Source: an uncultured Roseovarius sp.
GTDB lineage: Bacteria; Pseudomonadota; Alphaproteobacteria; Rhodobacterales; Rhodobacteraceae
DNA length: 64,000 nt
Direction: 5' to 3'
Assembly (NCBI RefSeq): GCF_947259555.1
Contig: NZ_CAMYMD010000025.1
Location: forward strand, 81,169-145,168
The first letter of the stretch is position 1; each line of letters begins with the position of its first letter. The notes beneath the pieces were generated by a model. That model was not told the origin of the DNA. It was given only the letters and a program-made list of their open reading frames with translations, and searched no databases. The position numbers were made by a program, and so were the translations under genes. This document shows positions 1 through 64,000 of the stretch, piece by piece.

Positions 1-70
1 TTAACCTAGTTTACTGCTCTCTTATCATTTTACTCAATTCCTGCATTTTACGGTAGCATAATTTACCGCC

Positions 71-1336
71 TCATTTCTTATTCAGTGTGAACCCTGCCAC
101 GAGTTCCACATGCGTCGACCAACGAAATTGATCGACGACGAGAATCGGACCCATCGCGTAACCGGACTCCAGCAATACTTTGACGTCTCGCGCAAAACTC
201 GTCGGATTGCATGAGACATAGGCCAGCAACGGCACCCCTGCCCCGGCGATCTCGGCGATTTGGGCATCGGCACCGGCCCGCGGCGGATCAATGACGGCAG
301 CATCGAACCGAGACAACTCGTCCGGCAAAAGTGGACGGCGAAACAGGTCTCTGGTCTCGACACTTACGGCGCGCAAACCTTTTGTCTTACGCCAACTGGC
401 ATCAAGCGCCTCAAGCATAAGGCTGTCTGCCTCGACCGCGTGCACCTGCGCGTGCCCCGCGATCGGCAAAGCGAAGGTGCCACAGCCAGCAAAGAGATCG
501 ACGACACGGCGAGCACCCTTGATTATCGTCTCTGTTCTCGCCAAAAGCGCCGATTGTCCATCGGCAGTCGCTTGGAGGAAGGCTCCGGGAGGCGGCACAA
601 CGCGCGCCTGCCCGAACATCTGAACCGGTGGTCGCCGTGTCACCAGAATCTCGTCGCCCCATGCCAGACGCGCCAGATCGTGTTTCTCGGCCAGATCCGC
701 CAACGTGACACGCAGCGAAGCATCCAATGCTTTTCCCCCGCTCACCGCAACATCAAGCCCTGTCAACGACAGGGTCACACTGACATCAATACCTGCCTTT
801 CGGCTCGCTCCTGCCATCGCCAAATCGCATGCAACAGCGCTGCCCCTTAGCACATCGGGATGTAAAAGATGACACTCCGGTATCTCAATGATGACGTCGC
901 TGCCACGTGCATGAAATCCTGACATCGCACCCTTTTTGGTGCGGCGCGCGGCAAACGTAGCACGCCGTCGCGATTGAGGCGGCGAAACATGAACAGGCTC
1001 GAATTCCGCAGAAATGCCATGAGCCGCAAGCGCAGTCCGCACGATACTTTGTTTCCAGTCGGCCACGAACGTATCGCTCGCGTGCTGAAGCTGGCAGCCA
1101 CCGCAAGACCGAAAGTGTCTACAGGGGGCGGACACCCGGTCAGGCGAAGGGTGGACGATACGCACCTCGTTGAGAGTCTGACCGTCCAATTTGCCGGTCA
1201 CACGCTCACCCGGCAGCGTCAGTGGCGCAAAAAGAGGCCCGGCAGCAATTCCGTCGCCATGCTGCCCCAACCTGATGATATCAATTTCTCTCATGCGTTC
1301 GCCTGTAAACCGGGAGTGCTCTTCGTGAAAGCCCAC
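71..1336 (-). CDS. class I SAM-dependent RNA methyltransferase, TrmA/RumA family (23S rRNA m5U methyltransferase-like)
   Basis: Long ORF with N-terminal Fe-S type cysteines (CRHFRSCGGCQLQH), SAM motif VVDLFAGCGTFALP, and catalytic motifs DPPRAG and YVSCNP. Confidence 0.9.
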   Translation of the reverse strand: MGFHEEHSRFTGERMREIDIIRLGQHGDGIAAGPLFAPLTLPGERVTGKLDGQTLNEVRIVHPSPDRVSAPCRHFRSCGGCQLQHASDTFVADWKQSIVRTALAAHGISAEFEPVHVSPPQSRRRATFAARRTKKGAMSGFHARGSDVIIEIPECHLLHPDVLRGSAVACDLAMAGASRKAGIDVSVTLSLTGLDVAVSGGKALDASLRVTLADLAEKHDLARLAWGDEILVTRRPPVQMFGQARVVPPPGAFLQATADGQSALLARTETIIKGARRVVDLFAGCGTFALPIAGHAQVHAVEADSLMLEALDASWRKTKGLRAVSVETRDLFRRPLLPDELSRFDAAVIDPPRAGADAQIAEIAGAGVPLLAYVSCNPTSFARDVKVLLESGYAMGPILVVDQFRWSTHVELVAGFTLNKK

Positions 1337-2482
1337 TCAGAGAAGATCTTCGCGCGTAAGCAGAAATCCGGACTCAATCCAACGCCGCTCCAGAGTGCGC
1401 AAGCGAGCGCCAAGTGCCTCACCGGAATAGTCCGGCATAAGGTCTGCCGCCTTGATCGGAAACCGGGCCGCGGCACCGGCATTCAAAGCCTCGAACGTGC
1501 TCGCGTTCAGCGGGCTATCAGAAAGCACAGCGCGTAGAAGGAGAATGGCACGGCCCTCCTCCGTGGAGAACCGGTAGCCCAATTCGCCCGCCTGCATGTC
1601 GCCAACCGCGGCGTCACGCAGTTTAACCAAGCGTTTTTGGTCGGCTTTTGACAGGCGAAGCCGCTCGGCAGCGCCTTCACCCCCGATCACTGCCAACCGT
1701 AGAATCGGGTCTGCGGCCGTGTCTGTCCCTGATTCCAAGTGAACCAAAGGCGCGAGGCCCCCCGCCTGTGCTCCGGGTAGAACGACGTTGAGCACACCTG
1801 TCGCTTGCATGGCGGAAACGGCGGGTGCGGGATCAGGCGCCGCAAGAAGCTTGCGCATCTCTGTGCCGGTTCTTTCGCGGGAAAGGCTTGGCAGCCCGTC
1901 CAGATTGGCCGCGCATGCTGCAAGACCGTCCGCATCAAGCCCACCCTCGGGGTCACCATACCAGGCATGAAAGCGAAAAAACCGAAGAATCCGAAGATAA
2001 TCCTCCTGAATACGCTCCTCGGCCTGCTCTATGAACCGAACCCGTCGCGCGCGCAGGTCACTCAGACCATTCAGCGGGTCGAGCACCTTGCCATCGGGCT
2101 GCGCATAGAGGGCGTTCATGGTGAAATCCCGCCGTCGGGCGTCGGCGCGGATATCCGTGGAAAATGCCACGACAGCGTGACGGCCAAAGGTTTCGACATC
2201 CTCACGAAACGTTGTTACTTCATGCGGAATACCGCCCGAAACAACCGTAATCGTCCCATGGTCGATACCCGTAGGAACCGGCTTAAGGCCGGCCGCACCG
2301 GCCAGCTCGATCACTCGTTCGGGCAGGGCGTCCGTCGCAACGTCGATATCTCCTACGGGCGCATCCAAAAGCGCGTTTCGGACACATCCCCCTACAAAGA
2401 GCGCCTGATACCCAGCATCTGTTAGAATGCGGCATACCGCCTGTGTCTCTGGCGCCTCAAGCCATGCGCCAGCAACTCTCAT
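1337..2482 (-). CDS. CCA tRNA nucleotidyltransferase / poly(A) polymerase family
   Basis: N-terminal LFVGGCVRNALLDAPVGDIDVATDA and RRRDFTMNALY motifs typical of class II nucleotidyltransferases. Confidence 0.92.
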   Translation of the reverse strand: MRVAGAWLEAPETQAVCRILTDAGYQALFVGGCVRNALLDAPVGDIDVATDALPERVIELAGAAGLKPVPTGIDHGTITVVSGGIPHEVTTFREDVETFGRHAVVAFSTDIRADARRRDFTMNALYAQPDGKVLDPLNGLSDLRARRVRFIEQAEERIQEDYLRILRFFRFHAWYGDPEGGLDADGLAACAANLDGLPSLSRERTGTEMRKLLAAPDPAPAVSAMQATGVLNVVLPGAQAGGLAPLVHLESGTDTAADPILRLAVIGGEGAAERLRLSKADQKRLVKLRDAAVGDMQAGELGYRFSTEEGRAILLLRAVLSDSPLNASTFEALNAGAAARFPIKAADLMPDYSGEALGARLRTLERRWIESGFLLTREDLL

Positions 2483-3096
2483 TTTTGTCCCGCCATGTCA
2501 GCCATGGTTCGCAGAATACGCGCAGTCGCACCCCAAATATAATACGGCCCGTAAGGCACCGAATAGTAACGCCGCCAGTCTCCGCGCCACCGTCGTTTCT
2601 CGACCCTGTATCGGCTTAAATCAAACAAATGCGCCAATGGCGTGTTGAAAATCTCATCAACCTCACCCCGCTCCGCGCGAGGATGAAAAACTCCGTGCAC
2701 CCGCGCCAGAACCGGCGTTACGTCAAATCCGGTCACAGTTTCATGCCGTGGCAAAAAACCGAGAACCTCGACCGACGCTCTATCAAGCCCAATCTCCTCC
2801 TCCGCTTCACGCAAAGCGGTTGAAATGATGTCCGGGTCGGTTGCATCTTGTTTCCCTCCCGGAAATGCGACCTGTCCGGGGTGATGTTTCAGCGCCGAGG
2901 ACCGTTTCGTCAGGATCACCTGCGCACCTGCTTCACCTCCAAAAATAGGCACCAACACGGCTGCTGAACGTAATTTTCTGCCCTCTGGTAAAACAACTTC
3001 AGGATTCAGATCGTAGTCGGACGAGGGCGCGCGCGTCTCCTCCAGCGCCGCCAACACCCGCGCGATCGGATCAGTCACTGTTTTCTGTTCCATCAT
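2479..3096 (-). CDS. NUDIX hydrolase, CoA pyrophosphatase-like
   Basis: NUDIX box-like GGKQDATDPDIISTALREAEEEIGL. Overlaps the CCA-transferase start; start placed at MMEQKTV, as the longer ORF runs into hslO. Confidence 0.88.
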   Translation of the reverse strand: MMEQKTVTDPIARVLAALEETRAPSSDYDLNPEVVLPEGRKLRSAAVLVPIFGGEAGAQVILTKRSSALKHHPGQVAFPGGKQDATDPDIISTALREAEEEIGLDRASVEVLGFLPRHETVTGFDVTPVLARVHGVFHPRAERGEVDEIFNTPLAHLFDLSRYRVEKRRWRGDWRRYYSVPYGPYYIWGATARILRTMADMAGQK

Positions 3097-4069
3097 TGCT
3101 CGCCTCAAATCCGACAGTTGCCGGATCAAGACGATAATGCGCCCCACAAAATTGACAATCTGCAGTGACGATGCCCTCGTCAGTGGTCATTTTCGCAATA
3201 TCTTGAGCGGAATATATAGAGAGACTGTTGCGCACACGTTCCTCGGAACAAGTGCAGCCAAACCGAACCGCTTGCAAATCAAATACACGTGGGCGTTCTT
3301 CGTGAAAAAGTCTGACGAGAAGATCGGTTGGGGCCACCGACGGGCCGATCAGCTCCAGTTCGTCCACTGTGTCGAGCAATAAGTTCGCCCGATTCCAGTT
3401 TTCGGCACCCTCACCGTCGACCACATCTTCCGGTTGCAGCAGACCGCCCTCACCTGATCCACCATCCTGGGCGAACGGCGACGCTTTGGGCATGTGTTGC
3501 AGCATCATGCCGCCGGCGCGCCAATGTTCAGTACCGCCCGCCTCGGTCGACTTCCCGAAACTTAGCGCGAACCGGGTAGGCAACTGCTCGGACTGCGCAA
3601 AATATGCCTCCGCACAATGGCGCAGTGCGTCTCCCGCAATCGGAGTTATCCCCTGATAAGGAGTCATGCCCTCCCCCTGATCAAGCAAGACCGCAAAATA
3701 GCCCTCGCCAAGCTGATCGAAGGGGCGCGCATTGCTCAACCGTGTTGCGTCAAAACTTGCATAGGCGCGCATTCGCGCAGGTTGACCTTCTTCCGTAGGG
3801 CCATAGTAATCTGTTGCTATCATCCGCACCGCACCCTTGGTCTGCACCTGAAGCGACAGCTTCCAGCGCAGCTTGATCGTCTGGCCAACAAGCGCCGTCA
3901 AGAGCGCCATTTCAGCGATCAGCGCCTCGACCTGCGGCGGGTAATCATGCTGTTTCAAGATACCATCGAGCACCCCGTCGAGCCGCGCCACGCGGCCCCG
4001 GATATCGGCGTGATCAAGCTGGAACGGCAGGATCGTATCGTCCCAGGCGATTTTCTGTCCAAGGGTCAT
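3071..4069 (-). CDS. hslO: Hsp33 family redox-regulated chaperone
   Basis: C-terminal zinc-binding CxC...CxxC (FGCTCSEERV...DCQFCGAHY) and overall Hsp33-like sequence. Confidence 0.92.
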   Translation of the reverse strand: MTLGQKIAWDDTILPFQLDHADIRGRVARLDGVLDGILKQHDYPPQVEALIAEMALLTALVGQTIKLRWKLSLQVQTKGAVRMIATDYYGPTEEGQPARMRAYASFDATRLSNARPFDQLGEGYFAVLLDQGEGMTPYQGITPIAGDALRHCAEAYFAQSEQLPTRFALSFGKSTEAGGTEHWRAGGMMLQHMPKASPFAQDGGSGEGGLLQPEDVVDGEGAENWNRANLLLDTVDELELIGPSVAPTDLLVRLFHEERPRVFDLQAVRFGCTCSEERVRNSLSIYSAQDIAKMTTDEGIVTADCQFCGAHYRLDPATVGFEASNDGTENSD

Positions 4070-4147
4070 GGGGTTTCCTTATCCGCCTTGCTTCGGCATA
4101 TCGCGTGTATGTAGGCAGGACAAGACGGGGCACCAAGGGGGCAAGCC

Positions 4148-4591
4148 ATGATCCGGAGATTCGGCACAGCACCGCGCCAAGATGTGCGCTATCGGTTGCG
4201 GCCCGGGGTCTATGCGATCCTGCCGCAGGGACGGCATCTGCTGGTCACACATCAGGCCGAGCCGGTACCGGAGCTGCAACTGCCGGGCGGCGGGATCGAC
4301 CCGGGCGAACATCCACTGCGCGCGCTGCACCGCGAGGTCTTTGAAGAAACCGGCTGGATCATCGCGCGGCCCTGTCGAATCGGGGCGTTTCGGCGGTTTA
4401 CCTATATGCCGGAATACGGGTTCTGGGCCGAAAAGCTCTGCGTGATCTACCGCGCCGATCCGGTGCGTGCCTTGGGCGCGCCGACAGAGCCGGGGCATCG
4501 CGCGGTTTGGATCACACCGGAGGTCGCGGCGGAACGCCTAGGCAATTCCGGCGACCGGCATTTCTTCAGCCGGGCATCGGGCCTGGCTTGA
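4148..4591 (+). CDS. NUDIX hydrolase
   Basis: NUDIX box GGGIDPGEHPLRALHREVFEETGW. Confidence 0.88.
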   Translation: MIRRFGTAPRQDVRYRLRPGVYAILPQGRHLLVTHQAEPVPELQLPGGGIDPGEHPLRALHREVFEETGWIIARPCRIGAFRRFTYMPEYGFWAEKLCVIYRADPVRALGAPTEPGHRAVWITPEVAAERLGNSGDRHFFSRASGLA

Positions 4592-5888
4592 ATTCCAGAA
4601 GCACTGCGGAAATATCATCCTGAAAATCGGCATCCTCGGCGAAATCCGATAGTTTCCAGATCAGTGATTCGAGAAAGGCACGACCGCGCGTCTGGCGCAA
4701 ATCGCGCAGGATGCGGGCAAGCCCGGCCTCGTCGAGCAGCGCACCATCGCGCGCGGCGCATTCGGTCACGCCGTCGGAGTGGATCAAGAGCCTGTCGCCG
4801 GGCGCCATCGTGACTTCGAATTGCTGGAATTCGGCGGCGTCGATCAGCCCCACGGGCAGGCCGCCTTGACCGATGAACTCTACGGTGCCGCCCGCGCGTT
4901 GCAACGCCGGGTAAGGGTGACCCGCCTGCGCGATGATGACATGGCCACTATTGAGGTCAACATCGGCGAGGGCGATGGTGAAGTAATGCTCGGTCTCCAT
5001 CTCGGACATGATCACGCGGTTGAGCATCGCAACCGCCTCGGCGGGCGGGCGTGGCGCAAAGCCGCCGCCGCGCGTCTTCTGCAAGGCGAGGTTCTGTTCG
5101 GGCACCGAGGACGACAAATACCCCGCCAGCCGTGCCGTCATCAGCGCCGAACTGATGCCGTGACCGGACACGTCGATGCCATAAAGGCCGACACGCCCCT
5201 CCGCGATCGGAAACATGCCCACGAGGTCACCACCCACATGCCCTGCCGATTGCAAGATCAGCGACACGTCGGCCGGGCCAAAATCGCGATACCTTTCGCT
5301 GACCAGCGATTGCTGCAGCTTCTTGGCCTCAATCAGGTCGCTGTCGAGCGAATCATAGAGCGATTGCAATTCGTCGAGGGTGGATTTGATCAGCCGGTTC
5401 TTTTCGGTCAGCTCTCGCTCCATCTGCAGAATGCGGGCGCCTGCTGCAATGCGGGCGCGCAATTCAGCGGCATTGACCGGTTTGGTCAGGAAATCATCCG
5501 CCCCGGCATCGAGACCAAGCGCCACCTCATCCTTGTCGCTCTTGGACGTCAGAAGGATGAAATATCCGTATGCGTCGCGCGGCATGGCGCGAAAGGCGCG
5601 GCAGAAATCCAGCCCCGTCATGCCAGGCATCATCCAGTCGCTGAGCACCAAGTCGGGCGCGTAGTCGGCGCAGATCACAAGCGCCGCACCACCCGATTCG
5701 GCCTCGCGCACGTCAAAACCCCAACGCTGCAACGACGCGGTCAGAATGCGGCGTTGTGCGCGACTATCATCAACGACAAGTACACGACGGATGACATCGC
5801 AACCGGTTTCGATCCGCCCATTTTCCGTTCTGCGCACCCGCACCGTTGATCCCCTTGGCCTGTTCACCATCGGCCATAGCGCAGCCAT
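4566..5888 (-). CDS. response regulator receiver fused to SpoIIE/PP2C-type serine phosphatase (RsbU-like)
   Basis: REC domain (RRVLVVDDSRAQRR...LVLSDWMMPGMTG...LLTSKSD...FLTKPV), coiled linker, then PP2C SpoIIE domain (GHVGGDLVGMFP, GIDVSGHGISSALMT, LLIHSDGVTE). Start codon uncertain. Confidence 0.88.
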   Translation of the reverse strand: MAALWPMVNRPRGSTVRVRRTENGRIETGCDVIRRVLVVDDSRAQRRILTASLQRWGFDVREAESGGAALVICADYAPDLVLSDWMMPGMTGLDFCRAFRAMPRDAYGYFILLTSKSDKDEVALGLDAGADDFLTKPVNAAELRARIAAGARILQMERELTEKNRLIKSTLDELQSLYDSLDSDLIEAKKLQQSLVSERYRDFGPADVSLILQSAGHVGGDLVGMFPIAEGRVGLYGIDVSGHGISSALMTARLAGYLSSSVPEQNLALQKTRGGGFAPRPPAEAVAMLNRVIMSEMETEHYFTIALADVDLNSGHVIIAQAGHPYPALQRAGGTVEFIGQGGLPVGLIDAAEFQQFEVTMAPGDRLLIHSDGVTECAARDGALLDEAGLARILRDLRQTRGRAFLESLIWKLSDFAEDADFQDDISAVLLEFKPGPMPG

Positions 5889-5992
5889 GTTTAAGGATGA
5901 GTGAATGGTAAAAATGTTCAGAATTACTGAGACGCGTTAACGATTTCTCAGGATCCCACACGGCACTCTGACCCGGTCGAAGGAGACCGGAA

Positions 5993-6328
5993 ATGATCGA
6001 CTGGAACCGCGTTCGAAACCTGCGGGATGAAATTGGGATCGACGCGTTCGAGGAGGTCGTCGACCTCTTTATCGAAGAGGTCGAGACCGAGATAGAGAAG
6101 CTGCGCACGCCGGATGAGGCGCTCGATATCGAGGCGCAGTTGCATTTCCTCAAGGGCAGCGCGCTCAACCTCGGCTTTGCCGATTTTTCGGATCTTTGTC
6201 ACCGGGGTGAGGGGGCCGCCGACAAGGGACTGGCCGCAGAGGTCGACCTGGTGGAAATCCTCAACTGTTTTGACCGCTCAAAAGCGGCGTTCCTAACCGG
6301 CCTGACGCCGGAGGTGATCAACGCCTAG
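5993..6328 (+). CDS. Hpt (histidine phosphotransfer) domain protein
   Basis: Small helical protein with Hpt-type HFLKGSALNLGF motif. Confidence 0.85.
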   Translation: MIDWNRVRNLRDEIGIDAFEEVVDLFIEEVETEIEKLRTPDEALDIEAQLHFLKGSALNLGFADFSDLCHRGEGAADKGLAAEVDLVEILNCFDRSKAAFLTGLTPEVINA

Positions 6329-7563
6329 ATCAGGAACTCCGCCAGCACCTCGTCGCGGGTGATATCGCGGTAGTCAAACCCAGTATCGTCCAGCTTGCGC
6401 AGGATATGAACGAAATTCTCGGGTCGCGTCGTTTCGATCCCGATCAGGACAGAGCCAAAATTGCGCGCCGATTTCTTGAGATATTCGAACCGGGCGATAT
6501 CGTCCTCTGGTCCGAGGATATCAAGGAAATCGCGCAAGGCCCCGGGGCGCTGCGGCATGCGCAGGATGAAGTATTTCTTGACCCCCGAGTAGCGCTGCGC
6601 GCGTTCCTTGACCTCGGGCAGGCGTTCGAAATCGAAATTGCCGCCCGAGGTGACGCAAACCACGGTCTTGCCCCGGATCGCCTCAGCCATATCCTTGAGC
6701 GCATCGACGGCGAGCGCGCCCGCCGGTTCCAGCACGATGCCCTCAATGTTGAGCATTTCCAGCATCGTGGTGCACAGCCGGTCCTCGTCGATCACCCGAG
6801 CCTGCGCCGGATCAAGATCGGCGAGCCGCGCAAAGGTGCGCGCGCCGATCTGCGCCACGGCGGCCCCGTCGGCGAAATTCTCGACATGGCGCAGGCGCAC
6901 CGGCTCTCCAGCAGCAAGGGCCGCGGCAAGACAGGCCCCGCCCGCAGGCTCCACCAGCGTCAGGGCAACCGCATCGCCCATGTAGCTGCGCACCCCCGCC
7001 GATAGACCACCACCGCCCACCGGCAGGATCAGGTGATCGGGCATGCCGCCAAATTGCGCCTCGATCTCGACGGCGACGCTGGCCTGCCCCTCGATCACGT
7101 CCTCGTCGTCGAAGGGCGACAGAAAATGCCCGCCAACCTCGGCGCAATAGGCTTGGGCGGCCTGCAGCGTGTCGTCGAAATAATCGCCGGTCAGGCGGAT
7201 TGACACCGCATCGCCCCCGAATTTCTCGGTCTTGCCGATCTTTTGCTGGGGTGTCGTTACCGGCATGAAAATCACACCCTTTACACCAAAATACCGGCAC
7301 ATGAAGGCCACGCCCTGCGCGTGATTACCGGCACTGGCACAGATGAATTGCGTAATCTCGGGTCGCGCCGCGAGTGCCTTGCGCATAGCGTTGAATGCGC
7401 CACGCAGCTTGTAGGAACGCACCGGGCTCAGATCCTCGCGCTTGAGCAGGATTTCCGCCCCGTAGCGTTCCGACAGGTGATCGTTGCGCTGCAGCGGCGT
7501 GGGCTCGAACACGGCGCGCATGGCGGCCTCGGCGGTGCGGGCATTATCCTGAAACTCGATCAT
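6325..7563 (-). CDS. ilvA: threonine ammonia-lyase
   Basis: PLP motif [18 protein letters not shown], and a C-terminal ACT-like region. Confidence 0.9.
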
Positions 7564-7668
7564 CCCGTTTCAGTGCCGCAATCGGGGCGTGCTGGCAAGG
7601 GGCGCACCTTGCCCTGCCACGGAAAACCGGCTAAGCGCGCTGCGATATCCGCGAGAGAGGGGAAACAC

Positions 7669-8895
7669 ATGTCCGCGCCCAAGAAAGTTGTTCTGGCCTA
7701 TTCCGGGGGCCTCGATACCTCGATCATCCTGAAATGGCTACAGACCGAGTATGGCTGCGAGGTGGTGACGTTTACCGCCGATCTGGGGCAGGGCGAAGAG
7801 CTGGAACCGGCACGGGAAAAGGCGAAACTCCTCGGGATCAAAGAGGAAAACATCTATATCGAGGATGTGCGTGAGGAATTCGTGCGCGACTTCGTGTTCC
7901 CGATGTTCCGTGCCAATGCTCTCTACGAGGGGCTCTATCTGCTCGGCACCTCGATCGCCCGCCCGCTGATTTCCAAGCGTCTGGTCGAGATCGCCGCCGA
8001 GACCGGGGCCGATGCCGTGGCGCATGGTGCCACCGGCAAGGGCAACGATCAGGTGCGGTTCGAGCTGGCGGCCTATGCGCTCAACCCCGATATCAAGGTG
8101 ATCGCCCCCTGGCGGGAATGGGACCTGACCAGCCGCACGCGACTGCTTGAGTTTGCGGAGAAAAACCAGATTCCGATTGCCAAGGACAAGCGCGGCGAGG
8201 CACCGTTCTCGGTCGACGCGAACCTGCTGCACACCTCAAGCGAGGGCAAGGTGCTGGAAGACCCGGCGGAGGCCGCGCCGGACTACGTCTATCAGCGCAC
8301 AGTCAGCCCCGAAGCGGCACCCGATACCCCCGAATTCATCGAGGTAACGTTCGAGAAGGGTGACGCGGTGGCCATCAATGGCGAGTCGATGAGCCCGGCC
8401 ACGATCCTCACAAAGCTCAACGAATTGGGCGGCAAGCACGGCATCGGGCGGCTCGATTTCGTGGAAAACCGGTTCGTGGGCATGAAGTCACGCGGTATTT
8501 ACGAGACCCCTGGCGGCACGGTCTTGCTCGAGGCGCATCGCGGGATCGAGCAAATCACGCTCGACAGTGGCGCGGGGCATCTCAAGGATTCGCTGATGCC
8601 GCGCTATGCGGAGCTCATTTACAACGGCTTCTGGTTCAGCCCGGAACGCGAGATGTTGCAGGCGGCGATCGACAAGAGCCAAGAACATGTCAGCGGCACG
8701 GTGCGGCTCAAGCTCTACAAGGGGGCGGCGACGACCGTCGGGCGCTGGTCCGATCACAGCCTCTATTCCGAGGCGCATGTGACCTTTGAGGAGGATGCCG
8801 GGGCCTATGATCAGAAGGACGCGGCGGGTTTCATTCAACTGAACGCCCTGCGTCTGAAGCTGCTCGCGGCGCGGAACCGGCGTCTGAAGGGTTAG
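7669..8895 (+). CDS. argG: argininosuccinate synthase
   Basis: [19 protein letters not shown] and [13 protein letters not shown] motifs. Start set at ATG 7669 (MSAPKKVV) rather than the upstream-extended ORF. Confidence 0.96.
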
Positions 8896-8911
8896 CCCTC
8901 CATATTGAAAA

Positions 8912-8941
8912 GAAAGGCGGCCCTGCGACGGGCCGCCTTTC
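8912..8941. terminator. rho-independent (bidirectional) terminator
   Basis: Perfect stem GAAAGGCGGCCC-tgcgac-GGGCCGCCTTTC between convergent argG and the 8952-9365 gene. Confidence 0.85.
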
Positions 8942-8951
8942 TCGTATCCGG

Positions 8952-9365
8952 TCACTTCGCGGTGACGACCGTCATCACAAGGTTTCCATCCATCTTGATC
9001 GGGCCGTCTTCCTTGGCCCCCAAGGTGTATTCGAATACGCCGGTCTGCATCCCGCCGTCTTCGGCATGCACCATCAGCATGAGCATATCGCCTGCGGCGA
9101 CATCTTCTTGCAGAATCGCGGCGACATCATCCGTCTCGCCCTTGCGAAGGGGGGCGTAGCCAACAACCGGACCGGGCTTCATGTCTTCGCCGGTGCGATG
9201 CACGACCAGCCAACCGTTTTTATCGGCGACCACCTTCTCGGCGCTCACGATACCGTTGGCGACGCTTTGGTCCTCGGCCATCACCATCGGGTGCATTCCG
9301 TGATCATCCGCCATCGCGACACCAGCGGTGAGGGCAAAAGTCGTTGCAAGAACAGTCGTCTTCAT
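8952..9365 (-). CDS. exported hypothetical protein (signal peptide, DUF7282-like)
   Basis: MKTTVLATTFALTAGVAMA signal peptide, followed by a repeated beta-rich segment (GIVSAEKVVADKNGWLVVHRT). Confidence 0.7.
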   Translation of the reverse strand: MKTTVLATTFALTAGVAMADDHGMHPMVMAEDQSVANGIVSAEKVVADKNGWLVVHRTGEDMKPGPVVGYAPLRKGETDDVAAILQEDVAAGDMLMLMVHAEDGGMQTGVFEYTLGAKEDGPIKMDGNLVMTVVTAK

Positions 9366-9475
9366 AGTGAACTCCTTTGTCATGGCTTCGACCGGGCTTT
9401 TACCCGGCACAGCACAAGACACGGATTCGAGTGGAGATAGTTTCAAGTCGGCCGAATATTTCCTGCGGCAACTCA

Positions 9476-10225
9476 TCAGGCAAGCCGCAGCTTGACGGCG
9501 CGCAACCGCTCATAGGCGGGCATCGCCGCCTCGGCCAACGCGGCGCGCGCACCGTCCAGTTCAGGCGGTGGCCCCTCGGCGGGGGCAAAGCCAGTGCTGT
9601 CATGCACCGCCGCGTACCAATGCGCCGCCCAGACCCCGTCATCGGCATGGCCGCCGCGGGGCCACACGAGCATGGCGGGGGCCCAGTCTAGGTCGATGGC
9701 CGCGCAGAGCCGTTTTAGCATTCGCTCGGGGTCACGGCGGATATCGGCGGAATCGATGACGACGGGCGATTGCCCTGCGGATACCAATTGGTCGTAAAGT
9801 TCGACCTGCTGGACAAAGCCGATATCGGCGAGCGTCGGATTGTCATACTTGGCCGAGAAACTGGCGGCGACGCGCGCGGGGTGGCGGATGAGAAACACGT
9901 TGGTCAGTTCATTCACCCAGTCGCGCGGCACGCCGGGGATCATGTGCTGGGCCATGTGTTTCTGATAAAAATGCGGCTTTTGGGCCGGAACAGTGCCTAA
10001 AAGCCCCTCCACTACGCGCGCGGGATCTTGCGGCTGCGCGGCCAGGATCGCGTCGCACATCGGGTGATCGAGCCCGGTCTGCGCGAGATAGGCGGCATAG
10101 AACGGCTCATCGACAACCGCACAATCGCCGCGCGCGGCAAAGCTGTACATCATCGCGGTCGACAGGTTGCGCGGGCCGGACCACATGGCGATCCGCATCT
10201 CAACCCCGCCCGGCAATGTGGTCAT
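9476..10225 (-). CDS. sulfotransferase-like family protein
   Basis: RIAMWSGPRNLSTAMMYSFAARGDCAVVDEPFYA: P-loop-like PAPS-binding motif; VFLIRHPARV. Confidence 0.7.
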   Translation of the reverse strand: MTTLPGGVEMRIAMWSGPRNLSTAMMYSFAARGDCAVVDEPFYAAYLAQTGLDHPMCDAILAAQPQDPARVVEGLLGTVPAQKPHFYQKHMAQHMIPGVPRDWVNELTNVFLIRHPARVAASFSAKYDNPTLADIGFVQQVELYDQLVSAGQSPVVIDSADIRRDPERMLKRLCAAIDLDWAPAMLVWPRGGHADDGVWAAHWYAAVHDSTGFAPAEGPPPELDGARAALAEAAMPAYERLRAVKLRLA

Positions 10226-10316
10226 GCGTCATCGTCACTGGCCCGTCCCCCATGTTCCCGGCATGTTAACACTGTCTAGGATCGTCGAATCACCGATGCA
10301 ACAGGAGAGGCAGGCA

Positions 10317-10955
10317 ATGGACGCAGAGTTCTGGCATGATCGCTGGCAGGAGGGGCGGCTCGGGTTTCACGAGGGTAAGGTGAACCGGATGCTGGAGGCG
10401 CATATCGGAGCGCTTGGGCTAGTGCAGGGGCAACGCATATTTCTGCCGCTCTGCGGTAAAGCGATTGATATCCCGTGGCTCTTATCACAGGGCTACCAAG
10501 TTGCCGGGGCAGAATTGAGTGAGATCGCTGTCCATGATCTATTCTCCGAAATGGGCGTCACACCGGAGGTAACAGATACAGGACGCCATCGCCGGTACGC
10601 CGCAGAGGGTGTCGATATATTCGTCGGAGATATCTTCGAGTTGAGCCGCGATGTCGTTGGGTCTGTGGATGCAGTTTATGACCGTGCCGCGCTGGTGGCG
10701 CTGCCCGACGACAGGCGCGCGCGCTATGCGGCGCATCTGGCCCAAATCACGGATAGCGCACCGCAGCTTCTTGTAACCTTCGAATACGACCAAAGCGCGA
10801 TGGAAGGTCCGCCATTTTCCATCACTGAGGAGGAAGTGATGCGCTGTCATGGCGCGCGCTTCGCGATCAGGGTGCTGGCGGATGAGGATGTGCCGGGCGG
10901 CCTCAAGGGCGTGGTGGCAGCAAGGGAAAAGGCAATGCTTCTACGCCCCACCTAA
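10317..10955 (+). CDS. tpm: thiopurine S-methyltransferase family
   Basis: FWHDRWQEGRLGFHEGKVN...IFLPLCGKAIDIPWLLSQGYQVAGAELSEIAV, characteristic of bacterial TPMT. Start set at ATG 10317. Confidence 0.9.
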   Translation: MDAEFWHDRWQEGRLGFHEGKVNRMLEAHIGALGLVQGQRIFLPLCGKAIDIPWLLSQGYQVAGAELSEIAVHDLFSEMGVTPEVTDTGRHRRYAAEGVDIFVGDIFELSRDVVGSVDAVYDRAALVALPDDRRARYAAHLAQITDSAPQLLVTFEYDQSAMEGPPFSITEEEVMRCHGARFAIRVLADEDVPGGLKGVVAAREKAMLLRPT

Positions 10956-11860
10956 GCCGTTTCATGCTGAATCAGAGTCTTGTACAGATCCTGAACATGG
11001 CTTGTCACCGGCCCTTGCAGGCCGTCTCCGATCTGGCGTCCGTCGATCTCGCTCACCGGGGTTTGTGCGCCGAACGTTCCGGTCAAGAATGCCTCATCAG
11101 CACCGTAGGTCTCGACCAGGGAAAAATTCTTCTCATAAATGGGAATGGCGTTTGCGCGGCAAAGGTCGATGACCTTCTGACGGGTTATGCCGTTCATGCA
11201 GTAATCCCCAGTCGAGGTCCAGACCGCGCCCTTGCGCACAATGAAGAAATTGCAGGCATTGGTGGTGTTCACGAATCCATGGATATCGAGCATGAGCGCC
11301 TCGTCGGCGCCGGCCTTTTCGGCCGCGATACACGCGAGGATACAGTTTAACTTGGAATGCGAGTTGAGTTTCGGGTCCTGGGTCATAGGCAGGCCCCGGA
11401 TATGCGGCACAGTGGCGAGGCGGATGGGCCGGGCAATCTTCGGCTTTGAGTGTTCCATAATAATAGTCACGGTCGGGCCCTGTTGGCTGAGCGCGGGGTG
11501 CTGGAAAGGCCGTGTCTTGATTCCTCGAGTCACCATCAGTCGGGCATGCGCGTCAGTGGTCATGCCATTGGCTTTTTGTGTCTCTATTATAGCTTGAAGC
11601 ACCTCATCCTGGGTCATGCCGATATCGAGGTCGATGGCCCGCGCGGCCTCGAAGAGCCGGTCGAGATGTTCATCGACGAAGGCCCATTTGCCATTATAGA
11701 GGCGCAGCCCCTCCCACACACCATCACCCAGCATGAAGCCGCTGTCATAGACGCTGACCAGCGCCTCAGCCTTGGGCACAACGCGCCCGTTGAGCCATAT
11801 CAGGATGTTTTCGTTCCGCGCATCCTCTTGGGCGGCATGGGTCGTCTGGTGGTCGGTCAT
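10952..11860 (-). CDS. class IV (branched-chain/D-amino acid type) aminotransferase
   Basis: NGRVVPKAEALVSVYDSGFMLGDGVWEGLRLYNGK and TTNACNFFIVRKG motifs. Confidence 0.88.
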   Translation of the reverse strand: MTDHQTTHAAQEDARNENILIWLNGRVVPKAEALVSVYDSGFMLGDGVWEGLRLYNGKWAFVDEHLDRLFEAARAIDLDIGMTQDEVLQAIIETQKANGMTTDAHARLMVTRGIKTRPFQHPALSQQGPTVTIIMEHSKPKIARPIRLATVPHIRGLPMTQDPKLNSHSKLNCILACIAAEKAGADEALMLDIHGFVNTTNACNFFIVRKGAVWTSTGDYCMNGITRQKVIDLCRANAIPIYEKNFSLVETYGADEAFLTGTFGAQTPVSEIDGRQIGDGLQGPVTSHVQDLYKTLIQHETA

Positions 11861-12007
11861 TCTATCCCCTTTTGGCGCGAAGCGTAGTGTTGTCGGCATT
11901 GGCTGCCAAGGGTGAAACACCCCTCAAGAGACCGTGACATCACGGGGTCGTATATTTGCGAAGTCACCCGTCTGAGGCAAGATAGCTATGAACAGGAGGA
12001 AGAGGCG

Positions 12008-12676
12008 ATGACGGCACATTTTCGGGAAATCAAAGCGGCGGCGCTTGCTGTGTTGATCTTGGTGGGGCTTTGCGTGAATACCAGTCGCGCTCACGCCGCC
12101 GATACGGATACGCTCATCATTGCCGGCGGGTGCTTTTGGTGTGTTGAGGCCGACTTCGAGAAAGTTTCTGGTGTAGTCGAAGCGGTCGCCGGATTTGCCG
12201 GAGGCTCGGTTTCTAATCCGACCTACAAGGAGGTGACACAGGGTGGCACCGGTCATTACGAGGCCGTGCGAATCACGTACGATCCCTCGCGTGTCTCCCG
12301 TCGGCAGCTATTGCACTTGTTCTTCAGATCTGTAGATCCGACCGATAGCGGCGGTCAGTTCTGTGATCGTGGCAATAGCTACCGCACTGCCGTCTTCGTT
12401 GAAAACAACGCACAGAAGAAGATTGCAGAAACCTCGCGCGACGCCGCAATGCAAGCTTTGGGTCAAAGGATCGTGACGCCAATCCTGTCGGCTGGGCCGT
12501 TTTGGCCCGCTGATGCGTATCACCAGGATTACTACAAGAGCGGGGACATCGTGCTCACTCGGTTTGGCCCAAGAACCAAGGCTAAAGCGTATTCGCTCTA
12601 TCGTGATGCCTGCGGACGCGATGATCGGGTCAAAGAACTTTGGGGAAATGAGGCGCCTTTTGCTGGTCAGTCCTGA
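12008..12676 (+). CDS. msrA: peptide-methionine (S)-S-oxide reductase with N-terminal signal peptide
   Basis: AGGCFWCVEADFEKVSGV catalytic motif preceded by hydrophobic leader AALAVLILVGLCVNTSRAHA. Confidence 0.92.
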   Translation: MTAHFREIKAAALAVLILVGLCVNTSRAHAADTDTLIIAGGCFWCVEADFEKVSGVVEAVAGFAGGSVSNPTYKEVTQGGTGHYEAVRITYDPSRVSRRQLLHLFFRSVDPTDSGGQFCDRGNSYRTAVFVENNAQKKIAETSRDAAMQALGQRIVTPILSAGPFWPADAYHQDYYKSGDIVLTRFGPRTKAKAYSLYRDACGRDDRVKELWGNEAPFAGQS

Positions 12677-13533
12677 GCGCTTATAAAACGGTCTACCTCT
12701 ACTGCTGTTGGGATTGCTTCCGAGGCACCGGCACGCGTTACCGAAATAGCTGCTGCTGAGACTGCTCTGAAAATCGCATCCTTTGCGCTGGCGCCACGTG
12801 CGAGAGCCTCTACGAGGTAGCCAGTGAATGTGTCTCCTGCGCCGGTCGTATCCATCGCATCGACGGTTGGTGCAGACACAGAGATACGCTTTCCTGTTGC
12901 TGTATCGCACCATTCCGCACCGTTGCCGCCCCGTGTCACGATCATTGAGGGGACAGTCAATTTACCCAGATCACTTTCAATCTGGGCCGCTTCGATCTCA
13001 TTCACAACGAGCAACGTCAGGAACGGAGAAACCTTCAGCAGCGCCTGTGCATCAAAAGGTGCGGCGGAGTACACGACACGCAAACCCTTGAGCCGGGCCA
13101 TGCGAGCAGCCTCGAACTGCAAGTTGGTCTCGTTCTGCATCATCAGCCAGTCGCCCGATCCCGCGCCTTCCAAAGCGATCTTCAGATCATCGCGGCCAAG
13201 CGCCCGATTCGCCCCAGCATGAATGATGATAGAGTTTTCGGCCAATGCATCGACACTTACCACGGCATGTCCAGTAGGGGTCTCGTTGCGCACAACATGA
13301 CGTACATTCACACCAGCTTCTTCTAGCTCGCTAACCAGCCAGCCTCCTTCAGGGCCGACCGCGCCTATATGCATGACTCGCGAACCCGCGCGCGCGACCG
13401 CTATAGACTGATTTGCACCTTTGCCGCCCAACATGCGATCATAGGCTTGAGTGTGAAGGGTCTCTCCGGGCGCAGGCAGGCGGGGCACACGGTACACATG
13501 GTCCGCGTTGATAGATCCAAGATTGTAAATCAT
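12667..13533 (-). CDS. rbsK: ribokinase / PfkB family carbohydrate kinase
   Basis: GGKGANQSIAVARAG and DTTGAGDTFTGYLVEAL motifs. Confidence 0.88.
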   Translation of the reverse strand: MIYNLGSINADHVYRVPRLPAPGETLHTQAYDRMLGGKGANQSIAVARAGSRVMHIGAVGPEGGWLVSELEEAGVNVRHVVRNETPTGHAVVSVDALAENSIIIHAGANRALGRDDLKIALEGAGSGDWLMMQNETNLQFEAARMARLKGLRVVYSAAPFDAQALLKVSPFLTLLVVNEIEAAQIESDLGKLTVPSMIVTRGGNGAEWCDTATGKRISVSAPTVDAMDTTGAGDTFTGYLVEALARGASAKDAIFRAVSAAAISVTRAGASEAIPTAVEVDRFISAQD

Positions 13534-13735
13534 CGCTTTTCACCTCTGGCGAAGTTCATGATCCTATTCAGGGCATTGTCAGACGGCATGACGCTTGTGA
13601 TCGGACTCATGCCGAGATCTTTATTCCTAATCTTGGCAATATCCGACCAGCCGCACATCTCAAATAGCGGTAGGTTTTGGCTTTCGCGGAGACAAGCAGA
13701 TTTGTAAGGTCGCGCCAAAGATCGAGGGGAACGAT

Positions 13736-16384
13736 GTGACAGGCACCGCCATGACTGCAACGCCGATGATGGCACAGTATCTGGAAATCAAGGCGCAGTA
13801 TCCCGGGGCGCTCCTGTTCTACAGAATGGGTGATTTCTACGAGTTGTTCTTTGACGATGCCGCGGCCGCAGCCGAGGCGCTCGACATCGCGCTCACCAAA
13901 CGCGGCAAACATCAAGGTCAGGATATCGCGATGTGCGGTGTGCCGGTTCACTCGGCCGAAGGATACTTGCTGACGCTTATTCGCAAAGGCTTTCGCGTCG
14001 CTGTATGTGAACAAATGGAAGATCCGGCAGAGGCCAAAAAGCGAGGCTCGAAATCCGTAGTTCGGCGCGAGGTGGTGCGCCTTGTCACGCCAGGGACATT
14101 GACAGAAGAAAGCCTTCTGGATGCGCGGCGGCATAATTATCTGGCAAGCTTCACACAAATACGTAACGAGGGCGCTCTGGCTTGGGTCGATATCTCTACG
14201 GGCGCCTTCCACGTGATGCCGCTGAGCTTGGAGCGTCTAGGACCAGAACTTGCTCGGCTTTCGCCACGTGAGGTTGTGATTGCCGACAGGGATGAGTCCG
14301 TACTTGGCGATATTATCGCGGAGGCTGGTGTCTCTCTCACGGCGTTAGGTCAGGCGGCGTTTGACAGCACGAGCGGCGAAAGTCGCCTTTGCGCGTTATT
14401 CGGCGTCGGAACACTTGACGCCTATGGGCAGTTTTCGCGACCGGAGATCGCAGCCATGGGCGCTATCGTCGAATGGTTGGACGTGACCCAAAAGGGCAAG
14501 CTGCCACTTTTGCGCACACCGGTGCGCGAGGCACAAGCGCGTGTCGTCCAAATCGACGCGGCGACGCGGCGAAACCTGGAACTGACCCATGCGCTTGATG
14601 GTCGGCGATCCGGTTCGTTACTGGCAACGCTTGACCGCACGGTGACGGCTGGTGGTGGACGCCTCTTGGAACAACGGCTTTCGAGCCCAAGCCGTGTGCT
14701 GGAGGTGATTGAGGTCCGCCTGAACGCAGTGCAGTTTGCAGTAGACCAATCCCGTTTTTCGCGAAACCTGCGTGATGCGCTGCGCAAGGTTCCAGATCTC
14801 GACCGGGCATTATCGAGGCTTGGGTTGGACCGTGGCGGCCCGCGTGACCTTGCGGCGGTGCGGAATGGCCTGGAACAAGCGGCCGTAATAGCCGAACAGC
14901 CTTCGGAGCTTGATCTACCGCCACTTCTTGAAACAGCGTCGCAGGAATTGACAGGCCACGACGCGCTGCTTGATTTACTGGATCAGGCGCTGGTCGCAGA
15001 GCCACCAATCCTCGCGCGCGATGGTGGTTTTATTGCTCCAGGCTTTGATGCCGAGCTCGACGAGGCACGACAATTGCGCGATGAGGGACGAGGTGTCATC
15101 GCTGGGATGCAAGGCGACTACGTCAGGCAAACGGGTATCCAATCGCTCAAAATAAAGCACAACAACGTTCTTGGCTACTTCGTGGAAGTGACCGCAGCCC
15201 ATGCTGAAAAAATGCTATCGCCACCGCTAAATGAAACCTTCAAGCACAGGCAAACCACGGCCAATCAGGTTCGTTTCACAACGGTGCCCTTGAGCGAGAT
15301 GGAGACAAAGATTCTCAACGCTGGGGGCCGCGCACTGGAAATCGAAAAGAGGCTCTATGACAGCCTGAAACATAGCATAATGCAAAGCGCGGCTGAGATT
15401 GGTCAGGTCGCGCGCGGGCTGGCGGAGCTGGATCTCGCGACTGCGTTGGCAGAATTTGCCAACTCCGAAAACTGGTGTCGTCCAAAAGTCGATGCAAGCC
15501 GGGCGCTATGCATAGAGGGCGGGCGGCATCCTGTAGTAGAGCGGGCGCTTAGGGCCCAAGGCGGTGCGCCTTTTATCGCCAATGACTGCGCCTTGGGGAA
15601 TGAAAGCGATATCTGGTTGCTGACAGGTCCCAATATGGCCGGTAAATCTACCTTCTTGCGGCAAAACGCATTGATTGCCCTGTTGGCCCAAATGGGCAGT
15701 TTCGTGCCGGCCACGTCGGCACATATCGGCATGGTGAGCCAACTCTTCAGCCGGGTTGGCGCGTCGGATGACCTGGCGCGCGGGCGCTCGACGTTCATGG
15801 TCGAAATGGTCGAGACGGCGGCGATTCTCAATCAGGCGGATGATCATGCGCTGGTCATTCTCGACGAGATCGGACGGGGCACAGCAACCTATGACGGGCT
15901 GAGCATCGCCTGGGCAACGCTGGAACACCTGCATGATGTAAATGGATGTCGGGCGCTTTTCGCCACGCACTATCATGAGCTGACTAACCTAAGCGAAACG
16001 TTGAAGCGCGTCGAAAATGCAACCGTCACCGTCAAGGAACATGACGGCGATGTTATTTTCATGCACGAGGTCCGTCGCGGGGCGGCAGATCGAAGCTATG
16101 GGGTGCAGGTAGCCAAACTCGCGGGACTACCCGAGGCTGTTGTGGCGCGCGCGAGGGTTGTACTCGATGCTCTTGAAAAAGGTGAAAGAGAAGGGGGTGG
16201 AGCGCAAAAGGCACTTATCGACGATCTTCCGCTTTTCGCCGCAACGCCGGCGCCACCGAAGGTACAGCGGCAAGAGTCCGTTGTTGAAGAGCGGCTGAAG
16301 GAGGTTTTGCCAGATACACTGAGTCCTCGTCAGGCACTGGATCTGCTGTATGAGTTGAAAGATTTGGCGAAACGGGCGGGGTGA
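13736..16384 (+). CDS. mutS: DNA mismatch repair protein MutS
   Basis: N-terminal [32 protein letters not shown], Walker [30 protein letters not shown] start. Confidence 0.97.
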
Positions 16385-16402
16385 TACCCGCCCTGCCCCG
16401 AG

Positions 16403-16963
16403 TTATCCTCGGTTGGACGAAACGCCGACTTGTGCCGGTCGCAATATGCGGTCGTGCAGCATGAAGCCCTGTGCCGATACCTGAATGATCTCTCCGGCTT
16501 TTGTGCCGGGCAAAGGCGCCTCAAACATCGCCTCATGGTGTTGCGGATCAAAACGGTCCCCAACCTGAGGATCAATCACGGTAATGCCATGTTTGGAGAA
16601 TACGTTGAGCAACTCGCGCAAGGTGAGCTCGATTCCCTCGAACAAAGCGACAGAGCCAGCGCGCTGTTCTTCGGTAACGGTATCCAGCGCGCGCTTTAGA
16701 TTGTCATGTACCGGAAGCATATCCCGGGCAAGCTTGGAGCCGCCATAATTCTCCGCTTCGCGTCGGTCCTTGTCCGAGCGCTTGCGCGCGTTCTCTGCAT
16801 CCGCGAGGGCCCGCATGAACTTGTCTCGAAGCGCGTCGCGCTCCGCACGCAGCGCATCGATCTCTGCCGCCTCATCACTGAAATCTTCGGTCAACGCCTC
16901 ATGTTCTTCGGCCGCGGCCTCTTCGATATCGTCAAGAAAGCTGTCTTCTTTCGGCTCTGCCAT
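16403..16963 (-). CDS. grpE: nucleotide exchange factor GrpE
   Basis: RALADAENARKRSDKDR and GVTVIDPQVGDRFDPQHHEAM-like motifs; downstream of hrcA. Confidence 0.94.
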   Translation of the reverse strand: MAEPKEDSFLDDIEEAAAEEHEALTEDFSDEAAEIDALRAERDALRDKFMRALADAENARKRSDKDRREAENYGGSKLARDMLPVHDNLKRALDTVTEEQRAGSVALFEGIELTLRELLNVFSKHGITVIDPQVGDRFDPQHHEAMFEAPLPGTKAGEIIQVSAQGFMLHDRILRPAQVGVSSNRG

Positions 16964-16972
16964 TCTTCACCT

Positions 16973-18037
16973 CTAGCTCCGGTCGGAGATCAGTTTGCCC
17001 ACGAGTTGTGCCGTGTAGTCCACAATCGGCACAATCCGTCCATAGTTGAGGCGCGTCGGGCCAATAACACCCACCGCACCGATGATCTTACGGTCTGCGT
17101 TCATATATGGAGAGACAACCAAAGAGGAACCCGAAAGTGAGAAAAGTTTGTTCTCTGATCCAATAAAAATACGTACGCCGGCCCCCTCGTCCGCAAGTTC
17201 GAGGAATTCTGCGATATCGCGCTTTCTTTCCAAATCGTCAAAGAGGATTCGAATACGTTCAAGATCCTGTTCCTCGGATGTCGAGCTCAGCAAGTTGGCC
17301 CGTCCCCGCACGATCAGGCGCTCATAGCTATCGTCCTCTCCTTCCCAAACGGCAAGTCCGCTCTCGATGAGGTCACGGGCAAGCTTGTCTATTTCCTGCT
17401 TGCGCGCCGAAATCTGACGGGAGATTACCGTTTGCAGATCCGAAAGTGTCTTGCCTTCAATCAGCGCGTTGAGAAAATTTGCTGCCTCGCGCATCGAGCT
17501 CGGGGTCTGTCCGGGCGGTGGGGTAAAGATCCTGTTTTCGACATGCCCATCAGAAAAAACCAAGACCACTAGGGCACGGTCATGGCCGAGACTGACAAAC
17601 TCTATATGTTTTATCGGCGCCTCGTGTTTCGGCGTCAATACCAACGAAGCACCCCGGGTCACCCCTGACAGCGCCGAGCCGATTCGATCAAGGACGCCCG
17701 CGACATCCTGAGAATTGCTGCCAACAGTTGCATCTATCGCATGGCGGTCATCGGCTTCGAGATTGCTGACCTCCAAGAGCCCGTCAACAAACATGCGCAG
17801 GCCGTCCTGTGTAGGAATGCGCCCCGCGCTTATATGCGGGCTACCCAGCAATCCGAGGTATTCGAGATCCTGCATTACGTTTCTGATCGTGGCAGCGCTG
17901 ACCTTTTCACTGAAGTCACGTGTCAGCGTCCGAGACCCAACCGGATCACCACTGATCAGGTAGCTCTCGACAACGCGGCGAAACACTTCGCGCGATCGAT
18001 CATTGAGTTGCTCCAGAATGGTACTGGCATCGTGCAT
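16973..18037 (-). CDS. hrcA: heat-inducible transcriptional repressor HrcA
   Basis: [17 protein letters not shown]...[18 protein letters not shown]...[16 protein letters not shown]. Confidence 0.95.
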
Positions 18038-18155
18038 GGATTCTGGGTTCCTGTCTGCGGCCCCATTAAAGACCGCAATTGCCCGAGGTCAATCGGGGTT
18101 GCTATTCAAGGCCGTGCGCCTGTATCCCGTGGCCAACACTGAAAGGGAATGGATC

Positions 18156-18872
18156 ATGAGGCCATCGGGTAGAGATTTAAGTGATATGCGGCCGGTTTCA
18201 ATCGAAACCGGTATATTGAAACACGCCGAGGGGTCCTGTCTTGTCAAGATCGGTGACACTCATGTTCTATGTACTGCGACAATTGAAGAGCGTGTACCGC
18301 CATTTGTAAAAGGGTCTGGATTGGGATGGGTCACAGCCGAATATGGCATGCTTCCCCGCTCTACCGGCAGCCGCATGCGCCGTGAGGCAACCGCGGGCAA
18401 GCAAGGCGGTCGCACTGTTGAAATACAACGCCTGATCGGACGGTCCTTGCGCGCGGGGGTCGACCGGGTTGCTCTTGGTGAGCGGCAGATTACCGTTGAT
18501 TGTGACGTGATTCAGGCAGATGGCGGGACGCGTTGCGCATCCATTACCGGTGGTTGGGTTGCTTTGAAAATGGCAGTACAGAAGCTGATGAAAGCAGGCG
18601 ATGTGGTGAGCGATCCGTTGATCGACCCTGTCGCAGCGGTTTCTTGCGGGATCTATGCGGGTCAGCCAGTTCTTGACCTCGACTATCCCGAAGACAGCGA
18701 GGCTGGAGTAGATGGAAATTTCATTATGACTGGCAGCAAACGTCTTATCGAGGTGCAGATGAGTGCGGAAGGAGCGACCTTCAGCCGCGATCAGATGAAC
18801 ACTCTGCTCGATCTCGCAGAGCAAGGCGTTGACCAGTTGGTCAAAAAACAGCTCGAGGCCACAAGTGCGTAG
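18156..18872 (+). CDS. rph: ribonuclease PH
   Basis: [20 protein letters not shown]...[14 protein letters not shown]. Start set at ATG 18156. Confidence 0.95.
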
Positions 18873-19473
18873 TTTTACCGGGGACCAACTACTGGTTGCA
18901 ACCCATAATTCCGGCAAGCTGGAAGAGATAACTGCCCTCGTTGCACCATATGGCGTGAAAGTTATAGGTGCGGCAGAGCTTGGATTGTCTGAACCGGCAG
19001 AGACAGAGACGAGCTTTGTCGGAAACGCCAGGATCAAGGCGCAGGCCGCCGTTCAGGCAACTGGCCTGCCGGCCTTGTCTGACGACTCGGGTATCGTGAT
19101 TGACGCTCTGGGCGGAGCGCCGGGTGTGTATACAGCGGATTGGGCGCAAACAGACACTGGTCGCGATTTTGGAATCGCGATGCAGAGAGCTCATGACGAG
19201 CTTGTGTCAAGCGGCTGTGCGCAGCCATGGACAGCGCGGTTTTGTTGCACACTCGTACTCGCCTGGCCGGATGGTCAGGAACAAGTCTTTGAGGGAACGG
19301 CCGAAGGTTGGATCATTTGGCCCATGCGCGGCGTCCAAGGGCATGGCTATGATCCTGTATTCCAACCCCTCGGCCATGATCTCACATTTGCAGAAATGAC
19401 CTCGTACGATAAGAATCAAATCAGCCACCGCGCCGATGCGTTTCGCAAGCTGATCGCGGGTTGCTTTGCTTGA
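18865..19473 (+). CDS. rdgB: RdgB/HAM1 family non-canonical purine NTP pyrophosphatase
   Basis: [44 protein letters not shown] start overlapping the rph end. Confidence 0.93.
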
Positions 19474-20629
19474 GGATTGGCAAAGCGGTGGTTTTGGGTT
19501 CTACATCCACTGGCCCTTTTGCGAGGCAAAGTGCCCATATTGCGACTTCAACAGTCATGTCGTTCAGAAAATAGATCATGATCGTTGGCGCGACGCATAC
19601 CTTGATGAAATAGATCGCTACGCGGCGCTTTTACCGAACCGTGTTTTGAATACGGTCTTCTTCGGCGGCGGTACACCGAGCCTCATGCCACCCGATACAG
19701 TCGCCGCGATTCTCGATCGGATACGAAAACATTGGCCTATGGGCAATGACCCTGAAATCACTCTCGAGGCCAACCCGGGATCAGTTGAGGCAGGGCGGTT
19801 TCGAGGGTATGCTGAGGCTGGCGTATCTCGGATTTCCATGGGAATCCAGGCAATGAACGACCAAGACCTAAGGCGCCTTGGACGGCTTCATACCGTGTCA
19901 GATGCTCGGCAAGCATATGATATTGCAAGAGAAACCTTTGATCGTGTGAGCTTTGACCTTATCTACGCTCGCCAAGATCAAACCCTGGAAGGCTGGCGCA
20001 CGGAGTTACGCGAGGCGATCGCAATGGCCGTTGATCATCTGTCGCTCTATCAATTGACCATTGAAGGTGGTACCGCCTTTGGAGATCGTTACAGGGCTGG
20101 CAAGTTGCGGGGTCTGCCTGATGATGATGCGGCAGCTGATATGTATGATGCCACGCAAGAGATCTGCGAAGCGGCGGGCTTGCGCGCATACGAGGTCTCC
20201 AACCACGCCAAGCCAGGCGCAGAGTCGCGCCACAATAAGATCTATTGGAACTACGGAGACTATGTCGGCATCGGGCCCGGTGCCCATGGCCGGATTACCT
20301 GCGGCGGTCGGAAGTGGGCAACCGCTGCGCATGCGCCGCCGGGTCAATGGCTGGATGGCGTAGGAAGATCTGAAACCGAGCTGCCGGCAGAACCCCTATC
20401 TCGTCAGGAACAGGCGATTGAGTATCTCTTAATGGGACTTCGTGTGATTGAGGGAATCGATATCAGACGATATGAGCGCATCTCGGGTCAATCAATTTCA
20501 CATGACGCCGTCGAGCATTTGACATCACTTGGTATGGTCCGTCTTTCCGGTGATCGTTTACGGACCACAGCCAAAGGCCGCCCGGTCCTCAATGCGGTGA
20601 TCCGCGAGTTACTACCGGTTGGTCATTGA
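19466..20629 (+). CDS. hemW: radical SAM family heme chaperone HemW
   Basis: FGFYIHWPFCEAKCPYCDFNSHV (CxxxCxxC) and FFGGGTPSLMPP. Confidence 0.93.
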   Translation: MLEDWQSGGFGFYIHWPFCEAKCPYCDFNSHVVQKIDHDRWRDAYLDEIDRYAALLPNRVLNTVFFGGGTPSLMPPDTVAAILDRIRKHWPMGNDPEITLEANPGSVEAGRFRGYAEAGVSRISMGIQAMNDQDLRRLGRLHTVSDARQAYDIARETFDRVSFDLIYARQDQTLEGWRTELREAIAMAVDHLSLYQLTIEGGTAFGDRYRAGKLRGLPDDDAAADMYDATQEICEAAGLRAYEVSNHAKPGAESRHNKIYWNYGDYVGIGPGAHGRITCGGRKWATAAHAPPGQWLDGVGRSETELPAEPLSRQEQAIEYLLMGLRVIEGIDIRRYERISGQSISHDAVEHLTSLGMVRLSGDRLRTTAKGRPVLNAVIRELLPVGH

Positions 20630-21535
20630 TTATACACTCAACATCCCGACCAAGCGGTCCAACTGATCTAGAGACTCGTAGCGTACGGTAATTTTCCCGT
20701 TTTCCTGACCCGGAACATGTTCGATCGCCACTTTCATCGACAGGGTCGCGGAAAGGTCGTCTTCTAGGGCTTTCGTATCAGCATCCTTGCTGCGCTCCTG
20801 TCGAGCCTTGGCTGATTTGCCGCTCTCGTTAAAAATATTTCCAACACCGGATTTTGCGAGCTTCTCTGTCTCGCGCACAGAGAGTGATTTCTGAATCACC
20901 CGCCGCGCCAAAGCAACCGGGTCGTCTGAGGTTATGATTGCCCGTGCGTGACCCGAGGATAACTTACCCTCACGGAGGTAACTCAAAACCTCGTCAGGCA
21001 AAGACAGGAGACGAACAGAGTTTGCGATATGGCTGCGGCTTTTTCCCAATGCATCCGCAAGTCTTTCCTGCGTATGCCCAAATTTCTGCATGAGCTGCTG
21101 ATATCCAAACGCCTCTTCGACCGGGTTGAGATCAGCACGCTGGATGTTTTCAATGATAGCAACTTCTAGGACTTCTGTATCGTCGAAATTCCGAATCAAA
21201 ACCGGGATTTCATGGAGCTTCGCCATCTGAGCGGCACGCCAGCGGCGTTCCCCGGCGACAATCTCGTATTCCCCAGCGCGGCCAGGAGCAGCGCGCACGA
21301 TCAGAGGCTGGATTATCCCTTTTTCACTGATAGACCTCGAAAGATCTTCAAGCTGACTCGTATCGAAATCTCGACGTGGCTGGTTAGGATTGGGTCGTAC
21401 CTTTTCGACCGGGACCATCAGATCCGGGCTCTGTGGGTCGTCCGTTCCTTGTTGCGTCGATTCAATCGAGACATCTGCCATAAGCGCGGATAGTCCCCGC
21501 CCCAAACCACGAGATTGTGATTTTTTTACAGTCAT
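20630..21535 (-). CDS. parB: chromosome partitioning protein ParB
   Basis: RGLGRGLSALM, QPLIVR, EIVAGERRWRAA, GKSRSHIANSVRLL helix-turn-helix. Confidence 0.97.
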   Translation of the reverse strand: MTVKKSQSRGLGRGLSALMADVSIESTQQGTDDPQSPDLMVPVEKVRPNPNQPRRDFDTSQLEDLSRSISEKGIIQPLIVRAAPGRAGEYEIVAGERRWRAAQMAKLHEIPVLIRNFDDTEVLEVAIIENIQRADLNPVEEAFGYQQLMQKFGHTQERLADALGKSRSHIANSVRLLSLPDEVLSYLREGKLSSGHARAIITSDDPVALARRVIQKSLSVRETEKLAKSGVGNIFNESGKSAKARQERSKDADTKALEDDLSATLSMKVAIEHVPGQENGKITVRYESLDQLDRLVGMLSV

Positions 21536-21552
21536 TACGTACTCCCCTCTTG

Positions 21553-22362
21553 TCAGGCCGCGATACGTGCAGTGTTCTGTAACAACTCACGAGCCAGATC
21601 ACGATACGCCTGCGCGCCTTTGGACGACGGGTCATAGCTGAGGACAGACATCGCGTAAGACGGCGCCTCGCTCACACGTACATTGCGCGGTATGCGTGTC
21701 TTAAACACCAAGTCCCCAAGATTGTCTCGTGCATCCTGCTCCACCTGTGTCGACAAGTTATTACGCGCGTCGAACATCGTTAACACGACGCCTTCGATTC
21801 TAAGATTCTGATTTGCCGACTGCCGTACCTCTCGAATTGTCAGCATCAATTGCGACAAACCTTCAAGCGCAAAAAACTCACTTTGAAGCGGAACAAGAAT
21901 AGAGTGGGCTGCGACCATCGCATTCACGGTCAAGAGATTAAGAGATGGCGGGCAATCGATCAGGATGTAGTCCAGGTCAAATTCGTCCATAGCACGCTGC
22001 CGCAGTGCATCATGCAATAAAAAGCTGCGTTTCTCATTTGATATCAGTTCTATATCTGCAGAGGACAAATCAACAGTCGCGGGAATGATCAATAAGTTCT
22101 CTGTTTCCGTGCGCTGGACAACGTCTCCTAGCGGGATGTCATCCAAGAGCAGATCATACGTGGTGTATTTCCGAGAATCGGCCTCCACCCCCAAGCCAGT
22201 GGACGCATTTCCTTGTGGGTCGAGGTCTACAACCAAAACATTCTCACCTGCTTCGGCCAGCGCCGCGCCAAGATTTATAGTCGTGGTCGTTTTGCCGACC
22301 CCGCCTTTCTGATTGGCAATTGCGATGATCTTGGGCCCATCAGGGCGCGTTGGATCGGACAC
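21553..22362 (-). CDS. parA: chromosome partitioning ATPase ParA
   Basis: IIAIANQKGGVGKTTTTINLGAALA (deviant Walker A), DLDPQGNASTGLG. Confidence 0.97.
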   Translation of the reverse strand: MSDPTRPDGPKIIAIANQKGGVGKTTTTINLGAALAEAGENVLVVDLDPQGNASTGLGVEADSRKYTTYDLLLDDIPLGDVVQRTETENLLIIPATVDLSSADIELISNEKRSFLLHDALRQRAMDEFDLDYILIDCPPSLNLLTVNAMVAAHSILVPLQSEFFALEGLSQLMLTIREVRQSANQNLRIEGVVLTMFDARNNLSTQVEQDARDNLGDLVFKTRIPRNVRVSEAPSYAMSVLSYDPSSKGAQAYRDLARELLQNTARIAA

Positions 22363-22960
22363 GGGAAACTCCTGTGATGGCCATAATTACAGCATCGGCA
22401 TCCGTTTTACTCTTAGCAAGGTGCAGATCGAAAAACCACTTCCTTTGCGCAACTTCCAGTTCTTTCTTCCAGGTTGCTCCCTTGGGAAAGATCGCTGTTC
22501 CTGATCTTTTAAGGTGTCGGTCTGCGAATCCGAGGAGAGTATCTAGGTCAGCAAGCGCCCGTGCCGAAAGAACATCGGCATCGAGGCCATCAAGGGCCTC
22601 GATGCGGTCATTCAAAACCCTCGCGGAGATCCCAGTCTCTCGGATGACGGTTCGCAAAAAGGCGCATTTACGCGAGTCGCTTTCCACGAGTGTAACAGAC
22701 ATCGGCGATTTGCTTGCGCTAGCAAGGATGGCGATAACAAGGCCCGGAAATCCACCTCCGGATCCGATGTCGGCCCAATGGCCCGTTGGAGCGTTCATAA
22801 TCTCAGAGAGCTGAATGGAATCGATAAGATGCCGCGACCAGATATTATTGAGGCTATTCTTGGAAACAAGATTTATGGTCGGATTCCACTTTGCTAGCAA
22901 ATCCAAGTACACTTCCAACCGCTCCTTTGTTTCACGTGAAACATCAGGTTGTTCGGTCAT
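22340..22960 (-). CDS. rsmG: 16S rRNA (guanine(527)-N7)-methyltransferase RsmG (GidB)
   Basis: [43 protein letters not shown]; between mnmG and parA. Confidence 0.96.
22928..22943. promoter_or_regulatory. parS centromere site 1
   Basis: Exact 16-bp palindrome TGTTTCACGTGAAACA, inside the 5' coding end of rsmG. Confidence 0.93.
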
Positions 22961-24828
22961 GCTGTTTTAGCCCGATCACGGTGGCGAAGTTTAGCAAGGA
23001 TCAAGCTCAACGCTGCCGGGGTCATGCCCTCGACGCGACCCGCCTGCCCTATATTCTCCGGCCGAACGCGGGTGAGCTTGGACCGCAGTTCGCTAGAAAG
23101 ACCGTCAATAGAGCCATAGTCGAATTCTCTTGGAATTACATAGGCTTCGTCCCGCCTGAGCAGCTCGACATCCCGATTCTGACGTTCGATGTAATTTGCG
23201 TACAAAGCGTCTTTCTCAAGCTGGTCACGGGTGGTCTGATCTATCGCCGAAAAGGACGGGTTTAGGCGCATCAGGTCGTCAAAACCAACATCAGGAAACG
23301 CGAGTATTTGAAACGCAGACCGACGCGCGCCATCTTGGTTCACCTTCAGACCGATATCAGCCAAGTTACGAGGCGTATACGTGCAGCGATGCAACTCCTC
23401 CCGACCATTAACCAGCTTCTCCATCTTTTCCTCGAAAATGTGCCTGCGCTTTTCTCCGACACATCCAAACTGAACACCCGTTGGCGTCAATCTCTGGTCT
23501 GCATTATCAGCACGAAGCGACAGTCGGAATTCAGCCCTCGAGGTAAACATACGATAGGGCTCACTTACCCCTCTGGTGGTCAAATCATCAATCATAACCC
23601 CGATATAGCTATCCGTTCTGCTAAAGAATACGGGAGCCATGCCAAGCGATTCTCGCGCAGCGTTCATTCCAGCCACCACGCCTTGTGCCGCCGCTTCTTC
23701 GTAACCGGTTGTTCCATTTATCTGCCCGGCGAAATAAAGACCTGGAACGGACTTTACCGACAGCCGCGTGTCAAGAGACCTCGGGTCAACGTAGTCATAC
23801 TCGATGGCATAACCCGGCTGAAGGATTTTCGCCTTCTCAAGTCCAACAATCGACTGGACGTAGTCTTTCTGCACTTCTTCGGGAAGGGAAGTTGAAATAC
23901 CATTGGGATAAATCACATGGTCTGACAGACTCTCCGGCTCGAGAAATATCTGATGAGAGTGTTTGTCAGCGAACCGGACAACCTTATCTTCGATGGAGGG
24001 GCAGTACCGCGGCCCAACCCCGTCGATTTGGCCACCATACATAGCTGACCGATCAAGATTTTTCCTGATGATCGCGTGTGTCTTTTCGTTTGTATGGGTA
24101 ATCCCACAGGAGACTTGCCGCGCATGAGGCGTATTAGACAAAAAGGAAAAAAGAACGGGATCCTCATCACCCGGCTGAGCTTCAACACGCTGCCAATCAA
24201 TTGTACTGCCATCAAGGCGGGGTGGCGTTCCAGTCTTCAAACGCCCCAATCCAAGATCAAATTCATCAAGACGCCTCGCAAGACGTTCCGAGGGTTTATC
24301 ACCCATGCGGCCCCCCGGCCTTGAAACATCGCCGATGTGAATCATGCCGCGCAGGAACGTGCCAGTCGTCAGAATAACAGTCCCGGACGAAACCTCACTT
24401 CCATCGGAAAGACGCACTCCGGTAACCCGCGAGCCGTCCATAAGAAAATCAGCGGCTTCACCTTCAATGATTTCTAGTCCATCGCAGGCGTCCATTTCCC
24501 GCAACATTTCCTCGCGGTAAATTTTCCGGTCCGCCTGCGCACGCGGGCCTTGGACAGCCGGACCTTTACGCCGATTCAATAACCTGAACTGTATCCCTGC
24601 CCGGTCGGCAACACGCCCCATGACCCCATCGAGCGCGTCTATTTCCCGAACGAGGTGACCTTTTCCAAGACCCCCAATGGCCGGATTACAGGACATAACA
24701 CCAATTCCGCTCCGGTTTAACGTAATCAGCGCGGTGCGCGCGCCCATTCGGGCGGCCGCGTGAGCGGCATCACAGCCCGCATGGCCACCACCGATGACGA
24801 TGACATCAAAATGTTTCACGTGAAACAC
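22957..24828 (-). CDS. mnmG: tRNA uridine-5-carboxymethylaminomethyl synthesis enzyme MnmG (GidA)
   Basis: [32 protein letters not shown] motif; full-length GidA-type sequence. Confidence 0.97.
24812..24827. promoter_or_regulatory. parS centromere site 2
   Basis: Exact 16-bp palindrome TGTTTCACGTGAAACA spanning the first codons of mnmG (MFHVKH). Confidence 0.93.
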
Positions 24829-24831
24829 CCT

Positions 24832-26121
24832 TCACTTCCCAAGACAAAAACTGGCGAAGATTTCATCAAGTATATGCTCGACACCAATACGACCTACCAA
24901 AGAATCAAGCGCTCGAATAGCCACTCTCAACTCTTCCGAGGCAATCTCTGCCAGACCCTCCCCGCGCGGCAATATGCGAGTAGCTTGTTCCAGCGCCTCA
25001 ACGCCCCGAATCATAGCATGCCGATGGCGTTCCCGCGTCGCAAGACCAACACCCGAGACCCTACTTTCCAACGTTGCGCGAATCTTCGCGATCAGCTCAG
25101 GAATCCCAACGCCCGTAGTGCCCGAAATCCCTTGTTCCCCTGTATCCAGCAAATCAGCCTTGGCTCTGATTACAATGTCCCCATCCCGCATTTCAAAATC
25201 CGGCTGAGATGGTCCGTCGACCAAATACACCCTAAGGTCAGCTCTTGCCGCCCTATCCCTTGCTCTAGCAATACCCATTGATTCGACAACATCATCTGTC
25301 TCACGCAGCCCCGCCGTATCAAGAAACGTGACCGGCAAGCCATCAAGATCCATCCGCACTTCGATGACATCCCGTGTTGTACCTGCGAACTCAGAGGTAA
25401 TCGCCGCCTCCCGACCAGCCAAAGTGTTCAAGAGGGTCGATTTTCCTACATTTGGCGCCCCGACTATCGCAACCTCAAAGCCACTTCGAACACGTTCCGC
25501 CGCCGAGATGCCAGCAATCTCTCGATCCAATTCATAGATAACGCTATCCACCAGATCAGTCACTTCAGGAGTCACATCAACCGGCACGTCCTCGTCGGCA
25601 AAATCTATGGTCGCCTCCAGCAGCGCTACAGCCCGTATCAATGACGTCCGCCAAGCCTCGCACTTTTCACCGAGCGCCCCAGAGAACAAACGCAGTGCTT
25701 GCTGCCTCTGCGCCTCCGTTTCTGCATCGATCAAATCCGCCAGCCCCTCGACCTGTGCTAGATCCAGACACCCATTTTCCAAAGCTCGTCGCGTAAATTC
25801 CCCTGGCTCCGCTGGCCGCAATCCTTCGATCCGACCAAGAGCCTGAAGAACAGCTGATACAACTGCAATACTGCCATGCAATTGAAACTCGACCGTTGAT
25901 TCGCCTGTGAAACTGGATTTCTCCGAAAACACCAGCACCAGCGCCTGATCCAGCCGATGCCCTTCCACATCATGCAATATTCGCAGCGTGGCCTGCCGTC
26001 TTTCTGGAATATCACCACACAGACGCTCGCAGGCCAAATGCGCATTCGGACCGCTTACGCGAACAACCGCGACACCAGCCTTACCGTGCGCTGTGGAAAG
26101 CGCATAGATCGTTTCCATCAC
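24832..26121 (-). CDS. mnmE: tRNA modification GTPase MnmE (TrmE)
   Basis: [22 protein letters not shown]1 [23 protein letters not shown]-terminal CIGK-type FCLGK. Confidence 0.96.
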
Positions 26122-26146
26122 CGCGCCCCTAAAATCTCGACGATGA

Positions 26147-27418
26147 TCAGGTGTTCATCGAGTCGAAGAACTCCGAGTTTGTCTTTGTCTGCTTAAGCTT
26201 AGACAACAAGAACTCCACGGCATCCGTCGTGCCCATCGGGTTGAGTATGCGCCGGAGAACAAATGTCTTTTGCAGATCCAGCTTGTCGATCAGAAGATCT
26301 TCCTTTCGCGTTCCGGACTTAAGGATATCGATCGCGGGGAACACGCGCTTGTCTGCAACCTTACGATCCAGAACTATTTCAGAGTTACCCGTACCCTTGA
26401 ACTCTTCAAAAATCACCTCATCCATGCGGCTACCCGTATCGATCAGAGCCGTCGCTATAATCGTAAGAGACCCCCCCTCCTCAATATTTCGCGCAGCGCC
26501 AAAGAACCGCTTGGGCCTTTGCAAAGCGTTGGCATCCACACCACCGGTCAACACCTTGCCAGAGGATGGAACAACAGTATTGTAAGCTCTGCCCAGACGG
26601 GTGATCGAGTCGAGCAAAATCACGACATCCCTCTTATGCTCAACAAGGCGCTTGGCCTTCTCGATCACCATTTCCGATACTGCAACATGGCGCGTCGCCG
26701 GCTCATCGAACGTAGAACTCACGACTTCACCCTTCACAGAGCGCTGCATGTCCGTGACTTCTTCGGGCCTCTCGTCAATCAAAAGGACAATAAGATAACA
26801 TTCCGGGTGGTTCTTCTCGATACTGTTTGCGATATTCTGCAGAAGTACCGTCTTGCCCGTCCGCGGCGGCGCAACGATCAAAGAACGCTGTCCCTTGCCA
26901 ATCGGAGCAACCAGATCAATCACACGCGCTGAGCGATCCTTGATCGTCGGGTCCTCGATTTCCATTTTCAGACGTTCATCAGGATAAAGCGGCGTCAGGT
27001 TATCAAATGCAATCTTGTGGCGTGCGCGCTCAGGATCCTCGAAATTGATCTGCGTAACCGACGTAAGTGCAAAGTAACGCTCTGTCTCATCGGGCTGTTT
27101 CATCTGCCCTTCAATTGTATCGCCAGTGCGCAACGCATACTGACGAATCATTTCTGGCGAAACATAAATATCATCCGGACCTGGGAGGTAATTGGCTTCC
27201 GGAGAACGTAAAAACCCAAAGCCATCTTGCAAGACTTCAAGAACGCCATCCCCATAAACCGTCCAGTCGTCTTCCGCGCGCTCCTTAAGGATCGAGAACA
27301 TCATCTCACCCTTGCGCATCGTCGACGCGTTCTCGATCTCCAGCTCTTCGGCAATCGCCAACAGTTCCTTGGCGGTCAAGGCCTTCAAGTCAGACAAGTT
27401 CAAATGATCTTCGGACAT
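26147..27418 (-). CDS. rho: transcription termination factor Rho
   Basis: [40 protein letters not shown]. Confidence 0.97.
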
Positions 27419-27539
27419 TACGAATCCTATGATGGCATCCAGATAGGTGCCTCTGTCGGTAGATGATGGGAATTTACAGCGAACCCGGACGGGAGCTTGG
27501 CATCCTAATAGGCGCTATCGCACCAGTCGTCAATCAGAG

Positions 27540-27989
27540 TCAAAATTTGATCACGACAGAGAGCACAATAACAACCATTGCCAGCGTTGGAACTTCATTC
27601 ATAAGTCTGTGCTGACGCCCGCTAAGTGTATTCTCGCCTAGCGAAAATTCTTTGCGTCTCCTGCCGAGCCAAATATGAAACCACGTCATTACCACTATAC
27701 CGGCAAACTTGCTATATGGCCAAATTGAACCCCAATCTACAATTCCCGGCGTCATAACCAGAAATAGTCCAAAGATCCATGTCGCGATCATTGACGGATT
27801 CATTATGAACCGCAGAAGCTTGTATTCCATGATCTGAAAAACGGCGTCTTTACTGTCACCAAATTTGGATTGCTCCGTGTGGTAAACGAACAGCCGTGGC
27901 AAATAAAAGAGCCCTGCCATCCAAGTGATGACCGACATGATGTGAAATGCTTTTATCCAAGGATAAAGCATGGTCAGAAAATCAATCAT
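27540..27989 (-). CDS. hemJ: HemJ-type protoporphyrinogen oxidase (CopD-like membrane protein)
   Basis: WIKAFHIMSVITWMAGLFYLPRLFVYH, typical HemJ N-terminus; multi-TM. Confidence 0.88.
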   Translation of the reverse strand: MIDFLTMLYPWIKAFHIMSVITWMAGLFYLPRLFVYHTEQSKFGDSKDAVFQIMEYKLLRFIMNPSMIATWIFGLFLVMTPGIVDWGSIWPYSKFAGIVVMTWFHIWLGRRRKEFSLGENTLSGRQHRLMNEVPTLAMVVIVLSVVIKF

Positions 27990-28059
27990 CGAGCACTCCA
28001 GACGAGATCAGGTTTCTCTAATAATTATAAGAAAGATAAGAAAGATTGTAGTTTGATTT

Positions 28060-28410
28060 AGGCCAAGAAATTTCTGTGGATTATCATGTTATCAACAAGG
28101 TTATGCACCTGTGGACAGTTCGGTTAGTAATTTTTCAACCTCGTCATAATTAGCATAGTTGTACCACATAAAACATAATAAAAACAATAACTTAAATTGA
28201 TAAAATGAGTATAAAAACCAACAATTAATCTGTGTATTAATGGTTCAAGAATTGGGTTTTCCTTCGTTTTAAATTATCCTCGCCCACCGTGTATTACTTT
28301 CCTTGGTCGCTTAATGAACTGCGGCTTGTCCCCCGGTGGACGCTTTGGATGGATTCTCACGTAAATTGTTCATAAGGACATCATGTCGTTGTACGAAGGG
28401 TTATCCACAT
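28060..28410. other. oriC: candidate chromosomal replication origin (oriC)
   Basis: About 400-bp non-coding gap between hemJ and maf. Hand-counted GC is 14/60 at 28141-28200 and 15/60 at 28201-28260. DnaA-box-like sites: TGTGGATTA 28075-28083, TTATCAACA 28089-28097, TTATGCACC 28101-28109, perfect TTATCCACA 28401-28409. Flanked by genes near alphaproteobacterial origins and close to parAB/parS. Confidence 0.75.
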
Positions 28411-29008
28411 GGCCATGTCGATCACACTTGCCTCTGCGTCCGCCATCCGCCAAACGCTGCTAATGAACGCAGGTCTTGAATTTGATGTCATAAAACCGCG
28501 TGTTGACGAGATTGCGCTGCGAGACTCGATGATATCGGATGGTTGTCGCCCAAGAGAGATTGTTGATGCTCTCGCTGAAATGAAGGCGCTGCGCATAAGC
28601 TCAAAGCACCCGGAAAGGCTTGTGATCGGTTGCGATCAGGTGCTTGATCTAGAAGGGCAATTGCTCTCCAAGCCGGAAACGCTCGATATCGCTCGGAGAC
28701 AACTCCTGTCGTTACGAGGAAAACATCATGAGCTGTTATCCGCAGTCGTAGTCTGCGAGGCGGGCGCGCCAATCTGGCGCCATATCGGCCGCGCGCAACT
28801 GAGTGTCCGCAACTTTTCAGAGGATTGGCTGGATAGTTATTTAGATCGGAATTGGCCCCGGATTAGCGATAGTGTTGGAGCGTATAAGCTGGAAGAAGAA
28901 GGTGTCCGGCTTTTTTCACGAATTGACGGAGACTACTTCACCATTCTTGGGTTGCCTCTTCTGGATCTCTTGTCTTTTCTTACTCTCCGAGGAGACCTGC
29001 AAAAATGA
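28409..29008 (+). CDS. maf: Maf family nucleotide pyrophosphatase
   Basis: ITLASASAIRQTLLMNAGLEFDVIKPRVDE; position upstream of aroE. ATG 28409 or 28415. Confidence 0.92.
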   Translation: MAMSITLASASAIRQTLLMNAGLEFDVIKPRVDEIALRDSMISDGCRPREIVDALAEMKALRISSKHPERLVIGCDQVLDLEGQLLSKPETLDIARRQLLSLRGKHHELLSAVVVCEAGAPIWRHIGRAQLSVRNFSEDWLDSYLDRNWPRISDSVGAYKLEEEGVRLFSRIDGDYFTILGLPLLDLLSFLTLRGDLQK

Positions 29009-29838
29009 GTCACGAAAAAATACCCCTCGCTGGTGTGATAGGTTCTCCCATTGCACACTCGAAGTCCCCGCAACTTCACCGTCATTGGCTCAAAACTCTC
29101 GGTATTCCAGGGTATTACATCCCAATGGATGTGGCTTCTGATGATTTAGGAAATGTTTTGCAGACTTTGCCCAAGATGGGCTTCGTCGGCGTGAATATCA
29201 CCGTCCCCCATAAGGAGCGCGCGCTTGAGCTAGCCGATCTCGTCACCGATAGAGCGACATTGATCGGGGCTGCCAACACGCTCATATTTCGTAAGGATGG
29301 CAAGATTCACGCCGATAACACTGATGGATACGGATTCATTCAGAACCTTCATCAGAATGCACCAGATTGGGCCCCCAAAAGCGGACCAGCAGCCGTACTT
29401 GGGGCTGGCGGAGCTGCGCGCGCCGTTCTTGCCTCATTGCTGGATGCGGGTGTGCCTGAGATCATGATTGCCAACCGTACCCGTGTACGCGCGGAGGCAC
29501 TCCAATCCGAATTCGGAACGCGTCTCACCGTTGTCGATTGGGTACAGGCAGGCAACATGCTCGAAGAGGCCACGACAGTCGTGAACACGACATCGCTTGG
29601 AATGATAGGGCAGCCACCGCTTCGTATACCACTCGACGGCCTTCAAAAAGGAACTGTGGTCAATGATCTGGTCTACGCTCCTCTTAAGACGTCACTCTTG
29701 CTAGAGGCAGAGCGGGCCGGGTGCATCGCGGTGGATGGGCTTGGAATGCTTCTTCATCAGGCTGTGCCCGCGTTTGAGCGATGGTTCGGTACAAGACCGA
29801 GCGTCGATAGTGCGACCCGGGCAGCGGCGCTCAGATGA
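29005..29838 (+). CDS. aroE: shikimate dehydrogenase
   Basis: LAGVIGSPIAHSKSPQLHRHWL, VNITVPHKE, VLGAGGAARAVLASL. Confidence 0.96.
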   Translation: MSHEKIPLAGVIGSPIAHSKSPQLHRHWLKTLGIPGYYIPMDVASDDLGNVLQTLPKMGFVGVNITVPHKERALELADLVTDRATLIGAANTLIFRKDGKIHADNTDGYGFIQNLHQNAPDWAPKSGPAAVLGAGGAARAVLASLLDAGVPEIMIANRTRVRAEALQSEFGTRLTVVDWVQAGNMLEEATTVVNTTSLGMIGQPPLRIPLDGLQKGTVVNDLVYAPLKTSLLLEAERAGCIAVDGLGMLLHQAVPAFERWFGTRPSVDSATRAAALR

Positions 29839-30437
29839 GTTTTCTTATCGGCCTAACCGGCTCGATCGGGATGGGCAAATCAACGACGGCACGGATGTTT
29901 GCAGAAGAAGGGTGTGCATTGTGGGACGCTGACGCCGCAGTACATCGGCTCTATGCTAAGGGCGGCGCGGCGGTAAAACCGGTGTCAGCCCTTTATCCTG
30001 CGGCGATTGAAAATGATGCGGTATCGCGTTTCCAGCTCAAGCAGATCATCGCGCAAGATCCAAAAGCCTTGTCTCGAATCGAAAATCTCGTCCACCCGCT
30101 TGTGGCACAAGATCGTGCGAAGTTCATCCGTGATGAGCGCGTGAAGGGTACGGATATCATCGTTCTCGATGTCCCGCTCCTCTTCGAGACGGGGACGGAC
30201 CTTGAGATGGACGCGACTGTGACAGTCAGCGTGCCCTTTGAGGTACAACGTGCCCGCGTTTTGGAGCGTGGGACGATGACGCAAGAGCAGTTGGATAATA
30301 TACTGAAAAAACAAATGTCTGACCGTGAAAAACGCGCTAGGGCAGATTATGTGATTACCACCGATTCTCTTGATCACGCGCGTGATCAGGTACAGGACGT
30401 TCTAGCGAAGATCAGAGGCAGAATGAGACATGCGTGA
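29835..30437 (+). CDS. coaE: dephospho-CoA kinase
   Basis: FLIGLTGSIGMGKSTTARMFAEEG. Confidence 0.95.
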   Translation: MSFLIGLTGSIGMGKSTTARMFAEEGCALWDADAAVHRLYAKGGAAVKPVSALYPAAIENDAVSRFQLKQIIAQDPKALSRIENLVHPLVAQDRAKFIRDERVKGTDIIVLDVPLLFETGTDLEMDATVTVSVPFEVQRARVLERGTMTQEQLDNILKKQMSDREKRARADYVITTDSLDHARDQVQDVLAKIRGRMRHA

Positions 30438-31125
30438 AATCGTTCTGGATACCGAGACCACCGGTTTTGAGCCGGAAACAGGCGACAGGATAGTCGAAAT
30501 AGGTGCTGTTGAACTATACAATCATATGCCCACCGGCGTTACGTTTCACAAGTATATCAATCCACAGCGCGCCATGCCGGATGAAGCATTCGCAGTGCAT
30601 GGTCTGGGTGATGATTTCTTGCGAGACCAGCCCTTGTTCGCAGATGTCGCGGAGGAATTTCTGGATTTCGTGCGTGATGCCAAGCTTGTCATTCATAATG
30701 CGGCGTTTGACATGAAGTTTCTAAACGCCGAATTGGGATGGCTGAAATTACCTCAATTGCCTTGGGCTCAAGCCATTGACACGCTTGCAATTGCCCGAAG
30801 CAAATTTCCGGGTTCCCCTGCTTCCCTTGATGCACTGTGCCGGCGGTTTCAAATTGATAACTCGTCCCGCACCTTGCACGGTGCGCTGCTAGACTCGGAG
30901 ATACTTGCAGAAGTCTACTTGGAATTGATCGGTGGACGCCAACCGGATTTTGCTTTGTCTTCGGCGCAATCCGACCGCAGCCGCGACCCGAGTGAAAAAA
31001 CTGCCTGGCGTCCGAGTCCCAGACCTTCACCGTTGCCGACACGTCTTACCGATGAAGACTTAGCCGCCCATCAGGTTTTTGTAGACCGGATGGGCGACGC
31101 TGCCTTGTGGCGCAAGACGCGTTAG
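30430..31125 (+). CDS. dnaQ: DNA polymerase III epsilon subunit
   Basis: REIVLDTETTGFEPETGDRIVEIGAVEL, exonuclease motifs through HGALLDSEILAEVYLEL. Confidence 0.95.
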   Translation: MREIVLDTETTGFEPETGDRIVEIGAVELYNHMPTGVTFHKYINPQRAMPDEAFAVHGLGDDFLRDQPLFADVAEEFLDFVRDAKLVIHNAAFDMKFLNAELGWLKLPQLPWAQAIDTLAIARSKFPGSPASLDALCRRFQIDNSSRTLHGALLDSEILAEVYLELIGGRQPDFALSSAQSDRSRDPSEKTAWRPSPRPSPLPTRLTDEDLAAHQVFVDRMGDAALWRKTR

Positions 31126-31616
31126 GCGTCGGCCTTTTGCTCGGATGACTGAGCCTGCCTGCGCGCAATTTCGTTGCGATAAAGCTGGACAAAATCTATG
31201 TTTTCAAGATTGAGCGGCGGAAAACCACCATCGCGTGTGACATCACTGACGATACGGCGGATAAACGGGAAGATCATCCGCGGACATTCGATCAGAAGGA
31301 ACGGATGAAGCTGCTCATCCTGCACGCCTTCGATATGGAAAACGCCGACATATTCCATCTCCAGGACAAAAAGGACATCATCCGAATCCTTGTTCTTGGA
31401 GCTAATGTTGAGTTTGACCACCACCTCATACTGGTGTTCCGTGTTTCGCTTCTTCGCGTCGAGGTTGACCGCAACCTGCACATCTGGCTGGACATCGCCG
31501 CCGGTGCCGCGCTGAGCCAGCACATTTTCGAAGGACATGTCGCGGATGAATTGCGACAGGGTGTTCATCTTGATTTGCGGCGATTGCTGCGCCGCGCCAT
31601 TTTCCTGTTCGGCCAT
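31122..31616 (-). CDS. secB: protein-export chaperone SecB
   Basis: QFIRDMSFENVLAQRG...VFHIEGVQDEQLHPFLLIECPRMIFPFIRRIVSDVTRDGGFPPLNLENIDF. Confidence 0.96.
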   Translation of the reverse strand: MAEQENGAAQQSPQIKMNTLSQFIRDMSFENVLAQRGTGGDVQPDVQVAVNLDAKKRNTEHQYEVVVKLNISSKNKDSDDVLFVLEMEYVGVFHIEGVQDEQLHPFLLIECPRMIFPFIRRIVSDVTRDGGFPPLNLENIDFVQLYRNEIARRQAQSSEQKADA

Positions 31617-31698
31617 GAAAACCTCCTGATGGGAATAAGCCGCTTTTCACTTAGCAGGATGCCACCCGCGCCTCAATGGCTTAGAGTGCTGCAGTTGA

Positions 31699-32388
31699 CT
31701 ATCGATCCAGCCCGAACGACAGGCCCATGTCCCAAAACGCCACTTCGAGACGCGTCGCGGTGCTGAAACGGTCACACAATCTTGTCCATCCTGGCGTCAT
31801 CTCCGGCGTATCTCCTAACCGGCGTGCGACCGCCCCATCAAAGAGCGCGCCCGCGTCGCGGCAGACCTGCTGATACTCGTCGCCTGCATAGGTGGTGATC
31901 CAATCGGCATAGGGGTGATCGTCGGGCACCGGCCCCAGCCGCGCGCCGATCTCGCCATAGCCCATGACGCAGGGCGCAAGTGCTGCCAGCAGGTCAAGGA
32001 AATTCCCCGCATGCCCGGCATCGAGCACATAGCGCGTATAGGCGAGGTTGGCGGGGTGTTCCTCGGCATTGTAGAGGTCGTCCTCGCTTAGCCCCGCCTC
32101 GGCGCAGGTCTTTACGTGCAAGCTGAGTTCTTGGTTGACGAGTGCGTCCACCGTGGCCGCACAGGCGCGCATCTCTTCGAGCGCATCCGTCTTGGTCACG
32201 GCGAGTGCCCAGGCGCGGGCGAAATGGATGAGGAACACGTAATCCTGCACCAAGTAGCCGAGAAACGCCTTGCGCGGCAGCGTGCCCTCGCGCAGCCCTT
32301 CGACAAAGGCGTGATGGGTGTAGTCCGTCCAGACCGTCCCCGCCGCATCGCGCAGGCGGGGAAAGGTCGCTCCATAGGTGTCGGTCAT
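31699..32388 (-). CDS. tenA: TenA family aminopyrimidine aminohydrolase (thiaminase II)
   Basis: HHAFVEGLREGTLPRKAFLGYLVQDYVFLIHFARAWALA; in the thiamine cluster. Confidence 0.92.
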   Translation of the reverse strand: MTDTYGATFPRLRDAAGTVWTDYTHHAFVEGLREGTLPRKAFLGYLVQDYVFLIHFARAWALAVTKTDALEEMRACAATVDALVNQELSLHVKTCAEAGLSEDDLYNAEEHPANLAYTRYVLDAGHAGNFLDLLAALAPCVMGYGEIGARLGPVPDDHPYADWITTYAGDEYQQVCRDAGALFDGAVARRLGDTPEMTPGWTRLCDRFSTATRLEVAFWDMGLSFGLDR

Positions 32389-33317
32389 TCTGCGTTCAGG
32401 TCCATAGCGAGGCCCGAAACGGGCGTGTCATTCTCGATCATCCCCGCGTCCAGCAGGAATCGCTCGAACCGCTTGTAGCGGGCGTGATCGAGCGCGGCGG
32501 GACGGGTGGCAAAGCGCGGGAAGGTATCGACCCAGGCTTTCTCATTCAGCTCATCCTGCAACTCGCGCGAGGTGCCGGCGAAGATCTCCCAGCTTTCTTG
32601 CGGGTGGTTCATGATGTATTGCGTCGCGCGCTCGGCGGCGTGCAGGAAGCGGCGGATCATGTCGGCATCCATCCGGTCGGGATTGGCCACATAGATCAGC
32701 TCGTCATAGGCGGGCACTCCTTCTTCCTCGATATAGAAACAGCGGCCCGGCACGCCTTCGATCTCCATCTGATTGAGCTCGAAATTGCGATAGGCCCCAA
32801 TCACCGCATCCACTTGCCCCGACATCAGCGAAGGCGAGAGCGACCAGTTGACGCTGACCAGTTCGATATCGTCGAGGCTATGGCCATGTTGCGCGAGAAT
32901 AGTCGAGAGCAGCACCTCCTCGACGCCCGCCACGGAAAAGCCAACCTTGCGGCCCTTGAGGTCAGCGGTGGATTTTACGGGGCCGTCCTCCAACACCAGA
33001 AGGCAATTGAGCGGGGTGGCGACCAGCGTGCCCACCCGGCGCAGCGGCAGCCCGTTCTCGATCTGCATGTGCAGTTGCGGCTGATAGGAAATCGCCAGAT
33101 CGGCCTGACCGGCGGCGACCATCTTGGGCGGGTCGGAGGGATCGGCGGGGGCGATCACCTCGACCTCCAGCCCGGCCTCTTCGAAATAGCCTAGCTCTTC
33201 GGCCAGGATGATTGGCCCGTGATCGGGGTTCACGAACCAGTCGAGGATCAGGGTCATCTTGTCTTGGGCCATGGCCGGGGCGGCCAGAAAGGCGAGGATC
33301 AGGGTCAGGTATCTCAT
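32385..33317 (-). CDS. thiY: ABC transporter substrate-binding protein, NMT1/THI5 (ThiY) type
   Basis: Signal peptide MRYLTLILAFLAAPAMA, then KMTLILDWFVNPDHGPIILAEELGYFEEAGLEVEVI; in thi operon. Confidence 0.88.
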   Translation of the reverse strand: MRYLTLILAFLAAPAMAQDKMTLILDWFVNPDHGPIILAEELGYFEEAGLEVEVIAPADPSDPPKMVAAGQADLAISYQPQLHMQIENGLPLRRVGTLVATPLNCLLVLEDGPVKSTADLKGRKVGFSVAGVEEVLLSTILAQHGHSLDDIELVSVNWSLSPSLMSGQVDAVIGAYRNFELNQMEIEGVPGRCFYIEEEGVPAYDELIYVANPDRMDADMIRRFLHAAERATQYIMNHPQESWEIFAGTSRELQDELNEKAWVDTFPRFATRPAALDHARYKRFERFLLDAGMIENDTPVSGLAMDLNAE

Positions 33318-34297
33318 GGGTCTGTCTCCTGTTGAACATCGCCGAGGGCGATCAATGCAATCTCTCCGTCCCAATGGCCGCGCAGTCGCGTCGCGGCCTG
33401 CCACGATCGCAGGCCGGACCGGCAGGCCAGCACGGCGCGTACGCCTTGGGGGGTCGTGTCGGGGTGGTCGAATTCGGTGACCGTGCGCCGGGTGGCGTTT
33501 GGCAGGGCCGGGCCGGGTTCATCCTCTGCCCGCAGATCGACGAGCCAATCGGCCTTGGTGATTTGCGCAGGCGCGAGGAAGCCGAAACCGTCCTCCGGCT
33601 CGGGAGCGCCGTCGAAACGGAAGCCGCCGAAGCGGTGACCAATGGCCTCGAAACTGACGAGTTGACCGAGAGGTTGGGGCTCCATTCGCGCCAAAACCTC
33701 CATCGCCATTTGCGCCTGAAGACTACCCAGAACCCCCACGCAAGGCCCCAGCACGCCATCTGTATCGCAACTGCCCAACCGATCCGGCAGGTCGGGGAAT
33801 ACTGCGCGCAGGGACGGTGCGCCACCGCAGAACCCGCCGCAATATCCGGAGGTGCCCACGATCGACGCGCTGATGAATGGCTTACCCTGCTCAAGGCAGG
33901 TATCGGACAGCACATAGCTCGCTGCGAAACTGTCGGCGCAATCCAGAACCAGATCAGCAGCGACCACGTGATCCGATGCATTCAACGGATCAAGCGGCTC
34001 TGACACGGCGGAAACCTCACAGTCGGGGTTGAGCGTGGCCATATGCTCGGCGGCAACCTGCGCCTTGGGCAGGCCGACATCCTCCATGCGAAACAGCGTT
34101 TGACGGTGCAGGTTGCTCAGGGACACCCGGTCGCCATCCATCAGCGTGATCCGCCCCACGCCCGCGCCCACAAGGTACGGCAGCACGGGCGCGGCAAGCC
34201 CGCCAGCGCCAACAACCAGCACATGCGCCGCGCCGAGCCGGGCCTGCCCCCCTGCCCCGAACTCGGGCAGGGCGATCTGGCGGGCGTAGCGGGTCAT
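33314..34297 (-). CDS. thiF: ThiF/MoeB/HesA family adenylyltransferase with C-terminal rhodanese-like domain
   Basis: YARQIALPEFGAGGQARLGAAHVLVVGAGGLAAPVLPYLVGAGVGRI; C-terminal DWLVDLR...AVLACRSGLRSWQAATRLR rhodanese-like. Confidence 0.88.
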   Translation of the reverse strand: MTRYARQIALPEFGAGGQARLGAAHVLVVGAGGLAAPVLPYLVGAGVGRITLMDGDRVSLSNLHRQTLFRMEDVGLPKAQVAAEHMATLNPDCEVSAVSEPLDPLNASDHVVAADLVLDCADSFAASYVLSDTCLEQGKPFISASIVGTSGYCGGFCGGAPSLRAVFPDLPDRLGSCDTDGVLGPCVGVLGSLQAQMAMEVLARMEPQPLGQLVSFEAIGHRFGGFRFDGAPEPEDGFGFLAPAQITKADWLVDLRAEDEPGPALPNATRRTVTEFDHPDTTPQGVRAVLACRSGLRSWQAATRLRGHWDGEIALIALGDVQQETDP

Positions 34298-34890
34298 GTT
34301 GTGGCCTCGATCCATTGCCGCACCCGCGCCTCCGGATCGGCGTTCAGCGTGATATCCGTCACCGCCGAGACCACATCTGCCCCTGCCTCAAAGGCGCCCT
34401 GCGCACGCTCCACCGACATGCCGCCAATGGCAACGAGTGGTATATCACCAATCAGGCGCTTCCACTCCGTCACCTTCTCCAGCCCCTGTTCGTCCCATTT
34501 CATTTTCTTGAGAATGGTGGGGTAGACCGGGCCGAGGGCCACATAGTCGGGATCGTGTGACAGCGCGCGGTCCAGTTCGGCATGGTCATGGGTGCTGAGG
34601 CCCAGCTTGATCCCGGCGCGGCGAATGGCGGCGATGTCAGCGGTGTCGAGATCCTCTTGCCCGAGATGCACCCAGTCGCACCCCTCATCAATCGCCACCT
34701 GCCAGTGATCATTGACCACAAGGATCGCACCAGCCTCCCGACACAGCCTCTGCGCCTGCGCCATCTGCTGTTCAAGCGCATCGCCGGTCAACTCCTTGAC
34801 CCTGAGTTGCACCAGCCCGACGCCAAGCGGCAAAAGGCGGCGCAGCCATGCGACGTCATCGAATATCGGGTAGAAACGCGGCAAGGCCAT
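34294..34890 (-). CDS. thiE: thiamine phosphate synthase
   Basis: VGLVQLRVKEL, VNDHWQVAIDEGCDWVHLGQEDLD, YVALGPVYPT. Confidence 0.93.
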   Translation of the reverse strand: MALPRFYPIFDDVAWLRRLLPLGVGLVQLRVKELTGDALEQQMAQAQRLCREAGAILVVNDHWQVAIDEGCDWVHLGQEDLDTADIAAIRRAGIKLGLSTHDHAELDRALSHDPDYVALGPVYPTILKKMKWDEQGLEKVTEWKRLIGDIPLVAIGGMSVERAQGAFEAGADVVSAVTDITLNADPEARVRQWIEATT

Positions 34891-35660
34891 CAGGTAAACG
34901 CCCTCCCAAGCACTGGTGTCGAAGGCGCGGCCATGTCGCGCGGCTCCATTGGGTCAGCCTTGAACCCCAGACGACCGGCTTCCAGCGCGCGAGCGAATCC
35001 CTCGGCCATCGCCGCCGGATCGCCCGCCTTGGCAACGGCGGTGTTGAGCAGCACGGCGTCGTAGCCAAGTTCCATCGCATGTGCGGCCTGTGAAGGCAGG
35101 CCCAGCCCGGCGTCGATCACAAGCGGAAGGTCGGGGAAATGCGCGCGCAAGCTGCGCAGCCCGTAGATATTGTTGAGCCCCAACCCCGTACCGATGGGCG
35201 CGCCCCAGGGCATAAGCACCCGGCACCCGGCTTCGACCAGCCGCTCGCAGAGCACCAGATCCTCGGTGCAATAGGGAAACACCTGAAAGCCGTCATCGGT
35301 CAGGATGCGCGCCGCTTCGACAAGGCCGAACGGGTCGGGCTGTAACGTGTCGGCGTGGCCGATCACCTCCAGCTTGATCCAGCTGGTGTCAAAGAGTTCC
35401 CGCGCCATCTGCGCTGTGGTCACCGCCTCGCGCACCGAATGGCACCCGGCGGTGTTGGGCAGGACATGTACGCCCAGATCGCCGATCATGTCCCAAAATG
35501 CCTGTCCCGCGCGTTCATCCCCCGCCTCGCGGCGCACCGACACGGTGGCGATGTCCGCGCCGGAGCGTTTGAATGCCTCGGCGAGGATCGCGGGCGAGGG
35601 GTATTGCGCAGTGCCTAGCATAAGCCGCGATTTGATCTCGGTGTCGTAGTAGATCGGCAT
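34890..35660 (-). CDS. thiG: thiazole synthase
   Basis: [86 protein letters not shown]. Confidence 0.95.
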
Positions 35661-35661
35661 G

Positions 35662-35859
35662 TCAGCCCCCTTGCCGTGGGGCCACGATCTCTACACGATC
35701 CCCACTACTCAGTCTCTGTTCTGGCCTGAGGGCGGCTGGAATGAAATTCTCATTCAGCGCCGTTGCAACCTTGGCCTCGCCGTAACCCTGCTCGATCAAT
35801 AGCGCGTCGAGTGTCATGGCGGCGGTTTCCTCTGCGGTTCCGTTAACCGTGATCTTCAT
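35662..35859 (-). CDS. thiS: sulfur carrier protein ThiS
   Basis: [26 protein letters not shown]...[12 protein letters not shown] with C-terminal GG. Start set at 35859. Confidence 0.93.
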
Positions 35860-36835
35860 GATAAAACTCCGGTGCTTCGTTCTCGCGCGTTGCCACCCCG
35901 GCGGCCATGCGCGCGACGGCGGGTGATAACAGAAATCCGTGGCGAAATAGGCCGTTGACATGGATCGTCTCGCCCTTGCGAGTGACGCGCGGCAAGTTGT
36001 CGGGGAAGGCCGGGCGCGCGTCGGCTCCGATCTCCATCACCTCGGCCTCGCCAAAGGCCGGGTGCAGGGCATAGGCGGCAGAGAGCAGTTCCATCACCGA
36101 CCGCGCCGAGGCGCGCCCCTTCTCCTCGCTCTCGATCTGTGTGGCCCCCAACATGAAAACGCCATCGCCGCGCGGCACGATGTAGAGCGGGAAACGGGGG
36201 TGCAGAAGGCGAATGGGACGGGACAGGGTCACATCCGCCGAGCGCAGCACGACCATCTCGCCCTTGACGCCGCGCAGGTCGGGCAGACTGTCCTGTGCGG
36301 CAAGCCCGCGACAGTCGATCACAGGGCCGGTGGGAGCAGCGTCGCTTTGCTCGAACCGCGCACCCGCGTCCTCCAGGCGCTTGCGCAGATGCAAGAGCGC
36401 CGCGCGCGGGTCAATATGCGCCTCGTCGGCGAAGTAGAGCGCGCGGTCGTGGCGGTCAGCCAGATGCGGCTCTAACACGGTCAGATCGGCACCTGTAACC
36501 AGGCGATGCCCCGTGGTGCGCCGGGCGAATTGGTCGAGTTCGCGGCGGTCGCGTTCCAGCGTTACCATCAGCGAGCCGCGCCGGATCACCTCGACGCCCT
36601 GCGCCTGCCACCAATCGGCGGCCTCTTGCCCTAATCGCATGACGGGTTCCTCGGCGGTGAAGCCCTCGCAGAAGGGTGCGAGCATGCCACCCGCCCACCA
36701 CGAACAGCCATGCGCGCCGGGCGAAGGCGCGGGATCGCGCAGGGTGACAGCAACGCCTCGGCTGATGAGTTCGGTGGCGACGCACAGCCCCACGATGCCA
36801 GCGCCGCGGATGGTGACAGCTTCGGTCATCTCCAA
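35843..36835 (-). CDS. thiO: glycine oxidase ThiO (FAD-dependent oxidoreductase)
   Basis: VTIRGAGIVGLCVATELISRGVAVTL FAD motif, GHRFGFLLSPA-like C-terminus; in thi operon. Confidence 0.9.
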   Translation of the reverse strand: MEMTEAVTIRGAGIVGLCVATELISRGVAVTLRDPAPSPGAHGCSWWAGGMLAPFCEGFTAEEPVMRLGQEAADWWQAQGVEVIRRGSLMVTLERDRRELDQFARRTTGHRLVTGADLTVLEPHLADRHDRALYFADEAHIDPRAALLHLRKRLEDAGARFEQSDAAPTGPVIDCRGLAAQDSLPDLRGVKGEMVVLRSADVTLSRPIRLLHPRFPLYIVPRGDGVFMLGATQIESEEKGRASARSVMELLSAAYALHPAFGEAEVMEIGADARPAFPDNLPRVTRKGETIHVNGLFRHGFLLSPAVARMAAGVATRENEAPEFYHEDHG

Positions 36836-37620
36836 ACCTCGTGAAAATGATGCACCGGCCCGTGCCCGTGCCCGATCTGCAGCCCGTCAGCGGCCAGTAT
36901 CGCGCGGTGCAGCCAGTCATGGGCGGTTTCGACAGCCTCGGGCAGGGTCAGTCCCTTTGCCAGCCCCGCCGCGATGGCCGAGGACAGCGTGCACCCGGTG
37001 CCATGCGTGTTGCGTGTGGCGATGCGGGGGGCGTCGAGGCGCATAACCTCATCGGAGATAAGCCAGTCGGTGCAGGTCTCGCCCTGTGCGTGCCCGCCCT
37101 TCATCAGCACAGCCTTGGCCCCCATCTCGCGCAGCCGCGCGCCTTGATTCTGCATCTCGGTGTCGGTTTCTGCCTCGGCACAGCCCAACAAAGCCGCCGC
37201 TTCGGGCAGGTTTGGCGTCAGAAGGTCGGCGCGCGGCAGAAGACGCGCGATCAGCGCCGCGCGCGCGGCATCCGGAAGAAGCCGGGCACCGGACTTTGCC
37301 ACCATTACCGGATCGAGCACCACGGGGCCGTGATACCCTTCCAGCGCCTGCGTCACCGTCGCGATCAACTCGGCATCGCCCAGCATGCCGATCTTGATGC
37401 AATCGACTCTGATATCGCCCAAAACGTCCGCAATCTGCGCCGCGACGGTCGGGTTGGGGATAGGGTGCACATCGGTCACGACACAGGTGTTTTGCGCGGT
37501 CACGGCGGTGATCACGCTGGTGCCATAAACGCCCAATGCCGAAAAGGTCTTGAGATCGGCCTGAATTCCAGCGCCGCCACCGCTGTCGGAGCCTGCGATT
37601 GTCAAAGCTGTGGCAGCCAT
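36826..37620 (-). CDS. thiD: bifunctional hydroxymethylpyrimidine kinase/phosphomethylpyrimidine kinase
   Basis: ALTIAGSDSGGGAGIQADLKTFSALGVYGTSVITAVTAQNT; first gene after the TPP riboswitch. Confidence 0.95.
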   Translation of the reverse strand: MAATALTIAGSDSGGGAGIQADLKTFSALGVYGTSVITAVTAQNTCVVTDVHPIPNPTVAAQIADVLGDIRVDCIKIGMLGDAELIATVTQALEGYHGPVVLDPVMVAKSGARLLPDAARAALIARLLPRADLLTPNLPEAAALLGCAEAETDTEMQNQGARLREMGAKAVLMKGGHAQGETCTDWLISDEVMRLDAPRIATRNTHGTGCTLSSAIAAGLAKGLTLPEAVETAHDWLHRAILAADGLQIGHGHGPVHHFHEVWR

Positions 37621-37677
37621 TGCCGTTCCTCTTATTTTTCGGGGAACGGACAGGCGGCGCATGGTGCGCATCGGTCC

Positions 37678-37756
37678 GTTCCCTACGCCGGTTTTAACCG
37701 GATCAGGTTCGATGGGTTGACGCTAAGCCTCTCAGCCCGATAGACGGGCACCCCAA
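37678..37756 (-). ncRNA. TPP riboswitch (THI element)
   Basis: Minus-strand sequence GGGGTGCCCGTCTATCGGGCTGAGAGGCTTAGCGTCAACCCATCGAACCTGATCCGGTTAAAACCGGCGTAGGGAA carries the conserved CUGAGA and ACCUGAU..GGUUA..CCGGCGUAGGGA cores, upstream of thiD. Confidence 0.96.
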
Positions 37757-37862
37757 CGGATTCAGCAAATTGGTAACAGTCGTGTGGGTACATCGCAAGA
37801 CCGAAGTCGTATCCTTGGCTTCAGCTGTTTTGGTCGGAACTCAGACTTGCAAGCGACCGCAG

Positions 37863-38825
37863 TTATCGGCTGCGGGTCAATTCAAGAAACACATCCTGCA
37901 AATCGGCTTGCTCGGTTTTCACATCTCGTATTGATATTCCAGCCTCGCGGACCGCCGCCAATACTGTCTCGGCGGGTGTTTTCGCAGAGTGATAAGTGAT
38001 CTCTATTGCGCCTCCGTCGCGCCGCGATACAGTCAGTCCGGAGCCTTGCGGAAGCGTTTCCACCGGGCCACCCGGTTGGATTATCATTGTCTTCACATCG
38101 AGGCGTCCCAGCAAGTTTGATGTCGAATCCCGGGCGACGACCTTGCCAAGGTTGATGATCGCAATCTCATCGCACATTTCTTCGGCCTCTTCGAGGTAAT
38201 GGGTCGTCAGGATGATTGTCATTCCCTCGCGGTTGAGCTGCCGTACATTTTCCCACAGCATCTGCCGCAACTCGATATCGACACCCGCCGTCGGTTCATC
38301 AAGCACAAGGATATGCGGATGATGCACCAATGCCTTGCCCAAGAGCAACCGCCGCCGCATGCCGCCCGAGAGGGTGCGTGCATAGGCATCGGCCTTGTCC
38401 TCCAGCCCGATCAGCCGCAGGATTTCGTCACTGCGCCGCTGTTTTCGGGGCACGCCGTATAGGCCCGCCTGAACCTCCAGCGCTCCGCGCGGTGTAAAAA
38501 ACGGATCCAGGTTCAATTCCTGCGGCATTACCCCGATCGAGGCGCGGCTCTGACGTGGATTGTGATCCTGATCAAACCCCCAGATCGTCACCTGACCGGC
38601 GGTTTTAACAACTAGCCCTGCCAGAATGTTGATCAGCGTCGATTTCCCGGCGCCGTTCGGCCCCAGCAGGCCAAAGACCGATCCCTGTGGAATATCCAGA
38701 TCGACGTTACTGAGCGCCTGTTTTGCAGGGCTCTTGCCCTGACCTTCATAGGTTTTCGTCAATCCCCGGATTTCAATGGCATTTGCGGCCATGCTGCTCT
38801 TGCCCCTCGGCTTGGCTTCACTCAT
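37863..38825 (-). CDS. ABC transporter ATP-binding protein
   Basis: Walker A GLLGPNGAGKSTLINIL, signature LSGGMRRRLLLGKAL, Walker B ILVLDEPTAGVD. Start set at MSEAKPRG. Confidence 0.92.
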   Translation of the reverse strand: MSEAKPRGKSSMAANAIEIRGLTKTYEGQGKSPAKQALSNVDLDIPQGSVFGLLGPNGAGKSTLINILAGLVVKTAGQVTIWGFDQDHNPRQSRASIGVMPQELNLDPFFTPRGALEVQAGLYGVPRKQRRSDEILRLIGLEDKADAYARTLSGGMRRRLLLGKALVHHPHILVLDEPTAGVDIELRQMLWENVRQLNREGMTIILTTHYLEEAEEMCDEIAIINLGKVVARDSTSNLLGRLDVKTMIIQPGGPVETLPQGSGLTVSRRDGGAIEITYHSAKTPAETVLAAVREAGISIRDVKTEQADLQDVFLELTRSR

Positions 38826-38866
38826 ATTCGCACCTAGTGGAAAGCACGGCAAAAGGAAACGCCCAC

Positions 38867-39046
38867 ATGGCAACCGAAGCCCCGGAAACTCGTATCGTGG
38901 AAAACTACCGCGTCGCCTGCGACGGGGGCGAGGGCGCATTGGGCCATCCTCGCGTCTGGCTACAGATTCCGCGTGAGACGGGCTATGTCGAATGCCCTTA
39001 TTGCGATGCCATGCTCATTCATCGCGATTTCGAGGGCAAGGTCTGA
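38867..39046 (+). CDS. small CHCC-type zinc-finger domain protein
   Basis: VACDGGEGALGHPRVWLQIPRETGYVECPYCDAMLIHR, with C..H..CxxC pattern. Start at ATG 38867. Confidence 0.85.
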   Translation: MATEAPETRIVENYRVACDGGEGALGHPRVWLQIPRETGYVECPYCDAMLIHRDFEGKV

Positions 39047-39125
39047 TCGACCGGTCTCGCGCTTCTGACAGGCCTCGGAGTTTGAGTATTTTTGGAAAGA
39101 TGGAGCCTGATCGGGAGGGCGACGC

Positions 39126-41927
39126 ATGTCATTCGGAAAAGGCTGTCATCTGCATCTGATCGACGGTTCGGCCTTTATTTTCAGAGCTTATCACGCCCTG
39201 CCGCCGCTGACACGGAAATCCGACGGTTTGCCGATCGGGGCGGTGTCGGGCTTTTGCAACATGCTGCAGCGCTATGTCGAGGGCAACAACGGCCATGATG
39301 CCCCCACCCATGTGGCGGTGATCTTTGACAAGGGCAGCCACACGTTCCGCAACGATCTTTATGACGCCTATAAGGCCAATCGCGAGGCGATGCCCGAGGA
39401 TCTGCGCCCGCAAATTCCGCTGACGCGCGATGCCACCCGCGCCTTCAACATCGCCTGCGAGGAAATCGAGGGCTATGAGGCCGATGATATCATCGCCACG
39501 CTCGCCTGTCAGGCGCGCGACCTAGGCGGGCGGGTGACGATCATCAGTTCCGACAAGGACCTGATGCAGCTGGTCGGCAACGGTGTCGAAATGCTAGACG
39601 CGATGAAGAACCGCCGCATCGATGTTGACGGCGTGCGCGAGAAATTCGGGGTGGACCCGGGCCGCGTGGTCGATGTGCAGGCCCTGGCCGGTGACAGTGT
39701 CGACAATATCCCCGGCGCGCCCGGAATCGGGATCAAGACGGCGGCCCTTCTTATCAATGAATTCGGCTCTCTCGAAGATCTCCTTGACCGGGCCGAGGAA
39801 ATCAAACAGCCCAAGCGCCGCGAGACCCTGTTGGCAAAGCGCGAACAGATCGAGATGTCCAAACGTTTGGTGCAGCTTGACTGCAACACGCCGCTCGACT
39901 TCACGCTGGATGATCTCGAGGTGCGTGATCCCGATCCCGACACGCTGCTCGGTTTTCTGGCCGAAATGGAGTTTCGTACGCTTTCCAAGCGGATTGCGGA
40001 CGCACTGGGTGAGGATGCGCCCGTGATTCCCGAACCCGCTTCGGAGGCCACAGAGGATGCACCGAAAGCCCCAGATTGGCCCGGAATAGAGCCTGATACC
40101 TACACGCGCGTCAGCGATATGGCGACGCTGGAGGACTGGATCGCCACGATTCGCGCGCAGGGCTTTGTTGCCATCGACACCGAGACCACCTCGCTCAATG
40201 AAATGCAGGCCGATCTGGTGGGTATATCGCTGGCCACAACGCCCGGCACCGCCTGCTACATCCCGCTTGGGCACAAGGACGGCGCATCGGATGACCTTTT
40301 CGGCTCGGATACGCTGGCAGAGGGGCAGTTGCCGATGCAGGACGTGCTGGATGCGCTCAAGCCGGTGCTTGAGGATGACGCGATCCTCAAGATCGGGCAG
40401 AACATGAAGTACGATGCCAAGATTCTTGCCGGCCACGGCCTCACCATCGCGCCCATCGACGACACCATGCTGATGTCCTACGCGCTGCACGCGGGCGAGC
40501 ATGGGCACGGCATGGATACGCTGTCGGAGCGGTATCTCAGCCACGATCCGATCCCGATCAAGTCGCTTCTGGGTTCTGGCAAGTCCGCCATCACATTCGA
40601 CCGTGTGCCGCTTGACGAGGCGGTTAAATACGCCGCCGAGGATGCCGATATCACCCTGCGCCTGTGGCATATCTTCAAGCCGCAGCTGCACCGCGCCAGC
40701 GTCACCACCGTCTATGAAACGCTGGAACGTCCGCTTGTTCCGGTTCTCGCCCGGATGGAGCGGCACGGCGTCAAGGTCGACCGCGAGACGCTGCGCGCTA
40801 TGTCAGGCAAGTTCGCGCAGAAAATGGCTGGATTAGAGTCTGAAATCCACGAGCTGGCCGGGCGTAGCTTCAATGTCGGCTCTCCCAAGCAGTTGGGTGA
40901 GATCCTTTTTGATGAAATGGGCCTCGGCGGGGGCAAGAAGGGCAAGACCGGCGCCTATGCCACCGGTGCCGATGTGCTTGAGGATCTGGCGACGGAGCAC
41001 GAGCTGCCTGCCCGCGTGCTCGACTGGCGGCAATTGTCGAAACTGAAATCGACCTACACGGACGCGTTGCAGGATCACATCGACCCTGACACTGGCCGGG
41101 TGCATACATCTTACGTTCAGACCGGGGCCAATACCGGGCGTCTCGCCTCGACCGATCCGAACCTGCAGAATATCCCTGTGCGCTCCGAAGAGGGCCGGCG
41201 TATTCGCGAGGCCTTTGTCGCAGAGCAGGGAAATCGCCTTGTCAGTCTCGATTACAGCCAGATCGAGCTTCGTATCCTCGCCCATGTGGCGCAGATCGAC
41301 TCGCTCAAACAGGCGTTCCGTGACGGCCAGGACATTCACGCCATGACTGCAAGCGAGATGTTCAACGTGCCGATGGACGAGATGACACCCGAGGTGCGCC
41401 GTCAGGCCAAGGCGATCAATTTCGGGGTGATCTACGGCATTTCCGGCTTTGGCCTCGCGCGCAACCTGCGCATCCCGAGGTCAGAGGCGCAGGGCTTTAT
41501 CGACCGTTACTTCGAGCGCTTTCCAGGCATCAAGGATTACATGGACGCAACCGTTTCCTTCGCCAAGGAACATCGCCATGTTCAAACCCTGTTTGGTCGT
41601 AAGATCCATACCCCCGAGATCTCAGCCAAGGGCCCGCGCGCAGGCTTTGCCCGCCGTGCCGCAATCAACGCGCCAATTCAGGGCACCGCCGCCGACATCA
41701 TCCGGCGCGCCATGATCCGCATGCCCGGCGCGATCGAGGGGCTGCCCTGCAAGATGCTGCTACAGGTGCATGACGAACTGATCTTCGAGGTGGCAGAGCA
41801 CAGCACCGACCGCCTGATCGAAGTGGCCCGCGACGTCATGCAGGGCGCCACCGACCCGGCGGTCCATCTAGACGTACCGCTGGTGGTGGATGCCGGGCAG
41901 GGTGCCAACTGGGCCGAGGCGCATTGA
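39126..41927 (+). CDS. polA: DNA polymerase I
   Basis: 5'-3' exonuclease, 3'-5' exonuclease (FVAIDTETTSLN) and polymerase motifs (LVSLDYSQIELRILAH, RRQAKAINFGVIYGISGFGLA, LLQVHDELIFEV). Confidence 0.97.
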   Translation: MSFGKGCHLHLIDGSAFIFRAYHALPPLTRKSDGLPIGAVSGFCNMLQRYVEGNNGHDAPTHVAVIFDKGSHTFRNDLYDAYKANREAMPEDLRPQIPLTRDATRAFNIACEEIEGYEADDIIATLACQARDLGGRVTIISSDKDLMQLVGNGVEMLDAMKNRRIDVDGVREKFGVDPGRVVDVQALAGDSVDNIPGAPGIGIKTAALLINEFGSLEDLLDRAEEIKQPKRRETLLAKREQIEMSKRLVQLDCNTPLDFTLDDLEVRDPDPDTLLGFLAEMEFRTLSKRIADALGEDAPVIPEPASEATEDAPKAPDWPGIEPDTYTRVSDMATLEDWIATIRAQGFVAIDTETTSLNEMQADLVGISLATTPGTACYIPLGHKDGASDDLFGSDTLAEGQLPMQDVLDALKPVLEDDAILKIGQNMKYDAKILAGHGLTIAPIDDTMLMSYALHAGEHGHGMDTLSERYLSHDPIPIKSLLGSGKSAITFDRVPLDEAVKYAAEDADITLRLWHIFKPQLHRASVTTVYETLERPLVPVLARMERHGVKVDRETLRAMSGKFAQKMAGLESEIHELAGRSFNVGSPKQLGEILFDEMGLGGGKKGKTGAYATGADVLEDLATEHELPARVLDWRQLSKLKSTYTDALQDHIDPDTGRVHTSYVQTGANTGRLASTDPNLQNIPVRSEEGRRIREAFVAEQGNRLVSLDYSQIELRILAHVAQIDSLKQAFRDGQDIHAMTASEMFNVPMDEMTPEVRRQAKAINFGVIYGISGFGLARNLRIPRSEAQGFIDRYFERFPGIKDYMDATVSFAKEHRHVQTLFGRKIHTPEISAKGPRAGFARRAAINAPIQGTAADIIRRAMIRMPGAIEGLPCKMLLQVHDELIFEVAEHSTDRLIEVARDVMQGATDPAVHLDVPLVVDAGQGANWAEAH

Positions 41928-42089
41928 CGGCGTCCGGTCACAATGAAGGGTGACTTTTCTACGAAGAACGGTTAGACAAATTACGTAGCGTACGCGTCGC
42001 GGAGGCCATCGATATGTCGCTTACGAGTGGCGCGTTCCGCCGCGAATCGTTCTACGAGGGCCGCTCTTTCGTAACACTTGGAGCCCGAA

Positions 42090-42503
42090 ATGCCCCGTCA
42101 GACTAATCTGATCCTTTGCCCGGTTAATTTGCGCCACCTAAAGGTGGAGTATAACGCGTATTCCGAGGCCGTCGAAATGGCTCAGCGGCGCGGTGCCAAG
42201 CTCATTGTAGCGACCATTGCGCCCGAGATAGAGCGCAATATGAACATTTATAATTCAGACATTTACTGGGGCGAAGAGCTCAAGAAGTTTGTCGCGGCTC
42301 ACCCGGCTGAGGGGGTTGATGTCGAGTTGATCGTGCGCAAGGGCGCAGTGCACCGGCAGATCGTCAAGCTGGCGGATGAGCGCAAAGTTGACCTGATAGT
42401 GATGGAATCCGCTAACCCCAAGGTGAAGGACTATCTGCTTGGGACGACTTCGAGTCATGTTGTTACGCACGCGGAATGCTCAGTTTACGTGGTGCGCAGC
42501 TGA
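42090..42503 (+). CDS. universal stress protein (UspA family)
   Basis: Start at ATG 42090; LIVMESANPKVKDYLLGTTSSHVVTHAECSVYVVR C-terminal Usp motif. Confidence 0.88.
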   Translation: MPRQTNLILCPVNLRHLKVEYNAYSEAVEMAQRRGAKLIVATIAPEIERNMNIYNSDIYWGEELKKFVAAHPAEGVDVELIVRKGAVHRQIVKLADERKVDLIVMESANPKVKDYLLGTTSSHVVTHAECSVYVVRS

Positions 42504-43246
42504 CACCAGCCGAGGCCTATTTCGGTCGTGCTCTCAGGGTTATACTCTCCACTAACGACGCCGGTATAACGCTCAGAATCCAGCTGTGTGAAAAAGGCAG
42601 GATAGTCGATCTGGCCTCCAGTCGGCTCGTGACGACCCGGAAACCCCGCGACTTGAACATGACCCGCATGCCGTCCAAATTTCTCCCACGTACCGATCAC
42701 ATCACCGGTGAGTATATGGGCGTGGTAGGTATCAAATTGCAGCGTAAGGTTCGGAGCAGCGACCGCATCCAGAATTCGCTCTGCCATTTTGAAGTCGTTC
42801 AGAAAATAGCCGGGCATGTCGATCGGATTTATAGGTTCTATGGTCAAACCTTGATCAGGGGCACGTGCCGCGGCCCATTCCAGATTTGAAATGAACGTCG
42901 CTTCGGCGTTCGCATTGTGCGAGATCCCAGACATGACATGAATATGTTGGACGTCGAGCGCAGTCGCGTAGTCAAGTGCCTCTTCGAACTGACTGCGGAA
43001 TTCCGTTTCACGGCCAGGGCAAGCGGCCAAACCACGACTGCCAGAACTCCAATGTGGTTCCGGCGTGTTGATCAAGACAAGATTTACAGCTGCACACTCG
43101 AGATCATCGCGCAGGCTCTTTATTGACCGCTCGTATGGATACAGGATCTCAACCGAGTCAAACCCCGCCTTCGCGGCCATCTCGATCCGCCTTTCGGGCG
43201 GATACTCGGTAAAAAGAAAGGTCAGATTGGCCGCAAAACGGGGCAT
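42485..43246 (-). CDS. hyi: hydroxypyruvate isomerase-like TIM-barrel protein
   Basis: PRFAANLTFLFTEYPPERRIEMAAKAGFDSVEILYPYE...LTIEPINPIDMPGYFLN. Confidence 0.88.
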   Translation of the reverse strand: MPRFAANLTFLFTEYPPERRIEMAAKAGFDSVEILYPYERSIKSLRDDLECAAVNLVLINTPEPHWSSGSRGLAACPGRETEFRSQFEEALDYATALDVQHIHVMSGISHNANAEATFISNLEWAAARAPDQGLTIEPINPIDMPGYFLNDFKMAERILDAVAAPNLTLQFDTYHAHILTGDVIGTWEKFGRHAGHVQVAGFPGRHEPTGGQIDYPAFFTQLDSERYTGVVSGEYNPESTTEIGLGWCQLRTT

Positions 43247-43249
43247 GTT

Positions 43250-43696
43250 CTAGGCCGGAAGGCTACCATCCTGGACATAGCGAATGATTTCAACCACCTG
43301 TGCAGGCTCGCGTGCCATGGCAAGGGCGGCGGCATCCACCTCCTTGAGCGCATGGTCATGCTCTGGCGGCTGCAGGATGATCAGCGACTTTCCAAGCGCC
43401 GAGGCATAACCCGCATCAAAGGCAGCGTTCCACTGCTTGTACTTGTCGCCAAAGCGTACCACCACGATATCGGCATCGGCAATCCCCTTGCGGGTGCGGA
43501 TTGCGTTGACCATCGCGCCTTTGTGGTCATGCCAATACTTGTCTGGCTCCTCTCCGAGAATGGCAACACCGCAATCGTCGCTTGCTGCATGATCGGTAAC
43601 CGGGCTGCTGAACACGACATCAAGACCTTCGGCCCCCTTGATGATCTGTTCGCGCCAATCGGTATGAATTTCGCCTGACAGATAAACTTTCAACAT
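43250..43696 (-). CDS. YtoQ family protein
   Basis: MLKVYLSGEIHTDWREQIIKGAEGLDVVFSSPVTDHAASDDCG, YtoQ-like. Confidence 0.8.
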   Translation of the reverse strand: MLKVYLSGEIHTDWREQIIKGAEGLDVVFSSPVTDHAASDDCGVAILGEEPDKYWHDHKGAMVNAIRTRKGIADADIVVVRFGDKYKQWNAAFDAGYASALGKSLIILQPPEHDHALKEVDAAALAMAREPAQVVEIIRYVQDGSLPA

Positions 43697-43715
43697 GGTT
43701 CGCTCCCTTCTGTTG

Positions 43716-46115
43716 TCAGCCACGCAGCGTTCCGCCAGTGGCCTTGGTCACCTTTTCGATGATTTTGGCTGAAACTGTCTCTATCTCAGCGTCGGTTAAG
43801 GTCTTTTCACGTGGTTGGAGACGCACTGTGAGCGCCAGGGATTTCTTGTCTGTGCCGAGAGAGCCGCCAACGAATTCATCGAATACTCGGACGTCCTCCA
43901 CGAGTGACTTGTCCGCTCCGGCAGCTGCGTTCATCAGGGTCAGCGCCTCGATTTCGGTGGGCACAACAAACGCAAAGTCCCGCTCGACCGGTTGCAGATC
44001 GCTGATATCCAACGCACCACGGGTGGAAGACGTCTTGCGTGGAAGGGGTATTTCGGTGGGATAGAGTGTGAACGCAACCACCGGACCTTTGACATCCAAC
44101 GCCTGTAAGACGCGTGGGTGCAATTCTCCGAATACGGCCAATACCTTCTTTGGACCAAGGCAAATGCGTCCGTGCCGACCGGGATGAAACCAGCTTGGGC
44201 CGTCGCGCAGGATTTGCACCTTGGCTGGCGCGCCGATGGACGAGAGAATCGCTTCGGCGTCCGCTTTCGCGTCGAAAAGATCAACGGCTCGGGTGGTTTT
44301 ATGAACATCCTTTGGTCCGGTTCGCCCCACAAGAATGCCAGCGACTTGCAGATGCTGCTCACCCGGTTCGCCACCTTGAAAGGCATGGCCGACTTCGAAA
44401 AGGGCCATGTCGACAATCCCGCGCGCCTGATTGCGCGCCGCGGCCTGCAACAGGCCGGGCAGAAGATCAGGCCGCATGTGGCTCAAGTCGGAACTGATCG
44501 GATTGGCTAGCATTGTTGCATCGCCTCCGCCGCCAAAAAGCGAGGCGGCGGCATGGTTGATGAAGCTGTAAGTTACGCACTCGTTGTATCCAAGAGCCGC
44601 GCCCATGCGTCGGGCAATCTGTTCTCGCTTTTGCATCGGGTTGAGGATTGGCTTTGGCACTCCTTCAACGGCGCGGGGCATTGGCCGACCCACGAGCTTT
44701 GTCAATGAAGCGATGCGCGCGACCTCTTCCACGAGATCGGCTTCGCCCAGGATGTCGGGCCGCCAACTCGGCACATGCGCCATGTGTCCTTCGAGTTTGA
44801 AGCCAAGAGCCGTAAGCGTTTGACGTTGTTCGCTTTCCGGTATGTCCATGCCAACGAGCGATTGAACGCGGGCAGAGTCGAGTCGATAGGCCCGTGTGAC
44901 GTCCGGGACTTTGCCCGCCACGACCCGATTAGATGGCTTGCCACCGCAGAGATCGAGGATCATTTGCGTCGCGAGATCCAGTGCATCCATATTGAAGGAA
45001 GGGTCTATTCCACGTTCATTCCTATAGCGCGCGTCTGAATTGATCTTGAGAGCACGGCCAGTCGTGGCAATCTGCACCCGGTCCCACACCGCAGCTTCGA
45101 GAAAAACATTCACTGTGTCCCGGGTACAGCCGGTTGAAAGGCCACCCATGATACCGCCGATACTCTCAACACCCGTGTCATCGGAAATGACCACTTGACC
45201 GGGCTCAAGGGTATATTCTTTCTCATCAAGACCGACGAATGTCTCACCGCCATTGCTGCGATGCACCCGCAGATCGCCAGACACCTTGTCGGCGTCGAAC
45301 ACGTGCAGTGGGCGGTTACGATCATATGTGAAGAAATTAGTGATATCGACAAGCGCAGAGATCGGTCGCAGCCCGATGGCGCGTAACCTGTCCTGAAGCC
45401 ACTCTGGCGAAGGCCCGTTCGTAACGTCCTGAATAAATCTCCCGGCAAAGACTTCACAGCCGCTATTTTTGGCATCTTCGTCAATGGTGATTGCAATCGG
45501 ACAGGCAAGCTGTCCTTCGATATCCGCCGTTTTTGCGGGCTTCATCCGACCGAGACCACGTGCCGCTAGATCAAGTGCAATCCCACGCACGCCAAGCGCG
45601 TCGGGACGATTGGGCGTGATCGCGATCTCGATTACAGGGTCCACCTTGGCCGGATCATTCTCGGCCAGCCAATCGACAAACCGCTCGCCCACCTCGCCCG
45701 AGGGCAGCTCGATGATGCCGTCATGCTCCTCCGACAGCTCCATCTCGCGCTCTGAGCACATCATGCCATGGCTGTCGATCCCGCGGATCTTGCCCACGCC
45801 GATGGTCGTGTCGATGCCCGGCACGTAGACGCCCGGCTTGGCGATCACCACAGTGATCCCCTCGCGCGCATTGGGCGCACCACAGATGATCTGCGTCTCG
45901 CCCGCATTGGTCGCCACCTGACACACCCGCAGCTTGTCGGCATCGGGATGCTTTTCGGCGCTGACAACCTTGCCGATGGTAAAATCCCCCAGCCGCGCGG
46001 CTGGGTCGGAAATGCTTTCCACCTCCAGCCCCAGATCGGTCAGGGTTTCCGCGATCTCCGCCACCGAGGCCGTGGTCTCGAGATGGTCTTTCAGCCAGGA
46101 CAATGTGAATTTCAT
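43716..46115 (-). CDS. pheT: phenylalanyl-tRNA synthetase beta subunit
   Basis: MKFTLSWLKDHLETTASVAEIAETLTDLGLEVE, tRNA-binding EMAP-like domain, C-terminal FDX-ACB domain. Start set at 46115. Confidence 0.96.
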   Translation of the reverse strand: MKFTLSWLKDHLETTASVAEIAETLTDLGLEVESISDPAARLGDFTIGKVVSAEKHPDADKLRVCQVATNAGETQIICGAPNAREGITVVIAKPGVYVPGIDTTIGVGKIRGIDSHGMMCSEREMELSEEHDGIIELPSGEVGERFVDWLAENDPAKVDPVIEIAITPNRPDALGVRGIALDLAARGLGRMKPAKTADIEGQLACPIAITIDEDAKNSGCEVFAGRFIQDVTNGPSPEWLQDRLRAIGLRPISALVDITNFFTYDRNRPLHVFDADKVSGDLRVHRSNGGETFVGLDEKEYTLEPGQVVISDDTGVESIGGIMGGLSTGCTRDTVNVFLEAAVWDRVQIATTGRALKINSDARYRNERGIDPSFNMDALDLATQMILDLCGGKPSNRVVAGKVPDVTRAYRLDSARVQSLVGMDIPESEQRQTLTALGFKLEGHMAHVPSWRPDILGEADLVEEVARIASLTKLVGRPMPRAVEGVPKPILNPMQKREQIARRMGAALGYNECVTYSFINHAAASLFGGGGDATMLANPISSDLSHMRPDLLPGLLQAAARNQARGIVDMALFEVGHAFQGGEPGEQHLQVAGILVGRTGPKDVHKTTRAVDLFDAKADAEAILSSIGAPAKVQILRDGPSWFHPGRHGRICLGPKKVLAVFGELHPRVLQALDVKGPVVAFTLYPTEIPLPRKTSSTRGALDISDLQPVERDFAFVVPTEIEALTLMNAAAGADKSLVEDVRVFDEFVGGSLGTDKKSLALTVRLQPREKTLTDAEIETVSAKIIEKVTKATGGTLRG

Positions 46116-46179
46116 GCGTGCTCTTCCGACTGCGAAACTTGGGTCAGCCTGCGCTTTACCGGATATGTCGGACATGGAA

Positions 46180-46201
46180 AACCCCGCATTGCTGCGGGGC
46201 T
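46180..46201 (-). terminator. rho-independent terminator downstream of the 46229-47266 gene
   Basis: Stem CCCCGCA-ttgc-TGCGGGG; on the minus strand it is followed by TTTT. Confidence 0.75.
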
Positions 46202-46228
46202 TTGCCGTTGGTCAGTGCGTGATGCCGC

Positions 46229-47266
46229 TCAACTCGTCCAGCGGGACGCGAAATCAAAGGCGCTGTCATAGCCGAAAAGCGCGACCGATCCGCCGGTATG
46301 CAGGAACACGACCCGCTCGCCCTTCTTGAAATGGCCCTTGCGGATAAGGTCGACAAAGCCTGCCGCCCCCTTGGCCGAATAGACCGGATCAAGCAGGATT
46401 GCCTCCAGCTCCGCGAACATCTGAATGGCCTCGATGCCGCTCTCGGTCGGAATGCCATAGCCCTCGCCCACGTAATCGGTATTGGCGACCACGTCCTCGC
46501 GCGCCACGACACCGGCGCAGCCCAGCTTTTCCGCCGTCGCACAGGCGAGGTTATAGACGTTTTCCTCCTGCTTCGGCTTGGGCGCGCGCACCCCGATCCC
46601 CAACAGCGGGATTTGCGCGTTCATCGCCTTGAGCCCGGTGATCAGCCCCGCCTGCGTGCCGGCACTGCCGGTCGCATGCACGATATGGTCGATCTTGAGC
46701 GCGCGATCATTGAACTGCGCCAGCATCTCGAAGGCACAATTGACATAGCCAAGCGCACCCGTGGGGTTCGATCCGCCGCCGGGGATGGTATAGACATTGC
46801 GCCCCTCGGCGCGGAACTTGTCGGCGACCTTTTCCATCTCGGCATTCATGTCACCGCCGCCGGGGCGTTTTTCGGTCGTGGCCCCATGCATGTGATCCAG
46901 CAGCACGTTGCCGTTATTGTTGTAATTGGCATTGTTCGAGCCGGTCCGGTCCTCCAACAGGATATGGCAATCTAGCCCCAGCTTGGCCGCAAAGGCCGCC
47001 GTCTGACGGGCGTGGTTGGATTGCGTGGCACCTTGGGTCATCACCATGTCCGCGCCCTGCAATTCCGCCTCGGCCATCAGGAATTCCAGCTTGCGGGTCT
47101 TGTTGCCCCCCGTCGAAAGACCGGTGCAATCATCCCGCTTGATCCAGATTTCGGGGCCGTTCAATTCCTTGGTCAGCCGGTCCAGCCGCTCCAGCGGGGT
47201 CGGCAGATGGGCGATAAAACGGCGGGGGTAACGGGCGAGATGCATTTGAGGTCCTCCATCAAACAT
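46229..47266 (-). CDS. PLP-dependent D-cysteine desulfhydrase / L-cysteate sulfo-lyase (CuyA-like) family
   Basis: [60 protein letters not shown] and [23 protein letters not shown] deaminase/DcyD/CuyA family. Confidence 0.85.
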
Positions 47267-47343
47267 GCGTTTCGCGCAGGGTAGGACGCGACAATCATGC
47301 CGTCCAATGCTAATATCGCCAAAGATAATGCAAGGTATGCAAT

Positions 47344-48216
47344 ATGCGGCTCGATTGGCTCGACGATCTTTTGGCGGTGTCTGACACCGGTTCGCTCGCC
47401 CGCGCGGCCGAGATGCGCCATGTCAGCCAATCGGCCTTCACCCGCCGCCTGCGCGCCATCGAAGAGGCGCTCGGCACCCCGCTCCTCGACCGTAGCCGCA
47501 AACCCGTCACTCTGCTGCCAGATGTTGCGGCACAAATCCCCGAGATGCGCAGCCTCGCCACGCAACTGCGCACCCTGCGCGAAACGCTGGCGCACACGTC
47601 GGACGCGCGCGGCCTGACACTGGCCTGTCAGCACGCGATCACCACCACCCACTCCCCTGCCATCGTCAGCATTCTGACCGCGCAGGGTGGCCGCCCGGTG
47701 CGCGTGCGCTCGGACAATCGCGAAGAATGCCTGCTCCGCCTCTTGTCCGGCGAGGCCGATCTGGCGGTGGTCTACACGGTACCTGAGATCGCGCCCCTCA
47801 CTCTCAACCGAAGCTTTGAACAGGTCCTCGTGGGGCGAGAACGGTTGGTACCCGTGGCAGCACCGCGTTTGGGGCAGGGCAGCGACCTGCCGTTTATCGG
47901 TTATCCCGGCGATGTCTTTCTTGGCCAGATCATGGCAAGGGCGATTCTGCCGCGAATTCCTGCAAGGCGCGTATTGCGGCGCCGGGCTGAAACCGCGCTT
48001 ACACTTGCGGCGCATGAATATGCGCGCCGGGGTATTGGCGTTGCGTGGTTGCCCGAGGGAATGGTGCAGGCAGATTTGGCGGAGGGCCGTCTTGTGGCGC
48101 TTGGTCCTGTGCTGCCGGAGCAAGAAATGGAGCTTTGGATGATCCGGCTTGTCGAACACTCCGATGATGGTTGGGCGCACGATTGGGAACGGCTACGCGC
48201 AGCACTAGCCATCTGA
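47344..48216 (+). CDS. LysR family transcriptional regulator
   Basis: [53 protein letters not shown]; divergent from the lyase gene. Confidence 0.9.
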
Positions 48217-48223
48217 GACGGGC

Positions 48224-48928
48224 TTACATCACACGGATCACATCTTTGTCGATCGCCAGCATGTAGCCGCGCCGCGCGATGTTCTTGACGAGCAGCTCGC
48301 TGACAAGCTGATTGCCCAAAGTGTCGCGCAGTCTCTTGATACGTGTCGCACCCGCCGCCTCCTCGCAATCCTCGGGTTTGCGTCCTGATATGACAGATTC
48401 GATCTCGATCCCGGTCAACACGTCGTCGTCCATGCGTGCCTCTGCCAAAACGCTCAGCGTTTCCATGGCAGCATCCGTCAGTTTGAAGCCCATGTCATTG
48501 AGATAGACTGTGTTTTCTTCGCGGCTGATCAGCAGGGAGCTCACCTGAATTCCAGAACGCTCGATTTGCGCCATGCGACGGTTGAGCGTGATCAGCATCA
48601 CCAGAAACACCAGTGATGCCACCAAGAGCGCTGTCGCAAAGATCAGCAAAACAAAGATAACCATTCTATAACTGACTAGTGTCTCGGAAAACGCCGTGCC
48701 GGATAACGCGAGGATCTCGAGGAGCTTTATCTCTCCCTCGCCAGTCAGGGCATCATTCTCAACAAAAATCCGCTCTACACGTGCGTTGAAGGCGTTGGCA
48801 TCTGGCAAGCTCAGGAACAAAAACACCGCCGCGCACGTAAGAATGGCGACGATGGCTCCGACCCCGGCGATCACGACCCGTGTCCCGGACCGGCGCGCGT
48901 CGCCGGCTGTGGCTGTCAATCCGCGCAT
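48224..48928 (-). CDS. two-TM membrane protein with C-terminal winged-helix (OmpR/Trans_reg_C-like) domain
   Basis: Two hydrophobic segments (VVIAGVGAIVAILTCAAVFLFLSL; MVIFVLLIFATALLVASLVFLVMLITL), then a wHTH-like end (ATRIKRLRDTLGNQLVSELLVKNIARRGYMLAI). Confidence 0.7.
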   Translation of the reverse strand: MRGLTATAGDARRSGTRVVIAGVGAIVAILTCAAVFLFLSLPDANAFNARVERIFVENDALTGEGEIKLLEILALSGTAFSETLVSYRMVIFVLLIFATALLVASLVFLVMLITLNRRMAQIERSGIQVSSLLISREENTVYLNDMGFKLTDAAMETLSVLAEARMDDDVLTGIEIESVISGRKPEDCEEAAGATRIKRLRDTLGNQLVSELLVKNIARRGYMLAIDKDVIRVM

Positions 48929-48953
48929 GCGCGCGTCCCTGAATCTTGCAATG

Positions 48954-49205
48954 CTACATTTCCCTCTTCGAAAGGACTTTGAGCAGAGTCAGCCCCCTTT
49001 GCGCCAATTGCGATCGCAGCGCCGCGTCAGCCGATGAACAGGGCGCATTGACAATGGTCACATCGTAATAAAGCTCAAGCGGCTTGTCGCGCTTGGCCTT
49101 GTACTCCACCTGACAAGCGGCCTGTGCCGCTGTAGCCGCAAGCGTCAGCCCCAGAGAAAATGCGAGAGGGTGTGCGATCTGTTTCATTGGGACACGATGC
49201 GCCAA
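48954..49205 (-). CDS. small exported hypothetical protein
   Basis: Signal peptide (IAHPLAFSLGLTLAATAAQA) and two cysteines. Confidence 0.55.
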   Translation of the reverse strand: MAHRVPMKQIAHPLAFSLGLTLAATAAQAACQVEYKAKRDKPLELYYDVTIVNAPCSSADAALRSQLAQRGLTLLKVLSKREM

Positions 49206-49380
49206 GCCCCACAGCTATTCAATATCCCGCGATGTGAAATGAACCGGAAACAGCGTGTTATCTGATATCATCAGAGCGTTATTGCCTGTCCTGGCAGGCT
49301 GGTCCCAACTTCATTTCATGGCGGATGGTCATTCGGGCTGCCGCATTGAAACGACGTCCAGCAAACTGAAAGGAAAGACC

Positions 49381-49776
49381 ATGCATCGCAAGTTCATCGC
49401 GCTTGTCATCGGGGCGGCCCTCGCCGTGACCAGTTTTTCAACAGCGCCCGCAAATGCGCAGAACCGGGGTGAAACCGCAGCAATCATCGCAGGCGTGACC
49501 GCCCTCGCCATCGTCGGAGCCGCTCTTGCCGATGATCGCAAGCGCGACCGTCGCAAAGGCCATGTCACGCGCAACTATGGCCATCAAAAGAAGTTTTACG
49601 CTCCGAGGCGCAACCATCGCCACGTCTATCGCCACGGCAAGCCGCGTCATCACTACAATCAGCGCCGCTATTCCCAGCCCCGGCATGGATATGGGCGCGG
49701 ACACCACGCTCGCCCAGCATATAACAGGGGCTATCAGGCGCGGTCGGAATACCATCGGGATCACTATCGCAAGTGA
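49381..49776 (+). CDS. exported His/Arg/Tyr-rich basic protein of unknown function
   Basis: [27 protein letters not shown] signal peptide, then a low-complexity H/R/Y-rich tail. Start set at ATG 49381. Confidence 0.65.
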
Positions 49777-49802
49777 CCTCTGGCTCACAATGTACAAAGG
49801 CG

Positions 49803-49831
49803 AAGGGAAGGTGCTTGCTCCTTCCCTTTTG
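49803..49831 (+). terminator. rho-independent terminator
   Basis: AAGGGAAGG-tgcttgct-CCTTCCCTTTT hairpin with T-run after the 49381-49776 gene. Confidence 0.75.
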
Positions 49832-49862
49832 CATTGGGTGCTCTAGCGTGCGATTGCAGGGC

Positions 49863-50486
49863 ATGAACGGTCCTGATTTCAAACATGAGCTAGACGTCCT
49901 AGCAGAGGGTTTTGTCCGTGTCGCAGGAGTCGACGAGGTAGGGCGCGGCCCGCTCGCCGGTCCTGTGGTCGCCGCTGCGGTAATCCTCGATCCTGACAAC
50001 ATCCCGCCGGGCCTGAATGACTCCAAGAAGCTGAGCGCACCCCGCCGCGCGGCTCTGAGCGAGGCAATAATGGCGTCTGCGAGGGTTAGCGTGGGGCATG
50101 CGAGTGTCGAGGAAATTGACAGCCTCAACATCTTGCGCGCATCGCATCTGGCAATGGTGCGCGCGATTGCGGGTCTGGACCCGGAGCCTGATATCGCGCT
50201 CATTGATGGCAATATGATACCGCGTGATCTGACCCTTCCAGCCAGGTCCATAATACGCGGGGATGGTGTATCGCTCTCGATTGCGGCGGCTTCAATTGTG
50301 GCAAAAATCTGGCGTGATCGGGTCATGTGGGATTTGGCGCAACAGTTCCCCGGCTATGGTTGGGAGCAAAACGCAGGCTACCCATCCAGAACACACAAAG
50401 CCGCACTTCTAGATCTCGGTGTGACCCCTCACCATAGACGATCCTTTAAGCCAATACACAATATCTTGTATCAAGAAAATAACTAA
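49863..50486 (+). CDS. rnhB: ribonuclease HII
   Basis: [23 protein letters not shown] and [13 protein letters not shown]. Start set at ATG 49863. Confidence 0.95.
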
Positions 50487-50528
50487 GCCTCTGATTCAAA
50501 AAAGAAATTGACGGCGAATCGGCTTTGA

Positions 50529-51698
<1,170 letters not shown>

Positions 51699-51715
51699 CT
51701 ATCCAGAACACCGCC

Positions 51716-51780
51716 GGTGCCCAAGGCCTGACTTTCTTGGGCACCATTGACTTGCCCCGCCCAAATGGCGGGGCCTTTTT
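51716..51780 (+). terminator. tandem hairpin terminator after ccrM
   Basis: Stem 1 GGTGCCCAAG...CTTGGGCACC (51716-51745). Stem 2 GCCCCGCC...GGCGGGGC followed by CTTTTT (51754-51780). Lies between convergent genes. Confidence 0.8.
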
Positions 51781-51784
51781 CGTG

Positions 51785-52756
51785 TCAGTAACCGCGATCG
51801 GGATCGACGATATTGAACAGGGGGGCGCCGGTGCGCCAACGGGTCAGGTTCTCGAGAAACAACTCGAATGAGTGCATCGCCCAGTCCTCATAGACAGCCG
51901 AGCAATGGGGCGAGAGGATTACCCGGTCGAGACCCCAAAGAGGATTGTCAGATGAAAGCGGTTCTGTCTCGAAAACATCGAGCGCCGCCCCCTTTAAATG
52001 ACCGGCGCGCATCGTGTTGATCAGTGCGGCCCCATCGAGCACCCCGCCGCGTGACACATCCACCAGTACCGCCCCTGCCTTCATTGAAATAAGCGAACGC
52101 GAATTTACCAGACCCCGAGTCGAGGGAAGGAGCGGGACCGACAGCACGACAAAATCCGCGCGCCTCCACAGATCGGGCAGAGCGTCAGGGCCATGCACCT
52201 CGTCGACGTTGTCCATGGGTTCGGGTCGCGCGCGTGTGCCGATGACCCTCAATCCGAACGCCTTGGCCTTTGCCGCTACCTCTTGGCCGGTATGGCCCAG
52301 GCCGACAATCAGAATGGTCTTGCCCCGCAGAGGTGTCATCAGCCGGTCAGGTTGCCAGTGCCGCTCCACGCGATCGGCCGCCATTCCATCAATATCAAGT
52401 GTGAAATGAAGTATCGCGCCAAACACGTACTCCGCAATCATCGGCGCGGCGACACCTGCGGAATTCGTGACTGTCACAGTGCTCTTGTCCCAAGAGCCCA
52501 AATGATCCACCCCCGATCCGCCCACCGCGATCCATCCAGGCCCATCTGAGCCAAGCAGCGCGTCACGCGGAAATCCGTTGCGCCCCTCGAAGGCGACGGA
52601 GTAGGCGATGTCCGGCTGGAGTTCCTTGAGAACCGGAGATAGCCCTTCGTAGGTGTCATGGCCATAGACCTCAATCTCCGGCGCGACCTCAGTCAGCTTC
52701 TCAATCATCGAAGACGGGTCGCTGGCATGAATGAGAATACGGAGGTTTTTGGTCAT
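51785..52756 (-). CDS. D-2-hydroxyacid dehydrogenase family (NAD-binding)
   Basis: GKTILIVGLGHTGQEVAAKAKAFGLRVIGTRARP, VDVSRGGVLDGAALI, LSPHCSA. Confidence 0.9.
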   Translation of the reverse strand: MTKNLRILIHASDPSSMIEKLTEVAPEIEVYGHDTYEGLSPVLKELQPDIAYSVAFEGRNGFPRDALLGSDGPGWIAVGGSGVDHLGSWDKSTVTVTNSAGVAAPMIAEYVFGAILHFTLDIDGMAADRVERHWQPDRLMTPLRGKTILIVGLGHTGQEVAAKAKAFGLRVIGTRARPEPMDNVDEVHGPDALPDLWRRADFVVLSVPLLPSTRGLVNSRSLISMKAGAVLVDVSRGGVLDGAALINTMRAGHLKGAALDVFETEPLSSDNPLWGLDRVILSPHCSAVYEDWAMHSFELFLENLTRWRTGAPLFNIVDPDRGY

Positions 52757-54123
52757 ATCCTGTCCACTTTGGGATGAATGAGTGACAAGAATTGCGAGAA
52801 CTTGATCCCTGGGTCAAGAAGGTGCTGCCGCATGTTCCACATTTCTTCGATACGGCGCTCGGAGAGAGTGTTTGCGGCCATCACGCGCAGCTTGGCGTGA
52901 ATATCTACATCGGGCATCGGGGCTTCGGGCCCGCCACGTGCGTTGTGGTCGCCTGAATGAAGCACGCGCCCGTCATGTAAATGCACAGTCACGTCCGACC
53001 ATCGCCCTTCAGGAAAACGTGCGGAGTGGCGCGGCTCCTCACGTATTTTGATCCGGGTGTGCATTCTTGCGACCCGTGGATTTTGCAACGCCGTCCCGGT
53101 GATCTCGGCGGGCCCAAGACGTCCATGGACGAGATAGGCCGCGAGCGCGAAGCCGAGTGAATACTGCGCCTCGCTAGTGGTTTCGGGAAGGCCCGAAAAG
53201 AGTGCCGCAGACTCCGCGAAAGTGGCCACTTCCAGTGTCTTGATCTCTTGTGCATTTACGCCCTGCTCTTGGGTCAGCACTCGGACACATTCAAGAGCAC
53301 CATGCGCCCACCGACATATCGGGTAGGGCTTGATATAGTTCCGCAGTATCGTCCAGTCCTGTCCCAGATCAGCCCAGATATGCGCTACTTCCTGGCCTTC
53401 CACGGTAATCGCGGGCGCGCCAGTAAACCCTCTTTCAGCCATGAACAGAGACGAAATGCCGATGAACGCCCCCATGCCTGATCCGTCGTGCAACATCGTT
53501 GGGTTCGCGATCTCACGCATCATCTGGCTGCGCGGTCCGTGGTACTCCGCAATGCCCAGCGCATGCCGCAGAATATCGTCGTCCCGCGTCCGCAGCTGCG
53601 CTCCGAGGGCTACCACGCCCAGCGCGTTCCACGCGCCCGAGGTGTGATAGTCAGTGACGGTTTTGTGGAGCGCAATGCCAGCGCGGGCGGCGACCTCATA
53701 GCCGATGCAAAGCGCGACGAGTGCTTGTCGACCGGTCAACTCCGGGTGCTGCTCGGCAAATGCACAGAGCGCTGGGACAGCAGCGCAGCCGATATGCCCC
53801 TTTGTCGCGTTCAGACCGTCATGCGCATCAAGGTTGTCGATCTGTGTCGCCATTGCCCAAGCGGCACCCGGCGTGGAGCAACGACGCCCGTCGAACATCA
53901 AGGTGGCGCTGTTTTCATCACGTGTACTGCCGTGAAAATCGCATGCGAAATCACGTGCGATCCGACCAGCATCGAGCGATGTCGCACCGGCTGCGACACC
54001 CAAGGTGTCAATCAGTAGCGTTGCGGCTTGCAAGAGTACCGGCTCAGGCACCGGCAAATTTGGATCAAGGATAAAGCCCGCGATTTCGTCAAAGTGTGAC
54101 TGGTTGGAAGCGGAGGACATCAT
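52753..54123 (-). CDS. MmgE/PrpD family protein
   Basis: LLIDTLGVAAGATSLDAGRIARDF, DNLDAHDGLNATKGHIGCAAVPAL, GYEVAARAGIALH. Confidence 0.9.
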   Translation of the reverse strand: MMSSASNQSHFDEIAGFILDPNLPVPEPVLLQAATLLIDTLGVAAGATSLDAGRIARDFACDFHGSTRDENSATLMFDGRRCSTPGAAWAMATQIDNLDAHDGLNATKGHIGCAAVPALCAFAEQHPELTGRQALVALCIGYEVAARAGIALHKTVTDYHTSGAWNALGVVALGAQLRTRDDDILRHALGIAEYHGPRSQMMREIANPTMLHDGSGMGAFIGISSLFMAERGFTGAPAITVEGQEVAHIWADLGQDWTILRNYIKPYPICRWAHGALECVRVLTQEQGVNAQEIKTLEVATFAESAALFSGLPETTSEAQYSLGFALAAYLVHGRLGPAEITGTALQNPRVARMHTRIKIREEPRHSARFPEGRWSDVTVHLHDGRVLHSGDHNARGGPEAPMPDVDIHAKLRVMAANTLSERRIEEMWNMRQHLLDPGIKFSQFLSLIHPKVDRI

Positions 54124-54234
54124 CTCAACTTTCAGTGGTTGAACATGCCCTATCCTGGCGCCCTGAAAAGTCGGTTTGCGTTCTGTTTGCGACGTCTCTC
54201 AACTCGAAATCCTGATAATACCGCTCCGGCTGGC

Positions 54235-54912
54235 TCAGGAGGTTCGAAAGCTCCCGATTCCTTCGAGAAGCACACGGATCGCAAATTCGCGGCGCGCGTC
54301 GAATTCCTGTGGTGTTGCCAGCCGCATCGGATCGAGCAGAGACTCCAGTGGCCAGGGCCTAACCATGTCCAAGAGCAGCGCGGCAGTGCGGCCAATGTCC
54401 TCGACTTCAATTTCGCCACGCCGCGCGCCACGCTCCAGTTCCTTTGTCAGAATTTCCAGGTCGCGTCGCATCAGTCGATCCACAAGATCACGCCCCATCT
54501 CTGGGCAGGCTGGCACCTGTGTCATGACTGCACGCAATATTTCTAAAGGTAGACCATATCCTTCCTGGCGCGCATTGCCAGACAGAAGCCTGTTCAGTCG
54601 TTCGGCTATTGGCAGGTCTGTTTCATTGTCTGAAAGCGGCTGAATGAACTGGCCCGAAACGCGATCCATGTAAGCGCGCAAAAGCGCCGTTCGGCTAGAA
54701 AATAGACAGTAGAGCGTTCGCTTGGACATGCCAGCGTAACGCGCGATCGCTTGCATCGTGGCTCCTTCGAGACCGGCATCTGCATGCACGGCCTCAAGAG
54801 CATCAAAAATTGCATCTTGACGTGCTGCGCGTGACAAGGTTGCGGGCCGCCCGCGACGGAGACTTGCAGGTTCGCTGATCTTGTCAATATCGTCGGGCAT
54901 GTGCGGTCTCAT
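54235..54912 (-). CDS. TetR family transcriptional regulator
   Basis: RQDAIFDALEAVHADAGLEGATMQAIARYAGMSKRTLYCLFSSRTALLRAYMD HTH; divergent from the RND operon. Confidence 0.88.
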   Translation of the reverse strand: MRPHMPDDIDKISEPASLRRGRPATLSRAARQDAIFDALEAVHADAGLEGATMQAIARYAGMSKRTLYCLFSSRTALLRAYMDRVSGQFIQPLSDNETDLPIAERLNRLLSGNARQEGYGLPLEILRAVMTQVPACPEMGRDLVDRLMRRDLEILTKELERGARRGEIEVEDIGRTAALLLDMVRPWPLESLLDPMRLATPQEFDARREFAIRVLLEGIGSFRTS

Positions 54913-55042
54913 CAGATGCACAGAGGTTGTGCACAATCATCTATGATCTTGCCATTTCTGGCTGAGTCATATTTATGAAACCTGCCGGTTTTGTAAATCG
55001 AGAACATGAACGCGCCAATGCTTTATCTTGAAGGGGCTTTCG

Positions 55043-56170
55043 ATGGCTAAATTTCCGTGGATCCTCCGAGCGTTTTCGGTTTGCGTTTGTATCGCGCCCG
55101 GCCTTGCTATTGCCCAGCAGGGACAGGACGCCACACCTGTCACGGTCGTGACCACAATGCCTCAAGATGTGACGCTCACCTCTCTTCTGCCCGGGCGTGT
55201 CGCCGCCTCGGCCGAGGCCGAAGTGCGACCTCAGGTCAACGGGATTATAACTGAGCGGCTCTTCGAAGAGGGTGCGGATGTATCGGAGGATGATCCGCTA
55301 TATCAAATCGACGTATCAACTTACGAGGCGGCTGTCCGGCAGGCCCGCGCGGGTGTTGCCCAGGCCGAGGCGCAGTTGCGCGCGGCGGAGCGTGAGGCGC
55401 GGCGCCTTGTGGAGTTGCAATCGCGCAACGTGGCCAGCGAACAAGCGTTGGACGAGGCGACATCGGCACGCGACTCGGCTGAGGCTGGCCTTGAGTTGGC
55501 CGAGGCACAGCTCAACTCTGCGGAAATCGAACTGTCGCGCACGACCATCCGCGCGCGTTTGTCGGGCCGGATCGGTCTCTCTCAGACGTCACAAGGGGCA
55601 TTGGTCACGGCCAGTCAAGCACAGCCCTTGGCTGTGATCCGCAAGATTGATCCAGTCTACGTCGACGTCACGCAATCCGCTGCCGATCTGTTGCGGTGGC
55701 GGCGCGGTGAAACCGAAGAGGCGCTGGAGGGCGCGGATGCAATCGTGCGCCTTAGACTCGCTGACGGGTCCGAGTACGGTCAGACCGGGCACCTCAAGGC
55801 TGCAGAACCGAATGTCGATCCGCAGACGGGCGTGGTGACGCTTCGCATGCAGTTCGACAATCCTGATCTGCTTCTCCTGCCGGGAATGTATGTTCAGGTC
55901 GACATGCCGGTTGAGGTCGTCAAGGACGTCTATCTCATCCCGCAGGAAGGTGTTGTTCGTGACAGGCGTGGGCGACCGATCGCTTGGGTCGTCAATGATG
56001 AAAACGTAATCGAGGAACGCGCGCTCAACATACTTCAGGATCGCGGAAACCGCTGGGTTGTGGACGAGGGGTTGCAGAGCGGTAACCGTGTCGTTGTGGC
56101 CGGATTTCAGAAAACGGCTGTCGGCGCGACGGTCGCACCCGAAGAGCGCACTACCGGCGAAGACGAGTAG
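55043..56170 (+). CDS. RND efflux periplasmic adaptor subunit (AcrA/MexA family)
   Basis: Signal peptide, VRPQVNGIITERLFEEGADVSEDDPLYQID lipoyl/hairpin domain, and VYLIPQEGVVRDRRGRPIAWVV. Confidence 0.93.
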   Translation: MAKFPWILRAFSVCVCIAPGLAIAQQGQDATPVTVVTTMPQDVTLTSLLPGRVAASAEAEVRPQVNGIITERLFEEGADVSEDDPLYQIDVSTYEAAVRQARAGVAQAEAQLRAAEREARRLVELQSRNVASEQALDEATSARDSAEAGLELAEAQLNSAEIELSRTTIRARLSGRIGLSQTSQGALVTASQAQPLAVIRKIDPVYVDVTQSAADLLRWRRGETEEALEGADAIVRLRLADGSEYGQTGHLKAAEPNVDPQTGVVTLRMQFDNPDLLLLPGMYVQVDMPVEVVKDVYLIPQEGVVRDRRGRPIAWVVNDENVIEERALNILQDRGNRWVVDEGLQSGNRVVVAGFQKTAVGATVAPEERTTGEDE

Positions 56171-56190
56171 ACCGGGGCAAAGGACAACAC

Positions 56191-59100
56191 ATGGCACGTT
56201 TCTTTATCGACCGCCCGGTCTTTGCCTGGGTCATCTCGATCCTGATCATGGGGATCGGTGTCTTGGCGATCCGGTTATTGCCGGTGGCGCAGTACCCGCA
56301 GATCGCGCCGCCTTCGGTCACGGTGGCGGCCAATTATCCCGGTGCGTCGGCTGAGACGGTGGCCAACACCGTCACGCAGGTGATCGAACAACAGATGACT
56401 GGCTTGGACGGTCTGCGCTATTTCTCTTCGCGCTCGACCTCGCAGGGAAATGCGGAAATCACGCTCACGTTTGAGACGGGTACGGACGCCGACATTGCTC
56501 AGGTCCAAGTGCAGAACAAGCTGGGTCAGGCCACCCCGTTGTTGCCCGAGATCGTGCAGCGGCAGGGCATCACCGTCGAAAAGTCATCGTCGGGGTTTCT
56601 GATGGTCGTCGGTATGATTTCGACTGATGGGACCCTCGAACAGGTGGACCTGTCCGATTACATGGTCACCAATCTGGTCGATGAGTTGAGCCGTATCGAG
56701 GGTGTTGGCTCGGTTAACGTGTTTGGCGCCCAATACGCCATGCGCATCTGGCTCGACCCGTCGAAACTTGCCGCATTCGGCATGTCGCCGTCAGATGTCG
56801 TCGCTGCTGTTTCGGCTCAGAATGCGCAAATTTCAGCAGGGGCATTCGGCGCGCGTCCCGCAGTGGATGGGCAGCAACTCAACGCCACGATCACCGCACA
56901 ATCGCTGCTGAGCACGCCAGAGGATTTTCGTCAGATCGTCTTGCGCGCCGAAACGGACGGCGGTCTGGTCTTGCTGGATGACGTGGCACGGGTCGAGATC
57001 GGAGCAGAAAACTACGCCACGACCGCGCGTTTCAATACAGACCCGGCGGCGGGCATGGCAATTACACTGGCACCGGGCGCAAATGCCCTCGATACCGCGC
57101 GCGCCGTCAAGGAGCGCATGGCAGAATTCGCCCGCTTCTTTCCCGACGGTGTCGATTACGTCATTCCGTATGATACCACGCCTTTCGTTGAAATCTCGAT
57201 CAAGGAGGTGGTGAAGACGCTGTTCGAGGCGATCGGTCTCGTGTTTCTTGTGATGTTCCTGTTCCTTCAAAATTTACGCGCCACGCTTATCCCGACTCTC
57301 GCTGTCCCGGTGGTTTTGTTGGGCACCTTTGGTGTATTGGCGGTGGCTGGATTTTCCATCAATACTCTCACGATGCTGGCAATGGTTCTGGCCATTGGTC
57401 TCTTGGTCGACGATGCCATCGTCGTCGTGGAGAACGTCGAGCGCATCATGGAGGAAGACGGTCTTTCACCGCGCGAGGCGACGCATAAATCCATGGGACA
57501 AATCACCGGCGCACTGGTGGGCATTGCGCTGGTGCTTTCGGCTGTCTTTGTTCCGATGGCGTTTTTCCCCGGCTCCACCGGTGTGATCTATCAGCAATTC
57601 GCGATCACCATTGTCTCGGCCATGGCGCTTTCCGTGGTCGTCGCGATCACGCTCACGCCCGCGCTCTGCGCGTCGCTTCTCAAGGCCAAGAGCCACGAGA
57701 CAAAGCGTGGGCCGTTTGCCTGGTTCAACATGGGGTTCAACGGATTGACTAACGGCTACACTGGCACCGTGCGCTGGTCAGTACGTCGACCTGTCCGTGT
57801 CTTCGTGGTCTATCTGGCCTTGGCCCTTGGCATGGCTCTCATGTTTCTGCGTACGCCGACGGGTTTTCTGCCCGAAGAAGATCAGGGTATTCTGTTTACG
57901 CTCATCCAGACACCTACGGGTTCCAGTGCGGAGCGGACGCTCGACGTGGTGAAACAAGTAGAAGATTTCTACCTAAATCAGGAATCCGAGGTCGTCGATT
58001 CGATGTTTGGCGTGGTTGGTTTCAGTTTCTCCGGCAATGGTCAGAACATGGGCCTCGGCTTTGTGCAGCTCAAGGATTGGGACCAGCGGACCGAACCGGG
58101 GCAAAGTGTACAGGCGCTCGCGGGCCGCGCCTTCGGGGCCTTTAGCCAGATCCGGGATGCGCAGGTGTTCCCGGTGGTTCCGCCCTCGGTGATCGAGCTG
58201 GGCAACGTCTCGGGCTTTGACTTTTACCTGCAGGCGCGCGGTGGCCAGAGCCATGCTGATCTCATGGCCGCCCGCAATCAGCTATTGGGTATGGCTGGCC
58301 AAAGCGAGTTGATCGCATCGGCTCGACCCAACGGTCTGGAAGATGCGGCTCAGTTCAACCTCGATATCGATTGGCGCAAGGCTGGGGCCATGGGGCTTAC
58401 GCCGACCGATGTTGGACAATTGTTACAGATCGCTTGGGCCGGGACCTATGTGAATGATTTTCTCGATCAGGGCCGGATCAAAAGGGTCTACGTTCAAGGT
58501 GACGCAAAGGCCCGCGCCACACCGTCTGACATTGACAAATGGCGCGTGCGAAATTCAAGCGGTGGGCTTGTCCCGTTTTCCAACTTCTCCGAGGGAAATT
58601 GGGATTATGGCGCACAGGGTCTATATCGTTACAACGGTATTCCGTCGGTGCAGTTGCAAGGGTCTCCCGCACAAGGCGTGACAACTGGCGAGGCAATGGC
58701 CGAGATGGAGCGGCTCGTCTCACAGCTTGGTCCGGAATTCGAGCTGGCATGGACCGGGCTTTCTCTGGAAGAGCGCGAGTCCGGCAATCAGGCGCCACTG
58801 CTTTATGCACTCTCATTGGCCGCCGTTTTCCTCTCGCTCGCCGCGCTCTATGAGAGCTGGTCGATCCCCTTCGCCGTCATGCTCGCGATGCCCATCGGCA
58901 TCGTCGGCGCCCTCACCGGCGCGTGGCTGGGCGGGTTCGAGAACGGGGTGTTTTTTCAGGTGGGTCTGCTCACGGTCATTGGCCTCACTGGCAAGAACGC
59001 GATCCTGATTGTCGAGTTTGCCCGCGAAAGATATGAATCGGGCGAGCGGGTTATCGACGCCGTCGCAGAGGCGGCCCGCCAGAGGTTTCGCCCCATCATC

Positions 59101-59289
59101 ATGACGTCTATGGCGTTTTCTCTGGGTGTGCTTCCACTCGTCTTGAGTTCAGGCGCAGGGTCCGGTGGGCGCAATGCAATCGGGTCGGGTGTCTTGAGCG
59201 GGACGATATCGGGCACCGTTCTTGGCGTGGTTTTTGTGCCGCTTTTCTTTGTGATCGTGACCCGGCTTTTCCGACGTGCTGCAAGATAG
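56191..59289 (+). CDS. RND efflux inner-membrane permease, HAE1 (AcrB/MexB) family
   Basis: MARFFIDRPVFAWVISILIMGIGVLAIRLLPVAQYPQIAPPSVTVAANYPGASAETVANTVTQVIEQQMTGLDGL. Confidence 0.96.
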   Translation: MARFFIDRPVFAWVISILIMGIGVLAIRLLPVAQYPQIAPPSVTVAANYPGASAETVANTVTQVIEQQMTGLDGLRYFSSRSTSQGNAEITLTFETGTDADIAQVQVQNKLGQATPLLPEIVQRQGITVEKSSSGFLMVVGMISTDGTLEQVDLSDYMVTNLVDELSRIEGVGSVNVFGAQYAMRIWLDPSKLAAFGMSPSDVVAAVSAQNAQISAGAFGARPAVDGQQLNATITAQSLLSTPEDFRQIVLRAETDGGLVLLDDVARVEIGAENYATTARFNTDPAAGMAITLAPGANALDTARAVKERMAEFARFFPDGVDYVIPYDTTPFVEISIKEVVKTLFEAIGLVFLVMFLFLQNLRATLIPTLAVPVVLLGTFGVLAVAGFSINTLTMLAMVLAIGLLVDDAIVVVENVERIMEEDGLSPREATHKSMGQITGALVGIALVLSAVFVPMAFFPGSTGVIYQQFAITIVSAMALSVVVAITLTPALCASLLKAKSHETKRGPFAWFNMGFNGLTNGYTGTVRWSVRRPVRVFVVYLALALGMALMFLRTPTGFLPEEDQGILFTLIQTPTGSSAERTLDVVKQVEDFYLNQESEVVDSMFGVVGFSFSGNGQNMGLGFVQLKDWDQRTEPGQSVQALAGRAFGAFSQIRDAQVFPVVPPSVIELGNVSGFDFYLQARGGQSHADLMAARNQLLGMAGQSELIASARPNGLEDAAQFNLDIDWRKAGAMGLTPTDVGQLLQIAWAGTYVNDFLDQGRIKRVYVQGDAKARATPSDIDKWRVRNSSGGLVPFSNFSEGNWDYGAQGLYRYNGIPSVQLQGSPAQGVTTGEAMAEMERLVSQLGPEFELAWTGLSLEERESGNQAPLLYALSLAAVFLSLAALYESWSIPFAVMLAMPIGIVGALTGAWLGGFENGVFFQVGLLTVIGLTGKNAILIVEFARERYESGERVIDAVAEAARQRFRPIIMTSMAFSLGVLPLVLSSGAGSGGRNAIGSGVLSGTISGTVLGVVFVPLFFVIVTRLFRRAAR

Positions 59290-59423
59290 GGCTGGATCGC
59301 AGGTCGGCTGCGGCATTTACAGCCAGCGAATTGATCGGGTGTAATTCTGGTTTCAATTTTCGAGTGACTCTCTTGGTTTATGTATTATCTTAAATAGTAC
59401 AAATCATATTTCCGGAGGCTCAA

Positions 59424-60518
59424 TTGTTTAGAACGATACTGTTTCCCATGATTGTCACATCCGGAGCCGGAATTGTATCCGCGCAAGAGGCAGCACCGCC
59501 CCCCGCTGTCGTCGCGGTCGAGGCGACCACTCTGGACTTGGCAGAAACCTCTGATTTCAACGGACGTCTGGACGCAAATCGCCGGGTGGCGCTTGTGGCG
59601 CGTGTCTCTGGCGTGATCGAAAGCATCGGCTTTGCGCCCGGGGCAGAGGTGACGCAGGACCAGACGCTGTTCGTCATCGAGAGCGATCTTTACGAGGCAG
59701 CGGAGCGCGAGGCCGAGGGCGCGCTGGGCGCGGCGCAGGCGCAGCGCGATCTGGCGCGGATCGAGCGGGACCGTCAGAGCGAACTTGTCTCGCGCGAGGC
59801 CGGGGCGCAGGCGCGTCTCGATCAGGCGGAGGCGGCGCTCGCGATCGCGGAAGCGGATGTGCTGCGGCTCGAAGCGGCTCTCGACCGGGCGCGCACCAAC
59901 CTTTCTTATACCGAAATCAAGGCGCCTTTCGAGGGCCGTATCGGCGACAGTTCCGTGGACGAAGGCGGGCTTGTCGGGCCGGAGGCCGGCGCGCTGGCGA
60001 CGCTGGTGCAACTTGATCCGATCCATGCCGAATTCGCGGTGCCCACGGCAGTGTTGCGGACTTTCCTGGAACGTGTCGAACGTGGCGAGGTCTCGAAAGA
60101 GGCGGCGGTCAGCCTGACACTGGCCAATGGCAGCGTCTATGACGCGCCGGGCGATGTCGATTTCGTGGACAGCCGGGTCAATTCGGGCACAGACAGCGTG
60201 ACGCTGCGCGCACGGTTCGCCAATCCCGAGGGGCGCTTGCTGGACAGAGAGCTGGTGCGCGTGACGCTGACCTCCGACACCGCCGAGGGCGAATTGGCGA
60301 TCCCGGCACAGGCGGTTCAGCGCGATATTCAGGGGGCCTTTGTGCTGGTGGTGGGCGAGGGCGATGTGGCCGAGCAGCGCCGCGTCACCGTGCGCCGCAA
60401 TGCGCAGGGCTTTGCCGTCATCGCCGAGGGGCTGAGCGAGGGCGAACGCGTGATTACCGAGGGCGTGAACAAGGTTCGCCCCGGCAGCGCGGTCGATGCC
60501 GCCGCACCCGGGGGCTGA
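59424..60518 (+). CDS. RND efflux periplasmic adaptor subunit (second system)
   Basis: FNGRLDANRRVALVARVSGVIESIGFAPGAEVTQDQTLFVIE, NLSYTEIKAPFEGRIGDSSVDEGGLV. TTG start preceded by GGAGG. Confidence 0.92.
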   Translation: MFRTILFPMIVTSGAGIVSAQEAAPPPAVVAVEATTLDLAETSDFNGRLDANRRVALVARVSGVIESIGFAPGAEVTQDQTLFVIESDLYEAAEREAEGALGAAQAQRDLARIERDRQSELVSREAGAQARLDQAEAALAIAEADVLRLEAALDRARTNLSYTEIKAPFEGRIGDSSVDEGGLVGPEAGALATLVQLDPIHAEFAVPTAVLRTFLERVERGEVSKEAAVSLTLANGSVYDAPGDVDFVDSRVNSGTDSVTLRARFANPEGRLLDRELVRVTLTSDTAEGELAIPAQAVQRDIQGAFVLVVGEGDVAEQRRVTVRRNAQGFAVIAEGLSEGERVITEGVNKVRPGSAVDAAAPGG

Positions 60519-60521
60519 TCC

Positions 60522-63500
60522 ATGCTGGCAGATACCTTCATCAAGCGTCCCCGCTTTGCCGGGGTGATTTCCATCGTGCTGTTTCTGGCGGGCTTTATCG
60601 CGCTCACCAAGATGCCGGTAGAGCAGTTTCCCGATATCGTGCCGCCGCAGGTCTCGGTCACCGCAAGCTATCCCGGGGCCGGGGCCGAGGTGGTGGAGCA
60701 GACCGTCGCGCAGGTGATCGAGGATCAGGTCGTGGGCGTGGACGACATGATCTACATGTCCTCGACCTCGGGCGCGGATGGCACCTATATCCTCAGCATC
60801 AGTTTCGAGGTGGGCACCGATCCCGATATTGCCACGGTAAACGTGCAGAACCGGGTGTCGCTGGCCGAGCCGCTCTTGCCGTCGGAGGTGCGTCAGACCG
60901 GTGTGCGTGTGGCCAAGAAATCGTCGTCGCTGCTGATGGGCATCGCGCTTTATTCCGAGAGTGACGCGCTTGAGGGCAGTGACCTGACCAACTATGCCCG
61001 GCTCAACCTCATGGACCGGCTCAAGCGGGTCGAGGGGGTGGGCGATGCCTCTATGTTCGGGTCCAATGAATTCGCGATGCGCGTCAATCTGGATGTGGAC
61101 CGGCTCGCGGCGCTGAACCTCACGCCCGCCGATGTAAGCGCGGCTCTCAAGAGTCAAAACCTTCAGGCCGCCATCGGGCGCGTCGGCGGACAGCCGGTGA
61201 CCGAGGATCCGGGGCTGCAGCTTAACCTCTCGACCAAGGGGCGGCTGTCGAGCCCCGAGGAATTTGGCGCGATCATCCTGCGCGCGGGCAGCGACGGCAG
61301 CGTCGTGCGTGTGCGCGATGTGGCCGAGGTGACGCTTGGCGAGAAAAACTCCGATGTCGTGACCAGTTTTGACGGCAAGCCCGCGACGCTGATCGGCCTG
61401 TACCTTGCGCCGGGCGGCAATGCCATTGCCGCCGCTGACGCCGCCAAGGCGATGATGGAGGATGTGGCGGCAGGTTTCCCCGAGGGGATGGCCTACGACA
61501 TCGTCTCGGACAGTTCCACCTTCGTCAACGAGAGTATCCATGAGGTACAAAAGACCCTGATCGAGGCGTTCGTCCTCGTGGTGATCGTGGTGTTCCTCTT
61601 CCTTGGCTCGCTGCGCGCCACGCTGGTGCCGCTGATTGCCGTGCCGGTGGCGCTGGTCGGCAGTTTCGCGGTGATGCAGGCCATGGGCTTTTCGCTCAAT
61701 ACCGTGTCGCTTCTGGCAATGGTTCTGGCCATCGGGATTGTGGTCGATGATCCCATCGTGGTGGTCGAGGCGGTCGAGGCCAAGATGGAGGAAAACCCCG
61801 GCATGACCCCGGCCGAGGCGTCTTCGGCGGCGATGTCCGAGATCACCGGCGCGATTGTCGCGACGACGCTGGTATTGCTGTCGGTCTTTGTGCCGGTGGC
61901 GTTCATTCCGGGGATATCCGGGCAGCTTTTCCAGCAATTCGCGGTCGCGGTGTCGGTGTCGATGGTGATATCTGCGATCAACGCCCTGACCCTGTCACCT
62001 GCGCTCTGCGCGATCCTTCTTAAGCCGCATCACGGCCCCAAGACCGGCATCATGGGGCGGATTTCTCGCGGCATCGACGGTGCGCGCGACGGCTATGCGC
62101 GGGTTGCCGGATCCATCGCGCGGCGTGCGGTGCTTGGACTGGCGCTGCTGGCAGGTGCCGTCGTGCTGACCGGCGGATTGTTCAAGGCGGTGCCGACCGG
62201 GTTCCTGCCGTCCGAGGATCAGGGCTCGTTCATCGTCGAGACGCGCCTGCCTGAGGCGGCCTCGGTAAACCGTACCATCGCGGCGCAGCGTGAGGTGGAG
62301 GAGATCCTTTCCGGCCTACCGGGGGTGGAAAGCGTGGTCTCGGTCATGGGCTATTCGATGCTCGACGGGATCACCAAGTCGAACGTCGCCTTTTCGCTGG
62401 TCTCGATGCAGGAATTCGCCGAGCGGACCACGGAGGAAACCAGCGTCTTCAATGCCATAGATCAGGCCATTCGGCAGGGCGCGGCGATCCGATCGGCGCA
62501 GGTCATCGCGTTCAACCTGCCGCCGATTGCGGGGCTTGGCACCGGGTCGGGCTTTGAGATGCAACTGCTCGACACGCAGGGGCGCACGCCGCAGGAACTG
62601 GCCGAAACTGCGCGGGGGCTCTCGTTCGCCGCCAATGGCAATCCGACGCTCGCGGGGGTCTACAGCACCTTCTCGGCCAACAGCCCGCAGCTCTTTCTTG
62701 AGATCGACCGCGAGCGGCTCTATGCGTTGGGCATCCCCGTGTCGGACGTGTTTGCCGCGCTGCAACCGACGCTCGGCTCGGCCTATATCAACGATTTCAA
62801 CTTGTTTGGCCGCTCGTGGCAGGTGCATATGAGCGCCGCGCCCGAGTATCGCGACGCGGTGGACGATATCGCGCGCATTCAGGTGCGCAGCGCGTCCGGA
62901 GAGATGGTGCCGATCGGGGCCTTCGCGCGGGCCGACTATATCACCGGGCCGATGTCGCTCTCGCGCTACAACAATCAGCGCGCCGCCAAGATCAGCGGCA
63001 ACCCCGCGCCGGGCTTGTCCTCGGGGGCGGCGCTGGCGGCGATGGAAGAGGTGGCCGAGGCCAATCTGCCGCCGGGCTTTGATTACGAGTGGACCGGCAC
63101 CGCATTGCAGGAAAAGCAGGCGGCGGGGCAGACGACGATGATTCTCGTGCTGGCAATGCTGTTTGCCTATCTCTTCCTCGTCGCGCTTTACGAGAGTTGG
63201 ACGGTGCCGGTGCCGGTGATGCTGTCTGTGGTGTTCGGCGTGGCGGGGGCGATTGCGGCGCTGCTGCTGGCGGGGCTGCCCTTCAATATCTATGCGCAGA
63301 TCGGGCTCGTCGTGCTGCTGGCGCTGGCCGCCAAGAACGCGATTCTGATCGTGGAATTCGCCAAGGCGCGGCGCGAGGCCGGTGAGACCATTCTCGATGC
63401 CGCCGTGCAGGGCGCGGGCGCGCGGTTCCGCGCGGTGATGATGACATCCTTCGCCTTTATCGCGGGGCTTATCCCGCTGGTCACCGCCGAAGGTGCCTCG

Positions 63501-63653
63501 ATGCTGTCGCGGCGGGCCGTGGGCACGGGCGTGGCGGGCGGCATGCTGGCGGCGGCACTGGTGGGCATCTTCGTGATCCCGGCGCTCTACGTGATATTCC
63601 AGTCGTTGCGGGAAAGATTGAAAGGGCACAAATCCACCAAAGCGGAGACCTGA
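60522..63653 (+). CDS. RND efflux inner-membrane permease, AcrB family (second system)
   Basis: [79 protein letters not shown]. Confidence 0.96.
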
Positions 63654-63656
63654 CCG

Positions 63657-64000
63657 GTGGGGCTGCGTGCGGTCCTTCCGGCCTATCGCCGCGCTTTGTC
63701 CGACGTGCTGCTGTTCACGGCGCTGCATCTGAGCGTGCGCTTGGCGGTCTCGGTTCTGGTGCTGCCGCTTGCAGGGGTGATCCTCGGCCTTGCGCTGCGC
63801 TGGTCGGGGGATCCGGTAATGACAGATCAGGACATCGCGGGCTTTGTGCTGTCACCTCTAGGGGCGATTGGTGCATTGGCAGTGGCGGGGGTGCTGATTG
63901 TCGCGGCGGTGCTCGATCTTGCATTGATGACGGCCGTGCTGCGGCAGCCCGCGGCCGGGCTCCGGCCCGCGCTTGCGGCGGCCTGGCGGCTGGTGCTGCC
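63657..64000 (+). CDS. membrane protein, truncated by window end (resembles N-terminal membrane domain of glycerophosphodiester phosphodiesterases)
   Basis: GTG start at 63657; reads MGLRAVLPAYRRALSDVLLFTALHLSVRLAVSVLVLPLAGVILGLALRW... with no stop before 64000. Confidence 0.55.
   Translation, partial: MGLRAVLPAYRRALSDVLLFTALHLSVRLAVSVLVLPLAGVILGLALRWSGDPVMTDQDIAGFVLSPLGAIGALAVAGVLIVAAVLDLALMTAVLRQPAAGLRPALAAAWRLVL

Follow-up and report, generated by a model that had tools for sequence, protein, structure and literature searches.

The hemJ-maf intergenic gap as the probable chromosomal replication origin of Roseovarius

Genes and sequence features at the hemJ-maf locus

The window analysed here is a stretch of 64 kb (positions 81169-145168 of contig C25) from a draft genome (3.93 Mb in 111 contigs) of a Roseovarius, a marine alphaproteobacterium. 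Its Maf protein matches those of Roseovarius, Thalassovita and other Rhodobacterales at 60-70% identity, the top genus-mate (G024) reaching 71%. A non-coding region of 419 bp, the putative oriC, extends from the hemJ start to the maf start (27990-28408). It is bordered on the left by hemJ (UPF0093; 27540-27989, minus strand; PF03653, E=1.3e-56), followed by rho (26147-27418, minus strand; NF006886, E=1.1e-208) and, further left of these flanking genes, by mnmG, rsmG and parAB, with parA at 21553-22362 and parB at 20630-21535, both on the minus strand. The right border is the gene for a maf-like nucleotide pyrophosphatase (28409-29008, plus strand; NF002690/TIGR00172), after which come aroE, coaE and dnaQ (29005-31125, plus strand) and then secB (31122-31616, minus strand). 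An earlier note on this DNA had named the flanking genes as mnmE/rho/hemJ and maf/aroE/coaE/dnaQ/secB, and family-profile matches such as those given above bear the names out. Directly downstream of secB, at 31699-37671, lies a thiamine-salvage/synthesis cluster with genes for TenA, an SsuA-like binding protein, ThiF, a ThiE-type TMP synthase, ThiG, a DAO oxidase and an HMP kinase.

The earlier note had also described a non-coding, AT-rich gap in a GC-richer region, and the composition agrees, with 35.5% GC over 28003-28408 against 45-65% per kb in the surroundings. The 23-25% GC given there is matched at 28151-28250 (22-24%) but does not apply throughout, since the AT-richness is uneven and 28301-28350 has 58% GC. 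When nearest-neighbour energies were used, the 30-, 50- and 100-bp stretches of lowest stability in the 64 kb were all found inside the gap, at 28176, 28168 and 28146, respectively. The last of these, the most easily melted 100 bp of the window (28146-28245), has a mean of -1.098 kcal/mol per step compared with a window mean of -1.522. An easily melted AT-rich element, one of the features by which an oriC is recognised, is present in the gap. An Rfam search of the locus gave no match.

DnaA box A (TAATCCACA; 28075-28083, minus strand) and box B (TTATCAACA; 28089-28097, plus strand) each have one mismatch. Box C (TTATGCACC; 28101-28109, plus strand) has one mismatch to TTATNCACA and is graded as weak because it has two to TTATCCACA. 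This means that of the trio of boxes proposed previously the two at 28075 and 28089 stand, while that at 28101 is weaker. The perfect 9-mer that had been placed at 28401 is indeed an exact TTATCCACA (28401-28409, plus strand) and overlaps the maf start codon, its final base being the A of the ATG at 28409. There are five DnaA sites with at most one mismatch in the whole 64 kb, three of them at the gap, and nowhere else in the 145-kb contig are three such sites found inside 400 bp. In the gap proper, with the 28401 box excluded, two sites with at most one mismatch were found, where dinucleotide shuffles give 0.18 and 1.3% of them contain as many. Sites with at most two mismatches number eight, compared with 1.9 in shuffles (0.1% reach eight). 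Enrichment is seen only under the one-mismatch definition and in the relatives, and is absent for TTWTNCACA, which occurs twice over the window with 2.2 copies expected.

Conservation of the gap among relatives

We found hemJ and maf in the same arrangement in 93 distinct relatives, in which the gap measures 359-500 bp with a median of 412. Across 94 gaps (the window and the relatives), boxes with at most one mismatch number 2.38 per gap, which is about 20 times the level in shuffles (0.12) and about 33 times that of the flanking DNA (0.07 per 419 bp). A DnaA-box cluster beyond chance, another feature expected of an oriC, is found both in the 94 gaps and in the window's own gap. Of the 93 relatives, 68 have a TAATCCACA-like box in the part of the gap where the window has box A, in most cases 80-89 bp from the start of hemJ. 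In 82 there is a box with no more than one mismatch close to the start of maf, which in 67 stands at the offset seen in the window. In an alignment of 93 rows, comprising the window and 92 relatives (one long gap was omitted), the column at box B is kept as tt.tcc, the relatives' consensus at the position of box C is tt.tccaca, and tandem boxes are visible ahead of maf. Near 28122, 28222 and 28280 the window's copies are degenerate where relatives carry boxes.

Beside box A lies a conserved AT-rich block of 44 bp (28019-28062), which on the basis of its melting energy and high column conservation is a candidate unwinding element. It carries two tandem copies of AAGAAAGAT at 28029-28046, its 30-bp melting energy is above 99.98% of the window, and in the relatives it ends in a conserved GGATGATG...GTAGG motif. 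This block next to the first DnaA box is the single, modestly novel detail of the locus. An IHF-like site (AAACAATAACTTA; 28182-28194, plus strand) is weak, with one mismatch to WATCAANNNNTTR, and its aligned columns are kept as atCAat...TTa. Exact IHF sites are found in 15 of the 94 gaps, mostly at offset 170-199, with none in the window's gap. The exact CtrA site TTAA-N7-TTAA is found in nine of the 94 gaps and is absent from the window's gap, and CtrA control of the Caulobacter Cori kind was rejected on this ground.

The conserved AT-rich block and the DnaA box at the maf start are features of the lineage. We propose, very tentatively and as something that may well prove wrong, that Rhodobacterales origins have a lineage-specific unwinding module next to box A, consisting of the conserved AT-rich block and its GGATGATG...GTAGG, and that the start-codon DnaA box ties the origin to maf. 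If this is true, initiation and maf expression could be coupled through the occupancy of DnaA.

DnaA boxes were also observed at other sites. In two distant alphaproteobacteria a perfect box is located at or just before the maf start (L192:5664 and L194:5987, with maf turned to the plus strand). In L192 the other boxes are about 3 kb upstream. These positions suggest a DnaA link to maf itself. In the present genome two perfect tandem boxes with a 12-bp period (TGTGGATAACTCTGTGGATAA) are located at C59:87318-87338 (L173:3318-3338), upstream of a gene that encodes DUF6456 and a weak HTH. Tandem pairs like this one (at most two mismatches) are present in 37 of 40 genomes of the genus, and the pair is possibly a DnaA-controlled promoter or a DnaA-titrating site. 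A further tandem pair, TGGGGGTAACTCTGTGGATAA, lies on contig C61 (L179:289-309) beside two genes that by eye look like msrQ and msrP. An Rfam search at this pair gave no match, and a similar pair is found in several relatives, 200-900 bp from the contig start.

Chromosomal position of the gap and alternative placements

In the complete Roseovarius chromosome G022, a contig of 2.99 Mb, dnaA (507 kb) and maf (938 kb) lie 431 kb apart. Every 10-20-kb sample of GC skew in this chromosome is negative across 20-948 kb, samples from 948 kb to 2.32 Mb are nearly all positive, and by 2.6 Mb, close to the opposite pole, the skew has returned to negative values. The cumulative skew, resolved to 2 kb, drops steadily as far as about 938 kb and then forms a flat valley that extends to about 974 kb. 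The octamer GGGCAGGG, which we take to be the FtsK-orienting (KOPS) motif with the same meaning in Roseovarius, has 19 plus-strand copies in 0-944 kb, of which 10 fall between dnaA and maf, compared with 81 in 944-1615 kb. In G003 and G035 positive skew starts near maf and persists through most samples towards dnaA, the sign in G003 flipping about 30-40 kb before maf. The switch in strand asymmetry that marks an oriC is present in G022 for both GC skew and the FtsK motif, with supporting samples from G003 and G035, and the skew places the origin only to about 30-40 kb. When the window or the contig was taken alone, local minima of the cumulative skew fell 25-27 kb downstream of the gap, and since the stretch is so short we take them to reflect gene orientation.

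The two parS sites that the earlier note had seen close to parAB are both perfect copies of the 16-mer TGTTTCACGTGAAACA (22928-22943 and 24812-24827, plus strand). They are the only two in the genome and lie 3.5 and 5.5 kb from the gap. When seven Roseovarius genomes (this one and six relatives) were searched allowing up to one mismatch, each was found to contain exactly two parS sites, both perfect, and in all seven they lie on the hemJ side of the gap, at a distance of 3-6 kb.

We consider it very likely that this Roseovarius has its chromosomal oriC in the hemJ-maf gap, as the earlier note had suggested. Four independent kinds of evidence agree in support of this, namely the gene neighbourhood, the DnaA boxes conserved in relatives, the location of parS and the strand-asymmetry switch in a complete relative. 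Counting against it are the small number of boxes (one perfect and two with one mismatch only, that at 28101 being weak), the poor resolution of the skew, with its flat valley in G022 and early flip in G003, the cumulative-skew minimum of the contig itself about 25 kb downstream, and the lack of exact consensus sites for either CtrA or IHF in the gap of the window.

If the gap were merely the divergent promoter of hemJ and maf, with DnaA acting as a transcription regulator, the origin would lie elsewhere nearby, for example beside dnaA. One conserved box does overlap the maf start, part of the block at 28019-28062 may serve as the hemJ promoter, and skew by itself resolves tens of kb only. This explanation is nevertheless highly improbable, since the gaps of the relatives are far richer in boxes than their surroundings and the box-rich gap stays between rho/hemJ on one side and maf-aroE-coaE-dnaQ on the other even in genomes where hemE and ppsR adjoin it directly. 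Furthermore, the dnaA locus is ruled out by the polarity of G022 together with the lack of boxes around dnaA in the present genome, where no second box cluster was seen either at dnaA or at the other perfect boxes. The latter are all isolated except for the tandem pair at C59:87318, which was rejected as an origin because it is upstream of the DUF6456 gene with no further boxes. An origin in the same neighbourhood but in another gap, such as one nearer to parAB and parS, would be compatible with a skew resolution of 30-40 kb and with the adjacent segregation genes and sites. We regard this as the least probable placement of all, since it is the hemJ-maf gap alone that holds the box cluster of the contig, and no other part of the window melts more easily.

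With the hemJ-maf gap as oriC, the replication origin of a Roseovarius is pinned to 419 bp, and assemblies rotated to dnaA do not begin at the origin in this genus. It also provides a usable rule for draft Rhodobacterales genomes, in which the origin would be the hemJ-maf gap with two parS sites at 3-6 kb.

Proposed initiation and comparison with known origins

The location and sequence anatomy of the gap are those of an oriC, and the steps of initiation there may be pictured as follows. DnaA would bind and oligomerise at box A (28075), the neighbouring weaker boxes and the perfect box over the maf start codon, while a bend at the IHF-like site, if bound by IHF, may bring the groups of boxes together. 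The DNA would open for helicase loading either at 28019-28062, in the AT-rich DNA next to box A, or in the very weak stretch at 28146-28245, and after loading two forks would depart in opposite directions. ParB bound to the two parS sites 3-6 kb away would move the new origins apart.

In Escherichia coli oriC an AT-rich element is followed by a box in the TGTGGAT(T/A)A orientation, with an IHF site further in. The Roseovarius gap has the same order of AT-rich element, box in this orientation and IHF-like site, but about 100 bp separate its IHF-like site from box A, and it has fewer and weaker boxes. Compared with the E. coli 13-mers, the purine-rich strand is reversed. A run of nine trio-type triplets can be read by eye behind box A, starting about 28 nt from the box, whereas the published BUS definition requires a DnaA box with at least three N-A-N DnaA-trios within 16 bp (PMC8287927).

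The Caulobacter crescentus origin, Cori, is located between hemE and COG1806 and has five CtrA sites (PMC1914354). Like Cori, the Roseovarius gap is non-coding with DnaA boxes, an AT-rich stretch and an IHF-like site, and it is on the same side of maf-aroE-coaE-dnaQ-secB, but it is bordered by hemJ and maf and is without an exact TTAA-N7-TTAA. The gene order is seen in other alphaproteobacteria as well, since several genomes of other families have rho-hemJ-(hemH)-hemE-[gap]-ppsR-maf-aroE-coaE-dnaQ-secB, with DnaA boxes in the gap in several. The Roseovarius locus has this Caulobacter-type neighbourhood except that hemE is elsewhere, on contig C8, and that ppsR (COG1806) was not found in a search of the genome, and the origin therefore lies directly between hemJ and maf. 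Since this is the usual place of the origin in its group, the finding is expected rather than surprising. Among the Rhodobacteraceae, ParB foci have served to follow OriC1 of Rhodobacter sphaeroides in cells (PMC6315104). Origins have also been predicted in bulk by Ori-Finder for 101 genomes of the family, and the criteria of that survey (PMC6699656), which include DnaA boxes, a GC-disparity minimum, a local GC minimum and proximity to parAB, apply to the gap as well, which is not known to differ from these origins. Since origins near parAB are already catalogued for this family, the hemJ-maf gap would be an ordinary further instance of them.
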